Under the pieces are notes generated by a model, which was not told where the DNA came from, did not search any database, and saw only the letters and a program-made list of their open reading frames with translations. Of a stretch of 64,000 nt of DNA, positions 1 through 64,000 are shown piece by piece (the first letter of the stretch is position 1; every line of letters begins with the position of its first letter). The stretch comes from Aurantiochytrium sp. KH105 (taxonomy: Eukaryota > Sar > Bigyra > Thraustochytrida > Thraustochytriidae): the NCBI GenBank assembly GCA_003116975.1, contig BGKB01000067.1, positions 280,630 through 344,629 on the forward strand, given 5' to 3'. The translations under genes and the position numbers were made by a program.

Positions 1-1028
1 CTAGGGTTTGGAATAGATGTGGCCTAGGAGTTTGCATGGGTACAGTGAGGTGTGGTGGACCCCGTGGGGCTCCGCGGCGGGCGAGTTTACGCGTCGCGAC
101 GAGTTTACGCGTCGTGACGAGCGGGGCAGGCGGGGAATGGGAGGGAAAAGGAATAGAGATAAAGGGTGTGAGGGACCTTGCTCGCGATTCGATTCACGCA
201 TCGGACGCCGCATAGGCGAGCGCTACGGATGAGCAAGGCCGGCGGAGAGCCGCTGCTAGAGGCTGAGAGTGAGGCGGAGGAATGACCGGTTCGGGGCGGA
301 AAGAAACGTACCTGCCTTTTGAGCGGAGGAAAACGAGATACGCCGTAGCTTGTCCGTCATGCGAGAGGCTAGAGGCGAGCCTGAGCGATGTGACGATAAT
401 ATGCTGGACTCGTCATTGGAAAAGGGTGATGACAGTTTGTCTTTTTGGGGGACGCATGAAGCCTAACCCTTTCCTTATGCTCGACACAACCCAAGGCAGC
501 GCAATGGTTTTTGTTGTCCTTGGCACGCGTCGCCCAGGGGCGCAAGACTGACTTTCTACGTCGAATAGAAGGTGGGTATACGGGACTTTCCGTTTTACGC
601 TCAAGGTCCCCAATCGATAACCTTTGACTTGCGACAAGTTGAACGATGCAGAAACCTCGCGCCATGGAGATCATCCATGTCACGGAAGGTTGGAAAGAGG
701 AGGCAAGACACGATCATCGTGAGAGAATTACTTTCAGAGAAACGAAAAACGCTGTCCGCCCATTTTCTCAAAACGAATCAATCTTCCTCATCGGCCTCCA
801 TCTGAACGAATTCGAGAGAGAGGGAGATCGAGATCACAGAAGCATCATGCATATGCTTTTACTCCTTTCAGATGACAAATTTGGTCAGGGCTTTCCAAAG
901 TAAAGGCAAGCGCGCATTGCCAACGTCAAGGATGAGAACAATTTGAGACGGGCAACAGAAAGGAGAAAAGAAAGAAACAAAAAGTAGCGAAAAAGGGGGA
1001 GAGAAGGAGAACATGTAAGTAGTGATGA
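1..1028. other. Spacer, no recognisable gene
   Basis: Only short overlapping ORFs are present on both strands (the longest about 104 codons), with no family resemblance. Positions 83-121 hold an 18-bp unit repeated twice in tandem (GAGTTTACGCGTCG core). The first bases resemble a single telomere-type unit but there is no array. It may be the 3' flank of the Rab gene plus the end of an unseen neighbour. Confidence 0.5.
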
Positions 1029-1937
1029 TCAACAGCACGAGTCTTTTTGAGGTTTGCCGGCGTTCCCGTTGCCGATAACTACGGATTTACCATAGTCCTC
1101 CTCATCGTCCATGGTTTTAAAGTGGTTGTGCACGTTGACAACGAGCTCTTCAAAGGCGCGCGTGACATTCTGGCCTGTTTTCGCCGAGGTGCGCATTGAC
1201 AAGAGACCGTGCTCCTCGCAGGCGCTCGTGTGCACGGCCTCCGAAATGTACTTGCCGACCTCGAGCTCAGTCTCGAGGTCGATCTTATTGCCCACGAGCA
1301 TGATGCACGACAGGAAGCCGCGATCCTTATCTGCTGCCTCTTTCAAATCATTCAACCACGTGTCCAGCGCATTTTGAAATGATTTCTTGTTCGCGACGTC
1401 GTACACGAGAATTGCACCTGCTGCTCTACGGTAGTGTGACGTGGTGATGGCGCGGTAACGTTCTTGTCCGGCTGTGTATTATTAAAGTGCAAATCGTTGT
1501 GGAAATACAAAATGCCAGTCAGTTAGTCAGTCAGGACATCAGTGCAGAAGACACTTCCAAATCCTACGTACCTGTATCCCAGATTTGCGTGCGGATTCGC
1601 GTGCCATCCGGATGAACGATGGTCTTGGTCCCAAACTCGACGCCAATGGTCGGCTTACGGGTCTCGTGGAAGGTGGGAACGGCCTTGCCCGGCTCGGCCG
1701 TGGCGTTCTCAGCGTTGCGCGTGAAGCACGCCAAGAGGTTTGTTTTGCCTACCCCCGCGTCTCCTACGAGAACGACTGTGTATTTCGTAAAGGACAAAGA
1801 AAGCAAGAGTCGTGGCGCGTGCACCGAGATCATTCGTCAATATGTCGCCGCTTGATCAAGTCATGTATAAGGCGAGCGGCGCCTTTTCTTGTGGAGGGTG
1901 ATCACTTACTCTTGTACAGAACATCGAACTCGTCCAT
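1029..1937 (-). CDS. Rab11-like small GTPase, three exons
   Basis: Membrane-traffic GTPase. Spliced model: 1910-1937, 1572-1775, 1471-1029, giving 224 residues. The first exon encodes only MDEFDVLYK plus one base. Donors are GTAAGT and GTACGT, acceptors ACACAG. Seen in the product: P-loop [11 protein letters not shown], switch I region ending [11 protein letters not shown], switch [19 protein letters not shown] and TSAK guanine-binding motifs, and a C-terminal CC expected to be geranylgeranylated. The YRAIT..YRRAAGA stretch is most like Rab11, which acts in recycling-endosome and post-Golgi transport. An extra segment of roughly 15 residues lies between FTRN and PTIGVEF, where Rab11 is short. 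The splice joins restore the conserved core exactly, so the exon structure is well supported. The Rab11 subfamily call is inference; a lineage-specific Rab is possible. Confidence 0.9.
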
Positions 1938-2828
1938 GATTGCCACTCTGCTAAACTCTGGCGAGCACCTGCGAAAGGATGCGCGCGCGTGTTCGAGCAC
2001 GCGGTGAACCCGGCCTTCAGTGACCGAAGTGCGCTCGCCGGGCGTACAGCGACGCGCCTGCTACTCCTCCTGCACGTCCTCCAACTCGTCGTCAGTAGTT
2101 CCTTCCTTGCAACCCTGGGTCGCGACGCTGACGAGCGAGCGAGGAGCAGGTGGGCAGGCAGGCAGGCAGGCAGGAAGACAGCCAGGCAGGCGCGACAAGA
2201 TGCCCCGCACAAGCCTCGCTTGGACTCGAGGCGCCGAGCAAGAAGTCTGCGGCGGCGGCGGTCAGCTTGGTCGCGCACGCGCACGAGAGCCTCGTTCGTC
2301 GCCGCGCGGCGTCGCCGCCAGCTCAGGTCGTCGATGCGCCGCCCGCCCGAAGCGCCGGAGGCCTGTCCGCGCGCGCGCGTGCGTGCGTGCGCTCGCTGCG
2401 CGCGAGGATCCGCGTCCGCTCGCCGGGCCTGCGCGGCGCGCTCGCTCGCAGGATCGCAGCCGGCGCGGACTCAAGCCAAGCAGGTTTTGGCGGCGGCGCC
2501 GCTGCCGCTTGACTGGCCTCTCGCTGCGCGCTCTTTTTTCAGTCCCTAGAACTAGTTTTGCGTCTCACAATATTTCGAAGAGAACTAGTGCAGAGCTGTA
2601 GAATGAGATGCGTAATTTTGCTCCGAGCATCGACTTCTCAAAGATACGGACTCGCGGCGCGTTGCAGTGGCGGTAATGGCTAACGAGAGCCGAGTGCTGC
2701 GCACAAGAGAGAGGTAGCCCCGGGAGCTGGCCGAGGATGTCCGGCCAGGCAACGACCGACAAACTGCAAGGCAGGCAGGGTCTCGCCTGCGGCTGCCTCG
2801 CCAGGCGGCGGCGGCCCTGCCTGCCGGC

Positions 2829-2888
2829 AGCGACAGCGACTGCGACTGCGACTGCGACTGCGACTGCGACTGCGACTGCGACTGCGAC
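2829..2888. repeat. GCGACT hexanucleotide array
   Basis: About nine near-perfect copies of GCGACT, ending in a GCGACA variant at each side. It lies in the 5' region of the helical-protein gene starting at 3150. Confidence 0.9.
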
Positions 2889-2889
2889 A

Positions 2890-2964
2890 GCGACCAAACT
2901 TGTGAAAGCGCAGCCGCCGCGCGCCAAGCGACCAAACTTGTGAAAGCGCAGCCGCCGCGCGCCA
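2890..2964. repeat. 38-bp tandem duplication
   Basis: Two consecutive copies of a 38-bp unit beginning GCGACCAAACTTGTGAAAGC, first at 2890 and again at 2928, differing only at the junction. It follows directly on the GCGACT array, so replication slippage or unequal exchange in the same tract is likely. Confidence 0.9.
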
Positions 2965-3149
2965 CGATGATGGAGAGAAAGAAAAAAAAAATTCGACTTG
3001 AAGAAAGAAGAAAATGATTGGAAAAACTTGCAACGACTCCGAGACGCAGTTCCGTGCACGATACCAGGATAGACCGATTTGTTGGGGAGAAAAAGCTCTT
3101 GGGGCTCTTTGCAGAAGAGCCTTGGGCCTCGGCTTCACCATCGCTCGGG

Positions 3150-3698
3150 ATGCAGCAGCAGCTCCAGACGCTCATCGAGGAGGCCTGGATTGAAGTCGGC
3201 GCGAAGCGGGAGCGGGAGCGGGAGCGGGAGCGGGTAGAGATGGGCGGCCTGGAGGATGAGGTGAAGAAGGCGGCGGAAGACGCCCCGGAGGCCTTTCGCA
3301 AGCTGGCAGAGGAGGCCAGCAAGGCCGAAGATGCCGACGGGCTGGCGTCGGTAGCCAAGAGCGCCGTGCAGAGGCTCGCGGAGGGCGCCACCAAGAGGAT
3401 CGACACCGCTGCGCACGATGCGCACACGCGCAGCGACGATAACAAGCAGGAGGTCTACGACAAGCTCAAGTCCAAGACCTCGCATCCGTGTAATGAGATC
3501 GCCGAGGACTTTGTCCGGGCCGCCACCTTTGCAAGCTCGGACAGCATCTTTGGCACGGCCCGCGATCTCTTCACTTGTGTCTTTGTTCCCGGCCAGCGCG
3601 AGGAAGTCATCCGCAGGCACCACGACAAGCTTCGGACGCGTCTGGAGGAGCTTGAAAAGGCCCAGGCCGAACGCATCAAGAAGCAGGAAGAACATTAG
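3150..3698 (+). CDS. Unknown 182-residue helical protein
   Basis: I do not recognise the family. The first in-frame ATG is at 3150; the frame is open upstream to about 3018 but with no ATG, so an upstream exon cannot be excluded. The product starts MQQQLQTLIEEAW, then has an RE dipeptide run (residues about 18-27, from the GGGAGC repeat at 3204-3234). It continues as predicted amphipathic helices rich in Ala, Glu and Lys, with a C-terminal coiled-coil-like stretch ending IKKQEEH. There is no signal peptide or membrane segment. Plus-strand amino-acid composition is far more protein-like than the antisense ORF, which is why I chose this strand. Confidence 0.65.
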   Translation: MQQQLQTLIEEAWIEVGAKRERERERERVEMGGLEDEVKKAAEDAPEAFRKLAEEASKAEDADGLASVAKSAVQRLAEGATKRIDTAAHDAHTRSDDNKQEVYDKLKSKTSHPCNEIAEDFVRAATFASSDSIFGTARDLFTCVFVPGQREEVIRRHHDKLRTRLEELEKAQAERIKKQEEH

Positions 3699-4043
3699 AG
3701 GGACAGCCCACCACAAACTCATTCCTCCGCGCTGCTGACGCAGGGCGCTGCTGACCCTGGGTCACCATTTTTTTGAATCAAAGCTAAGGATTGAAAGTAC
3801 GATATTTCTAAAACCCCGATTGCTTCTGCTTTCCTTTCTTTTTTTGTTTGTTTCATTTTTGTAAAAATGATGACTTCTCCTTCTTCTTCTGAATTTTGGA
3901 AAACAATAACTCCGTGCAAAGTTTGTGCCTTTCAGAAGACAAGACAACAGCAAACCCATAATTATTGTTGCCCAAAGTCCGGCGTAATGCGATAGAAAAA
4001 GATGGTTTCATAAAAGGGAGGAGGTTAAAAGATTAAAATCACC
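3699..4043. other. AT-rich convergent spacer
   Basis: Convergent 3' flanks of the helical-protein gene and alpha-actinin. The sequence is much more AT-rich than the coding DNA, with T-rich tracts. No gene seen. Confidence 0.5.
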
Positions 4044-6761
4044 TCAGCGCGTGAAAAGCTGCTCGGTGAACTTGACGTAGTCGCCGTCGGACATGTTGCC
4101 CTGCAAATAGGAGGCGAGATCAGCGTCAATGGCGCCAAAGTTCTTTTGAATCTGTTCAGAGGAAAGCGAGCCCTCAGGAGCAATGGCCTTGAAGGCTTCG
4201 ACAACGTCATCCTTGGAGTCGCCCGACTGGAGCTCGTCGACGAAAAAGGCAATGAAATCATCCTGCGTGAACACCATCGTCGACGAGCGCGCTCGCATGC
4301 GGGACTCCAGCTCCTGATCATCGAGATCAATACCCGCGCCGAGGCAAGCCTCGCGCAGCTCTGAAAGGCGGAGCTTGCCATCATTGTCGGTATCAAAGAC
4401 GCTAAAGATCTCTTGAGCCTCCTTGAGCTGCTCCGGCGAGATTTGCAGCGACTTTTGCGCCATAAGCTGTGCAGAAATAGCCTCATCAGCACGCTTCAGA
4501 TCCTTGAGCAGCTGCTCGTGGTTGGAGCGAAGCGAAAAGATCGTGTGCGTCGTGTACGTGTTAGCCACGAGCTCGGCCTCCTCGCATGCCTGCGAAGCTT
4601 CTTCGAGCGCGGTAAGCTTAGCGGCGCCCGCCGAGTCCTCGCCAGCGACCTCGCTGCGCAGCTTGGCAATGGCCTCCTTCTGGTCGTCAAGGGACCCGGA
4701 AACACCGCCCAGGGCAGCGCGCTGGCCGTCGCAAAAGCTGGCAAACTCGTTGGCGAGACCCGCAAAACGCTGAGACAGCTCGTCGCGCCGCTGCTCGGCC
4801 GCCAATACAGAGCCCAGGTCGCTCTGCAGCGAGTTCACCTTGCTCTGCATCGACTCGATACGGCTGCGCTGCTGCGCGCAGTGATCCTTGGCGTCCGGCC
4901 GCTTGCTCTCAATCTCTGCGGCAAGGGCCGAGACCTCATCGACGCTCGTCAGCGCCGCCTGCACGCTTTGCTCAATCGATCCCATCTGGCCCTGGAGCTC
5001 GGTCATTTCCGCAGTGGTGGCGCCCGTAATGTCCTCGCTCAGGCTCTGATCAAGCTGGTCCACGAGGAAGTCGAGCTCGTTGATCTTTTGCAGGTAGAGC
5101 TTGTCCTTGGCCGCCAGCGCCTTCTCGGACTCCAGCGCCGACTCTAGCGCAGAGCGGTGGCTCTCGCCCTGGGACTTGCAGGTCGACATCTTCTCGTCGA
5201 GATCGCGCATGCCCTGGCTGGCATCTGCCACACCCGCGTGGCCCTCGCTGGTCTCGGCCTTGGCCACAATGGCGCGGAGCTCCTCCATCACGGTGTCATA
5301 AAGTTTGAGACGACTTTCGTAGCTCGCGTGCATCTCAAGCTCGGTTTCGAGCTCAGAGACAGAGCCGCCCTTGACGCCTTCCCCAAAGACGGCAAGCTTT
5401 TCGTCGAGCCACACGTTCACCGCCACCGACTTGGCCTTGAACTTGGCCACAGCATGATCCGCCATGCGGTAGCTGAGGTAGCGATCAAGCATTTGCCGCT
5501 CATACGATTGCTCGGCGTGCTCGAGGCTCTCCCAGGCTGCACCGAGGTCTGCCGGCGGGATCTCGGCCGAGAACTCGGGTCGGTTGTTGTTCCGCTTGCT
5601 GCTCACGAGTGTCGTGTAGACACCTTCGGCCTCGGCGCGTTTCGATGCCATCTCGGGCTTGACGTTGTTCATGTACGTGTTGAAGTCGTCGAGGGCCGCC
5701 TTGACATCATCGGTGGCGCTCAGCGCTGGCGCGTTCTCGAAGCGGCTCTTGTTGCTGCTCACAAAGTCCTGCACCTCCTTGCTCAGCTGCGTGTACTGGT
5801 TCATCCAGTCATCGTGGCGCCGGGTTACCGCGACAGCGTTCTTGACAGCCCGAAGCTTGGACTCCAGCTTGGCCTGGCCTGCAAACAGCTTGAAGAACTG
5901 GCTCAGGTACGCCACTTGCGACTTTTCATCGGGGTGCTCGACCACGTCCTCCGGGTCCAAGAGTCGGGCGATGCCCAGCTTGTCCTCGGCGATGGAAAAG
6001 GCCTGTTCACAGTTCGCCAGGCCTTCTGCGGGCGACAGCCCATCGAACTCGAGCAGATCAGGGCGATAGCGATGAATGAGCGCATTAAAGGCGAGGCCAT
6101 CCGTCCAGGACGAGGTGAAGTCCTTGACGTCCACATTCGTGTAGCCCTTGGTGGAGCGCTGCAGCCACAAGAGAAGACCGGCCTTGCCGTCGGCGCCGCT
6201 CACCTCAAAGCGCAGAATGATGGTCCACAGGAGACCGAGCACGAGCTTTTCGTTGCCCTTGAGGATATCCGAGGAACCAATGTTTACCAGCGGAATGTCG
6301 TGGTCGCGGATGAACTTGAGGCACTGGTTCAGGTTCTCGAGCTTTTGAATGTCCATTTTGGGCTTGCTGTTGATGCGTCCTACATTTTCGTCCGAGATGC
6401 GGCCCAAAAGGGACGCAAGGACGGTGCCGTCCGCAAGGTCAGGCACCAGTTCCTCGATCTTGTTCCCGGGGGGAAGATACTGGTTCGCCCTGCGCAGGTA
6501 AAAAACAAAGAAAAATAGGAGGATTGTCGTGATATCAGACAGACCATCCATCACACACAAGGTTTGTCCGGTTCCGGTTCCGGGCACGTCCCGTCAGTTT
6601 CCGATATTCTTTTGTCGCGACAATAAAGACGAAAAGAGAGAGAGAGAGTGTGCAACGCGCCTTGACGCTGCGCACGAGCGCCCAACTTACCATCGCGTGA
6701 ATGTCTTGCGCTGGATTCCGATCCAGGCCTCGCGGTCCTCGTTGTTGTGCACGCGCGACAT
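4044..6761 (-). CDS. Alpha-actinin-like actin cross-linker, two exons
   Basis: Cross-links actin filaments. Model: 6691-6761 and 4044-6489, 838 residues. Exon 1 starts MSRVHNNEDREAW and ends inside the conserved KTFTRW actin-binding motif. The donor is TG|GTAAGT and the acceptor CGCAG, and the join recreates W-ANQYLPPG. The unspliced frame would instead begin in intron sequence. Domains: tandem calponin-homology domains at roughly 15-120 and 128-235 (second one GKAGLLLWLQ, WTDGLAFNALIHR); a helical rod of about 450 residues resembling two spectrin-type repeats; and a C-terminal EF-hand region from about 708. One canonical calcium loop is visible, DTDNDGKLRLSE, and the following hand (FTQDDFIAFF) has lost its ligands. 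Length is slightly below animal alpha-actinin (about 890), as in other protists. Confidence 0.93.
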
Positions 6762-7395
6762 CCTGCTTGCTTGCTTGCTTGCTTGTCTTTGGTCTCCGGT
6801 GGATGGACAAGGTCAACCTAGGTTGTCTTGCTGTTGCAGCGATCAAGGCGGAGCTCGCTTGTTCGCTCGCTCACTCGCCTGCCTGCCGTGCCCTGCGAAA
6901 GCGCGAGCGAAGGCGAGAGCAAGGAAGCGAAGAACCGAGGGTGCGCGTACGCACGCACGCACGCTCGCTCGCTCGCTCGAGCTGCAGCGGTCGCGGGCGG
7001 TCGGGACGCAGGGGCGGTCGGGACGCGGTCGGCTTCTGGTTGGATTTTTGCTTTTTGGATTTGACTGACAATTTGATTTTTTGTTCTCTCCCTCTCGAAC
7101 GATTCGGACCCAAAGCGAAACTGGATCTTTTTGGTCTTTCGAGTTGTTCAAGTTCCAAACATGCTTAACGTGCTACACGTTCACACCACTCGCAGCCAGA
7201 AGAAACTTGCGAAGTTGTTCACCGCGCACAAGGAAAGAAAGAAGCGAAAGCCGCAAAACGACAACTCGAGACTTCATCAAGACGACGACGACGACGACGA
7301 CAAAGGACACGTCGTTTGCCGCCGACCTCTGCTGACTGGTGTAGCCAAGCGCGTGGGAGCTGGTGCGGGTGGTGACTACTGCAAAGAAGGAGAAG
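6762..7395. other. Divergent promoter spacer, alpha-actinin / FAM185A-like
   Basis: A 634-bp spacer between two divergent start codons. It holds a GCTT array directly upstream of the alpha-actinin ATG (about 6765-6786), GCTC repeats near 6960-6978, and a GAC triplet run near 7284-7302. No gene seen. Confidence 0.55.
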
Positions 7396-8675
7396 ATGGC
7401 CTTGACGCTTCGCAACCTCCAAAGAGCTGCCACCGCGCTCGCCTCGCAACAACGCTTGGCAGCCGCGCGTTTCGTACGTGCCGCGCACCAAGATGCTGCT
7501 CAGCATCTCGAAGAGCTAGAATTTAAGGTACGTGAAGGAGGTTGAAAGAAACCAGAAGCGCGAAAGCTAACAAGGTGGTGCGGAGACAACAGAATGATGG
7601 CCCAGGTAAAGTGGTGGCCAAGTCCACCGGCAAAGCTGCGCTTCGCCTCGTCCCGGGCGAAAGTCAGAGCACAATCGTCAAATTTGCCAAGGGCCTGAAC
7701 GTTAATGTTTCACAGGACAAGCACAATGCATGTGTTAACTTTACATCAAACGAGGACGTTCTCTCTACGGAGTTTATCATCCCCTATCGATCAGACGTGG
7801 AGCTGGTGTCGCAGGCTGGATCGCTCGAGATCACCGACTACCTCGAAGGAGATCTCACGGCCCATGGTCACACTGGGATTCGTCTTGGCAAAGTGCGGGG
7901 CAACAAGGTGGACCTCACGAGCCAAGGCGACATCAAGGTCAGCAAGGACCTCGAAGCAGTTGACATGACAATCGCTTGCGCATCCTTTTCAACGCGCAAG
8001 CTTCTTGCGCAGTCTGCACGTCTCGAGTCCACGAGCGGCAATATGGACATTCAGGCAGCCTACGTGGACGAAGCGACGATTACTGCACAGAATGGAGGCA
8101 CGCTTGCAGTCAACGGATTTCACGGACGTCTTGTCGTGCGAGGTTCCGCCAACGTCAAGCTTCTCGGCGTCAGCGGCTCTGTAGACCTCGAGATTGAACG
8201 TGGCAACGTTGAGGTCCAATTCGATTCACTCTCAGAAACGACTCCTTGCCGTCTCCTCACCAAGGATGGCGCAATCCAGGTCACACTTCCCATGGACCAA
8301 GAAATCCTCGTCGATGCTGCTGCTAAACACCCCATTGAAAAATGCCCAGAGGGTCTCGTGGCGTCCGCCGACGAGCCGAACGTTGTGCGTGGCACCTTTG
8401 CTGGGGCCCCAGAGCCCAACAGGGCCACGCATCGTGCGAGTATGACGGGCAAGGTAAACTTGGAAGCTACCAAGACTCGCCAGGCTACATGGTCAGGTGC
8501 GACAACCAATCAATCGGATGATGGTGAAGGAGACGCTGTGGTTGCCATGGGGGGGGGGGGGCTGCAAACGCTTGCGCGTCTTTCAATCCAGGCGCCAGAA
8601 GGTAGTGTCTCGCTTGAGGCTGTCAGCTGGATTGACCGAATCCGCAACCGCTTCCTACCCTCCTCTGAACCGTAA
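7396..8675 (+). CDS. FAM185A-like beta-repeat protein, two exons
   Basis: Model: 7396-7527 then about 7593-8675, roughly 404 residues. Donor AAG|GTACGTG is clear. Two in-frame acceptors exist, after 7574 and after 7592. I prefer the second because a CTAAC branch-like motif lies about 20 nt before it. The N-terminus (MALTLRNLQRAATALASQQR) is basic, hydroxylated and free of acids, like a mitochondrial presequence. The body is a long run of short beta-strand repeats with alternating hydrophobics and GN/SG turns (for example LEITDYLEGDL, VDLTSQGDIKV, VDLEIERGNVEV). This is the pattern of the DUF4097/adhesin-like repeat found in FAM185A. Biochemical role of that family is not established. An 11-G run near 8551 encodes Gly residues and is a likely sequencing-error site. 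Confidence 0.7.
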
Positions 8676-8773
8676 GAAGAGCTCTGATTGAAGTCTATCG
8701 TCGATGATGGGCATGAGAATCTCTATTGCCTCAAGGATAATGAGAAGCCACTGTGGGCTGCACTTTTTGGCGT

Positions 8774-10096
8774 TCAATGATGGAGGGCCGGCATTCGCTG
8801 TCCGCAAAAGCCGTCCGTTTCCCAGTTCGCCTCGAGATCTTTCTCACGGGGCATAGAGTAGCCGAATTGTCGCAATGCATAGAGCACCTTTGCGCGTCGT
8901 AAGGACCCAAAATTCACCTCGGCTCGCTCCTTGGGCGAGAATTTGCGCCCCCCAAAGGATCCGCGATGCGATATAAAATTATCCGCTTGTTCTTGGACAG
9001 TCTGAGGCAAAACGCGCAACATTGGCCATTCGCGACCTGCGAAGTCAAGTAGTGTGTGCAGACACGGCACATTGACTTCGCTGACAAGGTCCTCGATGCG
9101 AATTGCCAGATATTGATTGGCGTTTAAATGGCCGGTAAGCCAGTGCATGGCCTCCAGATCATACCTTGCGTCGAATTCAAGCCTATTGCGTACACCTCCC
9201 CTACATTGTTCATTGTCGAGAGCGTCGGTGTAGAAGATTTTGCAAACATCCCTGAAAAACCTATCAAAGGTGCCACCGGCGAGGTCTCGCGGGTCTCTGA
9301 GCAAGTGAATGTAGCGTAATTGGTCACCAAAGAGTTTGTGCAGCATTGGTAGCAAGAGAGTTGTTCGTGGTTGCTTGAGTGCGACCATCACCGCATCATC
9401 CCCACTGAAGCGTAGCTGTTGAAGCAAGACACGCAACATGACTTGTAGACCCGAAAACCACGCTCCTTTGGACCGAACGTGGTCGTTAAACTCCATGCCG
9501 AAGACGCCATGCTCAGCGAGAATGGTCGTATAAATGTCGCCCACTTTCACGCTCGAGGTTGCGTTCTCTTCTGTGCACGAAACCATGTCATAGATGCCCA
9601 TCCACGCGACGGAGTCGCGCGAGTGTGAGGTTTTGCCAAAGGAGACATTAAATGCAGAAAAAAAGTCGACGAGAGAGCGTGTTCCTGAGTCGCCGATCCC
9701 GCCAATGAATATGGGGATGCCCGTGCCACGCTCTAGTAGCATTGTCTGCAGCTCGTCTGCAAGCGAGAGAATGGAGCTCTTGCACGCTATATCGTCTTGC
9801 TGCGAAGCAATATACGCCTTGAAGGTGCTCAAACTATGCCAGCCGGGGTTCGATATTTCTCTCTCGTCTGCTCTTGCGTACGAACGACTACTTGGCCCGC
9901 CGCTCGCAGGGCCCTCGCCATATTTGTCACCGAGAAGAGCGCTCGAGGCGTCTGGCGGGCGACGAAGAAGTCCGGTGCTGTCCATCCCGGCTCTCTGCGC
10001 TGTCCATGCTACGAGGACAAGCCCAAGAACGACGGCCACTAACTTGAACACCGAGGAGCGGTGCCGCGTGGCCGCTCTTGACCTGCCCCGCGTCAT
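8774..10096 (-). CDS. Golgi-type sulfotransferase-like type II membrane protein
   Basis: A 440-residue product from the first true ATG at 10096. A short basic N-terminus precedes a single hydrophobic anchor at about residues 17-33 (VFKLVAVVLGLVLVAW), followed by a Ser/Pro-rich stem and a luminal domain. Two motifs match PAPS-dependent sulfotransferases: a 5'-phosphosulfate loop GIGDSGTRSLVDFF, and a 3'-phosphate region HLLRDPRDLAGG in which the usual Ser is replaced. Transfer of sulfate to a glycan or glycoprotein in the Golgi is inferred from the architecture; the acceptor cannot be read. The 3' end lies 98 bp from the convergent FAM185A-like gene. Confidence 0.75.
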   Translation of the reverse strand: MTRGRSRAATRHRSSVFKLVAVVLGLVLVAWTAQRAGMDSTGLLRRPPDASSALLGDKYGEGPASGGPSSRSYARADEREISNPGWHSLSTFKAYIASQQDDIACKSSILSLADELQTMLLERGTGIPIFIGGIGDSGTRSLVDFFSAFNVSFGKTSHSRDSVAWMGIYDMVSCTEENATSSVKVGDIYTTILAEHGVFGMEFNDHVRSKGAWFSGLQVMLRVLLQQLRFSGDDAVMVALKQPRTTLLLPMLHKLFGDQLRYIHLLRDPRDLAGGTFDRFFRDVCKIFYTDALDNEQCRGGVRNRLEFDARYDLEAMHWLTGHLNANQYLAIRIEDLVSEVNVPCLHTLLDFAGREWPMLRVLPQTVQEQADNFISHRGSFGGRKFSPKERAEVNFGSLRRAKVLYALRQFGYSMPREKDLEANWETDGFCGQRMPALHH

Positions 10097-11270
10097 GCCG
10101 CTGCGCAGCAACCTCTGTCTTACCCTACTGGTCTCGCGTTGCGCGCTACTTTTGCTTGCTGGTGGCGCAGCCGGGGCGGTCGGTGGTGATGTGTCCGGCC
10201 GACCTGGCCGGTAAGGAAATCAGTGCTGCACTTCGTGGCGGTTTTGGGTTTCTCATCGTCACCCGGTTTACTCCACTCATCAAATGCAATTAAGCAGGGC
10301 AGGGCAGGGCAGGGCAGTCTACCGTTGGTCCAAGGCGCAAGAGACAAGACCGTGCCTGAGGAAGAGCATGCTATGGAGGCAGGCAGCGCTGGTATGTGTG
10401 CCGATCGCGCAGCCAGGAGCAAGGGGATATGTACGACCAGAGTTTACATGACCCCCGAACTTCCTTCGGACGACCCTCCGAAAGCGCAGTATACAGAAGG
10501 CAGGATAGAACAAAGTCAGTAACTTGTTGTTATAGCTCGACCTTATCCTCGCCCTTGTCCTCATTTTCGTGCGATTTGCATGTTTTGAAGGAAATGGACT
10601 GCGCGCAAATGCTTCGATGAACGTTTCAAAACCTTTGTCGTGTTCGCCTCAAACGTCTCAAAACGTTTTCCGCATTCGCCGCGAGCGTTTCGAGTTGATC
10701 GTCGCGAGAGATCCGAGCTACTGCATACCGCAGTAAATGTCGAGCAGGCATACTTATTTTCTGTAGGAACACTGTCTTGGTGATCCGGCAAGGTGTGTTC
10801 AAAAAGGTTTTTGGTAAGTAAAAAAAAGGTCGTAAATACTTGCTCGGTTGTAGCAACGCATCGCAATTGCCTTTAAGCAACGTCTCAAGACGAAGATGCA
10901 AATCCTACTTTTCTGCCTCAGTGCAAGCTGTCAAGGTTTCTCTATCTTAGTCAGTAGAAACAAAATATTCATACGAGTTTTCCTTTCGTCAGCTACTTTA
11001 CATGATGACGACCACGTAAAGCCTTTTACAATAAAGGAAAACCTTATTGAGCATCATGCGTTTCATCCTAACGTAATCAGCATAGCTGACGCGGGAACTT
11101 TTTGGCAAAGAAGCCAATCATAACAGGAACGCAAATGCATAAAACATTTGCCGCTGGCCTCAGAAATCTACTGCTGGCCTTAGAAGTTTGCTATTGGCCA
11201 CTGACTGACTCGAGCAATGAGATGCAATCCACATTGCTCATGAAAGAGGAACACGCTTTGGCGTTATAGA
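10097..11270. other. Spacer without a recognised gene
   Basis: Holds a GGGCA run near 10293-10317, a block near 10620-10700 with several CAAAACG/CAAACG variants, and a roughly 20-bp unit (CTGGCCTYAGAA type) repeated about three times at 11150-11205. ORFs are short and unsupported. Confidence 0.45.
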
Positions 11271-11966
11271 CTACTCCTTTTTCGCTTGTTTTTTGGGTCG
11301 GCCCGGAGATTTGCGCGGTTTCGTGGACGTTTGACGAGAGCTTGAATCCTGCGAGGCAGAGACCAAAGGTTCCTGGGGCGCTGGACCGCCTTGCGCTTCT
11401 GGAGCAACGTGATAACGCCAACGCTGAGCAAGACGGGGCACGAGGAATTTTGCCTTTGGAAAAGGCATGGAGGGATCGGGCGGAGCACCTGTCACATGTT
11501 CCAAGGGGACGATATCTTCGCAAACCAAGAGCTCTTCAAGGGGCATGGCGCTGTAGTATGGTCCCATGCGCTTTTTAATGTTGCTCCAGTGCGCGCTGGT
11601 TGTGCCGTCCTGCGCAATGAAAACCTGCCAGCCGGTGGGGCTGCCTTGGTCATCGACAAGCTTGTCGTGAAGGTTTCCGAGTTTGACGAAGACAAACTTG
11701 TTGCTCTTTTGCTTCGCGCGTGCTCGCTTCTTGCCGCGTCGCGGGGTCTTGGCTGTGGCCGCTGGCGTCTTCTCCTGCACCACGCTCACGGGCAGGTCAG
11801 CGTCCAACATGCCGGCGAGGGCATCCTTTGCCGCCTCCTCTGAAAAAGGATACCGCTGCGCAGCCGCGGCTTTCGGGGCGGGCTTTAGCACGGACTGCGC
11901 GGGGTCCTGCGCGGACTGCGCGGGGTTCGGGCCTGAGGCGGCGCTGGCGCTCTCCGAGGGCTCCAT
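11271..11966 (-). CDS. Unknown 231-residue basic protein with an AT-hook-like tail
   Basis: Not assigned to a family. From the ATG at 11966 the first 50 residues are Ala/Pro/Ser-rich with a PAQSAQDPAQS repeat. A strongly basic stretch TPRRGKKRARAKQK (about residues 74-87) could be a nuclear localisation signal. A compact middle part (NKFVFVKLGNLHDKLVDD, GWQVFIAQDGTTSAHW) looks folded, and the tail SPGRPKKQAKKE resembles an AT-hook. A nuclear DNA-binding role is inference only. The single exon is open throughout with protein-like composition. Confidence 0.65.
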   Translation of the reverse strand: MEPSESASAASGPNPAQSAQDPAQSVLKPAPKAAAAQRYPFSEEAAKDALAGMLDADLPVSVVQEKTPAATAKTPRRGKKRARAKQKSNKFVFVKLGNLHDKLVDDQGSPTGWQVFIAQDGTTSAHWSNIKKRMGPYYSAMPLEELLVCEDIVPLEHVTGAPPDPSMPFPKAKFLVPRLAQRWRYHVAPEAQGGPAPQEPLVSASQDSSSRQTSTKPRKSPGRPKKQAKKE

Positions 11967-13778
11967 TGTTGCGCGAAGCCTTTGTTATGTTTCTACTAGG
12001 CGTGTTGACGACTTGAAAAAATAAAGTAAAACTAACCACCACCAAAATGCAACTTGCCCATTAGGCCTATGTGCCGAGGGTCACCATCGTACGATCCAGA
12101 TCCTGATGTACGGCGGATGTTTTATCTGCGCTGGCATGGAATGCTCGATATAGAGCGCCGCAATGATATTTGGGGCTGGCAAGGGTGAAGAAGAGCATGA
12201 GCCGGGCTACAAAAGACTGCGTGAGAAGCAATTGCATCAGTCAGCGCAGCCTGCTGGCGTTTTGTACTTCATTCGCTAAGTCGGTGACTTTGCACTTTCA
12301 TTCGCTGTCACGACTCTGTGAGACGAGTAGCGGCTGCTGTCTGCCATCGTCCGTCCATCAAGCCATCAAGCCAACCAGCCAGCCAGCCAGCCATACATAC
12401 AGCCAGCCATACAGCCAGCCGTGCATTCATCCAGCAAGGCTCCCTGTCTCCCGCCGCAATCAAACAAACAAGCAAGCAAGTCTTTCCCCGCCAAGGTCTA
12501 CGTCCTGCATTACCTCCTTCTCCCTGCCCCCTGCTCCTTGCTCGTCCAAAGCCAAAGTGCCAACCCTGCCGTCAAGCATGCGCGGCGCTCTTCGTGATGG
12601 CTGGCCCGGACTCTGCTGTGCCCTCTCTGCTCCATTCCGCACCGCTCGACCTTGGTCGTGGCTGACTGACGCCGGGCCAAAAGAGTCAAGGCAGCTCTCC
12701 CTCTCCTCACCTCTCGCGCAATGCTCCAACCCCTACCTTCCTTCCTTCCTTCAAGTGCGCCGCGCGCAGTCCTGGTCGCAACCTTCGAGTTGCCTCGAAC
12801 GAGACCTGTCGCGTCGCGTCGCGTCGCGTCGCGTCGAGTTGTTTCGTTGATGCTTCGTGGATTCGTTGTTTCGTGCCGGTCAAGAATGCTTGTTTTTGTT
12901 GAAACTGCCTCGGGGTCGAGGCCGCGTCGCAGTGCTGTGCTACGCTGCGCCCCCTCTCCCCCTCCTACGAAGGCCGCGGTGCCAGGAGCACACCGTCCAT
13001 TGCGTTCCTGTGGACGCGACGATGGCCCGGCACGCGGATTGGACGCGCAATGCAACGAGCAGCAGTTGGCCGCTCAAACTGCAGCGGCAGCAGTCTAGTA
13101 CAGATGGACGCTCGCGTCCACGAGGTAGTAGTGTTCTACCCTCTTCCGGTCTCACTTCCCCGCGCCAGGACGCAAGGGAGGAGCTCCGACCCGGCCTGCT
13201 CCCCCTCTGAGCTGCAGCCTGGCTGTGCCGGCTGCCGCGCTGCGTCCAGCCTCTGCGCCGACCAAGTTCTCCTTCCCTTACACCTCTCGCAGCTGCTGCA
13301 GCTGCTCGCCCGCCGCTCGCTTGCGTTCCTCTCGCGCACCTCCCAAGTGCGCCCCGATTTCGCCAGCAAGACAAGACAAGACCTGGCAAGCTCCTGCATC
13401 TCAACCTGCGCATGCCGGGCCCTGCCCGCCCCGCCTCGCCTCGCCCGCTCGCCAGGCCTCGCCTCGCCTCGCGCCTCGCGCCGGCCCCGACTCCGCCGCG
13501 CCCTCGATCGATCTCTGCGCCGCGGCTGCGCGCTGCGCTGCGCTGCTGTGCGCCGCTGTGCGCGGGGCGGCCGCGGCGTGCCCGGCAGGAACTTGATAAC
13601 GCGATAACGCGGGTGAGGGAGGCTCGGAGGGGCCGCAAAAGCGTAGCTCTCGCTCGCTCGCCCGGAGCGGAGCGGAGCGAGGCGCGAGCTCGCGGGCAGG
13701 GCAGGGCAGACCCGCTTCGGAGAGAGCTGGCGGGCGCTGTCGAGGCGCGCGGCGAAGCGGGCGGGGCCGGAGGGTTGG
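11967..13778. other. Repeat-rich divergent spacer
   Basis: About 1.8 kb between divergent genes. Contains a CAGC/CCAT array (about 12351-12422), a GTCGC array (about 12807-12834) and very GC-rich DNA from 13400 on. Overlapping ORFs of more than 200 codons exist on both strands, but all are Arg/Ser/Pro/Ala low complexity, so I call none of them. Confidence 0.5.
12351..12422. repeat. CAGC/CAAG/CATA tetranucleotide-rich tract
   Basis: Imperfect four-base repeats (CAGC dominant, with CCAT, CAAG and ACAT units) in the spacer upstream of the hydroxylase gene. Confidence 0.85.
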
Positions 13779-15017
13779 ATGGGGATGATGATGATGAGCA
13801 TGGCCGCCCTGGAAGTCCCGGAGGTCCTCGCGGCCGGCGCCGAGGGCTTGGCGAGGGGCGCTCTCGCCGTCGCGGTGGCGACCTCCACGAGCAACTACGC
13901 GGTCAGCTGGCCGCAGGCAGCCTGGGTCGCGGCGGGCGGCGCCGGCGCCGCGTGGAAGTGGTGGTGGGCGGCAGGCTTCGAGCAGGGGGACGGGTTCGCG
14001 ACCCTGGCGCTGCTGGCCCCGGCGTTGGCCAGCCTCACGTACTGGGTCCATGGCCTCCTTTTGCTGCTGCTCGACATCGAAAAATGGCCCGCGCTGTACA
14101 AGTACAAGATTCAGCCCGGAAAGGATTTCGACGTCAAGCTCTTGCCCGGTCTGGTGAGGAACATTCTTGCCGGCCAAGTCTTCGTTGCCCTGCCCCTCTC
14201 GGTTGCCATCTGGTACTCAGGGCGCATCGAGATCTCGCCTCGTATCCCGGGCTTTGTTGAGATATTCGTGCACCTGGTTATCTTCCTTCTCGTGGACGAG
14301 GTTCTCTTTTACTACACACATCGTGCGTGCCACGAGTTTCCTTTTCTTTACAAGCACGTGCACAAGATACACCACCAATATACGGCCCCTATCGGGCTGG
14401 CGGCCGACTATTGTCATCCTCTGGAGCACCTCTTTGTGAACCTTATTCCTAATCTTGCTGGAGCTCTTCTTGTGCGCGCACATGCGGTCACCTTCATTTT
14501 CTGGTGGGTCATTGTAAGTTTGGCGTTTTCTGCGGATGCTTCGCTTCGAGACCGCAAAATGTACTGACTTGTCCTTTGTTTCAATATGCGCAGACTGTTA
14601 TTGGAACGCAATGTAATCATTCGGGCTACAGGATGTGGTGGCTCCCGCAGAGCGAGGACAACCCGAACATGCACGATTTGCACCACATGAAGTTCACGTG
14701 TAAGTTCCTTGTTTCGCTTTGCTTCGCTGAGAAACGAGGGAGACTGACACGCTTCACGCGCACATGGATGGATGGCTTCGTTTGGATTGGATTGGATTGG
14801 ATTGGACTGGAATTGTTTTCATTTGTGACAATTTTCTTATTCGCTTTCTTGCTTATCGATCTGTACAAATCAAATGAACTCATCCGTTGCTGCTGCTATC
14901 CGGTGGTGGTCGCACGCAACAGGCAACTTCGGCTCAATGGGGATTTTAGATAAGCTGCACGGCACGTACAGAGATTGGCGCGAAGTAACCGGAAAGGTCA
15001 GCAAAAAGACCTTGTGA
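13779..15017 (+). CDS. Fatty acid hydroxylase-superfamily membrane protein, three exons
   Basis: Di-iron membrane oxidase of the sterol desaturase/fatty acid hydroxylase superfamily, probably in the ER. Model: 13779-14513, 14594-14699, 14923-15017, 311 residues. Donors are GTAAGT twice and acceptors GCGCAG and CAACAG; phases 0 and 1 fit exactly. Histidine boxes are THRACHE, HKIHHQY and, only after splicing, HDLHHMKF, followed by NFGSMGILDKLHGTY. The unspliced ORF would lack the third box, so the introns are needed for a working enzyme. Several hydrophobic segments (around residues 80-100, 125-150, 160-180, 225-245) flank the boxes. The motif set is closest to FAXDC2/ERG25-type enzymes; the substrate (sterol or fatty chain) cannot be decided. 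A starting run of Met codons leaves the exact start uncertain by a few residues. Confidence 0.88.
14700..14922 (+). other. Intron with a GGATT repeat
   Basis: Second intron of the hydroxylase gene. It contains about five GGATT/GGACT pentamers near 14784-14812 and ends in CAACAG. Confidence 0.85.
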
Positions 15018-15349
15018 GCGAGCGCACAAGGCCAATTTACTTCTTCCACTGGATGACGACGATGATGTGTGCGTGTGTGTGTATATGTGGCTCGAGCCGC
15101 GCTGGCTGCCCGGCTGGTTCATTGGCGGGCTTGTTAGCTGATGTATGTATAAAGTAACGTAGAGAGGCGATCTTCTCCACCAACCAGTTCTCTCGCGTGC
15201 GATATCTGGCTTGATCTCTTGGTCTCTGCTTCGTGGCCTCCTCGTCCAGAACCTCTTGTTCCACAGTTTCCGAGGAGGAAGAAAAAGGCGCGGGCTACCT
15301 AGCTAGCCAGCAACGCCTGCGCTCCACACGCTTGTTGCGAGAGCAGCCC
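15018..15349. other. Convergent spacer
   Basis: The 3' flanks of the hydroxylase and the symporter gene. A GTGTGTG stretch lies near 15070-15082. No gene seen. Confidence 0.5.
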
Positions 15350-15671
15350 TTAGGCAAAGATGGACACTTGCGTGACCCAGCAGGCAAAAATGAGCACTGC
15401 GAGACCCTGGATGACGCGCTTGCGCAAAAGGCAGGCGTCAAGAAAGTGCGGCGAAAGCGAGGAATCGTCGAGGCACTGATACGAAGTGCTAGCTTCACGA
15501 GCCATGAGCTTGTCAAAGAGCTTCCAGCTGAAAAAGAGCGAATCGTAATCAGAATCATTGTTGCCTTCGTGGGCCGAGTTGGTGCTGCCCTCGAGTCCAC
15601 TACCCTCGTGGTTGTTCTCGCGGCGAGGGGCATCCCGAATCGCCCACGAGTTTCCACCATCCTCGCCGTCT

Positions 15672-15703
<32 letters not shown>

Positions 15704-17305
15704 TTGGCAATCAGCATCTTGAGACTCGAAGCTGTCCTCTACTTGGCCATCCTGCGAAGATACACGGAGGAAGTGCGAAAGGCCAAAGAGGAGAAACGTG
15801 CACACCCAAAAGCTCACTGCGGCGTAGTGGAGGAAGTTGGACATGGTGAAGATGCCAAACATCTTATCACCAGCAACATCCTCGATCACCTCGAGCACGA
15901 GACGGACAGCGCCCACACTGACGCCAGCCTTGAGCGTGATCTCACCCGCACGACGCGTAGGAATACGCGACACCATGCCCCAAATGTAGACACAGAGCAG
16001 CGGCGGGCCGAGGTACGCCTGCGGCTTGTTAATGATGGTAAAAAGGCTGCTGCCCAAGTACGGCATGACGGGAAGCCAGGCGAGCGCAAGAAGGGCAAGC
16101 ACGATGATGGTGATGCGCCCGACGAGCACGAGGCGCTCCTCCGTCGCTTCCGGGTACCATTGGCGCCAGACAGTGAGTGCAAAGAGAGTTCCCGAAGAGT
16201 TGAAGACGCTGGCAAGTGCAGACATGAGCGCCGAGAGCATGCTGGCGATAATGAGTCCGCGCATGTTTTTGGGCACAACATTGAGCACGAGCCACGGGTA
16301 CGAGGAGTCGTAGTTGAATTTCTCGAGCTCAGCGGGTGTGAGGCGCTCCTCGACGAGAACGCGCGCGCAGAGACCGGGCACGACCATGATGAAAAAAGGA
16401 ATAAACTTGAGCGTGGCCGCAAAGAGGCAACCGACCTGGCCGTGCGCGACGTTCTTCGCCGCCAGCGTGCGCTGGACAATGACCTGATCGACGCCAAAGT
16501 ACCAAGGCGCAAAGGTGTAAAAGCCAAAGATGAAGCCGGTCCAGGGCATCGTGGGGTCCGAGCTCGGACGAAAAAGATGCATAAAGCGCGGGTCCACGTC
16601 GTCGAGGGCATTGACAGAGTCGACAAGGCCGGACCAGCCCCCGACCGCGCCAAGCGAGTACGCGAGCATAATGAAGCCGCCTGCCACGAGCACGATCGTT
16701 TGCAGAACCTCGGTGTAGATGACGGCCTCGAGGCCGCCGACGACCGTGTAGAGCGTGGTGAAGGCGATGAGAAGCACGACGGCGACTGTCTTGTTGACGT
16801 CGAGGAGCTCGACGAGGATCAGCTGACCGGCAAAGAGGGTGGCGCTGATGCGCGAAAGCACATAGACAGCGAGGGAGACGGCGACCATGATGGTCTTGCA
16901 CTTGAGGTTGTAGCGGCGCTCGAGATAGTCGGGTGTGGTCTCGATGGCCGCGCTCAGGTACGTGGGCAGAAAGAACATGCCCAGCGCGAGGACGCAGATG
17001 ACGGCGCCGATCTCGTAAAAGGCCGTGGCCACGCCCGAAGAGGCCGCGCCTCCCGCGAGTCCGACAAAGTGCTCGCTGCCGATGTTGCTCGCAAAGAGCG
17101 AGAAGCCGACGGCCGTAAAGCGCACGCTGCGGTCCGCGAGAAAGTAGCCCGCGGACGTCTGCTTCCCGCTCCGAAAGCTGACCCACGCAAAGATGATAAT
17201 GACCACCACGTAGTACAGAATCAGGGTGACCCAGTCGCCGACGCCCATGGCGTTGGCGATGCTGGCCTTGCCCAGCGCGTCCTCATTCGCCACGGCGTCC
17301 GCCAT
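15350..17305 (-). CDS. Sodium/solute symporter, SLC5 (SGLT-like) family
   Basis: Plasma-membrane cotransporter of the SSF family, 651 residues from the first ATG (MADAVANED). About 13-14 hydrophobic helices. Family hallmarks: the first-helix region GDWVTLILYYVVV, AGYFLADRSV, ASNIGSEHFVGLAGGAA (SGLT-type substrate/sodium region), GGLEAVIYTEVLQ and GVDQVIVQRTLAAKN. The last two are typical of sugar and inositol transporters in the family, but the substrate cannot be fixed. A large hydrophilic loop near residues 540-610 holds a ten-residue glutamine run (CTG repeat at 15672-15702 on the plus strand) and an acidic stretch, before a final helix (VIQGLAVLIFACWVTQ). The loop length is unusual and it is probably disordered. 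Confidence 0.92.
15672..15702. repeat. CTG/CAG trinucleotide run encoding polyQ
   Basis: Ten in-frame glutamines (CAG on the minus strand) in the hydrophilic loop of the SLC5-like transporter. Confidence 0.95.
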
Positions 17306-18701
17306 CTTCCCCAAAGTCTCCTCTTTCTCCTGCTCCTGCTCCTGCCGCTGCTGCGCTCGCCGCTACGAAGGCCTCCTCCTCGAGCTCCTGCTGCTCCTCC
17401 AGGTAGCCGACAAGGGCTTCCCGCTGCCGCGTCTCGGCCTCGTCGTCACGCGATCTCCGCCTCGTGCGCGCGGGCGCGGGGCTCGCCGTGCGCGCGGGCG
17501 GGCGCGGGCGGGCGGGCGAACGGGACCGGGTCCGTGCGGGCGCGAGCGCGGGCGTGCGTGCGGGCGAGCGAGCGCGAGCGGCGACCGCGCGGCGTCCGTT
17601 CGGGTTCTGGGTCGAGCGAGCGAGGCGCGCTGCTCGTAACAAAGTGAGGCGCGCTTTGCATGCGTCCATGCATGCCTGCGTGCACGCGGGTCCAGGATCG
17701 CGCTCCCGCGCCGCCTGCGCGGGCGGGGCGGGCGCGCGCAGGCCGGCAGCGCGGGCGGCCTCGCGCCGCGGGGCCGACGAGGCCGCGCGGCGGCGCAGCG
17801 AGCGGGGCGGGGAGACGAGGCGGGCGCCGCGGGGACCAGGCGGGGGCTAGGGATTGCGGTAGCCGGGCGGTAGGCGGAGGGCCGCAAGTGGAGAATGGCG
17901 GCGCGCAAGTGGGGAATGCAGGGCGCGCGACTTGCGGGCGGGTATAAGTGTGTTTGGGAGTGGGTGTGTTTGGCGGGTTGTTGTGCAGGTATAGTGGGCG
18001 AGAGGCAGGAGGACAAAGAGAGCGAGGAGGAGGAGAAAGAGCAGCGCGAGGATACGCTCGAGGATACGGCCGCCGGCGCGGAGGCCCTGCAGCAGCAGGC
18101 AGCTGCAGAGCGCGGCGCGGGAGGGCGCAGAGGCCCTGCACAAAAGCCCCGCCGCAGAGCACGGGCAGAGGCGCGGCGCGGGGCGCTGGGCGGGGAATGG
18201 CGATGGCGATGATGATGACGATGGCGATGGAGATGTCGAAGACGACGATAAGACGCCACGCACGACGACGACAACGACGACACCAAGGACGGCGACGCCA
18301 GCGACGACGAGGACGAGGACGAGGGCGAGGACGAGGAGGACGAGAAGTGCAGGCAGGAGCTGGGAAAGCGCCGGGCGCGGAGGTGCGAGGAGCAGAAGCG
18401 CGGGCCCTCCCTCCGGAGTCCTCGCGCGTGGCTCAGCAGCGCGTCGACGCGGGAGACCTCGCGGCGGCGTGGTCGCGAGTAACGCGGCGGCACGTGCAGG
18501 CGCGCGGAGGCGAGACGCGCGGGATAGAGACGGCGCGGCGAAGACGGCCCTCGCTCGTGTCGCGACTGAGACTCGCGAGGGAGGTCTCGGGCCGGGCTAA
18601 ATGCCGGCGAGCAGCTGAGCGAGGAGGAGGAGGAGGAGGAGGAGGAGAAGAGTCCTCGATGCATCTCGTGCGTTCAGGAGACGAGACCAGACCTCGCGTG
18701 C

Positions 18702-18742
<41 letters not shown>

Positions 18743-19056
18743 CGCGCACGGAGCGCGGGAGAGGCGGAGATGGCCGCGGACGCGCTTCGCGCCAAAGCGC
18801 GTGAGCGAGAATCCGCTCGAGGGACGGCGTGGCGTCGAACGGACGAACCCCAGACCTGGCCTGCAGGAGCAGCAAGAAAGACTGCGAGGAGAAGGGAGCA
18901 AAAGCAGCAAGACTGCAAGACTGCAAGCAAAACCCGAACGCCGCGGAGGAGGAGAAGAAGAAGAGCTCTCTCGGGACGCAGAGCGGAGCAGCGCAGAGCA
19001 GAGCAGCGGCCGAGGACGAGTAGACGGACGGCCAGCCTGTCTAGAGAGCGAGCCCG
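17306..19056. other. GC-rich divergent spacer, symporter / H3 variant
   Basis: 1.75 kb with extreme GC content. A GGA run at 18621-18648 and a GAGACC hexamer array at 18703-18741 lie upstream of the H3-like gene. The ORFs here (up to about 430 codons, both strands) are Arg/Pro/Ser/Ala low complexity and overlap each other, so none is called. Confidence 0.5.
18703..18741. repeat. GAGACC hexanucleotide array
   Basis: About six copies of GAGACC about 320 bp upstream of the histone H3-like start codon. Confidence 0.9.
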
Positions 19057-19512
19057 ATGGCGCGCAAGAAGCAGACAGTGTACAAGGCGGTGGGGGCCAA
19101 GGCGCCACGCATGAGGCCCGTCATGGTCTCTGAGCAGCACCAGCAGCAGAGGTGGCAGCAAGACAAAGGCGTGCTTGCGGGCGGGGCGAGAGGGGGCGCC
19201 CAGCGCGATCTCGTGCTTCCGCGAAACGTGGAGGGAAAGCGAGCGCGGAGACTTGCGACGGAAGAAGACCTGGACCTTATCATTCGCAGAGGACCTTTTC
19301 GACGTCTGGTCAAGGGACTCGTCCGCGAAAAGACGGACCTCCGAATATCGGGCGCTGCGCTCGCAAGTTTGCAAGAGGCCGCCGAGACCTACCTCGTTGG
19401 CGTCTTTCGCGACGCCGGCGTGAGCGCCTCAGCGTCACACCGCGTCTTTGTACGCTCCAAAGACCTCGCGCTCGCACGCAGAATTCGAGGTCTCGCGCCT
19501 TCTTGTGTATAA
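19057..19512 (+). CDS. Divergent histone H3 variant
   Basis: A 151-residue intronless gene for an H3-fold protein. The tail aligns residue for residue with canonical H3: MARKKQTVYKAVGAKAPR keeps R2, K4, Q5, T6, K9, G12, K14, P16 and R17, but changes T3 to K, R8 to Y, S10 to A and T11 to V. The core keeps PFRRLVK, KTDLR, LQEAAETYLVG and a C-terminal LARRIRG. The region before the alpha-1 helix is longer and unlike H3 (HQQQRWQQDKG, RNVEGKRARR). Loop 1 is not lengthened (one residue shorter between FRRLV and KTDLR), and the usual Thr after the alpha-2 helix is Ala. Canonical H3 has 135 residues. It is therefore a deviant H3: a lineage-specific variant, perhaps centromeric, but without the usual CenH3 loop insertion. 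A tail this conserved implies it still receives some H3 marks. Confidence 0.85.
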   Translation: MARKKQTVYKAVGAKAPRMRPVMVSEQHQQQRWQQDKGVLAGGARGGAQRDLVLPRNVEGKRARRLATEEDLDLIIRRGPFRRLVKGLVREKTDLRISGAALASLQEAAETYLVGVFRDAGVSASASHRVFVRSKDLALARRIRGLAPSCV

Positions 19513-20166
19513 TGAATAAATAATGAATGTATGAATGGATGGAAAGATGGATGTCATCATTTGATTGACGGTGCGTTCACTTACTTCATCAGCTGCTATG
19601 GCGCTTACTTTGGCTCGCTTGCTTGCTGGCTGGCTGGCTGGCTGGCGGACCCGCTGGCCCGCTGGCCCGCTGGCTGATCGGGTCAGTGCCCTTGCTTGCT
19701 TGTTTGCTTGCTTGCTCGCTCGCTCGCCTTCAAAAAAAAATTATAAAACCTAGACCTTGCCGGTGGAGATGTGAAGCCATGCCCCCACTGGCCTTTCGTG
19801 CGCTGATTCGTTTGCGAGACAGCAACCGCTGACTACTCGTACAAAGAAAAGAAACAAAGGTTGGTGCAGTGGCAGCTAGCCTGGGGATGATGGCCTGCCA
19901 AAACAAACCACACCATCATCACCCATTATCTTACTGAGAACAATCGAAAAAGGGTGTGTACTCTGTGCCTCTTTCTTTCATTCGTGAGGGCGCGGAGCGT
20001 GGCGCTTTCGGCTTTGGAGAAGAGAAGAACCTCGCGCGCTTGGCTGCCGCCAATCGTGGCGTCAACGCGTCGAGGGGGCGAAAAGGACATCGACGTGGCA
20101 GCGGCGTCACGGAACCAAAAGGTAGTGGTCTGGTTCTCCTTTTGGCTGTCAGTGCGGCGGAGGCCG
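19513..20166. other. Spacer upstream of a coiled-coil gene
   Basis: Contains GCTGGCTGGC and CCGCTGGC repeats (about 19620-19676) and GCTT/GCTC runs (about 19695-19728). The downstream reading frame is open from about 19954 but has no ATG supporting a longer protein. Confidence 0.45.
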
Positions 20167-21900
20167 ATGCCGAAGAGCAAGCCGCCCTTGCGCAAAGGGC
20201 AGAGCACGCGGAGTACTGCAGGAAGCGCCACCGCAAGACCCGGGACGACCAAGAGCGCGGGCGCGGCCAAAGGTGCGAGCTCGAGGCGTCTCCCAAGCGT
20301 GATTCAACGGGCATCGACTGTCAGCGCCATTAGTTCGGGATCTCGAAAAAGCACCGCAAAACCATCGCTGAAGAGAGGCGCCTCCAAGACGGGCAACAAA
20401 CTGCTCAAGAAAGATGGCAAGTCCAAGGCCGCTGCCACTGAAGCCACTCTTTTGGCCCGTGCAGAAAGCGCAGAAAACAAAGCCGAGGTCCAGCGTGAGC
20501 AACTCGAGCATGCCCTTATGCGCATGGCAGAACTCGAAGAGCAACTGCTCCGCGTCGACGCGTGCCGAGAAAAGGAAGTCAACGCAAAAATTTGCGCAGA
20601 AGACGAAGTCGAGGGCCTACAAACGCAAATAAACTTGCTGCAGGCGGACGTTGCCGAAGCTCGACACGAGGCCGCACAAAATGCCGAGGAGCGAGACACC
20701 GCCGTTGCGGCGCGCGCCGCCATGGAAAAGGAACGTGACGACGCTCTCCAGCAAGCTAAAGACGCGCTCTTGCATGCCGAAGCAATGCAGGCACAGTGCT
20801 CCATGGCGCAGGATGCAAACCAAAAGGCCCAAATTATCATGGAAGAGGCCACAAGTCGCGACCAGCTCCGAGAGGAAGAAGCGCGCAAAAGGCGCATCGA
20901 GGTCGAGCGTCGAGAGCAGGTTGCGCGCGAGGCTCAGGCTGACGCGCGCAAGGAGGCAACCGAGATTCAGGCGCGCGCAGATGTGGAACGCAAAGCGCTG
21001 CGTGCAAAATTACGTGCAGCAAGGGACGAGACTGTTCTCGTGCGTGATCAGCTTCGTGCGCGCCAAGAGGAGGTGGAGCTCTTGGCGGAAAAACTGCGTC
21101 AGCCGCGACCAGCGCTCGAGCAGGTGCGCGACGAAATGCGCGAGATCATTCAGCATCTCTTGCGAGCACTGCAAGAAAAAGTTGCTGAAAGAGACGCTCT
21201 GCGCGGCGGCGAGTCCCTTCGATGGAAAATCATTCACACCAAGATGGAGACGCTCACGGATCAGATTGGTCGCATCTTTGACATTTTCGCGTCCAAGGTC
21301 TACGAGAAGGAGGCCCTCATCGCTGGCCTCCAGGCAGATCTCGAGAAGCAACATGCGGCCCATGCCGAAACCAAATCCCAAGTTGTCGTCGTGCGCAGCG
21401 AGCAAGACATGCTCAAGCTTCTCTTTCACGCAGAACCCAACCTATTTTTGCGCTCTGGATATCATCCGCGCAGTGGCGCTGCACGCTTTGGGGCCCTCGT
21501 AGCCAATGGCGCGCCGCAGCGCATCTCAAACCAGCGCGAATTCGCACGAAAGGGCCTTCCAAAAGCAAAAGGGGCGATGAGTGCTGTTGAGAATGCGAGA
21601 GGAGGCGGCGTCTCGGACGACATGCGCGCGCAGGACGAGTCGCCGGTTCCTTTGCGCGCGCGACTACTTTTGAGCGCCACGCGGGCCGATGAAGTTGCAA
21701 GAATCATTGAGCGAAACCGCACTTGGAATGACGAGTGCTCGACGCTCCTCTTGACGTGTTGTATCGCGTGCGGGGCCTTTTTCCTCGATGCGGACATGGC
21801 TTGGCCTTGCGCGTGTGCCTCTTCGCACGCCTTGACGACGGAGCATGAGGCGTATACCATGCTCGCAAGCGAACTCTACCCAAGTCCCGCACTTCTATAG
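20167..21900 (+). CDS. Unknown coiled-coil protein, 577 residues
   Basis: First ATG of the clean coding frame is at 20167 (MPKSKPPLRKGQ). The first ~90 residues are basic and Ser/Thr/Lys-rich, with no fold expected. From about residue 95 to 400 the sequence is almost pure heptad-type coiled coil rich in Ala, Glu, Arg and Gln (AESAENKAEVQREQLEHAL, EERDTAVAARAAMEKER). After that comes QLRARQEEVELLAEKLRQ, a helical middle, and a Cys-rich tail (LLTCCIACGAFF, AWPCACASSHAL). A cytoskeletal or basal-body scaffold role would fit but is not shown. No known domain recognised. The extension to 19954 has no ATG and reads poorly, so I leave it out. Confidence 0.75.
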   Translation: MPKSKPPLRKGQSTRSTAGSATARPGTTKSAGAAKGASSRRLPSVIQRASTVSAISSGSRKSTAKPSLKRGASKTGNKLLKKDGKSKAAATEATLLARAESAENKAEVQREQLEHALMRMAELEEQLLRVDACREKEVNAKICAEDEVEGLQTQINLLQADVAEARHEAAQNAEERDTAVAARAAMEKERDDALQQAKDALLHAEAMQAQCSMAQDANQKAQIIMEEATSRDQLREEEARKRRIEVERREQVAREAQADARKEATEIQARADVERKALRAKLRAARDETVLVRDQLRARQEEVELLAEKLRQPRPALEQVRDEMREIIQHLLRALQEKVAERDALRGGESLRWKIIHTKMETLTDQIGRIFDIFASKVYEKEALIAGLQADLEKQHAAHAETKSQVVVVRSEQDMLKLLFHAEPNLFLRSGYHPRSGAARFGALVANGAPQRISNQREFARKGLPKAKGAMSAVENARGGGVSDDMRAQDESPVPLRARLLLSATRADEVARIIERNRTWNDECSTLLLTCCIACGAFFLDADMAWPCACASSHALTTEHEAYTMLASELYPSPALL

Positions 21901-22531
21901 TTAGTTTTCCTTTTCTCTTCTTTTCTGGGGGGGGGGAGGGAGAGAGAAGTGCAGCTCTCAATCGCGTAAAATTCTGTCTCGCAACTGCTGTGAATCTTTG
22001 AGCCAATTGGAGGGAGTGCGAGTAAATTAGGAACACGCTCACGCAATCGTAACATAACTTCTGATGCAAATTTATCTGCTTTTTTTTGGATTTTGTCACA
22101 AGAAAAGCAGACATGGCCTAACCTGGTCCAGCTTCAGGAAAGGAAAAGAGAGAGAGAGAGAGAGGTTTACTTCATGGAATTCATACCAATGGTATCATAT
22201 TACGGGAGAAGACGAGCTGGACGTGCGGATCTCTTGCTGCTTCTTGTTGCAGCGCCGTTAATCGATCGATGCACATCGCTCGCTTCATGCAGAACAACAA
22301 CAGAGATAACATAACTAACACAATTTTGGCGCACCGTCGATAAAGGGGTGTAGGAACAAAAGGTGCCAACCAGAAGAGGTTTCATGGTCACGCGAGGATA
22401 AAGTAAGGGAGTGCAAAGAAATTCAGAAAGAGGATGTCGGTCGGTCGGGCCCTGCCAGGACGACGATGGAGCATGTGTGGGAAGAAATCAGGAAATAAGC
22501 GCAAGGGCATGTTCATGGGATGCGTCAATGT
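21901..22531. other. Convergent spacer, lower GC
   Basis: The 3' flanks of the coiled-coil gene and the formin. A G9 run lies near 21928 and a GA run near 22148-22163. No gene seen. Confidence 0.5.
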
Positions 22532-25500
22532 CTATGCCATGTCGTAATCTTCTGCATTGGGGACGGAGGACACGGCCTTCTTCTTCTTCTTCTTGAGCTT
22601 GACCTTTTTAATGATGACTTCGCCGTCAGGTCCAACGGTGCGGATGATCTTGACCTTGGTCTTCTTCTTGCGGCTCTTTTTCGAAGCTGCGCTTGCGTTG
22701 CTGCCGCGCCGGGATGGTCTTCCTTGCCCAGAGACCTGATTGCGCTGGCGGAAGCCTTGAACAATGTCCTGAGCATTACCAGCGTTTGCCTTGTGGAAGG
22801 CAGCAAAGACACCTTCGTCGTGGCCTCCGGTTTCGCGAAGCTTCTTGAGCGTGGCTCTGCGCTGCTTTTCCTCTGCGAGCCGACGGGCGCGCTCGGCGCG
22901 TTCGCGTTGCTCCTCAACCAAACGCCGCGAGCGATGCAGAGCCATCTCGAAGCGGACAAATTTGGAAAAGAAGGTCTCCGGCTCGACCGCCGCGCCCGTC
23001 TCTGCGTACTCGCGCGCGAGATGCTGAAAGTCGGAGCGAACCTTTTCGAACTGGGTCTGCAGGTCGGCAACCTCCTTGGAGGCCTTGATCTCGAATCCAG
23101 TCATTGCCTTGACAAAGCGGTCGCGCTTGTTCACGGGGGGGTTCCCGAGCTCTGTTTTGATGGCACGCACATGCGCGGCGAGCTGATTCAGCTCAGACAT
23201 GGTATCACTGAGTGAGACGTCCATTGCCTCCTTGGATGCCGGAAGGGAAAAGTCACAAAGTTGCGGGTACTTGTCCTCGCAGAATGCATAAATGAAGTCC
23301 ATGAGCGTGCTTTTGCCCTTGTTATCCTTGATGGTGTCGAGCTTGGCGAGGGCATCGAGCTTGAAGCCCCAGGCACCGCCACGCGGGGTATCTCCGTTGA
23401 GGTAGTTTCCAACGGCGAGGACAATTTCTAGCAGCTGCTGAAGCTGCTTGGACTTGCTGATCTCAATGCATGCCTCCCGCACGAGCCTGATTTTCTCAAA
23501 AATGCGCGCCGTATCTGACTCAAAGTTGTGCCGGCACGCGACAGCTTCCAGCCGGCCCTTGAGACCGGGAATGCTGGAAACAGCAAGGAGAAACTGGTCC
23601 TCGCGGGCAAGCTTGCGCGGATCGCCACTTGTCTCTTGAAAGTTGCGGATGAGCTGAATTTCGTCTTCCGTGGGAACGGCCGTGAGGAGAACAACCGTGT
23701 GCTCGGGAGAGAGCAGCGTGTCGTCCATGGTGAGAATGGCGTCTACAATCTCGGTATCGCTGGCACGGATCTTGGATAGCGCAATGCCAACGTTTTGTTG
23801 GCGCTTGCCGGTGACAAGGTGGACTTTGCCGAGGGACTTGCGCTTTTCACTTTGAGCGGCGGCAACCTTTTCCACTTCGGGATCAGTTCCGAATTTGCGC
23901 TCGAGCATCTTGATGTTCAGCTTGACGCGCTGATCGCTAAGCTCAGGCCACACGGTGCCCTCGAGCTTCTCCACGGGCACGGGGGTCCAGTAAATGTGCT
24001 TCATCTTGACCGTCGGATGAATGGCCTTTTTGCGCTGCAATCCGAGGCGTTTGCGAATCTCGGCCTCGGACTCCCGGGGAGGGCCCGCTGCCCCTGCACC
24101 TGCCCCCGCAGCCGCGCCCTGTGCACCACCTCCTGGAGCCAGCTTCATGGCCGCGGAGCGCGCCGCAAAGAGGCTGCTCAATGCACCGGGGCCTCCAGCT
24201 CCGGGGGCAGCTGGGGGATCGGCGACGGCCGACTTTAATTTCACGGCTGCGGCCGCGGCAGTCGCCGCCACGGCAAGACCGCCCGTCGCGGCTGATGTAG
24301 GTCCCGGAGGCGCATACTTGGTTTTGGCGCCGCTCTTGGCTGGAATCGGGGCGAGCTCGAGCGAACCAGGCATGTTGGGCAATGGACAGGCCGGGATCGG
24401 CGAAGGTTTAGCGCCGGGAATGAGACCCGCAGGCGCGAGGCCGGTCGAGTCAAGCTTGCCCGTGTATGCAACGGCAGCAGTGGCGCTGGGCTTGTCGGCG
24501 TCATCGAGGTCTTCCTCGACCGGTTTACCCTTGTGGGACTCGGCAAGCTTCTTTTGCAAGGAGGTGATCTCGTCGCGAAGCTGTATAATCTGACCTTGGA
24601 GAATGGTGACTTCCTCTGGAGCACTGTTGCGGCCGCTGACCCCCTTGGCGGCAGAAGCTGCTGCTGCGGCTGCTGCCTGAGCGGCCTTGCGGCTGCCATT
24701 CTTGGCCTGATTGCCCCCCGAGCTGCCTCGAAGCTGGGACTCGAGGTCCTTGATTTTTTGGCGCTGCTGGCCAATGATGTCCTGCCCCGAACTCATTTGC
24801 CCGAGGCGTTCATCGAGCTCGGCGCGTTTATCGAGAAGTTCGGAAAGGATCTGGTAGTTGAGCCGGAGACCCTTGCCCGTGTCTGAGCGGCGCGAGTAAT
24901 CGGTGGCCTCGGAAACGAAGCGGGCAACGCCCTCCCACGTGGGCACGGCTAGCGTCCGCTCCGAGGGAATGAGTAACAAGGTCTGCGAGGTCTCGAGCAA
25001 AAGGTCGGCGCACCCCGCAGCTTGTGCGGATCGCAGCAAATAATCAAAGACGTGTTCTTGATTGCTCAGATCGATTTCGGCGTCATCCAGACTCGATGTG
25101 CCCGAAATCAATGCAAAGGTGACTTCTTTGTGGTCCTCTGCAAGCATGTCTTCAAAGACTTGAAACTGTGTGGCGATGGTGGCGTAGGACTGATCATCCT
25201 CGTCGCTGGCCTCTTGAAGCACCCGCTCAAAGACGCCCATGATATCGAGCGCGAGAAAGTCATTGCGCACACGAACACGGTCTTCGACGCGAGAAGCCGA
25301 GTTGACGACGGTCGTGATGAGCATAGAGACGGCCGCGCGAAATTCGTTGTCTCCACAGTCGGCAAAGGTCTCGACGAGGGTCTGGAACCTGTGTTTCTCG
25401 CGCCAGCGCAGACGCAGGTCGTCCATGGCCCTCACCACCTTTTCGCGTCCCTCGATGGAGTAAAAGCAGGTGACGGCCAGGAGCATGACGACCTCCTGAG

Positions 25501-26116
25501 CCGTCTGAAGGTGCTCTGGGTCGCTGAGGTCCATGCCCAGCGCAAAGGTTGTGATGGAGTCCGGGATGGAGAGTACAGCTTCCATGCCGACCCTGTTGTT
25601 CATGAGAGCCTTGTAACAGCTCATAATTTGCGGCAGGATTTGCGATTCTTTTTCGTTACGGTCCGCGCGGCCCGTGTACCAGCGCGTGAGGTCGATGAGG
25701 ACGGAGACGCCGTCGGCATCGATAAAGTCAAGCAGGAACTGCTTGTGCGCGGTGCGCATCACAGCATAGAGCTCGCCGGCCTCACTGACGGTGATGACGG
25801 GCTCGCTCGTGACGGAACGTCTCCTGGAGATGAGGTCAACCCAAAAGGATGCGTTTCGCTTTTCGGCCGATGCTCCTGAGCGCGCCTCATTTTCGTCGTT
25901 CTTGACCATGCTTTTGTGCGCCTTGATGAGATCCCATTTTTTCGCCGGGCTCTGCTCGCGCATCATGGTGGTGCGCGTGGCCTCGGGTAGGGCCATGGCT
26001 TCGAGCGCCGCGGCGAAGAGCTCGTCCAGCTTGGCGCCAGTCGGGCGCTCTTCATCGTCGACGGACGTCGTTCGCGCCCTCGAGACCCGCTTGCTCCCCG
26101 TCTTTCTTGACCACAT
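22532..26116 (-). CDS. Diaphanous-type formin
   Basis: Actin nucleator and elongator, 1194 residues in one exon. An N-terminal armadillo-like GBD/FH3 region covers about 25-400 (SFWVDLI, EAVLSIPDSITTF, RAAVSMLITTVVN with an RVEDRVRVRNDFLAL FH3 signature). A short coiled coil follows at about 425-460 and again near 500-525. A linker of about 550-690 replaces the usual FH1. The FH2 domain spans about 700-1090 (MKHIYWTPVPVEKLEGTVW, GNYLNGDTPRGGAWGFKLDAL). The tail holds a basic DAD-like segment (KKSRKKKTKVKIIRT, KKVKLKKKKKK). GBD/FH3 plus basic tail suggests Rho-dependent autoinhibition. The FH1 linker has only scattered PLPNMP/APPGP/PPAAP motifs and no long polyproline runs, so profilin-actin delivery may be weak. 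Confidence 0.93.
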   Translation of the reverse strand: MWSRKTGSKRVSRARTTSVDDEERPTGAKLDELFAAALEAMALPEATRTTMMREQSPAKKWDLIKAHKSMVKNDENEARSGASAEKRNASFWVDLISRRRSVTSEPVITVSEAGELYAVMRTAHKQFLLDFIDADGVSVLIDLTRWYTGRADRNEKESQILPQIMSCYKALMNNRVGMEAVLSIPDSITTFALGMDLSDPEHLQTAQEVVMLLAVTCFYSIEGREKVVRAMDDLRLRWREKHRFQTLVETFADCGDNEFRAAVSMLITTVVNSASRVEDRVRVRNDFLALDIMGVFERVLQEASDEDDQSYATIATQFQVFEDMLAEDHKEVTFALISGTSSLDDAEIDLSNQEHVFDYLLRSAQAAGCADLLLETSQTLLLIPSERTLAVPTWEGVARFVSEATDYSRRSDTGKGLRLNYQILSELLDKRAELDERLGQMSSGQDIIGQQRQKIKDLESQLRGSSGGNQAKNGSRKAAQAAAAAAASAAKGVSGRNSAPEEVTILQGQIIQLRDEITSLQKKLAESHKGKPVEEDLDDADKPSATAAVAYTGKLDSTGLAPAGLIPGAKPSPIPACPLPNMPGSLELAPIPAKSGAKTKYAPPGPTSAATGGLAVAATAAAAAVKLKSAVADPPAAPGAGGPGALSSLFAARSAAMKLAPGGGAQGAAAGAGAGAAGPPRESEAEIRKRLGLQRKKAIHPTVKMKHIYWTPVPVEKLEGTVWPELSDQRVKLNIKMLERKFGTDPEVEKVAAAQSEKRKSLGKVHLVTGKRQQNVGIALSKIRASDTEIVDAILTMDDTLLSPEHTVVLLTAVPTEDEIQLIRNFQETSGDPRKLAREDQFLLAVSSIPGLKGRLEAVACRHNFESDTARIFEKIRLVREACIEISKSKQLQQLLEIVLAVGNYLNGDTPRGGAWGFKLDALAKLDTIKDNKGKSTLMDFIYAFCEDKYPQLCDFSLPASKEAMDVSLSDTMSELNQLAAHVRAIKTELGNPPVNKRDRFVKAMTGFEIKASKEVADLQTQFEKVRSDFQHLAREYAETGAAVEPETFFSKFVRFEMALHRSRRLVEEQRERAERARRLAEEKQRRATLKKLRETGGHDEGVFAAFHKANAGNAQDIVQGFRQRNQVSGQGRPSRRGSNASAASKKSRKKKTKVKIIRTVGPDGEVIIKKVKLKKKKKKAVSSVPNAEDYDMA

Positions 26117-27682
26117 CCTGCCGGTCTAGCTAGCCTCTGGCTACACGCAGCCTCTGGCTACACGCACGCACGCACGCACGCACGCACGCAGGCAGGCGGC
26201 CGCGCAGGCAGGCAGGCAGGCAGGCAGGCGGGATTGCAGTGCTAAGCGGGCACGCGCTGCACCCAAAACAGCTCGCGCAAGCGACACGCGCTGCACCTGA
26301 AAAGTAAATGTTGGCGTGTGCACCGACCTTGCCTTCGCGCCGCGAGCTTGCGCCGGACGAGACGCGGCGAGGACCGGCGCGGCGGGCGCCGTGCGTCAGT
26401 CCCCTCGCGCGCGGCCGCAAGCAAGTCTGTCTCGGAACGCGATAGAGGTATTCAAGGCTCCCTCGCCCTCGCTCGCCCGCCAAAAATGGACTCAATCTCG
26501 GAGCGCCCCCGCTCGCCAGCGGCGGCAGGGGCGGCTGCTGCCTGCCTTGCTGCCTGCCTTGCTGCCTGCCTGCCCGCTGCGGTCGCGCGTGCGCCGCGGT
26601 CGCGCGCCGCGCCGCGGGGTCCCTGGCTCCGCTCCGCGCGCGCGAGCGCCTCGACCTCCGAGGTACGTATATAATTTTGCGGCTTGCGCGACTTTGCGCT
26701 GCTTGCGCATTGAATGGGACCAGAGTATCGTATAAAGCAAGATGGTAAAGTCCGTGCACGCGCCTGAGCTGGCCTGCCAGGCGAAGCTAGCGCCTTCGCG
26801 CGGTCCCGCGGCAGCGGCTGGCCGAAACCGCGGCGGCAGCGGCGGGCGGCGGGCGGCGGCGGCCGATGGGCGAAGCATGCAGCGCAAGGCTGCGTTGCGA
26901 GGAGCGAGCAAAGCCGAAGGCGCCAGGACATTAAAATATGAAAACTCTGGGGCCGAAGGGGTGTGTGTGTGTGTGTGTTTGTGCGAGAAAGGCACAATTA
27001 GGAAAGGTAGTAATAGCAGCGACACGACGCGCAGGGGCCTGCTGCTGCTGCTGCAGCTGCAGGTTGTGACAGCGAATCAAGTAAATTGCCAAGTGGGCCG
27101 CCCGCGCTGGTTTCTCAGTCACAGATATTTTTGATGTAAGTTGCGGTGGAAGAGGAAGATGAGATGCGGGCCGCCCTCGCGATCGATGCCTTGATGGTGA
27201 GAGCTTGCAGCAGGCAGAGCTTGCAGCAGCCACTGTGTTCTGCCGCACCGTCGAAAGTCGAAGGTGAAGACGAACGGACGATGACGAGAAGGAGCTCTGC
27301 GGCGCAGCAAGATCTGACAGCGGCGCGGCGAAAGAGCGCAGCTGCAGCAATCGTGAACGTCCTGAACACGGGCACATACGTGGCCGTCTTGGGCTGAGGA
27401 AGCAAGGCTCTTGCTTCCTTGCTTTTCACTACTAGGCCTAAGGAGATTTTTAGGTGAAGCCCAAGTCTCCAATCAAACCAACAATCAGCTGCAACAAGCA
27501 AAAGTAAAAGCTAGCTCTCGAGATCGAACGTGAGCAGGTACGCGCGACGCGGGAGCCGACTCGCTGACGGCATACTCGTGCGAAGGATCACAGTGCGCGC
27601 TAAAGAGAATCACGCTGCTGGCACCGCCGCCGCGGGCATCGTTCGTTGGCGAAGCGAGCAGGAGGGGAGGCGCGAGCGGGCA
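26117..27682. other. Repeat-rich divergent spacer, formin / TrmL
   Basis: 1.57 kb. Just upstream of the formin ATG is a 17-bp tandem duplication (GCCTCTGGCTACACGCA at 26133 and 26150). It runs into CGCA and GGCA tetranucleotide arrays (26160-26230). A GT run sits near 26959-26978. ORFs are low complexity and no gene is supported. Confidence 0.5.
26133..26230. repeat. 17-bp duplication followed by CGCA and GGCA arrays
   Basis: Two copies of GCCTCTGGCTACACGCA, then about seven CGCA and about seven GGCA units, interrupted by GGCCGCG. This is the proximal upstream DNA of the formin gene. Confidence 0.9.
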
Positions 27683-28171
27683 ATGCTCGACGTGGTGCTC
27701 GTGGAGCCGGAGATCCCTGGCAACACAGGCAATGTGATTCGGCTGTGCGCGAACGCAGGGTGGCGGCTGCATCTCTGCGAGCCGCTCGGATTCTCGCTCG
27801 AGGAAAAGGCAGTCCGACGCGCGGGCCTTGATTACCACAAGGAAATCGTTGGAAAGGTCCAGGTTCATGCGAACCTGGAGCAGTGCTTTGCAGAGGGCGT
27901 GCCAGAGGCCGTGAAAGCCGGCAGGGTCTTTGGGTTTTCCGCGCGTGCCGAGGACAGCGTGTTTGATGTTTCATTAAGGCCTGGGGACTGCCTTGTCTTT
28001 GGCTCAGAGTCCAAAGGCTTGTCTCAGGCAGCGGCGCAGCAGTTTGCTGCGCAGCGACGATTGCTTCGCATTCCGATTCTGCGCAGCACGCGAAGTTTGA
28101 ACCTTGCAAACGCCGTGGCCATTGCTGGATTTGAAGCCCTCCGTCAAAATGGCTTCCCAGGTTTCACCTAA
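27683..28171 (+). CDS. tRNA (cytidine/uridine-34-2'-O)-methyltransferase, TrmL type
   Basis: SPOUT-family methyltransferase that in bacteria 2'-O-methylates the wobble base of tRNA-Leu isoacceptors. From the ATG at 27683 the product is 162 residues, very close to bacterial TrmL (about 157). Motifs: the N-terminal VLVEPEIPGNTGNVIRLCAN; LHLCEPLGFSL; and the knot region CLVFGSESKGLS, LLRIPILRSTRSLNLANAVAIA. The open frame extends upstream to 27530 without an ATG, so no targeting peptide is certain; an unseen upstream exon is possible. A bacterial-type enzyme in a nuclear genome suggests an organelle-derived gene acting on organellar tRNA, which is inference. Its stop codon overlaps the 3' end of the opposing gene. 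Confidence 0.9.
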   Translation: MLDVVLVEPEIPGNTGNVIRLCANAGWRLHLCEPLGFSLEEKAVRRAGLDYHKEIVGKVQVHANLEQCFAEGVPEAVKAGRVFGFSARAEDSVFDVSLRPGDCLVFGSESKGLSQAAAQQFAAQRRLLRIPILRSTRSLNLANAVAIAGFEALRQNGFPGFT

Positions 28172-28901
28172 GTTGCCGGACCTGTGATCGGGCAGGATAA
28201 ATTCCTGGCTGACCTGGCGTTTCCATGCGAATGACGAAGCTCCATCTTTGGCCAGCGAATTTCACAAGGAGCCAGCGTCAGCCACAGTTCTAAAATGAGA
28301 TTGACAGTGAGTTCATCTCGAAAGGGATCAATTGTCAAAAGTAGAAAGACTGCGCTGAGGGGTCCAATGCTTTCCAAAAATGATTTATACAATGAGCAAA
28401 GAAGCTCAGTTTTTGGCAGTATCTTCAAGAGAAGTACGTGGGAAAGACTTTTTCCAGCCAGGTCAAAAAACAGCAAAAGTTGGAAAGAGGCGCGTTGTTG
28501 AGTGTGAGATTCTGCACAAAGGCCGCTTCCTGCGCTTCTGTTGGTCCGTGGACCGCAATGTGGTGGCACTGCTCGCAAAAGGACGATATCTCCTGGATGT
28601 CTGCAATTTGGATGCCTGGTTCTTCTTCGCTCACGGTCTCGGGCTCAATTGAGTCCGTGACGTCTATATTGGTTGCCTCCTGGAGTTGATTGACGAACTC
28701 CATCACATCGGGCGCAAGAGGCGCCACAAGGCCTTGCTGGGTGTCAGGGTCGTGCTGATCTTCGACTTCCGCTTGTGCGGTATAAAATTGAGCACTGAAG
28801 AGCGAGGAGGCCCCGGTTGGGTGGGCCTGGCCGTTCGCCGACTGCTGTCCCGCTTCTTGGTTGCCGCCGTTGGCATCGTTCGGGGGCCTCACGGGACGCA
28901 T
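28168..28901 (-). CDS. Unknown protein, probably two exons
   Basis: Family not recognised. Exon 1 runs from the ATG at 28901 (MRPVRPPNDANGG) to about 28438. An intron with donor CAC|GTACTT and acceptor GGAAAG (28370-28437, 68 nt) joins it in phase to 28369-28168, giving 221 residues. Without splicing the frame stops at 28425 (158 residues). I prefer the spliced form because the second frame reads as protein (LSAVFLLLTIDPFRDELTVNLILELW) and codon phase fits. Seen: a Gln/Asn-rich N-terminus, an acidic middle (DSIEPETVSEEEPGIQ), a CEQCHHIAVHG stretch with possible metal ligands, and a hydrophobic C-terminal part that could be one membrane helix. It overlaps the TrmL stop by four bases, tail to tail. 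Confidence 0.5.
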
Positions 28902-29185
28902 GAGCCTGAGATTGTCGCCTCAATGCGTGGCTCGACACGAGGCGCTGGTGGAGTGGCTGCTAGGATGTTTTGCCCAAGGCGCAATGCGTCGCGCCGCTTT
29001 GCTCCATGCAAGCAACCGAGGCCAGCGACCTGAGTCTGCTGCGTGCGGCGCGTTTGGGCCAAGGGCGCAGAGGACTGAGGTCCTCGGCGACGACCCTTAC
29101 GCTTGCCTCTTCTCTCTTGTCTTGTGTTTCTGGCACGGCTTGGGCGGCTCGGCTCGGCTCGAAAAGTTAGCTAGCTTGCAGTCGA

Positions 29186-30356
29186 GTGTTGCTGCTCGCG
29201 TCTCTCGTAGAGGTTGCCGGTCTGCAGCGGCAGCTACAGGCCGGAGCGACCACCTTTGCGGCGGCGGGCCGCGGCTTCCTCCACTGCGAGTCTCTCTCAC
29301 TATCTGTCTCGGAATTGCACATCTGCACGCGCGCTGCGCATTGCTTGCTTTCTTGTTACGAATTTTCCTTCCCTTTAGATGACGCGCGGGTTCCGCTCGC
29401 CGCCGAGGAAGCGAGCTCTGCGCAGGTTCTCGGTGGGTTCTCGCGGTCCACGCGGATTCTGGCTGCCTGTCTACAGGACTCATTCCCGGCGCAGCAGGAT
29501 GCGAGGCGACTGGCTAGTGTATCACGATTTTCTGCGCGTTGTCGCTCGCTCTTCACGGAAGCACGTGCGCAGAACTCGTGCACGCGCGGGGCTTTCTTCT
29601 TCGAGCCCGCAAATGATGCGGATCGCTCGCGCGTGCAGCTGAAGATCATGTTGGGACGCGCCGCAAGGGATGAAACACAGCCTCCCCGACGTGCATGTCA
29701 TTGGTCAGAGAAAGAAAGTAGAAGGTAGAAGCGTGTTGATGCAGTATCTTGTCCCTTGCTTTTATTCGTTCTCCTGCAGGGCGCGGATCATTGAGGGGAC
29801 GATCGAAGAACCGAAAACCGTTTGGCCTCGCCCGCATCGACGGCGACGCCCGGGAGGGAGACGCGGGAGCGCTAGCAGTGCACGGTCGGCGCCGCGACCG
29901 AAAGGGTTCCCACCGCGAGAGCCGACGGCAGTGGCCCTGGCGGACACGCTCGCCACGTCAAGCTGCAACAGCAAGGGCCACATTTTTTTTAAAAATTTAA
30001 TGCACTGGCAGTGTTTGCTCCGCTTGGGGAGGGATAGAGGCGGGTCCGAAGAGACTGGACGGGGAGCCAGCTGGCAGGTGAATGGCCAAGCCGCAGTGCC
30101 AGGTTTCCAATTGGGACCGGACACTTCATTTGGCGGCATCGAGGTGGACGGCCTTCGCCTTCGCCGGCGTGGCGTGGCGCCGAGGGAAGAAGCGGCGAGA
30201 AGCCAGAGTCCACGATTGTGGAAAGGAGGAGTGCACGATTCAATGGAGGAAGCAAGTTGTGTTTGTTGCCGTGAGTGTCGATCTGTGTGCGTGCGTGTGC
30301 TTGGTGATGATTCGTTCGTTTCTTGCACCAATGAAATAAATAGACGACCAACTTGA
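29186..30356 (+). CDS. Doubtful spliced gene of unknown function
   Basis: A reading frame from about 29212 to 29725 has protein-like content (DDARVPLAAEEASSAQVLGG, SVSRFSARCRSLFTEARA). It ends at a donor-like AAG|GTAGAAG near 29725. A very strong acceptor, a T/C tract ending CTGCAG at 29779, joins it in phase to a frame ending at 30356. A second strong acceptor (CCTTCCCTTTAG, just before 29379) suggests the 5' part is also split. An ATG at 29006 in the same frame could be the first exon. No domain is recognised, the later part is Arg-rich, and the exact structure is unresolved. It may be a UTR-rich transcript or a decayed gene. Confidence 0.25.
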
Positions 30357-30939
30357 AGAAATGTATACATTTACGGCCGTGCTTCCCTCTCGCCATCGAT
30401 CCATCGATCGGACGGACGAGGTACTATAACTCTCCGGAGATGTATACGATCAGCAGTGCAGCAGACAGCCAGCCAGGCAGGCAGATCTTTGATCTGCCGA
30501 CGGCGTCAAGTTTGCCATGGTGCTGAACTTTTACATCACAAAGGAATGCACGAAGGAGTCGCCTGAGTATCTTCGGCCAGTAAGAAGTGCACCACAGACG
30601 CGTGGGGGTGCGCACGCGCACTGGTCACAACCGGACCCAGCGGCACACATGGATGCACACACCTTTGGAAAGCCCTAACCCTAGTTTTCCCGGAAATTCG
30701 GGAGAAAGGGCCGCGGCCGGTCATCGCGTGGGTGGAGGCAGGAGGAAAGGAAGGGAAGGGAGGGAATGGCGGAGAGGGCGGCGGCGAGGCAGACTAGCAT
30801 TGACCAGCAACCAGCTACCTTCAGGTTATCGTTCTTCGGCGCTCGTCGAAGGCCCTCGAGGTAGTGCTGCTCGTCGCAAACCCAAAGGAGAAGGACCAGA
30901 AGAAGTCTTTGTCGTTCGTGCAAGCAACAAGCAAGCAAG
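30357..30939. other. Promoter region of RPS20
   Basis: No gene. Contains a CAGC/GGCA tract near 30468-30483, a telomere-like CCCTAACCCTAG box at 30673-30684 and GGAAG purine runs near 30735-30765. Confidence 0.55.
30673..30684. promoter_or_regulatory. Telo-box-like element upstream of RPS20
   Basis: CCCTAACCCTAG, about 255 bp before the RPS20 start. In plants the related AAACCCTAA telo-box is enriched in ribosomal-protein promoters. A regulatory role here is inference by analogy. An imperfect inverted repeat (CCCGGAAATTCGGG) follows at 30690-30703. Confidence 0.4.
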
Positions 30940-31287
30940 ATGGAGAAGGGTGACAAGCTCGCGGCCGGCAGCGGTGCCGAGCTCTACCGCATTCGCATCA
31001 CGCTCACCAGCCGCAACGTGAAGAACCTCGAGAAGGTCTGCACTGAGATCAAGCGCTCCGCCAATGACAAGAAGCTCAAGGTCTCCGGCCCCGTGCGCCT
31101 GCCCACCAAGGTCCTCCGCCTGACCACCCGCAAGTCGCCTTGCGGTGAGGGTACCAACACCTGGGATCGCTTTGAGATGCGCATCCACAAGCGTGTCATC
31201 GACCTCGTCAGCCCCCAGGAGGAGGTCAAGCAGATCACCTCCATCTCCATCGAGCCTGATGTCACCGTCGAGATCTACTTCAAGTAA
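30940..31287 (+). CDS. RPS20: 40S ribosomal protein S20 (uS10)
   Basis: Small-subunit head protein, 115 residues, a standard length for eukaryotic S20. The sequence is near full-length conserved: [19 protein letters not shown], the loop [43 protein letters not shown], and the C-terminal [15 protein letters not shown]. No intron in the coding region. The start is fixed by length and by family N-terminus. Codon use is strongly biased to C/G-ending codons, more so than its neighbours, as expected for a highly expressed gene. Confidence 0.98.
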
Positions 31288-32347
31288 GCGAGTCTTTTTC
31301 CGCTCGTGCGTGTGAGCCGCTGTCGCCGCGGTGAGGAAACTTTGGTCTCCTCTGGGCGTGCGCCCCTTGGGTTGGGCAGCAGTCGGTGCCGCTTGTCGGC
31401 GGTTCACCTTGCTTGATGTTGCTCGACGTTGTTGCAACACCAGACTTATAGCTAATGACAAGACATCTTTACGTCTTTCTCCATCGTTTTGATATGTTTC
31501 AACCAATCAATCTCTTGTCCTTGTTTCTCCCATTATGTCGTATGCTCGAGTGATGGGGATGTGAGAGCGGAAACTTTAGTCGCAACACCAGACTTCTAGC
31601 TAATGACAAGTCATCTTTTACGTCTTTCTCCATCGTTTTGATATGTTTCAACCAATCTATCTCTTGTCCTTGTTTCTCCCATTCTGTCGTATGCTGGGAA
31701 TTAGCTCGAGTGATGAGGATGTAAGAGCGGAACCTTTAGTCTGTCTCCTCTTGGCATGCGCCCGTTGGATGGGCGGGCAGCAGTCGGTGCCGCTTATCCG
31801 CGGTTCACCTTGCTTGATGTTGATTGACGTTGTTGCAACACCAGACTTACAGCCAACGGCAAGACATCTTTTACGTCTTTCGATTTGTTTCGAATGATAA
31901 ATCTCATGTCCTTGCTTCACCCATTGTGTCGGATTCTTGGAATCATGAAAATAATATGCTCGTGTGATGAGCGGGTACTTGTAGGCCTATGCTTTGCTTG
32001 CTAATTGAAAAAAAATAATTATCCTTGTTGCTCTCTAGGATGCTGGATTGTTCCTGAATGCTTCAAATTGACTCAACGGGCCTTGATTTGCCTCGACTTG
32101 ACAGCTTCCTAGATGACGCCGATGAAGCAAAGCAAATGCAGTCCTGAGCCTTTTGGAGCATGGCATCGATTCAATGCTAAAAATAATATGATCTTTAAAA
32201 GTAGGAGAAGGGCGAGGTAGGGTTGTGGTAATGTACACGAATAAACCAAAGCAATGTGATGCGCAGAACATGTGTGAATGGGACAATGGGGATGTTCCGT
32301 TGGTCCATGGAAAAGAGATGATATAGTCGGGGGCCTGCATATTGGCT
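31288..32347. other. RPS20 downstream region with degenerate repeats
   Basis: No gene. It is dominated by the repeat block described separately, followed by AT-rich DNA that forms the 3' flank of the small minus-strand gene. Confidence 0.55.
31340..31980. repeat. Three-copy degenerate tandem repeat
   Basis: A module containing GCTAATGACAAGACATC, TTTACGTCTTTC and TCTCTTGTCCTTGTTTCTCC, ending in CTCGAGTGATG-GGATGT-AGAGCGGAA, appears at about 31434-31577, 31580-31736 and, more diverged, 31838-31970. Copies one and three are preceded by a further shared ~100-bp part (CAGCAGTCGGTGCCGCTT, TTGTTGCAACACCAGACTT) at about 31340-31446 and 31738-31850; the middle copy retains only its end. This implies unequal duplication of the RPS20 3' flank. 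Confidence 0.85.
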
Positions 32348-32866
32348 TTAGTCCTGCTTCTCGCTGCTTTCTGCCGAGTCCTCTTCGTCCTCGTCCTCGT
32401 CATTTGGAGGACAGGCTTTGGGGAGTCTGGAAGAACGCGACACGGAAAACCGTTTGCGCATAGACTTGGGTCGTGCCTGCTTGGCAATGGAGAGACGCGC
32501 ACGTGGTTTGCCAGACTTTTTGCTGTCCTCGCGCGAGGAGGCATCATCGACGAACTTATCGACAAAGAATTCCATGGGAATCTCATCCCACGAATAGATC
32601 CTGCGCATCATACTGAGCTTGCCGTTCCAGACGCCGTCGGTGCTGCCGCCCGAGGCGACGGAGCCGACGGACGGCGCACGATCACGCTGGACGGACTTAC
32701 GGGGCTCGTGCTTGCCCTGCTCATATTCGAGTTCCTCGGCATCGTCTACGGCAATCTCCTCAATGAGTCCGGAATGTTGCGAGGGCGCATTGGCCTCTTC
32801 GTCGCGCGTCTTGATGCTCCTCCGCTTGGCGGAGATGCGCTTGAGCCTTGCCTTGGCTGCGAACAT
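32348..32866 (-). CDS. Unknown 172-residue charged protein
   Basis: Not recognised. The first ATG in frame is at 32866 (MFAAKARLKRISAKRRS); the frame continues upstream without an ATG. The product is highly charged and probably mostly disordered. It has a basic N-terminus, then an acidic stretch (IEEIAVDDAEELEYE), a central short hydrophobic motif MMRRIYSWDEIPMEFFVDKFVDD (split here as RRIYSWDEIP and MEFFVDKFVDD) that looks like a conserved peptide-binding element, a basic Lys/Arg/Ser region, and an acidic tail (NDEDEDEEDSAESSEKQD). The central motif next to Ser/Arg-rich flanks suggests a phospho-regulated adaptor, but nothing confirms it. Confidence 0.6.
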   Translation of the reverse strand: MFAAKARLKRISAKRRSIKTRDEEANAPSQHSGLIEEIAVDDAEELEYEQGKHEPRKSVQRDRAPSVGSVASGGSTDGVWNGKLSMMRRIYSWDEIPMEFFVDKFVDDASSREDSKKSGKPRARLSIAKQARPKSMRKRFSVSRSSRLPKACPPNDEDEDEEDSAESSEKQD

Positions 32867-35829
32867 TGTAATCCAAGCCTGGCAACGAGGCTCACTTAAT
32901 CCGGCTCCTTCCTGCCGCGCTGCTGCTCGTGCTCCAGGTCTGCTTGCCAGCGCCAACGTCGGCGACCTCTCGTCTGGTATTTAGGCTCGATCTCCCTCGC
33001 TGTTCGGTTCGACGGCGACTTTTCCGCGTCCGCTGCCGTTGGTCGCCCCGCGATGGTGCACCCAATGGCGGTGTCCTGTCCGGCTAGCTCGCTCGCAGCT
33101 CGCTCGCCCTCCCTCGCCGGCGCAGGTTCCCTCTCCCTGAACGGAGGCGGCTTTTTACCCGCCGAGGGCTAGTTCGCTCGCTCGCCCGCCGGGTCGATCG
33201 CGGCGCGTCGCGTCCGCGTCTGGCACGGCGCCGGGCGGGCGCAGGCGGAGAGCTGCCTCGCCGACGAGAGGCTCGAGCGCGCACGAGGTCCGCGCGTGGG
33301 TCTGTCCTCGCTGCGTTGGGCTTTGTGCTTTGGTTCGCAACGCCCCGATCTTCGATGGCGTCTTGCGGGGGCTGGCCGGTTCTTGCGAGCGAGCGAGGCC
33401 GCCGGTCCGGTCGGTGTGGCTCTGCGTCCGTCCCGCTCGCGGGCTGAGCGGGACGGATTCTCGAGGGCGGCGGGGTCGAAGTCGAGATCGCGACGGCGGC
33501 TCCAGCAGTGGCAGGCAGCGGCGGCGGCTGTAGCGGTTCTGGCGTCCCCGGGAAGGCGGCTTTTGCTTCTCCCGTCCCAGCCCGACCCGTCTGCTTCCTT
33601 CTTTCTTTCTTTCTTTCTTTTTCTTTTTTCCCCTCCTTCCTTTTTTCAAAGTTTTTCTTTTCTCTTTCTCTAGCGCTCGCCGCTGCTTGGGAACGATGGC
33701 GCCAACCTCCCTCCTCGCTGCCGACGAAGCCGACTCGACTCGCCGCGGACAGGTTGCTCAGCCCAAGAGCTCCCTCCTCTCCACTCCTCTCCTCTTCCGC
33801 GCCAGCCCTGGCGTCCGCGGTCCTGCTGCTTCTGCTCTGCCGCCGCGGGGTTTCCCGGGGCCGCAATTCCCTTTTTGCCTGCTTGCCAGCGGCGCTGTTC
33901 TCTCGCTCTGCTGCGTGCTTTGCAGCTTGCTTTTGCTTGCCTGCGTGCTTGCTGGTCCAGGCCGCCGCTCAATCGAGCCGAGGCTCGCAGTCCCTCGCCC
34001 CGGTCTGCTCCGCGCGCCGGCAGCGTGCGTGCGAGCGCGCGGCGAGCTGCAGGCGCTGCGCCGCTGAGGCTCTTGCCGTGTTGGCTGGCCTCCGGGTAGT
34101 CGAGCCGCGCGAGAGCGATGGCGGCGACGGCGAGGTCGAACGAGGTCTGCGGCGCGCGAGGCGCGGGCGGCGGGCGGCCGTTCGCGCGGAGCGGAGGGGC
34201 GGGCGCGCGCGCGGTGCTGGCCGGAAGAAGGGCGCGAGGTCAGGGCGAGGTGAGGTAGGCCGGCGAACGAACTGGCCACGTATACAGTAACAAGCCTTGC
34301 GCTGCAGGAACTGGAGCGGAGCTGCCAGCTCGCGAGGACCGAGCAGGCCGAAGCTGCGCGCGCGGCACGGCAAGCGCAGGCGAGCGAGCGAGCGGGCGGG
34401 CGGGCGGGCGAGCGTTCGCCGGGGGCTCCGTGGCGGCGGCGGCGGCGGCGGCGGCGGCACGGCGACAGCACGGCGCACGGGATTCAAAAAAATTCGAAAA
34501 TTCAATTCGAAAATGCGAAGAAATTTGAAAATTCGAAATTCAGGGAGCGCGGCAGCGACTGCGAGCAAGGCAGAGGAAGAGGCAGCGCAGACCAGCAAAG
34601 GAGCACGCGGACGACCGGCCAGCCAGCATGGCAGCCAGCAGCCGGGCGCAGACGAAAGAGGCAGGCAGGCCAGGGCGGCCGGCCAGGACGGGCGCGCGAG
34701 CAGTCTCCGTCCCCCTCGCTCGCTTCCTGCAGCGGCAGGACGGAGGAGGAGGAGCCGTGGCGCACCGCCGCCGAGGTGTGGTGGAAGGTCGGGCTCCAGG
34801 AAGCACCGCTGGAGCAGAGCTCGCGTCCCTTTTTCACCACTAAACCTTGCCGCCTCGCGCTCTCGGGCACGCACGGGGAGGAGGAGGAGGAGGACCAGGG
34901 CACCGCGGACACGGGGACTGGCGGGCGCCGCGGGAGCCGCACGCAGGGCTGGCGGCGGACAGGATGCCCTGGCACGTCGCCCAAGGTGAGAACGAACGAA
35001 CGAACGAACGATCGAACACCTACACCTGCCTGTCTCCGAGCGAGCAAGGCAAGGACACTTTGCATCCTTTCGCCCCTTTGTCACACACCCTTTATGCTTT
35101 GTTTTTACCGTCCTGGGCAGGCCCACCGCGCGTGCAGCGCAGGCCTCGCGGCGCAGACGCACCGCAGGCCGTGAGAGGCTTGCTGACAGAGGCTATCCAT
35201 GTTGGTGCTTGCCGAGCGGCCGTCCGCGCGGGCCTGCCTGCCTGCACGGGCCGTGGAAAACAGGCGACGTTTCTTTCGGAGTTCCGCGTGACGGCCCGGG
35301 CTCGTGGGCCGGTTGGGCGGCTGAGGGTCGGGCGTAACAAGGCTTCGTCTCGCCAACAAAGTTGGCATTTTTTGGAGAAGCTGGCGGGGTGGCAGGCAAG
35401 CAAGCAAGCAAGCAAGCAAGCAATAACAACAATAGGAGCAAGTGGTCGAGCAACAAACAGCCAGTCAGTCCTCGCTCGGCCAGCGAGCGGCTCGAGGAGC
35501 ACACACGCAGCCATTCTGATCGTAAAAGTCAAGCCAGCCGGAAAGGACAAAAGTAGCGCAGGCTCGCGCTCGCTCCATGATGCACCCACCTTTCACCTTT
35601 CCTTTCCGGCCGCTCACCCGTCATGGCCGCTCCACTGCCAGCCAAGCCACCAGCCGGCCGCACGACGTCGTGTGCTAGCTTCCCTTCGTCAGATTGATTG
35701 GTTGTTGGCGTAGACAGCTCGCTCAATGATGTGCAAAGAGTGTGAAGAGGAGGCCTGGCCTGGCATCGCGCACCCCATCGCGTTCCATCATCGCAAAGCC
35801 TTCTCGCAACAGCGTCGAGCATGGCTTTG

Positions 35830-36209
35830 CTGCAGGCAGCTGCAGCTCGCAGCGCACAGCCACAGCTTGCTGGCTGCAGTGCAAAATCACCAGCTGCAGG
35901 CAGAAAGGATAGCTGCAGGGCAGGGCCGAATGGCGGATCGGATCGGATTGGATCGAATCGATTGAGGCTTCATCGCTGCAGCTGCAGCAACCAGCGAGAA
36001 GGCAGGCAAGATGCGGACCGGCCCTGGGCAAGAGCTAGAACGCTTTCCGCCAGCAGGCAACTGCAGCAGCTCTCAGCATTAGCAGCAGCCAGCTGCAGGC
36101 AGTTTCTCGCGCGCTCCCAATCTCGTCCTTCATTCTTCGCTGCGACAGGGCGAGTTGCGGGAAAGATTCCTGGCGTCAATGGGGCCGCCGCCAGCAGCCA
36201 CACCTGCAG
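35830..36209. repeat. Cluster of ten CTGCAG palindromes
   Basis: CTGCAG occurs at 35830, 35840, 35874, 35894, 35913, 35976, 35982, 36061, 36093 and 36204, often as AGCTGCAGGCAG. The units are dispersed rather than tandem. No coding role is evident. Confidence 0.8.
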
Positions 36210-36966
36210 CTGCTAATGAGTACTAGCACACGGGCGCGATTGTGGTGGCCGCTCCGCTGCCGGCAGCCAGTAAGGCGAGGCACAGGAGCCACGCTGACGG
36301 GGAGATGAACTCCTGCGAGAAAAGGACCATGTGCCGGCGACAACGACCATGGGGACTGCGACTAATGCGAGTGCCGAGTCGCAGGTCAGACGCCGGCACG
36401 CTCGGCGAACCAGAGAAAGAAACCAGAGTCGCCATCTGAGGAATCGTATCAGCAGCAGCTGGACGAGATTCGCTGCGCTGTCTTTGAGAAAGGAATTCGG
36501 CGTTTGCCAGGCAGCCTGCCACTCTGAATCATCGCGCGCACGTGCGTCGTGACGCCACGATGGCGAGTGCCGCCAGCCAGGTGGCCGCTTCCGCTCTCAG
36601 CAGCAGTGGCAGCAGCAGTGGCAGCAGTACCTGCAGAGAGAAGCACTTGTCTTCGCAGTGGAGCGCAAGTTAGATCCGTCTGTCGTCACTTTCCGTGGCG
36701 GCTGCGGCAGGCCGAGAAAGATGCATGCAGCGTTCGTATGCCTATGAGAAGTACTGCCAGCTGATGCAGGATGCAAAAGAACAAGAGAGACCGAGATGGG
36801 AGAAGGTGGGTTGAGCAAGGCATTCGTCGACTTCTAGTGGGCATTCACTGAGAGCCTCACTCGGCAACCAAAATGAAAAAGGTTCGCACACTCAAATGTG
36901 GTGTAGTAGTACTGTAAACAATAGTTGAGAGACGCAATGTCAATTGATCTGAACCCTAATGATATG

Positions 36967-37095
36967 CATAGAGTCCAGTATGCTAGATGGCGGCCAAGAT
37001 TGTTTCGTCATTCATTCATTCATTCATTCATTCATTCATTCATTCATTCATAGAGTCCAGTATACTAGACGGCAGCCAAGATTGATACGTCATTC
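36967..37095. repeat. CATT microsatellite flanked by a 47-bp direct repeat
   Basis: A block starting CATAGAGTCCAGTATGCTAG (36967-37013) recurs with four to six changes at 37049-37095. The roughly 40-bp CATT array fills the gap. Period 82 bp. Confidence 0.9.
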
Positions 37096-37107
37096 CCTCC
37101 GGGCCAA

Positions 37108-38592
37108 CTATGGCTGCACGGGCTTGGCGAAGCGAGCACAGAAACCGAGAATCTCCTGCAATGAAAAGAGTTGCTGCTGCTCGCCAGATTCAAGGTGTTT
37201 GACTGTGAGGCAAAGATCGCCCGACGCGGCTTCCTCAGCACCAATGAAACCAATAAAGTCAGCATTCGCGCGCTCTGCACCTCGAAAGGCCTTGCGCAGC
37301 GCGGATCGCATTCCGTTTGGAGCATCGAGACCCTCGAGCCACGTATGCACCACAAGCCCAGGTGAGGCTCGTCGAAGCGTCGCCGCCAGCGTGCGAATTC
37401 GCCCGTGAATGGTGCTCGCCTGTTCGTCGCGCTCAACAATTGGAGCCAGAAAAACTACTGGAGGAGACTCCATGCCGCCTGCAGGTAGCGCCAGCCGTGC
37501 GCGCTCCAATACAAGACGCTCTACACCTGCTGCCCATCCAATGCCGGGCACCTCATCTTTAAAACCAAGCGTGCTGGAAAGACCGTCATACCGGCCACCA
37601 GCAAGAATCGCCGATGGTCGCTGTGCCGCGTGCGCTGGCACTACAAACTCAAATATGGTATGCGTATAATAGTCGAGCCCCCGCACCAGGAGCGGATCGA
37701 TCTCAAAGTCAATACCCACCTGGGTCAGGCCCTCCTTGACAACGTCGAATCGTCGCCTCGCATCTTCGGTCAAGCATGCCTCCAAGAGTGGTGCTGAGCG
37801 AACAGCCTCCATGTCTGCCTCGTCCTTGGAGTCAAGCACGCGAAGATACCGTCCCTCGCTCACTCGGCGCTCGCTATCAGCCGAAAGACTGCCCTTGAAC
37901 TTGTCCAGATGAGCCCCAAGTTCACGTTGGTACGCCTCGCGGCTCTCATGGTCTCCTAGAGAATTGACCAAGAGCCTCGTCTCGGGCGCTGTCTCGATGC
38001 CGAGCAAACCGAGACGCTCCAAGAATAATGCACCGGCCTCAATGACTTCGACATCAGCACTGGGGCCAGAGGCGCCCAAGACCTCCACGCCCAATTGGGT
38101 AAATTGCCGCTGCCGGCCGTGCTGCGGACGCTCGTAGCGGAACATGGGGCCACAGTAAAAGAGTTTCTGCAATGATGTCACGTCTTTGCGCGAGAGCGCA
38201 GCGCGGCAGACGCCCGCCGTGCCTTCGGGCCGGAGTGTCAATGAGTTGCCAGACCGGTCCTCGAAGGTGTACATTTCCTTGCTCACCACGTCGGACCCTG
38301 CGCCAAGAGATCGCGCAAAGAGATCGGTGAACTCAAAGACTGGCGTGCGGATCTCCTCAAAGCCGGCGACTTGCGCGATCGCCCGGCCTTCGCGCTCCAC
38401 CAGCGCGTGATCAGCGCACTCGGCGCCGCAGACGTCCATGGTCCCTCTGGGTCGCGAGAGCCGCTGCCGCTTTTTCGAGGCCAGACCACGCACGCGGTTG
38501 CCTGTCCATGGGCTCCGTCCGCTACCGCACGCTGCCCATGCCGCCTCGCCCAGCACGGCGCCGCGCGAGACCATCTCTTGCTTGCGCATCAT
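37108..38592 (-). CDS. Histidyl-tRNA synthetase, bacterial/organellar type
   Basis: Charges tRNA-His. 494 residues from the ATG at 38592 (alternatives 38589 and 38574). The N-terminal ~50 residues are basic with few acids (VRGLASKKRQRLSRPRGTMD), consistent with an organellar targeting peptide before the catalytic core. Class II motifs: motif 1 region RGTMDVCGAE and IRTPVFEFTDLF; motif 2 MFRYERPQHGRQRQFTQLG; HisA signature LVRGLDYYTHTIFEF; motif 3 GGRYDGL with GIGWAAGVERL. An anticodon-binding domain follows from about residue 395 to the end. The length and the HGRQRQF form are those of bacterial HisS rather than the cytosolic eukaryotic enzyme, so a mitochondrial role is likely; a separate cytosolic gene should exist elsewhere. 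Confidence 0.93.
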   Translation of the reverse strand: MMRKQEMVSRGAVLGEAAWAACGSGRSPWTGNRVRGLASKKRQRLSRPRGTMDVCGAECADHALVEREGRAIAQVAGFEEIRTPVFEFTDLFARSLGAGSDVVSKEMYTFEDRSGNSLTLRPEGTAGVCRAALSRKDVTSLQKLFYCGPMFRYERPQHGRQRQFTQLGVEVLGASGPSADVEVIEAGALFLERLGLLGIETAPETRLLVNSLGDHESREAYQRELGAHLDKFKGSLSADSERRVSEGRYLRVLDSKDEADMEAVRSAPLLEACLTEDARRRFDVVKEGLTQVGIDFEIDPLLVRGLDYYTHTIFEFVVPAHAAQRPSAILAGGRYDGLSSTLGFKDEVPGIGWAAGVERLVLERARLALPAGGMESPPVVFLAPIVERDEQASTIHGRIRTLAATLRRASPGLVVHTWLEGLDAPNGMRSALRKAFRGAERANADFIGFIGAEEAASGDLCLTVKHLESGEQQQLFSLQEILGFCARFAKPVQP

Positions 38593-39176
38593 CGCAAGCT
38601 CCAATGCTTGCTTGCTTGCTTGTTTTGGTTTTGTTTTTTTTCTTTTGATTACTTTTGATCAAATTGCTTTTGATCAAATTGCTTTTGATTGCTTACCTTG
38701 CTTGCTTGCTTATTTGCTTGCTTTCTTTTTGACTAGCCAGAGATCACACGTGACTGACATGACCATTTATGGAAATGCTCGGAATCCAAGCAAGCAAGGG
38801 ATCGTAGTTCAGGTATAGTCAAAGCTGATACTGCGGACACAATGATATGATGACGACTCTTTACAAACGAAGTACCATTCTCGATCCGTGAGAAAGTCTA
38901 GAGCTTCTCCAGGATTCTCCAATTCTTTCGCGCATTTATGTCGAGCAGCAAACGCCACGCGTCGTCCAAGCTCCCTTTTTTCTTTCTAAAGACGCCGGAG
39001 ACAAAAGTAAGTATTCGACGTCGCGTTTCTGTAGTCTTCGTCGTCATCCAAGAAGCGGTAGCCAATCAGAAAATGGAATTATAAAAAGAACTTCAATTTG
39101 ATGAGGACCTCCGGCCAGCCAGAGAGCATGTGCCAATACGCAAGGTGGAGAAGAAATGGGATCATATGCAATGTCT
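38593..39176. other. AT-rich spacer with CTTG repeats
   Basis: Holds a GCTT array just upstream of the HisRS start (about 38608-38624), TTTTGATCAAATTGC repeated near 38653-38690, and another CTTG run at 38697-38720. No gene seen. Confidence 0.5.
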
Positions 39177-39990
39177 TTACTTGGCCTTGGTCTCGGCAAC
39201 CTGCGTGTAGAGCGTGTTGTAACGCTTTTGCAGGGTCCGGAAGCGGTGCAAGAGGATCCACAGACCCGCCGAGCATCCGGTGATCCAGAGGTTTCGCTCG
39301 GCTGCGCAATAATAGTCCGTCGCCCATTTTCATCGCCAAGACGAAAGGATGAAATTCGATGATTTGTCAGTCAACACATGTCAGCCCAAGGAAGAAGAAA
39401 AAGAAGAACAAGAGGCGAATCGAAACGTACCTGCGAGGAGGCGCACCCGCTGCTCCAGAGCAATGCCGCCCTTGTGCTTGGCCGACACGTAGTCCTTGCG
39501 AGAGTTCTCCATGATGAAGACGGCGTATGCAAAGGCTGCCAGCGACACAAGCAAGTTGATCCAAAAGAGCGAAAGGTTCACATACGGATGCGGGCGCAAG
39601 TAGAGCACCCTGTCAGTGATGGTCACCAGCACATTCTGTGCCTTGTTCGGCAGTGGCAGCAACAGCAGCACCAGCATAACGCCGGGTACCACCATGGTAA
39701 AGACGAAAAACTGCTCGACAATCATCGTCACGATCTCGCGGTCAGCCTTCCGTGTCCTCGCTCTCCGGCTCCCGTCTCGGCGCTGCCGCACGGGGCTCCT
39801 TGCGGGTCTGCCCGCGCGCACTCGGCCCGTACGAAGCCGCTCTCGCGCTGAGGCTCAAGGTCCGCATGACTGAGGTCGCCATCCCACCCTCGTTGCTCGC
39901 GACGACCTTCCTTTCGCGGGCCGCCGCCGGCGCGGAGCCTCGTTCCCGCGTCCGCGTCCGCGAGCGACGTACCTTGACGAGCGACATCAT
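39177..39990 (-). CDS. BAP29/BAP31-like ER membrane protein, three exons
   Basis: ER membrane chaperone/sorting protein of the BAP31 (yeast Yet1/Yet3) family. Model: 39973-39990, 39431-39734, 39177-39301, 148 residues. Exon 1 is only 18 nt (MMSLVK). Donors are both GTACGT; acceptors CGCGAG and GCGCAG. Three hydrophobic helices: about 9-34 (VEQFFVFTMVVPGVMLVLLLL), 56-80 (YVNLSLFWINLLVSLAAFAYAVF, given here only in part) and 112-130. The family's hallmark RNLYI-type motif appears after splicing as AERNLWITGCSAGLWILLHR. The long C-terminal coiled coil of animal BAP31 is missing: the protein stops 20 residues after the third helix with TKAK, not a clear dilysine signal. The family call rests on helix layout and the ERNLWITG motif. 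Confidence 0.72.
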
Positions 39991-40282
39991 CGTGGCTTCT
40001 GCGCGCAGCGGGCGGGCTTCGCGTCGAGGAGAGTATCTCTAGCGGTCGTTCGGGGTCTGTCTGCGACTCGCAGCAGAGCAAGATACTTTCGAGCCCAGGG
40101 CTTCCACGATACGATAGATACCAAACCATCCGAAGCAGACGCGCGAGGCGCCCACGTGGCGGCACCAGACCCGCGACCGCGAGGCTCTCGACCGGCTGGC
40201 TCTGCCGCCGAGCCTTTCGGAGGAGCTTCGCGCGCTCGAGGCGCGCCAGGAGACAAGTTGAAGACCGGACGAAGGAAAGAGC
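39991..40282. promoter_or_regulatory. Short bidirectional promoter region
   Basis: Only 292 bp separate the start codons of the BAP31-like (-) and PPCDC (+) genes, so both promoters must lie here or overlap the first exons. No TATA-like element stands out. Confidence 0.5.
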
Positions 40283-41330
40283 ATGGCGCAGGAAAGCGCA
40301 CGGAGACCTCGCGTGCTTGTGGGAGCCTGCGGGTCAGTAGCTGTCGTCAAGGTTCCGGAGATCGTCTCGCGGCTCGTAAAGGAACATGACGCTGATGTAA
40401 GTGGTGTCTTTCCGCATTGACTTCGCTTGCTTGCTTGCTTGCTTGCTCGAAGCGAGCCAGAGGGTGTTTTTGCCGCGACTGACTGACTGACTGACTGACT
40501 GACTGACGAACGAAAGCATTTGCATTTGTTGACGGCCAAAGGTACGCGTCGTGTGGACCGGAAATGCCTGCCGCTTTGACGAAGCTGCCGCCAACTACAA
40601 TGCAGAGACAAAGGCAAGTCTCAAGGATTTAATCTCTAGCGACAAGGTCCAATCGCTCGTTGACGATGACGAATGGAACTACAAACACGTCGGCAAAGAC
40701 CCTGTCGTTCACATCGAGGTACGTGCAATGTGGACTCAAATAATAACAAAGGGCTAGTGTTGCTTGCATACCTTCTCTTCTTCATCCTCTTCCTTCTTTG
40801 CGCATCGCTCGCAACAATCGTGGACGACTGACTTGGGCAGACGCAAACTGACTTTGCTTGGCTCTCCAGTTGCGGAAATGGGCAGACGTTTTCCTCATCG
40901 CACCGCTCTCGGCGAATTCGCTTGCAAAGATTTCGCATGGGCTCTGCGACAATCTTTTGACGAGCGTGGCGCGCGCTTGGGACTACAGCAAACCGATGCT
41001 CGTTGCACCTGCCATGAACACATTTATGTGGGACCATCCGCTCACAAGCGAGCAACTCGGGAAATTGAGGTCCTTTGGCGCGGGTATCGTGAGCCCCGTC
41101 AGCAAGACTCTCGCCTGCGGCGATACTGGTACGTGATTTCTCTCGTTCTCTCTTTTCCTCGATGTTTTGCACGCGCTTGTCGCAATTCATTTTTTCTTTC
41201 TCCAAAAGCCCTCCGATCTAACTCGTTCTTTCTTTCTTTTTTCTGTGTGTGTGTGTGTCTCGCTTAAACAGGCTCTGGCGCCTTGGCTCCGGTGGATCAA
41301 ATTCTTGCTGCGGTCAAGGAGAGCCTCTGA
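40283..41330 (+). CDS. Phosphopantothenoylcysteine decarboxylase, four exons
   Basis: FMN flavoprotein of coenzyme A synthesis: converts phosphopantothenoylcysteine to phosphopantetheine. Model: 40283-40396, 40542-40718, 40870-41128, 41272-41330; 202 residues, normal for the family. Donors are GTAAGT, GTACGT, GTACGT; acceptors CAAAG, TCCAG, AACAG. Motifs: N-terminal VLVGACGSVAVVK; catalytic His in PVVHIELRKWAD; flavin-binding IAPLSANSLAKI and GLCDNLLT; the substrate clamp VAPAMNTFMWDHPLT; and the ACGDTG|SG loop with the catalytic Cys, which only the last splice completes. Intron 1 carries GCTT and GACT arrays and intron 3 a TG run. Conservation across all four exons makes the model secure. 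Confidence 0.96.
40425..40507. repeat. CTTG and GACT arrays inside PPCDC intron 1
   Basis: About six CTTG units at 40425-40447 and seven to eight GACT units at 40477-40507, both within the first intron. Confidence 0.9.
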
Positions 41331-41980
41331 TGTCTACAGTTTAGTTTAGCTTTGTTGACGAATTACCGTTTTTTCCCATTGTGCAAGCAAGTCACCCAAA
41401 ATTCTGCGATTCTTTATACTACCAGCCTGCAGACGGCCGCGCGAAATGCGCAAGCTGGAGCATACGCTCTGTCTCCGCTGCCCCTTTTACGTAGACTTGC
41501 TCTCGTACTGGCGCAGATTTTACATCCATCCTCGCGTTTACCTATTTTCATTGCCTTCTCTTTTGTTCAAGTTTTTTTTTTTGTAAACTAGAATTAAGAG
41601 CCTCAGGGGCTCCAGAATCTATCGCGACAGCCGCCGCTGCCTCGAGCAGCCAAACCTTGACAAACAAAGTCGAGCCCGCATCCGCTGTCCGTCCGCGCGC
41701 CGGCAGAGCACGCGTGGGCCCCGAGACGCACCGCGGCGGCCGTCCGCCCGCCGTCCGCGCACGCGCCGAGACGCGCGTTGCCCGCGACCGCGGCGCTTCT
41801 CCCGCCCGCTCATAGCGGCGAGAGACCGCGGTGGACGTTGCGCCACGTGGACGCAGCCGCTGTAAAGCTCGGCGACGCGCGCGCGCGCGCGCGCCCAGAT
41901 ACGAGAGAAGGAGCAGCCTTGCGGCGCGACGCAAGAGCAGACCGCGTACCTCGGCCAGCGACGTGCAGAAAGACGCAACG
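41331..41980. other. Spacer upstream of SEC13
   Basis: AT-rich 3' flank of PPCDC, then very GC-rich DNA with a GC dinucleotide run at about 41877-41892. No gene seen. Confidence 0.5.
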
Positions 41981-42934
41981 ATGGCGACCCCACTCCTCGA
42001 CATTGATACCCAGCATGTGGAGATGATCCATGATGCGCAGCTCGACTACTACGCCAAGCGATTGGCGACGTGCTCTTCGGACAGCACAATCAAGGTGTAT
42101 GATATCCAAGGCGACCAGCAGTACCACTACCTGGCGGACCTCAAGGGCCACGATGGCCCCGTATGGGAGGTGGAGTGGGCGCACCCCAAGTTTGGCGTGG
42201 TCCTCGCCTCGTGCTCTTTCGATGGCAAGACGATTGTCCACCGCGAACAACCTGCTGGTCAGTGGCAGCACATTTACACGTACCCGGAGAGCACGGCTTC
42301 GATGAACTCGCTGGCATGGGCGCCGCACGAGTATGACCTTTGCCTGGCGTGCGTGAGCTCGGACGGCAAGCTCATCATTCTGCGGCACTCGGAGAACGAC
42401 CGCTGGGTCGCTAAAGAACACAATGTGCCAAGCCAACTTGGCCTCAACGCCGTCTCCTGGGCGCCCTACGGCGCGAGCTCTTCCAAGGAGCGCAGGCTCG
42501 TCACTGGCGGTTGTGATAATCTTGTGCGCATTTGGGTCTTTGACGAGAAGATGGAGGGCCACGAGGAGGAGGTCCTCCAGGAGGACATGCACACTGACTG
42601 GGTTCGTGATGTTGCCTGGGCTCCTAGCATTGGCCTCCCTTGCAACACAATTGCTAGCTGCTCCGAGGACGGCAAGGTTGTCGTCTGGACCCAGAGTGAA
42701 AGCGGCGCGCCGTGGAAGCCTTGCGTTGTCCGCGAGCCCTCGGACACGCCTGCCTGGCGGGTTTCGTGGTCTATGACCGGTAGTGTGCTGGCCATCTCAT
42801 CAGGAGATTCCGAGGTCACCCTTTGGAAGGAGGCTGCCGATGGCGAATGGGTGCAGATCAGCAACCTCAATGAGGCTGCTGCTGCACCGCAGGCCTCGTT
42901 GGATGCCTACGAGCAGCGTCCCGAAGATCTTTCT

Positions 42935-42967
<33 letters not shown>

Positions 42968-43516
42968 CAGCAGCCGGAGCTCTCCCAGCAGCAACCTCAG
43001 CAGCCGCAGCAGCAGCAGCAGCAGCAGCCTCAACAGAAGTCCCAACAGCAGCCTCAACAGCAACAGCAGCAGCCAATGTCTCAGTCTGGTGGCTTTGCGC
43101 CGCAGGGACAGAGCTATCAGCCGTCGCAACCCGGCCAAATGATGGCTCCTTCATCGCAGCAGGGCCAGATGCCCGACTATAGCAACCAGTACGCTCAGCA
43201 GGGCAACCAGGGCATGTACCAGCAGCAACCTCCCCCTTCGCAGCAAATGCCGCAGCAACAGCAGAGCCAGCCCCCACTACCCTCGCAGCCCGCGCAGCCT
43301 CCCATGGGAGGTCAGCCTGGCTACGGCCAGCCTCCGCCGCCCATGGGTGGTCAGGGACGTTATGGTCAAGCGCCCCCGCCCATGGGCGGCCAGGGTGGCT
43401 ACGGACAAACTCCTCCTCCACCTGCTGGCGGCATGGGCGGCCAGCAGCCCTACGGCTCGTACCAGCAAGGCCCTCCTCCCCCTGGTGGTAACATGTACGG
43501 CGGCTACCACCAGTAG
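41981..43516 (+). CDS. SEC13: SEC13 with a long Q/P-rich C-terminal tail
   Basis: WD40 subunit of the COPII outer coat and of the nuclear-pore Y-complex. 511 residues from the ATG at 41981. Residues 1-300 form the six-bladed open propeller typical of Sec13: [14 protein letters not shown]-type start ([19 protein letters not shown], split by me), [89 protein letters not shown] and [13 protein letters not shown]. Normal Sec13 ends here at about 300-320 residues. A further ~195 residues follow: a glutamine-rich part (CAG tracts 42938-43072) and then [11 protein letters not shown] repeats to the end. This tail resembles the disordered linker of Sec31 more than any Sec13 extension I know. No intron or frameshift at the junction. 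Confidence 0.95.
42937..43072. repeat. CAG-rich polyglutamine tracts in SEC13
   Basis: Three CAG runs (about ten, seven and five codons) separated by PQ/PELS segments, at the start of the tail. Confidence 0.95.
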
Positions 43517-43665
43517 TAACGACACAAGCTCACAGACAAAAACAAAATACATCTTTCGCCCGCAGGCGCTCGTTCTTTTATATAGTCATCGTCCACCCAC
43601 TTTTCCTCGTTCAAGCTTGTCGAGCTTGTACAGTTTTGCGTCAAGCATTGCGCATTTTGCCCGCT

Positions 43666-45312
43666 TCAAAGTGGCTCTCGACTTGCAGCAATCATGCATT
43701 GCGCAGCAACCTCCTTGATGTGCGCCTCGCTCTGCTGCAGATGCAAGACAAGACTTTCAAGCCGCTTGAGCTCCTTGGCGTTTCGCCGTGAAGCGAGCTT
43801 TTCGCGACCAGCGCTCAGCGCCGAGTCCGAAAGTGCGCCATTGTCTTCGTCTTCGTCCTCGTTCTCGTCCTTGTCCTCTTCCTTGTTGCCAAGGGAGACC
43901 TCTTTTGCTCGTCGTGCGCGCCGATGCACTTGGCGCAAAGCCGGTCCGCGACGCGCCTTCGTTTGCAATCGCTTTCCAGTCGCATTGCACTGACAGCCTG
44001 CACGCTGATCGAGAAGCAAGGTTTCGACGTGCTCTCGCTGTCGCTCGGCAATCTTGGCATGCCTCTCGGCGCAGGACTGTGCACGCTCTGCATCAACCAG
44101 ACGGTTTTGCAAGTCCTCGCATGTCCCTCGTGCTGCGCTAAGGGCAGACTCGAGCCCCACACACCGTGCACGTTCCGCTTCAAGAGCATCAAATTGTGGC
44201 GCATCAGCTCGTGGGTGCTGTGACGTGCGCGTGCAGTCCCCACGCAGTTGCTGCTCAAGGAGCTCTGCGTTTTCTGCGCGTAGATCGCTGAGGTTTTCCC
44301 GAGCAAGTTCGAGCTCGAGACGGGTCTTCCGCAAAGTCACGTCTAGACTTGCAGCGTGCGCGCGCTCCTGCTCTACGCTGTGCTCATGGCGCTCCGCGAT
44401 TGTTGCAAGCTTGTCGAGATTTTCCAAAAGGCCGTCCTTGCTTGCCTCGGCTTCAGCAAGGCGCTCAGCCGCCAGTTCGAGGTCGATGTGAAGCTGCGCG
44501 TTCGTCGCCCGGAGCTCCTCAAGCTCGACCGAGTGATCGAGAGCAGATTTGGCAGCGGCTTGGGCCTGCTGCTCTTCCTCGAGCTCTTGGAGTTGTCTGA
44601 CTTGGGCCTGCTCGAGCGCAACGAGCTTTGCGCGCCACTCGTCGCGCTCCTTGCGCAGTTGAGATTCCTTGCGTTTGGCCTGCCGGGTGATGCGGAGTTC
44701 GCGCTGGGCCCATTCGGCCTTTTTAGCTTTATGATGCTTGCGCTCGCGCTCAAGTTCGCGCTTGAGTCGGATCGAAGACCGAGACGCTGACTCGTTGCCA
44801 GAATCTTGGTCATGATGATTTTGTTGCTGATGATGATAATGTTGTTCGTACTGTTCTTGCTCTTCTCGCAGACGATGCTGCTCGGCCCGCTGCTCATTGC
44901 GTTCGCGACGCAGCCTCTCGAACATTGCGCGATAATGGGCGTCGAGCGGGCTGTTCCAGGTCGACTCGTGTGTCTCTTCATTGAGGAAATAGGTTTTTTT
45001 GGATGCTTGGTCGACGATTTCGACCCATGGCCACTCGAGCTCGGCGACAAGGGCCTCTTCGGCAATCCAGAAAAAGTCTTGATCGTGAGCAGGATCCATG
45101 CCGAGAAGCTGGGCATGCGCAACGACGGCTTCTTGCATGGCACGTGAAGATTCGCGTTGCTCCTCTGTCGGGATTTCGAGCGGAATCTTACGCGGGTCTG
45201 CAAATCTGTCAGCAGACTTTTCCAGCGACCGACGTCGAAGTGCTTCGAGCGAGTAGCTTGGAATTCCGCACTCGTCCGAGCTCGCGGCCATGCTTGCCTC
45301 GGCCATGCTCAT
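43666..45312 (-). CDS. CEP164-like WW-domain coiled-coil protein
   Basis: Predicted basal-body distal-appendage protein. 548 residues from the ATG at 45312; the frame upstream to 45627 is low-quality and unlikely to be translated. The N-terminal module matches CEP164: a helix with AQLLGMDPAHDQDFFWIAEE, then a WW domain at about 94-124 (WPWVEIVDQASKKTYFLNEE, ESTWNSPLDAHYRAMFE). In CEP164 this part recruits TTBK2 and starts cilium assembly. From about 130 to the end it is coiled coil (RRERNEQRAEQHRLREEQEQ, LERERKHHKAKKAEW), with a His/Gln-rich patch near 150-165 and an acidic Asp/Glu/Asn stretch near 500. Animal CEP164 is about 1460 residues, so this is a short form. It implies a flagellated stage. 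Confidence 0.75.
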   Translation of the reverse strand: MSMAEASMAASSDECGIPSYSLEALRRRSLEKSADRFADPRKIPLEIPTEEQRESSRAMQEAVVAHAQLLGMDPAHDQDFFWIAEEALVAELEWPWVEIVDQASKKTYFLNEETHESTWNSPLDAHYRAMFERLRRERNEQRAEQHRLREEQEQYEQHYHHQQQNHHDQDSGNESASRSSIRLKRELERERKHHKAKKAEWAQRELRITRQAKRKESQLRKERDEWRAKLVALEQAQVRQLQELEEEQQAQAAAKSALDHSVELEELRATNAQLHIDLELAAERLAEAEASKDGLLENLDKLATIAERHEHSVEQERAHAASLDVTLRKTRLELELARENLSDLRAENAELLEQQLRGDCTRTSQHPRADAPQFDALEAERARCVGLESALSAARGTCEDLQNRLVDAERAQSCAERHAKIAERQREHVETLLLDQRAGCQCNATGKRLQTKARRGPALRQVHRRARRAKEVSLGNKEEDKDENEDEDEDNGALSDSALSAGREKLASRRNAKELKRLESLVLHLQQSEAHIKEVAAQCMIAASREPL

Positions 45313-45675
45313 TTCGCTGGCCAGAAGTGAGTGTATGGGATCACGCGGGCGAGAAACAGACGAGCAAGACTGCAAAACAGCGCTCGGGGGATGCCAGCGC
45401 AGCGCAGCAGCGCGCGCGCAGCAGCAGCAGCCTCCGTCCCCGCTTGTATCGTGATCCTTCCTTCGACTGCTGCCTGCCTGGCTGCCTGCCTGGGAACGAA
45501 AGACGACCACTCCTCGCGTCAGAAAGAGTGTGTGCCATGCCCAAAGAAAGAGAAAAAGAGAAAAAAGGAGGGTGTCGGTTGACCCAGGAGTTGATGAGAA
45601 GCAACGGAGAGATAGAGGAGCAGACAAAGAGGCGAGGCGAGGCGAGGCGAGTCAATAGGTAATCAAGGTCGTTCT

Positions 45676-46701
45676 CTAGAGAACGGCAAAGGTTGCAGAG
45701 ACGGCAAAGTGGTCGCTGGGATAGATGCGCGCATCGTCTGGGTGAGGCTTGTTGGCACGGATCTCCGCGTCGGTGACCTGCAAGGGACCGCGGTAGAAAA
45801 CGTAGTCGATGCACTCCTCGGGCGTCACGTCCTTGGTAGGGCACTCGTGGTTTTGATGGAAGGTCTTTTCGGGCTCGGCGCCGTGCGCGACCTTGTAAGC
45901 GCTACGAAAGCCATACTCTGCCACGAAGCTGTGCAACCGCTCGTGCGGCTGCGCGTTCATGTCGCCCATCATGATGACGGCGTCCTCGGGCTGCATGTTT
46001 TCGTCGCTTTCAAGCCAAATGAGAATCTTGAGGAACTCGCGCGTGCGCTGTTCTTGGCATCGTTGCAGCTGCTTGAGGTCCGAGCCTTGCGGCGTATCAG
46101 TCAAGTGCGTATTGACAACCCAAACGTTGCGGTAGTGCAGTCCGTCGGGTGTAAGCGGGACGCGAAGAAGTGTTTTTTGCGCGACGCGATAGGTGCCGCC
46201 TACGAGTAGCGGGCTGTGTGGCTGTGGCTGCAGGGTCTTGCGAGTGATTGTTGCATTGCCGAAAAGCCAAACGGTGCCGAGAAGCACATAGACCAGGTGA
46301 CCAAAGATGGGCATGTGGAAGAGCGTGGCACCGTCAAAAATGGACAAAAACCCTTCGAGAAAGGCATCGTTGAAAAGATGCCAGAGATCGCGCAAGAAAA
46401 GCCCGAGTCGGCTCTCGAAGGCAAACGTGAAGACGCGGCCGACGAGGGGCGTCTGTGCGATGTACGAGGGCACGCAGACGTCTGACGTGACGAGGACGTC
46501 GTGTCTGTTGCCGTCCTTGCTGACCGCCTCGGCAAGGCGCTTCTCCTGTCCGCTCCATACTCCGCCGGTTGCCACCTCTTGCAAGCAGACCACGTCGTGG
46601 CCTCGCAAGGCGTCCTTGATGAGCTCTTCGCGCGCGTGGTGTCTGTCGAGCAGAAAGCGCGCGTTGAGTGTGAGCACCTTGAGCGTGGCGCTGTCTTCCA
46701 T
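45676..46701 (-). CDS. Endonuclease/exonuclease/phosphatase-family enzyme, sphingomyelinase-like
   Basis: Metal-dependent phosphodiesterase of the DNase I-like (EEP) superfamily, 341 residues from the ATG at 46701. Catalytic landmarks in order: LTLNARFLL, CLQEV (metal Glu), NVWVVNTHL, MMGDMNAQP (Asp/Asn pair), IDYVFYRG and the final SDHFAVSA His. The spacing and the NTHL/GDMN pair fit neutral sphingomyelinases and related lipid phosphodiesterases. A hydrophobic insert of about 60 residues (LFHMPIFGHLVYVLLGTVWLF) between the Glu and the NTHL strand suggests membrane contact. Sphingomyelinase activity is inference; phosphoinositide or nucleotide substrates are possible. The upstream GCTT array lies just outside the start. 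Confidence 0.85.
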   Translation of the reverse strand: MEDSATLKVLTLNARFLLDRHHAREELIKDALRGHDVVCLQEVATGGVWSGQEKRLAEAVSKDGNRHDVLVTSDVCVPSYIAQTPLVGRVFTFAFESRLGLFLRDLWHLFNDAFLEGFLSIFDGATLFHMPIFGHLVYVLLGTVWLFGNATITRKTLQPQPHSPLLVGGTYRVAQKTLLRVPLTPDGLHYRNVWVVNTHLTDTPQGSDLKQLQRCQEQRTREFLKILIWLESDENMQPEDAVIMMGDMNAQPHERLHSFVAEYGFRSAYKVAHGAEPEKTFHQNHECPTKDVTPEECIDYVFYRGPLQVTDAEIRANKPHPDDARIYPSDHFAVSATFAVL

Positions 46702-48611
46702 GGTGATGTGGGCTGCGTTTAGGGGTTTGCGTTCTTGCTCGCTTGCTTGCTTGCTTGCTCGCTTGCTTCCTCGCTTACTTGTCTGCACAACACAACTTCA
46801 GCAACCACGCCGACGAAAACGGACGAAGGTCGCTCGCTACAGCCACCTCGCTTGCGTCGCGCGAGCGAGCGACTGAGCTCCCTTGCCTCGTGCACTCGAT
46901 CGGCCAGGTGACTGATTGATTGTTGTGCTTTTGCCTGATTGCGCACGTGCCGCGGTGCTCCGTCACCTTGGAGCTCGCTCCCGCCTCGCGCTCTGCTCCG
47001 CCCCGCCGCGAGCGCGTCCTCGCGCGGCGGCGTCCTCCGCTCTCGCCCTCTCCCTCTTTCTCGCGGCCGTCCGGCTCGCCCTCGCGGCGTCGCGGGCGCG
47101 CTGCAGGCGGGCAGGTCGTCGGGAGCTCGATCGGGACTGGCTGCGATGCGGCTGCGATGGTGGCGAGGACGAGGCGGGGTCGGGTTGAGAGCTGCTGGGA
47201 GAAAAGGCAAGATAGCGGCAGCTCGCACCCAAGCCAAGCCACGCCAAGCCAGACCAGACCAAACCGAATCAGAGCAGAGCACGCGACAGCGAGAGCTCGC
47301 TCCGATTTCGTTCGCTTTGCTTCGCCTTGTGTTGCCTTGCTCTGCTCTGCTCTGATCTGATCTGATTTGCTTTGTTTTGCTCTGCGTGGCGTAGCGTGGC
47401 GTGGTGTTGCGTTGCGTTGCGTGGGGTCGCTTCTTTCACTTCACTTCACTTCACTTCACTTCACTTCTCCTGGCCTCGCTGCACAATCAGTTCTGCGAGC
47501 GACAGCGCGGAGCGGAGACGGCGAGGAGCGCAGCCAGCTGCAGGCAAGCAGGCAGCCAGCCAGCCAGCCGCGCTCGCGCATGATGCCGACGCGGGCGGCT
47601 CGCGCGGCCTCGGAATCGAGCGGGCGAGTCCTCGCAACCCTTGCTTCCGCGCGTCCCTGGTCCCGGAAGAGGCGCGAAGTGTCCCAGCGCGACCCGGCAT
47701 TGTCCGGCATTGTCCGGCATTGTCTGTCGAATGCACCAACCAACAGCAGCCGGCGTTTGCCACCCGGCCAAGGGGGATGCGATGAGCCCGGCCGTGCCAG
47801 GCTGCTGCAGCTGCTCCGAAAGCCGCCGTGCGCAGTGCGTACGTTCGAGGCGGGCTCGAGCGCTCGCGGCCCAAGGGTCCGGCTTCGTGTCATCCAGCAC
47901 ATACATCCACATCATCAACGTCATGATCATCAACGACAACGACGGCAACAACAACAGCGTAGTCATCCCTGCCGCCCTCGGCCGCCATGGCCACGAGGCC
48001 TTCGCGAGGCGCGGAGCTGGCGCGGGCGGCGTCTCGCGCGTGTCCGCGGGCGTCGCGGAGCTGAGCCGCGAGGAGGAAGGAAGGAAGCAAGCCAGCCCGA
48101 GGAGGGCGGCCGGGTCAGGAGTGGCGGGGAGACCAAGCCAAGCGCGCAGCTGCAGACACAAGGGTGGGCGGCACGTGCGGCACGTGCGGCACGTGCTCGT
48201 GCCAACCTTGGGGCCGCGCTGCAGTCGGGGTGGCAGCGGCGGCGGAGGCGAGGCGCAGCAAGGGCGCGACGAGAACGAGGCGGGCGCGAAAGCGAGACGC
48301 AGCGAGTTTGCGCAACGCCTGGGGTTGCGAGCGCTCGATGGTCCAGGCAGATAGATACAGAATACTTCCTTGCGATGGCCCCGAAGTGAAAGCGAATTCG
48401 AACGAGCGAATGAGCAAATAAACGACAAGCTTCGCGCAAAACGGAAACAAGCCGGGCCTGCAGGCTAAAAGGCAGGCAGGTAGCAAGCGAGCGAGAGAGC
48501 AAGCGAGAGCGAGCGAGAGCGAGCGAGAGCGAGCGAGAGCGAGCGAGAGCGAGCGAGAGCGAGCGAGAGCGAGCGAGAGCAGGAGAGCGGGAAGAAAGTG
48601 CGCCGAGGACG
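46702..48611. other. Repeat-rich divergent spacer, EEP / AGMO-like
   Basis: 1.9 kb. Arrays: GCTT near 46741-46765, CTCTG/TCTGA near 47341-47370, CACTT pentamers near 47440-47468, GGCATTGTCC units near 47696-47724, and a 10-bp repeat at 48501-48580. ORFs of up to about 340 codons on both strands are low complexity; none is called. Confidence 0.5.
48501..48580. repeat. 10-bp GAGCGAGAGC tandem array
   Basis: Eight copies (first one AAGCGAGAGC) of a strictly 10-bp unit ending 31 bp before the AGMO-like start codon, so within or next to the 5' UTR. Confidence 0.95.
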
Positions 48612-50045
48612 ATGCTGGTCGAGGCGGCGAAGGCGATGCGCATCATGTTCTACGGCGTGGGGCCCAAGGAGATGGCGGAGCACGCGGAGGCGGAGCACGT
48701 GCCTGCATACCTGCTGCACGCAATCCCGCTCTTCGTCTTGATGATGGCGGCAGAGTTCCTGGTGGGCCTGGCGCAGGGCAAGGTGGTCTACCGCGTCAAC
48801 GATACCATTGCCAGCGTGCTGCTGGGATCTCTGCAGACGCTCGTCGGATCGTGGTTCACATTTGTCAACGTAGCGGCTTATGCATTTATTTATGAACACT
48901 TGCACATCGTCGAAGTCGACCCGGCAAGCTGGACGCTCTGGGTTGCAGCGGTCCTCGGTGTGGAGCTTGGATATTACTGGCTGCATCGCACGGCACACGA
49001 GTATCACGTTCTTTGGATCGGGCACTCCGTGCATCACAGTGGCGAGGACTATAATCTCGGCACGGCGTTGCGTCAAGGCGTGCTGCAGTCGGCATATGGG
49101 TTCATCTTTATGCTCCCTGTGGCGCTCTATGTACCGCCACTTATTTTCGCACATCACAAAGCGCTCAATACCTTGTTTCAGTTCTGGATTCACACCACGG
49201 TTGTTGGCTCGCTAGGACCTATTGAGTACATTTTCAACACGCCGTCGCACCATCGCATGCATCACCGACCCCCCGGCAACTGCAACTATGGCGGCGTGCT
49301 CATTGTTTATGACCGTTTGTTTGGGACCTTTGTCCCTGAGGATGAGCAAAAAGATACATACGGACTTGCGAAACAATACACGACCTTTGACCCGGTCTGG
49401 GCCAATGTGGAGCACGGTCGACGCATGCTCGCTAACATTGGGCGGAACAAGGTACACGACTGGCGGTTCTACCTTTCGCTGCTCACGAAGCGCCGTGTCA
49501 AGCACAAGATGGTCGTTCGTCCGCTCGAGATCCTGAAACCCATTCCAACGCCGAAACGCTCGTTGTGGGGGCCTGCACGCCCTAACACGCGCACTCGTCT
49601 CGATGGCGATACTTCGACAAGATCCTTTACCTTTAAGCTGTACGTGGCGTATCTCTTGGTGGGCGCAATGCTCTTGACGGTCGTGACATTATCGCTCGAG
49701 TCGGAGTTTGACTGGCTCGAAATCATGTGCGCACAGCTCCTGGGTTTTGCCAATTTTTGCATTCTCGGTCGTCTTCTCGACGGTCTTACACCTCTGACTA
49801 CGAACCTGAACACGGGCCGTGTGCTCGTACTGCTCTGCATTACGAGCTGGCTGCGCACGATGTCTTTGCGCGACCACCGCTTCGACAAGATACTCGAGTA
49901 TGCGCAGTACTTCGCGGCCCTCGACGCGTTGTTTTGGTTCATCACGGTGCGGCTCACTGCGCGGGAGGCCTCATTTGAGAAAGATTTGGTGGCCGTCGCC
50001 GCTGGCTCAGCAAGCAAGAGCGATGTAAAGTCCAAGTCCATCTAA
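48612..50045 (+). CDS. Alkylglycerol monooxygenase-like enzyme (AGMO/TMEM195)
   Basis: Membrane di-iron oxidase that, in animals, cleaves ether bonds of alkylglycerols using tetrahydrobiopterin. 477 residues, close to AGMO (about 445). Strong match over the core: NDTIASVLLGSLQTL, LGVELGYYWLHRTAHE (box 1 HRTAH), IGHSVHHSGEDYNLGTALRQ (box 2 HSVHH), FWIHTTVVGSLGPIEYIFNT, PSHHRMHH (box 3) and YGGVLIVYDRLFGTF. N-terminal and C-terminal hydrophobic helices (about 35-55, 105-125, 340-360, 375-395) place it in the ER membrane. The GEDYN and TALRQ signatures separate it from sterol desaturases. Single exon. Together with the hydroxylase at 13.8 kb, it is the second di-iron membrane oxidase in the window. 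Confidence 0.93.
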   Translation: MLVEAAKAMRIMFYGVGPKEMAEHAEAEHVPAYLLHAIPLFVLMMAAEFLVGLAQGKVVYRVNDTIASVLLGSLQTLVGSWFTFVNVAAYAFIYEHLHIVEVDPASWTLWVAAVLGVELGYYWLHRTAHEYHVLWIGHSVHHSGEDYNLGTALRQGVLQSAYGFIFMLPVALYVPPLIFAHHKALNTLFQFWIHTTVVGSLGPIEYIFNTPSHHRMHHRPPGNCNYGGVLIVYDRLFGTFVPEDEQKDTYGLAKQYTTFDPVWANVEHGRRMLANIGRNKVHDWRFYLSLLTKRRVKHKMVVRPLEILKPIPTPKRSLWGPARPNTRTRLDGDTSTRSFTFKLYVAYLLVGAMLLTVVTLSLESEFDWLEIMCAQLLGFANFCILGRLLDGLTPLTTNLNTGRVLVLLCITSWLRTMSLRDHRFDKILEYAQYFAALDALFWFITVRLTAREASFEKDLVAVAAGSASKSDVKSKSI

Positions 50046-50227
50046 ATTATGTAAATTGTCATTTTTATAGATTTTTTATAAAAAATGTATACTGCTTTGG
50101 CATTGGCCTGACAGCCCGCTGGCATCTTGACAACTCAACAATACAGAGAGTATACTACGTTTTAGCTGTAAAAAAAGCAAGAAAGGGCGGAAGAAAGCTG
50201 CCGTATCTTCTTTGGTCGTTGACATGA

Positions 50228-51394
50228 TCAGCAGGCGAGCTGCGCCATTTGTTCACCGTTTGCAACATCGACTGACACGGTGCCAACGCCAACCGCTGCC
50301 GACAAATCCTGCGGTGATGGTCCTCGTTGCGCACGGATGACCTTGAAGGTGTTTTTCAGACCCTGAATGGGCCCATGCACGAGCCCAGCAAAGGAAAGCT
50401 CCACATTCGCGCCCGAGACGCCCTTGATACGAAAAGTGATGACGGCAAATACAATAATGGTGGCAAAGTTGACGAGAAAGAGAGAGAGACTGAAGATGCC
50501 AATGCGCAGAAAGTGAATGTCGCGGCCCTGCGCATCGACCTGGGCAAGATGGTAGATCCCGCCCATAGTAATGCAAATTGCAGAATTCACTAGAGGCGGA
50601 AGCAACGAGCTGGAAATGGCCACGCCGACAAGTGTACTCACGGCCGCATTGGTTGTGGCTAGTGCGACGCCGATGCCCGACGGCATGGCCGTCCAAAAGC
50701 CAGTGAACATGGAAAGCACGCGACCACGAGACTCCATCTCCTCACTTGTCAAGTACTGATGGCCCGTGAGATGGGTGAGAAATGGAATACCGAGCGGTTG
50801 CCAAAAGAGAATCGAAACGCAGCCCACTGCGGCACCGAGAATGTAGCAGATGAGGATACCCCAAAGTTCATTGCGAAGTCCAAGACGCACGAGATCGCGA
50901 CGACCGACTGCAATACCGAAGGCAACGCCCAGGATTGGGCCCATCAGCGGGCTCACAAGCATTGAGGCAACCACTGTCACGGCAGAGTCCGTAACAAGGC
51001 CGACGGCAGCGATAATGCCAGCGACGCATGTTAACAAAATGTAGTCAAAGGTCAGATGGAGGCCGGCATGAATGGCGTCTTCGATTTCGCGGACGGTTCG
51101 ACGGTCGGTAAGACGATAACGTTTTCGCGGGCCAGGAGGACGTTGGAGTGTCGGAATTGTGGATTGGAGCGCAATGATATCAATGCTTCCAAAGCTGGAC
51201 CCGAGACCTGTGGATTCTAGGGCGTGGAGGACCTCGGACACGTGTTTGTCGACGCATACAAACGAGATCATGACCTCGTCTGCCTCAAGGGTCGCGAAAG
51301 TTCGAAGACGCTGAGCATTGGGATTGGCTCGAATGACTTTCTCCACCTGTTCGCGCTCGTCTCGGGGGAGGTGAATCTGCACGCTGCGCACCAT
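50228..51394 (-). CDS. DUF389-family multi-pass membrane protein
   Basis: A 388-residue protein of the DUF389 family, known mainly from bacteria and archaea and of unknown function. An N-terminal soluble part of about 95 residues (MVRSVQIHLPRDE, a ferredoxin-like fold in relatives) precedes six or so helices. The family signature is intact: SAVTVVASMLVSPLMGPILG, GRRDLVRLGLRNE, TGFWTAMPSGIGVALA and VGVAISSSLLPPLVN. Each is rich in Gly/Pro within helices, as in a transporter core. A soluble tail follows. Localisation cannot be read and transport is speculation. The 182-bp gap to the AGMO-like gene is convergent. Confidence 0.88.
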   Translation of the reverse strand: MVRSVQIHLPRDEREQVEKVIRANPNAQRLRTFATLEADEVMISFVCVDKHVSEVLHALESTGLGSSFGSIDIIALQSTIPTLQRPPGPRKRYRLTDRRTVREIEDAIHAGLHLTFDYILLTCVAGIIAAVGLVTDSAVTVVASMLVSPLMGPILGVAFGIAVGRRDLVRLGLRNELWGILICYILGAAVGCVSILFWQPLGIPFLTHLTGHQYLTSEEMESRGRVLSMFTGFWTAMPSGIGVALATTNAAVSTLVGVAISSSLLPPLVNSAICITMGGIYHLAQVDAQGRDIHFLRIGIFSLSLFLVNFATIIVFAVITFRIKGVSGANVELSFAGLVHGPIQGLKNTFKVIRAQRGPSPQDLSAAVGVGTVSVDVANGEQMAQLAC

Positions 51395-51938
51395 GGCTCA
51401 GCTCAAGTCGTTGAATATACCTTGGGCTTCGGCGTCAGTTCGAAGCGCGCGCACGCGCGCGCGCGCGATCAAGTGATTAGATTGATGTGAAGAACCCAAT
51501 CATCGTCGAAAGGCTCGGCCGGCGTTGGAACCTCATGTTTGGTATCCGTTGGAAATGGGCCATTTTTAACTAGAATGGGTCCATTTGTTTTGGCGTGGGT
51601 GGTACTGAGGAGATCTGGGACGATTCACTCGCGTGCTCGCTCGCACTGCCAAGCCGGAACAGAATATGGTGTACTACTGTAGCGAGATGAAATATTTAGA
51701 TAGCTATAGCTATAGCTATAGCTATAGCTAGCAAGCTAGCTGGCTGCTGGGATGTCGTGCGTGCTGTTTTGCAGACGCGCGAGCGCTGGAAATGAAGAAT
51801 GCAAATCGCAAAAGATATTAGCCTTCTGCAAAAGATTCTTCTTGCAGGGCTCACAGCAGAACGGCAGACAGACACCGGTGTCCATTCTAGTCAAAATAAT
51901 AAACGTTGCGCCGCGAAAAGAGTGCACACTAAAGTTGC

Positions 51939-51995
<57 letters not shown>

Positions 51996-52056
51996 TGAGA
52001 TACGAGAGGAGCGCGCTCGCTCTCCGGTACAGAGTTTGCATGCTCCCCTTTTCGTT
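51395..52056. other. Spacer with TAGCTA and GA arrays
   Basis: TAGCTA hexamers at 51701-51731 and an AG dinucleotide run of about 26 units at 51941-51992, between two same-strand genes. No gene seen. Confidence 0.55.
51941..51992. repeat. AG dinucleotide microsatellite
   Basis: Uninterrupted (AG)26, about 65 bp beyond the stop of the carrier gene on the minus strand. Confidence 0.97.
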
Positions 52057-53065
52057 TTACTTCTTGACGTTATCGTCAGAAATCCATTGGACGACCTGGA
52101 AGATGACGGCCTGGCCAGCCCCGATCTTGACGAGGCGCGCGGGGAGGCCAGCGATGAAAATGTGCGCGAGACCCTTTTCGCGCACAACAGACCCGAGGAA
52201 ACTCATCGTCTGAGAAAAGTTTCGCTTTCCACTCGAAGCCTGCATTTCGGACTTGAGCACGTCGACGGGATTGTTCAAAATCGTGCTGAGAATGCCGACA
52301 GCGGCGCCTCCTAGGGCCGCATTGCCCCCGCAATACTTTTGCACAATGCTCTCGTACACATAGAAGCGAAATGCGTTGCTTCCGGCTTGCTGCGTTTGTT
52401 CGTATCGTTTTCATGTCATTCATGATGGCATAAGCGCGTGAGTATTGCGTTCCTCGTTACTGTTCGAAAGCGTCCGTCCGAGACGACGTATTCATGAACG
52501 AACAGAGAGCACGGGGCTCAAAAGGCCAAAAGACTTACACGAACAAAGGTCGGCGAGGCGCCAACCCATAGTGAGGAGATGCCCTCGGTGCGGAAAATGG
52601 TGCCAAAAAGTTGTGAAGGCGGGAGTTGCGCGTGGCGTATCCTGAGGATTTTGAGCCGCTCGCAGGGTGTGACCCAAAGAAGGGCCTCGGTCGCGCCGGC
52701 GGCAAAGCCGGAGAGGAACTTGTCTTGCTCTGGGTCATCGGACAGCTTGCCGCGAATGTTCTGGTACACTGCGAAGCGGATGCCGATCTTGCCTGCGTTC
52801 TGCAGCATCTGCACGCCGAGACCCGAGTACAACCCCCTGATGCCTCCTGAGGCCGCGACCGCCTGCCGCATGGAGGCCAGCATGGGCTCATTCCGGCCGT
52901 ACTGCTGGCGCGTCTTTGTCACCTCCATGGGCATCGTCACAGCGGCCTCCACGGCGCCTGTCGCTCGCAACGCAGCGGCGTCGCGCTCGCCCGTCAGGCT
53001 TCCTTGGTCTTGGTCATCCTCATCCTCCTCGCCCTGCACGTACCTGCCACCACGCCCGCGAACAT
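52057..53065 (-). CDS. Mitochondrial carrier (SLC25), tricarboxylate-carrier-like, three exons
   Basis: Inner-membrane metabolite carrier. Model: 53044-53065, 52539-52957, 52057-52389; 257 residues. Exon 1 encodes just MFAGVVA plus one base; donors are GTACGT and GTAAGT, acceptors CGACAG and ACGCAG. Three homologous repeats with degenerate PX[DE]XX[KR] motifs: MPMEVTKTRQQ, TPCERLKILRI and NPVDVLKSEMQ. The matching gates are GGIRGLYSGLG, GISSLWVGASPTFVRQ and GLAHIFIAGLPARL. The join gives FVRQAGSNAFRFYVYES, very like the RQGSNQAIRFF element of the citrate carrier, so tricarboxylate or a related organic acid is the best guess. It is short for the family (about 300), mainly at the N-terminus. 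The unspliced frames would give two incomplete halves. Confidence 0.88.
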
Positions 53066-53752
53066 GTCTGCGCCGCGCTGCGCCGCGCCGCGCTGCGCTC
53101 CCCTCCGCTGGCCTGCCGCCGCGGCTTCCCGCGCGGCGCCTCGCCGTCGCGTGTCTCGTTGCGGGTCTGCCGCAGGTCGCTCTTACGCGCTCATGCTTCT
53201 GCTCTGTGCTCTTCTGTATGCTTTTACTGTTGTGCTCTTCTGCTCTTGTCATGCTCTATCTGCTCTTATGATGATGCTCTATTTGCTCTTGTTACTACGC
53301 TCTTCTGCTTAGCTCTTCTGCTCGTGCTCCAACGCGCTGCTCGGCCCGTTCTTATGTCGCAGCGCGTGCACGAACTGCGCAGGCGACGCGCGGGAAGATC
53401 ACGAGCGCGCCGCCGCCTGCAGCGGACGCCGGAGGCGCTCGAGCGGCGCGCGAGCCGGCCTGCGCGGCCTGCGCGGCCTGCGCGGCCTGCGCGGGCCGGG
53501 CTGGGCTGGGCTGGCGGTCGATGTTGGCCATGCCTGGCCGGCCGGATGGTCGGGATGACGGACGACAGCAAGGCCGCGCAGGACCGCCGCAGAGCGCCTT
53601 CGCAGGTGCCACCTGCGTGAGACCTCGCGCGCCTGCGCGGGTGAGCGGCGCGGCGCGAGCGGGCGGACGGAGCGCGAGGAGGCGAGCCGGGCCGCGGCCG
53701 GATCGATCGGGTCGCGGCGTCGGGATTGGCATCATCGTCGACGATTTCCGGG
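53066..53752. other. Divergent spacer, carrier / sirtuin-like
   Basis: 687 bp between start codons. GCTCTTCTGCT-type T/C repeats at about 53200-53340, and a 9-bp TGCGCGGCC unit repeated four times at 53457-53501. No gene seen. Confidence 0.5.
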
Positions 53753-54808
53753 ATGGGCGACGCCGTCGAGGAGGCCGCGCGCAGGGTGGCCGGCGCCGGC
53801 GCCGTGCTGGTGCTGACGGTGGGGCGCGCCGGCGCGGAGAGGCGCGCGCGCGCGCAGGCGGCGAGCGGCGGCGAGCAGCGCGCCGCGCGGTTGGCCGCGC
53901 GGCTGGAGAAGATGGCGTTCTCCACGGGCCCGGCGTGGCGGCTGGCGCCCGAGGCGGCGTGGGCCAGGTTCAGGGAGGGCCTCCTGGGCCCCGTGGACGT
54001 GCCGCGGCTCGGCCGCTCGATGAGCAGGGAAGAGCGCAAGGCCAAGGCGAGAGAGTTCAAAGATCAGTTTCCCGTTCAGACCGCCCTGGGCGTGCTCGAG
54101 CTGCGATTCCGCGCGAGCGAGACCAAGGCGCCCAGGCTCTTTACGATTATCACAACCGCCATGCACGGCGCGCACCAGGAGGCCGGGAGCTCGCAGGTCA
54201 TTGAGCTGCACGGCTCGATTCGGCGCTTCAAGTGCATCGCCAAAGGCCATTACTTGTCTGCAATGGAGTTGGAGAAGCAGGAGGCCAAAGAGAATGAGGA
54301 CGAGGCCCTCTCGGGGGTGAAGAAGACAAAGTACCCGACATGCAAGCACAAACAGGCCGCGAACGGGGAGGAAGGCACCATGTGCAACAGCACCTTGCGC
54401 CCCGACTGCGTTCTTCTCGGCGAGACGATCGATCAGGAAGCCATGGCGCGCGCGGAGCTCGCGGCGTCGCGTCTCCGCCCGAATGATATTTGTCTCGTCG
54501 TCGGCGCTCCAGACGACTCGTACCCTGCAGCGTATCTCCCTGAGCTGGCGGCGAGATCGGGCGCACCTGTCATTTTGATTGCACAAGATGGGGCCGCCTC
54601 CGTGAAGGCAATGCGCGAGGCGTGTCGAAGCGATCCAAAGACTTTTGATGCGCCGCAAGACACGCAAGACCGAATTCTGCATCTTGCGGGTGACCCTGTT
54701 GACTTGTTGGAGGCTCTTGTCGATGCAGTTGTGTCCAGAGAGGCATTGCAGCAGGCGAATCAGCAGCAAACGGAGGAGAGCCAGCAGGCGCAGGAGGTGC
54801 TCGCTTGA
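53753..54808 (+). CDS. Degenerate sirtuin-like protein
   Basis: 351 residues from the ATG at 53753. The fold is recognisable as SIR2: AVLVLTVGRAGAE at the site of the NAD-binding GAGISxxSGIP loop; ITTAMHGAHQEAG in place of TQNxDGLHxxAG; VIELHGSIRRFKC with the catalytic-type His kept; one Cys of each zinc pair (FKC, PTC and MC before NSTLRPD); STLRPDCVLLGE; and DICLVVGAPDDSYPAAYLPELA. The NAD-binding Gly-Ala-Gly-Ile-Ser loop, the Asn-Asp pair and at least one zinc ligand are lost, so deacylase activity is unlikely. A 30-residue acidic insert (KQEAKENEDEALSG) splits the zinc module. No stops or frameshifts, so it is probably expressed as a pseudoenzyme. The tail is Gln-rich. Confidence 0.8.
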   Translation: MGDAVEEAARRVAGAGAVLVLTVGRAGAERRARAQAASGGEQRAARLAARLEKMAFSTGPAWRLAPEAAWARFREGLLGPVDVPRLGRSMSREERKAKAREFKDQFPVQTALGVLELRFRASETKAPRLFTIITTAMHGAHQEAGSSQVIELHGSIRRFKCIAKGHYLSAMELEKQEAKENEDEALSGVKKTKYPTCKHKQAANGEEGTMCNSTLRPDCVLLGETIDQEAMARAELAASRLRPNDICLVVGAPDDSYPAAYLPELAARSGAPVILIAQDGAASVKAMREACRSDPKTFDAPQDTQDRILHLAGDPVDLLEALVDAVVSREALQQANQQQTEESQQAQEVLA

Positions 54809-54932
54809 GCAACAACGTGGCGGTGCAAAACCCAGCGAGATGGAGGGAGTGTGGGCTCCTGATCTTGGACCTGGCATTGCATCAAGTGAATTTGTAGACG
54901 CGCACGAGCAGCAGAAGGAATATAATGACAAA

Positions 54933-57689
54933 TCAAGGGAACTCGCCCGTGTGGCGGCGCGAGGGCGCGAGGCGACTTCGAACCGTGGGCGAGGCCTTGA
55001 GCTCGGCGACAGCTTGTTCCTGAGGACGGACATCAAGCGAGACAGGCTTGAGCACGGGCTTACCGTGCCTGCCTGTCATCACGTCGGAGGGCGGCGGCGG
55101 CGGCGGCGGCGGGATGGTCGGCGCTGCCGACAAGGTTTGCGCCGCATTAGCAGCTGGAGAAGGCTCCCGCTGCGGATCAGGAACAGAGCCCGAGCGCGGA
55201 GATGTTTGGGAAGCGCTCTGCTGGGCGGGGGCCGGCGACGAAAGGCGCACGGCGGAGCGCGTGGGAGCGCGGAGCAGAGCCTGGCCGCGCTGCGTGCCAA
55301 AGACGACCTCGAGCATGCCAAAGGGCGTGGCTTCTGTCGTCCCCGAAAGGACGAGCAGACAGGCCTCGGCATCGCTGTTCATGAGGTGTTCCTTGACGCA
55401 GCACACGCAGGCAACCGCGATGTCAATGACTGCATCCCAGCCCTGGGATAAAAACCGTAGCCAAACGTTGGTGACGGAGGCAAAGTCCTGGTCCACATAA
55501 AATGTAAAGATTGTAAGAATCCACTTGGCCGCATACACGACGGCGCTGAGGCCACACTCTTGAAGGTGGGCAAAGAGCACGGGCTCGACGATTGCGACGC
55601 GTTGATCAATGTCGTCGAGAATGGTACGATAAAAGGCAAAGTCGCGATCAAAGAGCGAGCAAAGCCTGTAGGACTGGTCTTCGAGAAGCTGCGCAAAAAG
55701 AACAAAGGCGCGCTCTGTTTCGAGCATGATGCTCGACGAGAGTAGCTCACCAGAGGATGTGCGGGGTCTGCCCATGGACGGGCTGTCGACCGTGGGCAGA
55801 CTTGCCGTTGCTTGGTCGTCTTGAGCGTTGCTGGTGGGCGGTGGCGGCGAGGGTGAGCCGGCGATGGGGGCCTCGCTGAACATGAGCAGGTATTTTGCGA
55901 CGCAGTGCATGCCTTGACAGTAGCCAATGCTGGGAAACGCGAGTGCGACGTAGCGCAGAATGCTGTGCAGCTGCTCGCGTGCGACGGCGGGCTCGCGGTC
56001 CATGAATCGGTGAAAGTGCGTGCGACGCAGATCGCTGGTGATGGCGTGATCCCATCGTGTGGGGGCCATTTCTTTTCCACAAAGACTCCAAAAGATCATG
56101 CGGTGATCGCGGTGGACGAGGTGACGAGCGCTGCCGCCTTGAATGGTTGTCATGCGGCGCACAGGCCGCCCAATCGGTAGAGACTCATTGTCGTCTGCTT
56201 CGTTGGCGCTCTGATTTTCCGTTGACTCGCTCGTGGATCTGTCTTCTGATGGTTCTTCTTCTTCTTCTTCTTCTTCTTCTTCGTCTTCTTCGTTTGCGGT
56301 GTCGCCGTCATCGTCGTCGCTCGAGCCGGCATTTATTTCAAGAGATCCACTTGTTTGCTGGGCGTCATTACGATCATCATATTTTTCAATGTCACGATCA
56401 TTTGTTTGTTGGATGTCGTAAGCACTTCGAGGTGCGTTTTTTACTGCGAGTGCATCAAGGTCAACGTCGACATGATCATTGTTGTCAGAAGTGCTCTTCG
56501 AGTCGCTTCCGCCATTGTCAATGGTGTCGCAGTCATTGTCGAGCGTTTGACAGACGTCCGCCCATCCGCGAGCGTCATATGCATTGGATAAACTTTGCGT
56601 TTGACGTTTGTTGCGGTCCGCGTAGGAAAGCATGGGAAAGGGCTGCTTCGGAGAAAGCAGCGGGTACTTGGCGTACTCGATGATGTCCTGCGTGGGCGAA
56701 TTGGCAACAAATGAGGTTACAGAGCCAGTAGCGGATGAAGGAGAGGTGGGCGCCGAGGAAGCAGGAGAAGATGCGCTTGAGAATGATCTTGACCTTTCGC
56801 GGAATCTTCGCTGAGATTTGAGGACGTTGCGGGCAATGGGGAGCACGAGGATTCCGTATTTTAGCAAGAGATGGGCTGGCCCTCGGTAAGGATGGACGGC
56901 CCCGTCTTCTGTAAGCACGCTTGCGTCGAGATTGTACACTGCAAGCGGAGACATGGTGTCAAGGTTGTACTGCAGGCGAATAAAGACCCAAGTTCCGTGA
57001 ACGCACTCCTCGCTTGATGTGAGAAAGGTGGCGGGGCGCTGTTCGATGTCTTGACCTGAGGCTTGGACAGCAATGGCAATGCCGTCAGTCATGGCTTCCA
57101 CGTGATTGCAGACAGTGCCCTGGAAGATGGCACCATTGGCGAAGCGGAGGTGGCCGTATCCGCAGGCGGGATTGGTGACTTGGGCGCCAAAGGCGTCATT
57201 TATGCTGGAACTTTGACTGCGCGCCCACTCGTCGTAAACATCCGAAGCATCGTCGGAGTTGATGGTGTCCACAGAGAAGTTGCTGCGCAGACTGGAACGT
57301 TTGTACATTTTTTTGAGTGGGGCTTTCAGGCTCGGGTCGAGGACAAGGGCCTCAGGCAGGGAGGCTGTCCTTTGCGGAGGCGACGGGCGGTCTCCCGCTC
57401 GTTGTCGGCGTCTGTGATGATGCGCATGAGCGCGACCCATCTGTTTCTCTTGTTGCTGTTGCTGTTGTCCCTTTTGCTGTTGCTTTTGTTGCTGGCGAAG
57501 GAGCTGTTGTTGACGAAGGTCTCGGTGGGGTGCATGGCTAGGAAGCCTAGCCTCGCGGCTTTCTCTGCGGGTGCGCGACGTGGCGGCGGGGGGAGGCCAC
57601 TGTACGGCCTCCGCGTTGGCCGTGCCCTCGTCAGCTCTCTTGTGTGTCGGAGCTTCGCTCGAGCGCGCCGACGAGCTCGAGGTGCCCAT
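54933..57689 (-). CDS. TBC-domain Rab GTPase-activating protein
   Basis: Switches off a Rab GTPase by supplying arginine and glutamine fingers. 918 residues from the ATG at 57689. Layout: a disordered Gln/Ser/Arg-rich N-terminus to about 120; an unfamiliar folded region about 150-290 (ACGYGHLRFANGAIFQGTV, MORN-like, then VHGTWVFIRLQYNLDT); a disordered acidic stretch 300-510 with a 12-residue Glu run (TTC tract 56251-56292); and the TBC domain from about 520 to 800. Catalytic motifs are present: AITSDLRRTHFHRF (IxxDxxR Arg finger) and GYCQGMHCVAKYLL (Gln finger). About 55 residues of Ser/Pro-rich insert split the TBC domain after this (SPSPPPPTSNAQ). The C-terminus is Pro-rich with a PPPPPPPP run. 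The target Rab cannot be read; the window's own Rab11-like gene is one candidate. Confidence 0.9.
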   Translation of the reverse strand: MGTSSSSARSSEAPTHKRADEGTANAEAVQWPPPAATSRTRRESREARLPSHAPHRDLRQQQLLRQQQKQQQKGQQQQQQEKQMGRAHAHHHRRRQRAGDRPSPPQRTASLPEALVLDPSLKAPLKKMYKRSSLRSNFSVDTINSDDASDVYDEWARSQSSSINDAFGAQVTNPACGYGHLRFANGAIFQGTVCNHVEAMTDGIAIAVQASGQDIEQRPATFLTSSEECVHGTWVFIRLQYNLDTMSPLAVYNLDASVLTEDGAVHPYRGPAHLLLKYGILVLPIARNVLKSQRRFRERSRSFSSASSPASSAPTSPSSATGSVTSFVANSPTQDIIEYAKYPLLSPKQPFPMLSYADRNKRQTQSLSNAYDARGWADVCQTLDNDCDTIDNGGSDSKSTSDNNDHVDVDLDALAVKNAPRSAYDIQQTNDRDIEKYDDRNDAQQTSGSLEINAGSSDDDDGDTANEEDEEEEEEEEEEPSEDRSTSESTENQSANEADDNESLPIGRPVRRMTTIQGGSARHLVHRDHRMIFWSLCGKEMAPTRWDHAITSDLRRTHFHRFMDREPAVAREQLHSILRYVALAFPSIGYCQGMHCVAKYLLMFSEAPIAGSPSPPPPTSNAQDDQATASLPTVDSPSMGRPRTSSGELLSSSIMLETERAFVLFAQLLEDQSYRLCSLFDRDFAFYRTILDDIDQRVAIVEPVLFAHLQECGLSAVVYAAKWILTIFTFYVDQDFASVTNVWLRFLSQGWDAVIDIAVACVCCVKEHLMNSDAEACLLVLSGTTEATPFGMLEVVFGTQRGQALLRAPTRSAVRLSSPAPAQQSASQTSPRSGSVPDPQREPSPAANAAQTLSAAPTIPPPPPPPPSDVMTGRHGKPVLKPVSLDVRPQEQAVAELKASPTVRSRLAPSRRHTGEFP

Positions 57690-58289
57690 TTCCTCGGCCC
57701 TTTCTGGTGTGCATTTGTCTTCTGGGTTGGACTATAACAGTATAGTAAGTAGTAAATAGACGTTGGAGCTGCAATGCAATTCAATCTATCTATCCTCGCA
57801 TACCTGGCGGATTCCTCGGCTCCGATGAAGCCAGATTGGTTGCGACCAAGGCAAAAGAATGAGCGACGAGTGATCAAGTGCGCTGCATTCGGGTTCGGGA
57901 TTGATTGAGCGTCGAAGAGCAAAGGGCAGAAGCCGGGAAAACGCATGTCATAACAAGAGAAGGGTCGACCAAACAGACAAACAGTCAAACACACAATGTC
58001 GTCTACCAGTCTTTCGACAATGATGCATGGATGTTCAAGAGGGAGGGAGACAAAGGAAACAATTGAAAAGGGGGATCAGATGTGATTGTGGTAGTTAATG
58101 AACAGGAAAGGCCCGAGGTCTCTGTTTGAAACGAGGCGGCGCGCAAGTCGCTCATGCAATCATTCGCTTGTCTCCAAGACGAGCGAATGTGCGAGTGCGA
58201 GCGCTATAGGTTGTGTGTGGGCATCGGGACTCCTTCCCCTTGAGGATAATCTATGGGAAAGGATGTATTGAGGGCGCCGCAGATCGAAA
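57690..58289. other. Spacer, lower GC
   Basis: No gene I can support. It includes the upstream DNA of the TBC gene and the likely 3' region of the Ser-rich gene. Confidence 0.45.
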
Positions 58290-58758
58290 TAAGGGCGTAC
58301 ATGTCGTCGTCCTTACTTGATGGGTCGCCTTGGAGGAGTGATGATGAACACCGACGAGCTTTGTGTGTGGTCAGGGTCTGCGCCATCGGTGATCGTGTGC
58401 TCGCTCTCTCTGCTGCGTAACTGCTGCGCTTTGCCTTGCATGACATAGGAGCAACGAAGAAGGTCTGCGGGCGGGTGAGCGCGTCTAACATAGCAAACAA
58501 GGTGGCGTGCATGCTATGCCAGTCGCTCGAAGACTTATTCGATCGACCGGCTCGACTTCTTGGTGAAGGAGTTCTTGCGGCAGAGCAGGAGATACTGGGG
58601 CTGCACGGGCTTCTTCGGTTCCCTTGCGGAAAGCATACCCTTGATGCCTGCCAGCCTTTGCCTGAAGGAGGCCGAGCGCTTGGCCGCCGGGCCATTGCTC
58701 GACACGCTCGAGGAGGACGAGTCTCTTGAGAACACCATCGTGCGGTTCGGACTGTCGG

Positions 58759-58807
<49 letters not shown>

Positions 58808-58849
58808 TTTGTTGCTGCCCGACGACGACAGCGTGCGTATCCTGTCCAT
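58290..58849 (-). CDS. Ser-rich small protein, structure unresolved
   Basis: From the ATG at 58849 the first frame gives 104 residues and stops at 58535. It starts MDRIRTLSSSGSNKSSSSS with a serine run encoded by AGC repeats (58762-58808), then has RTMVFSRDSSSSSVSS, KRSASFRQRLAGIKGMLSARE and a basic tail KKSSRSIE. An RxxS-rich composition suggests a phosphoprotein. Downstream, after an acceptor-like CCCGCAG near 58465, another frame reads MQGKAQQLRSRESEH and VFIITPPRRPIK to a stop at about 58317. It could be a final exon, but no donor joins the two in phase. Family unknown. Confidence 0.4.
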
Positions 58850-60239
58850 GCCCGAGTTCGAGTTCTGCCTCGCCTCGGCGCCCGCTCGCTCGCTCGCTCG
58901 CTCGGAGCGGCTCAGCCCCGGCAGGCAGACGGCAAGCAGGCTGGCCCCCGGGTCCTCAGACTGTGCGTCTCAGTCCCCTCTGGCCTCTCCGGCGCCAGAG
59001 GCCCCCCTCCTCGCCGCGTTCTCCCAAGGGCGAAGGGCGGCGCGCGGCGACGGGGGGGGGCAGCGAGCGCGTCTTGCCGCGCCCTCCCGAGGAGACGGCT
59101 GAACCGTCGCTTCCAAGCGCCGCGTTCTTTTCCCGCAGCCAGGGCGGGCGGGCGGGAAGTGCGGGGGAGGAAGAAAGCTGGCCGGCTGCTCTGGGGGGGG
59201 GCTGAGGAAGGTAGAGGGGGACAGCGCGCGGGAGGGAGGGGGAGGGGAGGGCCGGCAAAGCTCCGCCGTCAGCAACAGTAGAAACCTCGATGCGATGCCA
59301 TGCAGCTCTGGATGCGATACGCGATGCGATGCCGTGCAACGCGAGGCCGCGACTTCGCTCCTCACCTCGGCCAACGAACTCCCAAGCTTGCTGCCGGCAG
59401 AGCACAGCAGGGCTCGGGGGCTGTCTGTTTCGCTCGTCGTGTCGCCGCGAGCTCGAGCTTGAGCTCGCTTGGCTGCTTGTGGTGGATCTGATCATTCGCG
59501 ACAATAAACAGCTTGCTCGTTCCGTTTGGTTCTGATCGGGCCTCCCCATCGAGGAGGGTTTTCTATTTCGAGACCCCGTATCGTCAGGTGGGTTGCGGAC
59601 GGCCAGAGGCTGCAGCATGCTGGCGGCAGGTAAGAGGCGGGTAAGAGATAGCAGATAGCGATGGCCCCGACGTGGCTTGGAGCCGTCTGTGCGTTGCCGC
59701 GCACGTCGGCGCGCGTGGCGACGGCAGCTTCACTGGACGGGAGAGGGGTGCGCGAGACTCCCTAAAGTTGCATATTTCTGCGTTTCCGCGCGTTGCCTTT
59801 GTGAGCAACTGCATCCCCAGCAGCCGTTTGTATTGGTCATCGTCGCTTCGACCTCCTTTCCACGCTTCGCTATCGTTGTCGTCGCGAAAGCAAGCAAGTG
59901 CTTCACCTCTGCGGAGAAGACTATCTACGTGCTCGTGCTCGTGCCCTTACCCGCGCGCATTCCACCTCAGCAGGCGACACTACGGGTTGAGCCAGGCCCA
60001 GAACGTTGAGCACCTTTTTTCCCGTCGATGACTACCACGGGAGGAGCAAGCGAAGCTTGCAATGAACAGGCGCTACCTGAACGAGAGAGGCATTGAGATG
60101 AATACATCTTCGACGCAGTTCGCTCACGCGCAATGTACCGGGGTAAAAGGAATAGATTTGAGGGGGCGCTGAGGTCCTGGTCTTCAAGACTCTTGCTGAT
60201 GCAGATGAAGTCCTCAAGCTTCTCAATGTGAAGAGCACA
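58850..60239. other. GC-rich to mixed spacer
   Basis: GCTC repeats near 58886-58904, G7-G9 runs near 59050 and 59193, GGGA purine tracts near 59230-59250. The frame of the following ORF is open from about 60165 with no ATG before 60240. No supported gene. Confidence 0.45.
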
Positions 60240-60563
60240 ATGTCTCAAGGTCGTGCACGGAAAGCAAAGCCTGGCAGAGGCTTCTTTACTTTTCTATCGT
60301 CCTTAAACGATGTTTCCTCTAAAGGCTGTGCACCTCAAAACGGCTTCGCTGTGGCGGCACGCGTTATCCTCAGCGCGTTCCGGGACCAAGCCAAGCCAAT
60401 CCCATCCATTCTCGTCGACGATCAAGGAGGGCGCACCGTAGATACATGGCCCAAATCACTGCATAAAAACAAAATTATCACGAAGGCTGAGGCTGACCTT
60501 GACCGGCAGTACAAGCCGATGCTCCCCTCACTATGTGGACTGAGCGCTGGTCATGTCGTGTGA
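60240..60563 (+). CDS. First of three overlapping ORFs, unknown
   Basis: 107 residues from the ATG at 60240 (MSQGRARKAKPGRGFFTFL); the frame is open further upstream to about 60165. It includes AARVILSAFRDQAKPIPSIL and DTWPKSLHKNKIITKAEADL. No family recognised. Composition is clearly protein-like and AT-richer than neighbouring genes. Its stop overlaps the next ORF's start by 11 bases (ATG at 60553, TGA ending 60563). It could be a separate protein or the N-terminal part of one frameshifted gene. Confidence 0.45.
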   Translation: MSQGRARKAKPGRGFFTFLSSLNDVSSKGCAPQNGFAVAARVILSAFRDQAKPIPSILVDDQGGRTVDTWPKSLHKNKIITKAEADLDRQYKPMLPSLCGLSAGHVV

Positions 60564-61476
60564 AGCGATCTCGGCAAGAAAATGGAGGCATCTCACGTGG
60601 GTCCACAAGCCCTCTGAGGTCGATCAGGTGCAGCAGCTTCAGGTGCAGCAGCTCCGCGAGGAAGTTTTGGCGTCGGCGCAGGCTGGATCAGACTTCGCGG
60701 AGCATCTACGGCACTTCGCGGAGCGTCTGCAAATCAACAAATCATCATTTAACAGGAGTGCGGAGCCCGCTCTTCCTGGCGAGCCATTGTCTCGCCCAAT
60801 CATTCCCATTACAAGTGGACACCAACAGAGCACGCGAGTGAGACCCTTCGGGCCTGACCGCCCCAGATTGCGTCAACAGGATACGCTTGACCCTGATAAC
60901 TTACTTTTGACTGCCGGGCAGCAAGCGAATCGCGCGCGAAAGCTAAGACAGATCGAGCACGCAACGCAGAGCTTATTGGCTGAGCGTCGCGCTCTTGCAG
61001 ATAAGCGCGCGTCAGCCATAAACGACCTATCCGAGACAAGTTCATCTGGAATACCTTCAAGGATGGAGGCACGAAGGGCATCGCAAGGAGCTACAGCGCT
61101 TGATTCTTCGAATGTAGGTTCCTGCAACATCTCCACGTCGCAGAGCAGGCACGAAGCATCAAGCTGTGTAACGTCAGGCGCCACGAACGTGGGGGCTGGA
61201 TCCCAGGGCGTTGCACCGACGTCAGAGACCAACGGGCCGTCTTTGCAATACACGCAAGCAAACGCGATGTCCGGGAGCAGCGACACGCGTCAAGACGCGC
61301 GTGCAAAGCGACCAAGAATTCCTGAGGCACGAACCAACCGCCAAGCAGGACTGCACTTCGTCAGACAGCAGCAAGAAATTTACAGCAGGGGAAGTCCTTT
61401 CATCCCCATCTTGACCAGAACCTGCAGACGAATGTTGGCTTTGGGCTCGAGTATGCAGGCAGACAAATGGCACTGA
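60553..61476 (+). CDS. Second overlapping ORF, Gln/Ser-rich unknown protein
   Basis: 307 residues from ATG 60553 (MSCEAISARKWRHLTWVH). A stop codon lies four codons before the ATG, so this is the true 5' limit in this frame. Residues 20-70 are Gln-rich helical (VDQVQQLQVQQLREEVLASA). A second helix-rich part around 120-160 (RARKLRQIEHATQSLLAERR) is followed by a Ser/Thr/Gly/Asn-rich, probably disordered region. The composition is like a structural or nucleic-acid-associated protein, but no domain is recognised. It overlaps the next start by ten bases. Confidence 0.5.
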   Translation: MSCEAISARKWRHLTWVHKPSEVDQVQQLQVQQLREEVLASAQAGSDFAEHLRHFAERLQINKSSFNRSAEPALPGEPLSRPIIPITSGHQQSTRVRPFGPDRPRLRQQDTLDPDNLLLTAGQQANRARKLRQIEHATQSLLAERRALADKRASAINDLSETSSSGIPSRMEARRASQGATALDSSNVGSCNISTSQSRHEASSCVTSGATNVGAGSQGVAPTSETNGPSLQYTQANAMSGSSDTRQDARAKRPRIPEARTNRQAGLHFVRQQQEIYSRGSPFIPILTRTCRRMLALGSSMQADKWH

Positions 61477-61721
61477 CCGTCAACTTTAAGGAGTTCTTCG
61501 ACTGTCTTGATCAAGAGATGCGTGTGACACGTAAGGATCCCATCACCGATGATACAATTCGCAACAAGATTGGTTTCGGAGACTCCTTATACAGTGTGGA
61601 AGACACCGTTTACAGATCGTACGAGCATCTCAAGCAGAAGACGCAAGGATGGCGAGAACGCTTTTCAAGACCCGTAAAGGTAGTTCTTATGAGCCGTGCT
61701 ACCACTTCCGAAACTGCTTAA
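61467..61721 (+). CDS. Third overlapping ORF, unknown
   Basis: 84 residues from ATG 61467 (MALTVNFKEFFDCLDQEM). The frame is open upstream to 61326 and there reads as protein too (LDQNLQTNVGFGLEYAGRQ). This overlap may therefore mark a frameshift rather than a start. Content: KDPITDDTIRNKIGFGDSLY and SYEHLKQKTQGWRERFSRPVK. A donor-like AAAG|GTAGTT at 61680 and a good acceptor TTTGCAG near 61770 could extend it into a further exon. Family unknown. Confidence 0.4.
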   Translation: MALTVNFKEFFDCLDQEMRVTRKDPITDDTIRNKIGFGDSLYSVEDTVYRSYEHLKQKTQGWRERFSRPVKVVLMSRATTSETA

Positions 61722-64000
61722 ACGAAATCATTTGTGTACAAACGTTTCCTTCTTGCATTTGCAGTGTCTTTGTACGACCCTTCACTACATCAGTTGGACT
61801 TTGTCGAATTTTGGGCTCATTTTCCTCTCCACCCCTTTACTGCAGGGATTGGAGCCATTCTACACTCTTGCCACAGAGGGCGGCCTTCGTCATATTTTTG
61901 ATGATCGACTCATTTTTCACCCTTGCTACAGAGGGTGTACTTGGTCGTTTTTTTCATGCTGTGCCTCGCTGTGCGCCCATTTTTTCCTACCCCCCTCCTC
62001 TCCATGCTACCCCCCCCGGCAAGCGCACTGGGTCTGTTAAATTTCGCCGCCTCGAAGCCGCGTGGAAAACCTTCCAACGAGAAAAAAAATAAAAATAAAA
62101 ATGACAAGTATTGTCGCGAATTTTGCGCGTCACTGCTTGTGGTTGGTCTCCGTACCTTTTCCGAGGAGCCGGAGAGAGAGGGAGAGGAGGGGGAGGGAGA
62201 GGAGGAAGGAAAGGGGAGAAAGGGAAGGAAAGGCGCTTCCGAAGGCTGGCGGAGGCGAGAAGAACGGGCAGGAAAGGGAAGGAGGGGAGAGAAGGGGGGG
62301 AAGGGGGAGGAGGGAGGATTCAGAGGGCGCGGCACGGCCTCGACGAACTATGTAGAACCGCTGACTCGCGCGTCGACGAAGTGTCCTCTGCTTGCTTACT
62401 TGCCTGCCTGCCATCGATGACTTGCGACGTTCCTTGTTGCGGCGCAACACGCAGCGCAGCACGCAGCACGCAGCGAGCCAGCGGCCAGCGAAGCAAGCGA
62501 GGCAGGGCAGGAGCAGGGAGGGCAGCGGGGCGAGCCGCGCGGCTAGCTCCGCGTGGGGCTGGCTGGCCAGGCAAAGAAGTGGCGAAGTGAACGGCGGATG
62601 CGAGCCGAGCCGAGCCGAGCCTCGCCAGGGCGAGACCAGGCCAGGACCTGCGAGCGCGGGCAGCCACCCATTCATTCGTTCAGATTTCAGCCAAGCATGC
62701 GTGCAATGCGTGCAGCAGCAGCAGCAGGCAGCAGGCGTGCAAGCCGTGCTCCTGGCTGGTGGAGGCGACGATCGACCCGCGCGAACGAACCAACGGCCTC
62801 CTTCCGCTGCGTAGTCGGCACGACACACTGTCAGTCATTCGGAGCGTGCGGGTCACGTGCCCTTGCAGGACCTCGTGAGCATCCTCACCTGCTGCTGCTC
62901 TGCGTTACGCACACGCACAAGGAGGAGGAGGAGGGCTGGGCGTTGGTTGGTTACGCGTTATCGTGTTGTGCCGCCAGGACTTGTCCAGGCAAGATCGAGC
63001 CCTGGCGATCCGCGCGCGCTCGAGGCGCAGCGGGAGCGAGCACGCGGGGGCGGGCGGGCGCGAACCAAGCGGCGGGCGCAGGATAAAGCGCGCATCTTCC
63101 GCGGAAAGCTCCTCGCGCGGGCAGGGCCCGTGCCTGCTCGCGGACCGCGGCGCAGGCCGGACCCGGCCGCTTTTCTTGGCTTTCCGCGCGGTTCTCTGCG
63201 CGGCGGCACCGGCAGGGCCGCGCGGGCGCCGCCGCCGCAACTTCAGCGTCCTCACGGCGCCGAGCAGCGCCGAGCGGCGCCGAGCAGCCTCGCCCGCCCG
63301 CGAGCGCGAGACCATGCTGCGCGCAGGCAGCGAGGCGAGTTTGGTCGGCAAGGCAAGGCAAGGCAAGGCAAGGCAAGGCAAGGCAAGGCAAGGCAAGGCA
63401 GGGCAAGGCAAGGCAAGGCAGGTGGCGCGGATTTGAATTTTCAAATTCGCGCAAGAACGAGTCCAGCCAAACGGGGATCTTGCGAGGCGAGACGAGGCGA
63501 AACGAAGCACTTGACTTCGCCGGGACAAGCGACAGCGACCACTGCGAACGTAGCGGGGCAGGCATAGCAGCGCTGCGCTCTGCTGGTCGGCGCTGTTCTG
63601 GCCTGTGGTGGTGAGACTGATACTACCCATGAATTTTCTGCAGCCCGTGTTGAATCGCCGAGGAATCCGGGCTTGGAGGCGGCGGCCGGATGCTGTTGGC
63701 AGGCACGGTCTGTGCTGCAGTCAACTGCAACAGCCAGACAGCCCAGCCCGGGCCCCGTCCATGTGACAGTAACGACGTCAGTGCTGCCCGCATGCAGGGC
63801 ACGCACGCAATTTCAAAGGAACGAACGACCCAGGAGAGAACGAATTTGAACAGGCGGTCTCGCGCGTCTCCGCGCGGGACGTTGTCGATGCCTTGCCTTG
63901 CTTTGCTCGTTTCTGCCGATGCCTTGCCTTGCGTCGCCATGGTCGGTACGCCCAACCAACGACCTCGAAGCTCTCCTCCGGACTTGCCTTGTCCCGCTTT
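61722..64000. other. Repeat-rich end of window, no supported gene
   Basis: AT-rich to about 62105 (A-rich tract near 62080-62103), then GGGA purine runs (62165-62330), GAGCC repeats near 62600-62622, a GGCAA array at 63347-63422, and GC-rich low-complexity ORFs on both strands. Two near-repeated phrases, CTTGCCACAGAGGG and CTTGCTACAGAGGG, occur at about 61868 and 61922. Confidence 0.5.
63347..63422. repeat. GGCAA pentanucleotide array
   Basis: About 15 copies of AGGCA/GGCAA with one G-for-A variant. Confidence 0.97.

Follow-up and report, generated by a model that had tools for sequence, protein, structure and literature searches.

The gene at 19057..19512 of the window (the window being the whole stretch of 64,000 nucleotides that was analysed) encodes a divergent histone H3 that keeps an H3-like tail start and carries substitutions at the nucleosome dyad and at the H3-H3' interface. 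We tentatively favour the interpretation of this gene as an H3 variant that is functional, non-centromeric and probably expressed at a low level; the best reading of the protein appears to be a low-abundance replacement H3 that would form unstable or heterotypic nucleosomes.

Gene structure and homology

The gene and its parts, in H3 numbering without the initial Met, are as follows.

19057..19512, + strand: divergent histone H3 variant gene, intronless, ATG to TAA, 151 aa plus stop
19060..19110, + strand: H3-like tail start, A1-R17, from alignment to the canonical H3 of the same genome
19111..19290, + strand: diverged and lengthened remaining tail and pre-alpha-1 segment, from the alignment; no aligned K18, K27, K36 or K56
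19291..19491, + strand: histone fold from the end of alpha-1 to alpha-3 (H3 65-132), one residue shorter at alpha-1/loop 1
19408..19461, + strand: H3 positions 105-122 (end of alpha-2, loop 2, start of alpha-3), 13 of 18 changed
19441..19443, + strand: codon of H3 R116, Arg here and His on the other haplotype (C145)
19492..19509, + strand: C-terminal LAPSCV replacing ER[AS], from the alignment

The match of the encoded protein to the Pfam Histone family (5e-17) lies above the curated cut-off, and 176 distinct PDB sequences were matched at E <= 0.001. The best 60 of these 176 are all named as H3, and the best match among those listed is a canonical H3 (7e-20, residues 1-145). The variant is longer than the canonical H3 of the same genome (151 vs 136 aa) and 42-44% identical to it. 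The H3 homology is far beyond chance, and the protein is a member of the H3 family, its fold matching H3 and not the other core histones. A chance open reading frame or a pseudogene was ruled out by this homology together with the comparison of the alleles. A single-sequence AlphaFold2 model of the variant (mean pLDDT 54) is not usable as evidence; among the 35 matches (E up to 10) of a PDB fold search with this low-confidence model, there was no histone and no match with an E of 0.001 or lower.

Upstream of the gene, the + strand shows a strong purine excess between 16001 and 20000 of the window (GC skew 0.133, AT skew 0.192), where both skews exceed those of the other 4-kb blocks, and GA-rich repeats are located around 18600-18740.

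Histone complement of the genome

The surveyed assembly comprises 76 Mb in 367 contigs. Its matches to PfaA-type PUFA synthase (best 930 bits, none of 24 reaching the 1010-bit cut-off, and weaker ones occurring in 11 of 14 control genomes as well) may point to a thraustochytrid. A Pfam histone search of the genome identified 32 places; many histone genes have a near-identical copy on a second contig, the pattern of a two-haplotype assembly, and some are single, e.g. the H2A/H2B pair on C26. Searching with the variant, at E up to 10, yielded 14 places, namely 3 with E above 0.4 and 11 of the H3 type:

Divergent H3 variant: two places
Canonical H3: six places
CenH3-like gene (L016/L017): two places, C88:17264-17575 and C59:16107-16415, - strand, 223 aa, with a long tail
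Partial H3: one place (C182)

The canonical H3 genes represent three loci (C210/C206, C53/C180 and C5/C21), two of which encode identical proteins and two of which are neighbours of H4 genes; the contigs of the variant carry none of the 7 H4-type matches in the genome. The variant itself occupies a single locus, present on both haplotypes in copies with 97% protein identity. Several identical copies elsewhere, which the original prediction had named as evidence against itself, were not found, and a multi-copy canonical H3 was ruled out by the single locus with its two alleles. Near-invariance, strong codon bias, several identical copies and pairing with H4, the hallmarks of canonical H3, are all lacking in the variant.

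The original prediction had also recommended a search for a second, more CenH3-like gene, and such a gene exists at C88/C59. The loop 1 of its product is longer by 2 residues, H3.1-CENP-A chimaeras rank first and second among its PDB matches, and CENP-A or Cse4 names account for 5 of its best 60 PDB matches, compared with 0 of the best 60 for the variant. The C88/C59 gene would, by these features, be the better centromeric candidate.

Several other histone-like frames were encountered in the survey. L018 (C182, 1251-1577, + strand) is an incomplete H3 that lacks the canonical tail; on C96, the other haplotype of C182, an 86% flank match ends where the H3 match starts, which suggests that one haplotype carries an insertion with this H3. 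L052 (1312-1818, - strand; C3:374351-374581) is a divergent H4-like frame with a C-terminal extension (58% identity to human H4 at residues 26-102) that was found once, the remaining six H4 matches forming three pairs; its product is a possible partner for the variant H3. L019 (C28:406636-406932, + strand) is a divergent H2B-like frame, located on one contig only, whose C-terminus is unusual.

Histone core, dyad and H3-H3' interface

The PFRRLV, KTDLR and LARRIRG motifs reported by the original prediction are all present in the core, and alignment confirmed both the extended segment before alpha-1, with two additional residues adjoining alpha-1 besides the longer tail, and the absence of a lengthened loop 1, the alpha-1/loop-1 join even having one residue less than canonical H3. 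Between K79 and G132, the alignment of the variant with H3 is free of gaps. The Thr that had been placed behind alpha-2 is T107, close to where alpha-2 ends, and is indeed Ala in the variant; Ala at 107 is also found in the CenH3-like gene of this genome and, taken alone, is weak evidence for a centromeric role.

Compared with the H3b of the same genome, 31 of the 67 aligned core positions of the variant differ. The proportion of changed positions is higher between 105 and 122 than elsewhere in the core (13 of 18 vs. 18 of 49, Fisher p = 0.013, for a segment picked after inspection); a free scan for clustering of substitutions in the core was not significant (p = 0.155, and p = 0.056 for the other allele). 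In the CenH3 of this genome, 6 of the 18 positions at 105-122 are changed, and the densest changed stretch starts at residue 70 (scan p = 0.010).

The changes between 105 and 122 include E105R, L109V, C110S, H113A, K115H and T118F. These dyad and interface substitutions, together with the R116H difference between haplotypes, had been missed by the original prediction. D123, L126, A127, I130 and R131 are kept, and 4 of the 6 interface residues counted after position 114 are constant across both alleles, the counts being based on what we take to be the interface and DNA-contact residues. H113, R116 and T118 are retained by the CenH3 of this genome. Among the positions of Sin mutations, E105R and T118F are altered in both alleles of the variant and R116H in one, where E105R and T118F are substitutions other than those tested as Sin mutants.

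H113 forms a bond to D123 on the other side of the H3-H3' interface, and yeast does not survive H113A, for which a destabilisation of 8.1 kcal/mol was calculated (PMC3017104). The same paper describes R116H as a Sin mutant in which a salt bridge to residue 123 is lost. T118I counts as a SIN mutation, and DNA contacts are weakened when T118 is phosphorylated (PMC4798946); E105K/Q is listed as Sin- (PMC11050016); T118 and K115 mutants of Drosophila are embryonic lethal (PMC4772521). H3 pairs designed with changes at L126/L130 and at L109/A110/L130 form obligate heterodimers (PMC6125124).

Allelic variation, constraint and codon usage

The two alleles of the variant differ at 10 sites, of which 4 are amino-acid changing and 6 are silent (dN = 0.012, dS = 0.053, dN/dS of ~0.22); the values for the CenH3-like pair are close (0.016/0.080). 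There is no gap or stop in the coding sequence of either allele, and no decay is seen between the two haplotypes; the original prediction had named decay in close relatives, in combination with absence of expression, as evidence against itself. In the flanks (17300-18949 and 19550-20149), gaps are present in 14 of the 15 bins of 150 bp, and at least 6% mismatches in 12 of the 15 (range 2.0-16.7%). With random substitution, 4 or fewer changing differences were obtained in 2.3-5.3% of the trials, depending on the transition bias; thus, purifying selection on the variant, as judged from two alleles, is supported, albeit not strongly.

These data bear on the possibility that the gene is a paralogue under relaxed constraint, i.e. 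a duplicated H3 that has mostly lost its nucleosomal role and is drifting, with the dyad changes and R116H as products of decay. Such drift would agree with a very long branch in the tree (~1.6), with 4 amino-acid differences between alleles as opposed to zero protein differences in the canonical H3 allele pairs, and with the allelic difference at the normally invariant R116, which could simply reflect weak constraint. However, both alleles are free of indels and stops next to largely gapped flanks, so few changing differences are rare among the random trials, dN/dS is similar to the value for the CenH3-like gene, and LARRIRG and D123/L126/I130 are kept; we consider relaxed constraint unlikely, although it deserves some weight.

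The codon adaptation index (CAI) of the variant is 0.20, with 0.15 and 0.11 for its two other frames, compared with 0.19-0.36 for six ordinary genes of the window, 0.23 for the CenH3 and 0.76-0.81 for canonical H3. Alleles and codon usage taken together suggest a constrained gene of modest expression.

N-terminal tail

Set against the ARTKQTARKSTGGKAPR-type tail start of H3, the variant is identical to the canonical H3 of this genome in 11 of 17 residues, without gaps. A1, R2, K4, Q5, T6, K9, G12, K14, A15, P16 and R17 are kept, and the changes are T3K, A7V, R8Y, S10A, T11V and G13A. Alignment confirmed the tail as it had been described, i.e. 17 ungapped residues with K4, K9 and K14 kept and T3, R8, S10 and T11 replaced by K, Y, A and V, and added A7V and G13A to the list of changes. 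The loss of the K9/S10 switch on the variant protein, also proposed originally, follows from S10A. Beyond residue 17, the tail aligns poorly, with M at K18, and the alignment of the variant with canonical H3 contains no equivalent of K27, K36 or K56; K79, within KTDLR, is retained.

Because A7V and R8Y spoil the ARKS context around K9, ordinary HP1-type reading of this residue is doubtful. S10A, T11V and T3K would remove mitotic phosphorylation sites, and the tail could offer a K4/K9/K14 module in an altered context, on which phosphorylation of T3, S10 and T11 and the K27 and K36 marks would be unavailable. The emphasis of the original prediction on the tail was misplaced nevertheless: the changes at the dyad and the H3-H3' interface probably matter more.

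Loss of marks and phosphorylation sites could also be a feature of a stage-specific packaging H3 (e.g. in zoospores, cysts or meiosis), where it would act in compaction or resetting, and where the dyad changes would ease later exchange. The codon bias of the variant is modest, as such a gene might show, and stage-expressed H3 variants of a ciliate differ in their mark motifs (PMC2939574), but the net charge of the variant is not above that of canonical H3 (16.7 vs. 19.7), and we regard a packaging role as unlikely.

Phylogenetic placement and origin

The main tree included 9 sequences, 4 of them entered by hand, and 91 columns. In the best tree, the variant lies on a branch of ~1.6 outside the CenH3 group, which consists of the CenH3 of this genome, CENP-A and Cse4 (77% support); alternative placements of the variant with the CenH3s (p-AU = 0.10), with the CenH3 of this genome (p-AU = 0.08) or with its H3 (p-AU = 0.09) were not rejected. 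In a tree of 11 sequences, the variant falls beside the C182 fragment, without support, and the CenH3 of this genome again joins CENP-A. Phylogeny cannot place divergent H3s as H3-like or CenH3-like, according to PMC2939574. The original conclusion that the protein fits neither canonical H3 nor standard CenH3 agrees with the presence of canonical H3 and CenH3 genes elsewhere in the genome and with the best tree; its exclusion from the CenH3s is less firm given the p-AU value for a position inside that group.

A centromeric H3 was considered first and was demoted, since another gene of this genome is CenH3-like and has a longer loop 1; the centromeric reading is unlikely for this reason, and the CenH3 hallmark of a longer loop 1 or CATD-like alpha-1 to alpha-2 segment is absent from the variant. 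A second, specialised CenH3 or kinetochore H3 appears improbable as well: the loop 1 of the variant is shorter and its tail start H3-like, the longer loop 1 and CENP-A-like matches belong to the C88/C59 gene, and that gene keeps H113, R116 and T118, of which the variant has lost H113 and T118 in both alleles and R116 in one. The points in its favour are Ala at 107 and EAAE, as in the CenH3 of this genome, the tree groupings with CenH3s that were not rejected, and the hydrophobic C-terminal LAPSCV, given that yeast CenH3 ends in QFI, a part of the CENP-C surface (PMC6125124).

Searches of non-eukaryote collections confirmed no relatives of the variant among 37 and 34 candidate stretches of viral contigs, and none among 133 stretches of prokaryote genome contigs, an absence that says little for eukaryotes. 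Acquisition of the histone gene from a virus could explain the strong divergence, and H3-bearing viral contigs do exist, e.g. L045. However, neither the variant nor a variant-led alignment retrieved a viral relative, H113 and R116 are intact in the sole viral H3 found, which does not cluster with the variant, and the gene is present in both haplotypes with matching flanks; a viral origin, which found no support in the viral-contig searches or the tree, is thus highly improbable. L045 carries, at 1-192 (- strand) and 290-1507 (+ strand), an H2B-H2A-H3 fusion frame and, adjoining it in divergent orientation, an H4-like frame.

Predicted properties of nucleosomes containing the variant

In the favoured reading, that of a functional, non-centromeric H3, the variant would pair with H4 and enter nucleosomes outside the bulk histone supply. 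Two variant H3s would hold together poorly because H113, the partner of D123', is replaced by Ala, C110 by Ser and L109 by Val (H113A, C110S and L109V), and a weak grip on the dyad DNA would be expected, given that K115 is replaced by His and T118 by Phe (K115H and T118F), as well as R116 by His in one allele (R116H); the charge of E105 is reversed. A weak hold on the partner H3 combined with a weak dyad grip would result in loose or asymmetric nucleosomes. The variant could accordingly resemble a built-in Sin-type histone that marks sites of easily moved or evicted nucleosomes. Alternatively, it might persist mainly opposite canonical H3 in heterotypic nucleosomes, where a mixed pair would retain one of the two H113-D123 contacts, making the heterotypic particles more stable.

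With D123, L126, A127, I130 and R131 intact, the self-interface may nonetheless be functional. That it was broken by evolution (through H113A, C110S and L109V, with R116H segregating) seems rather unlikely; the variant would then exist only opposite canonical H3 or in a half-particle, producing an asymmetric Sin-type nucleosome with a K4/K9/K14 tail devoid of phospho-switches.

At H113, K115, R116 and T118, single substitutions are lethal to yeast or flies or lessen the dependence on chromatin remodellers (PMC3017104, PMC4798946 and PMC4772521). A natural, apparently constrained H3 with several such changes, encoded beside a normal H3 and a CenH3, would test the evolution of loose or asymmetric nucleosomes, and would separate K4/K9/K14 marking from the neighbouring phospho-switches.

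Comparison with known systems

In the literature searched, there was no report of H3 or histone variants for thraustochytrids or Aurantiochytrium, and the passages of PMC5579357 on this subject do not mention labyrinthulids. Additional H3s in which mark sites are altered or absent are described in many eukaryotes, including ciliates and dinoflagellates (PMC2939574 and PMC4751559), and the variant appears, from its sequence, to be a divergent H3 of this already-known sort with an unusual dyad. The ciliate and dinoflagellate variants resemble it in their altered marks, in often keeping K4 and in occurring beside more normal H3s; this comparison is by description only and, in the passages of the same two sources, concerns mark sites, not the loss of H113, T118 or E105.

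With canonical and replacement H3 (H3.1, H3.3 type), the variant shares the histone fold, much of the tail start, K4/K9/K14, KTDLR and LARRIRG, and canonical H3s are its best PDB matches (among 60 of 176), whereas its tail is longer, its loop 1 has one residue less, and T3, S10, T11 and the dyad residues are changed. Common to the variant and CenH3 (CENP-A, Cse4) are Ala at 107 and divergence, and its extended C-terminus after RIRG presumably resembles that of human CENP-A; unlike CenH3, it has no longer loop 1, keeps the H3-like tail start and has lost dyad and interface residues.

The laboratory Sin mutants share with the variant the positions E105, R116 and T118 (PMC3017104, PMC4798946 and PMC11050016), and the designed asymmetric pairs H3X/H3Y share the H3-H3' interface positions L109 and 110 (PMC6125124). 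Sin mutants and H3X/H3Y are laboratory alleles, whereas the variant carries E105R and T118F and keeps L126 and I130, its effect on the nucleosome being predicted from these positions.
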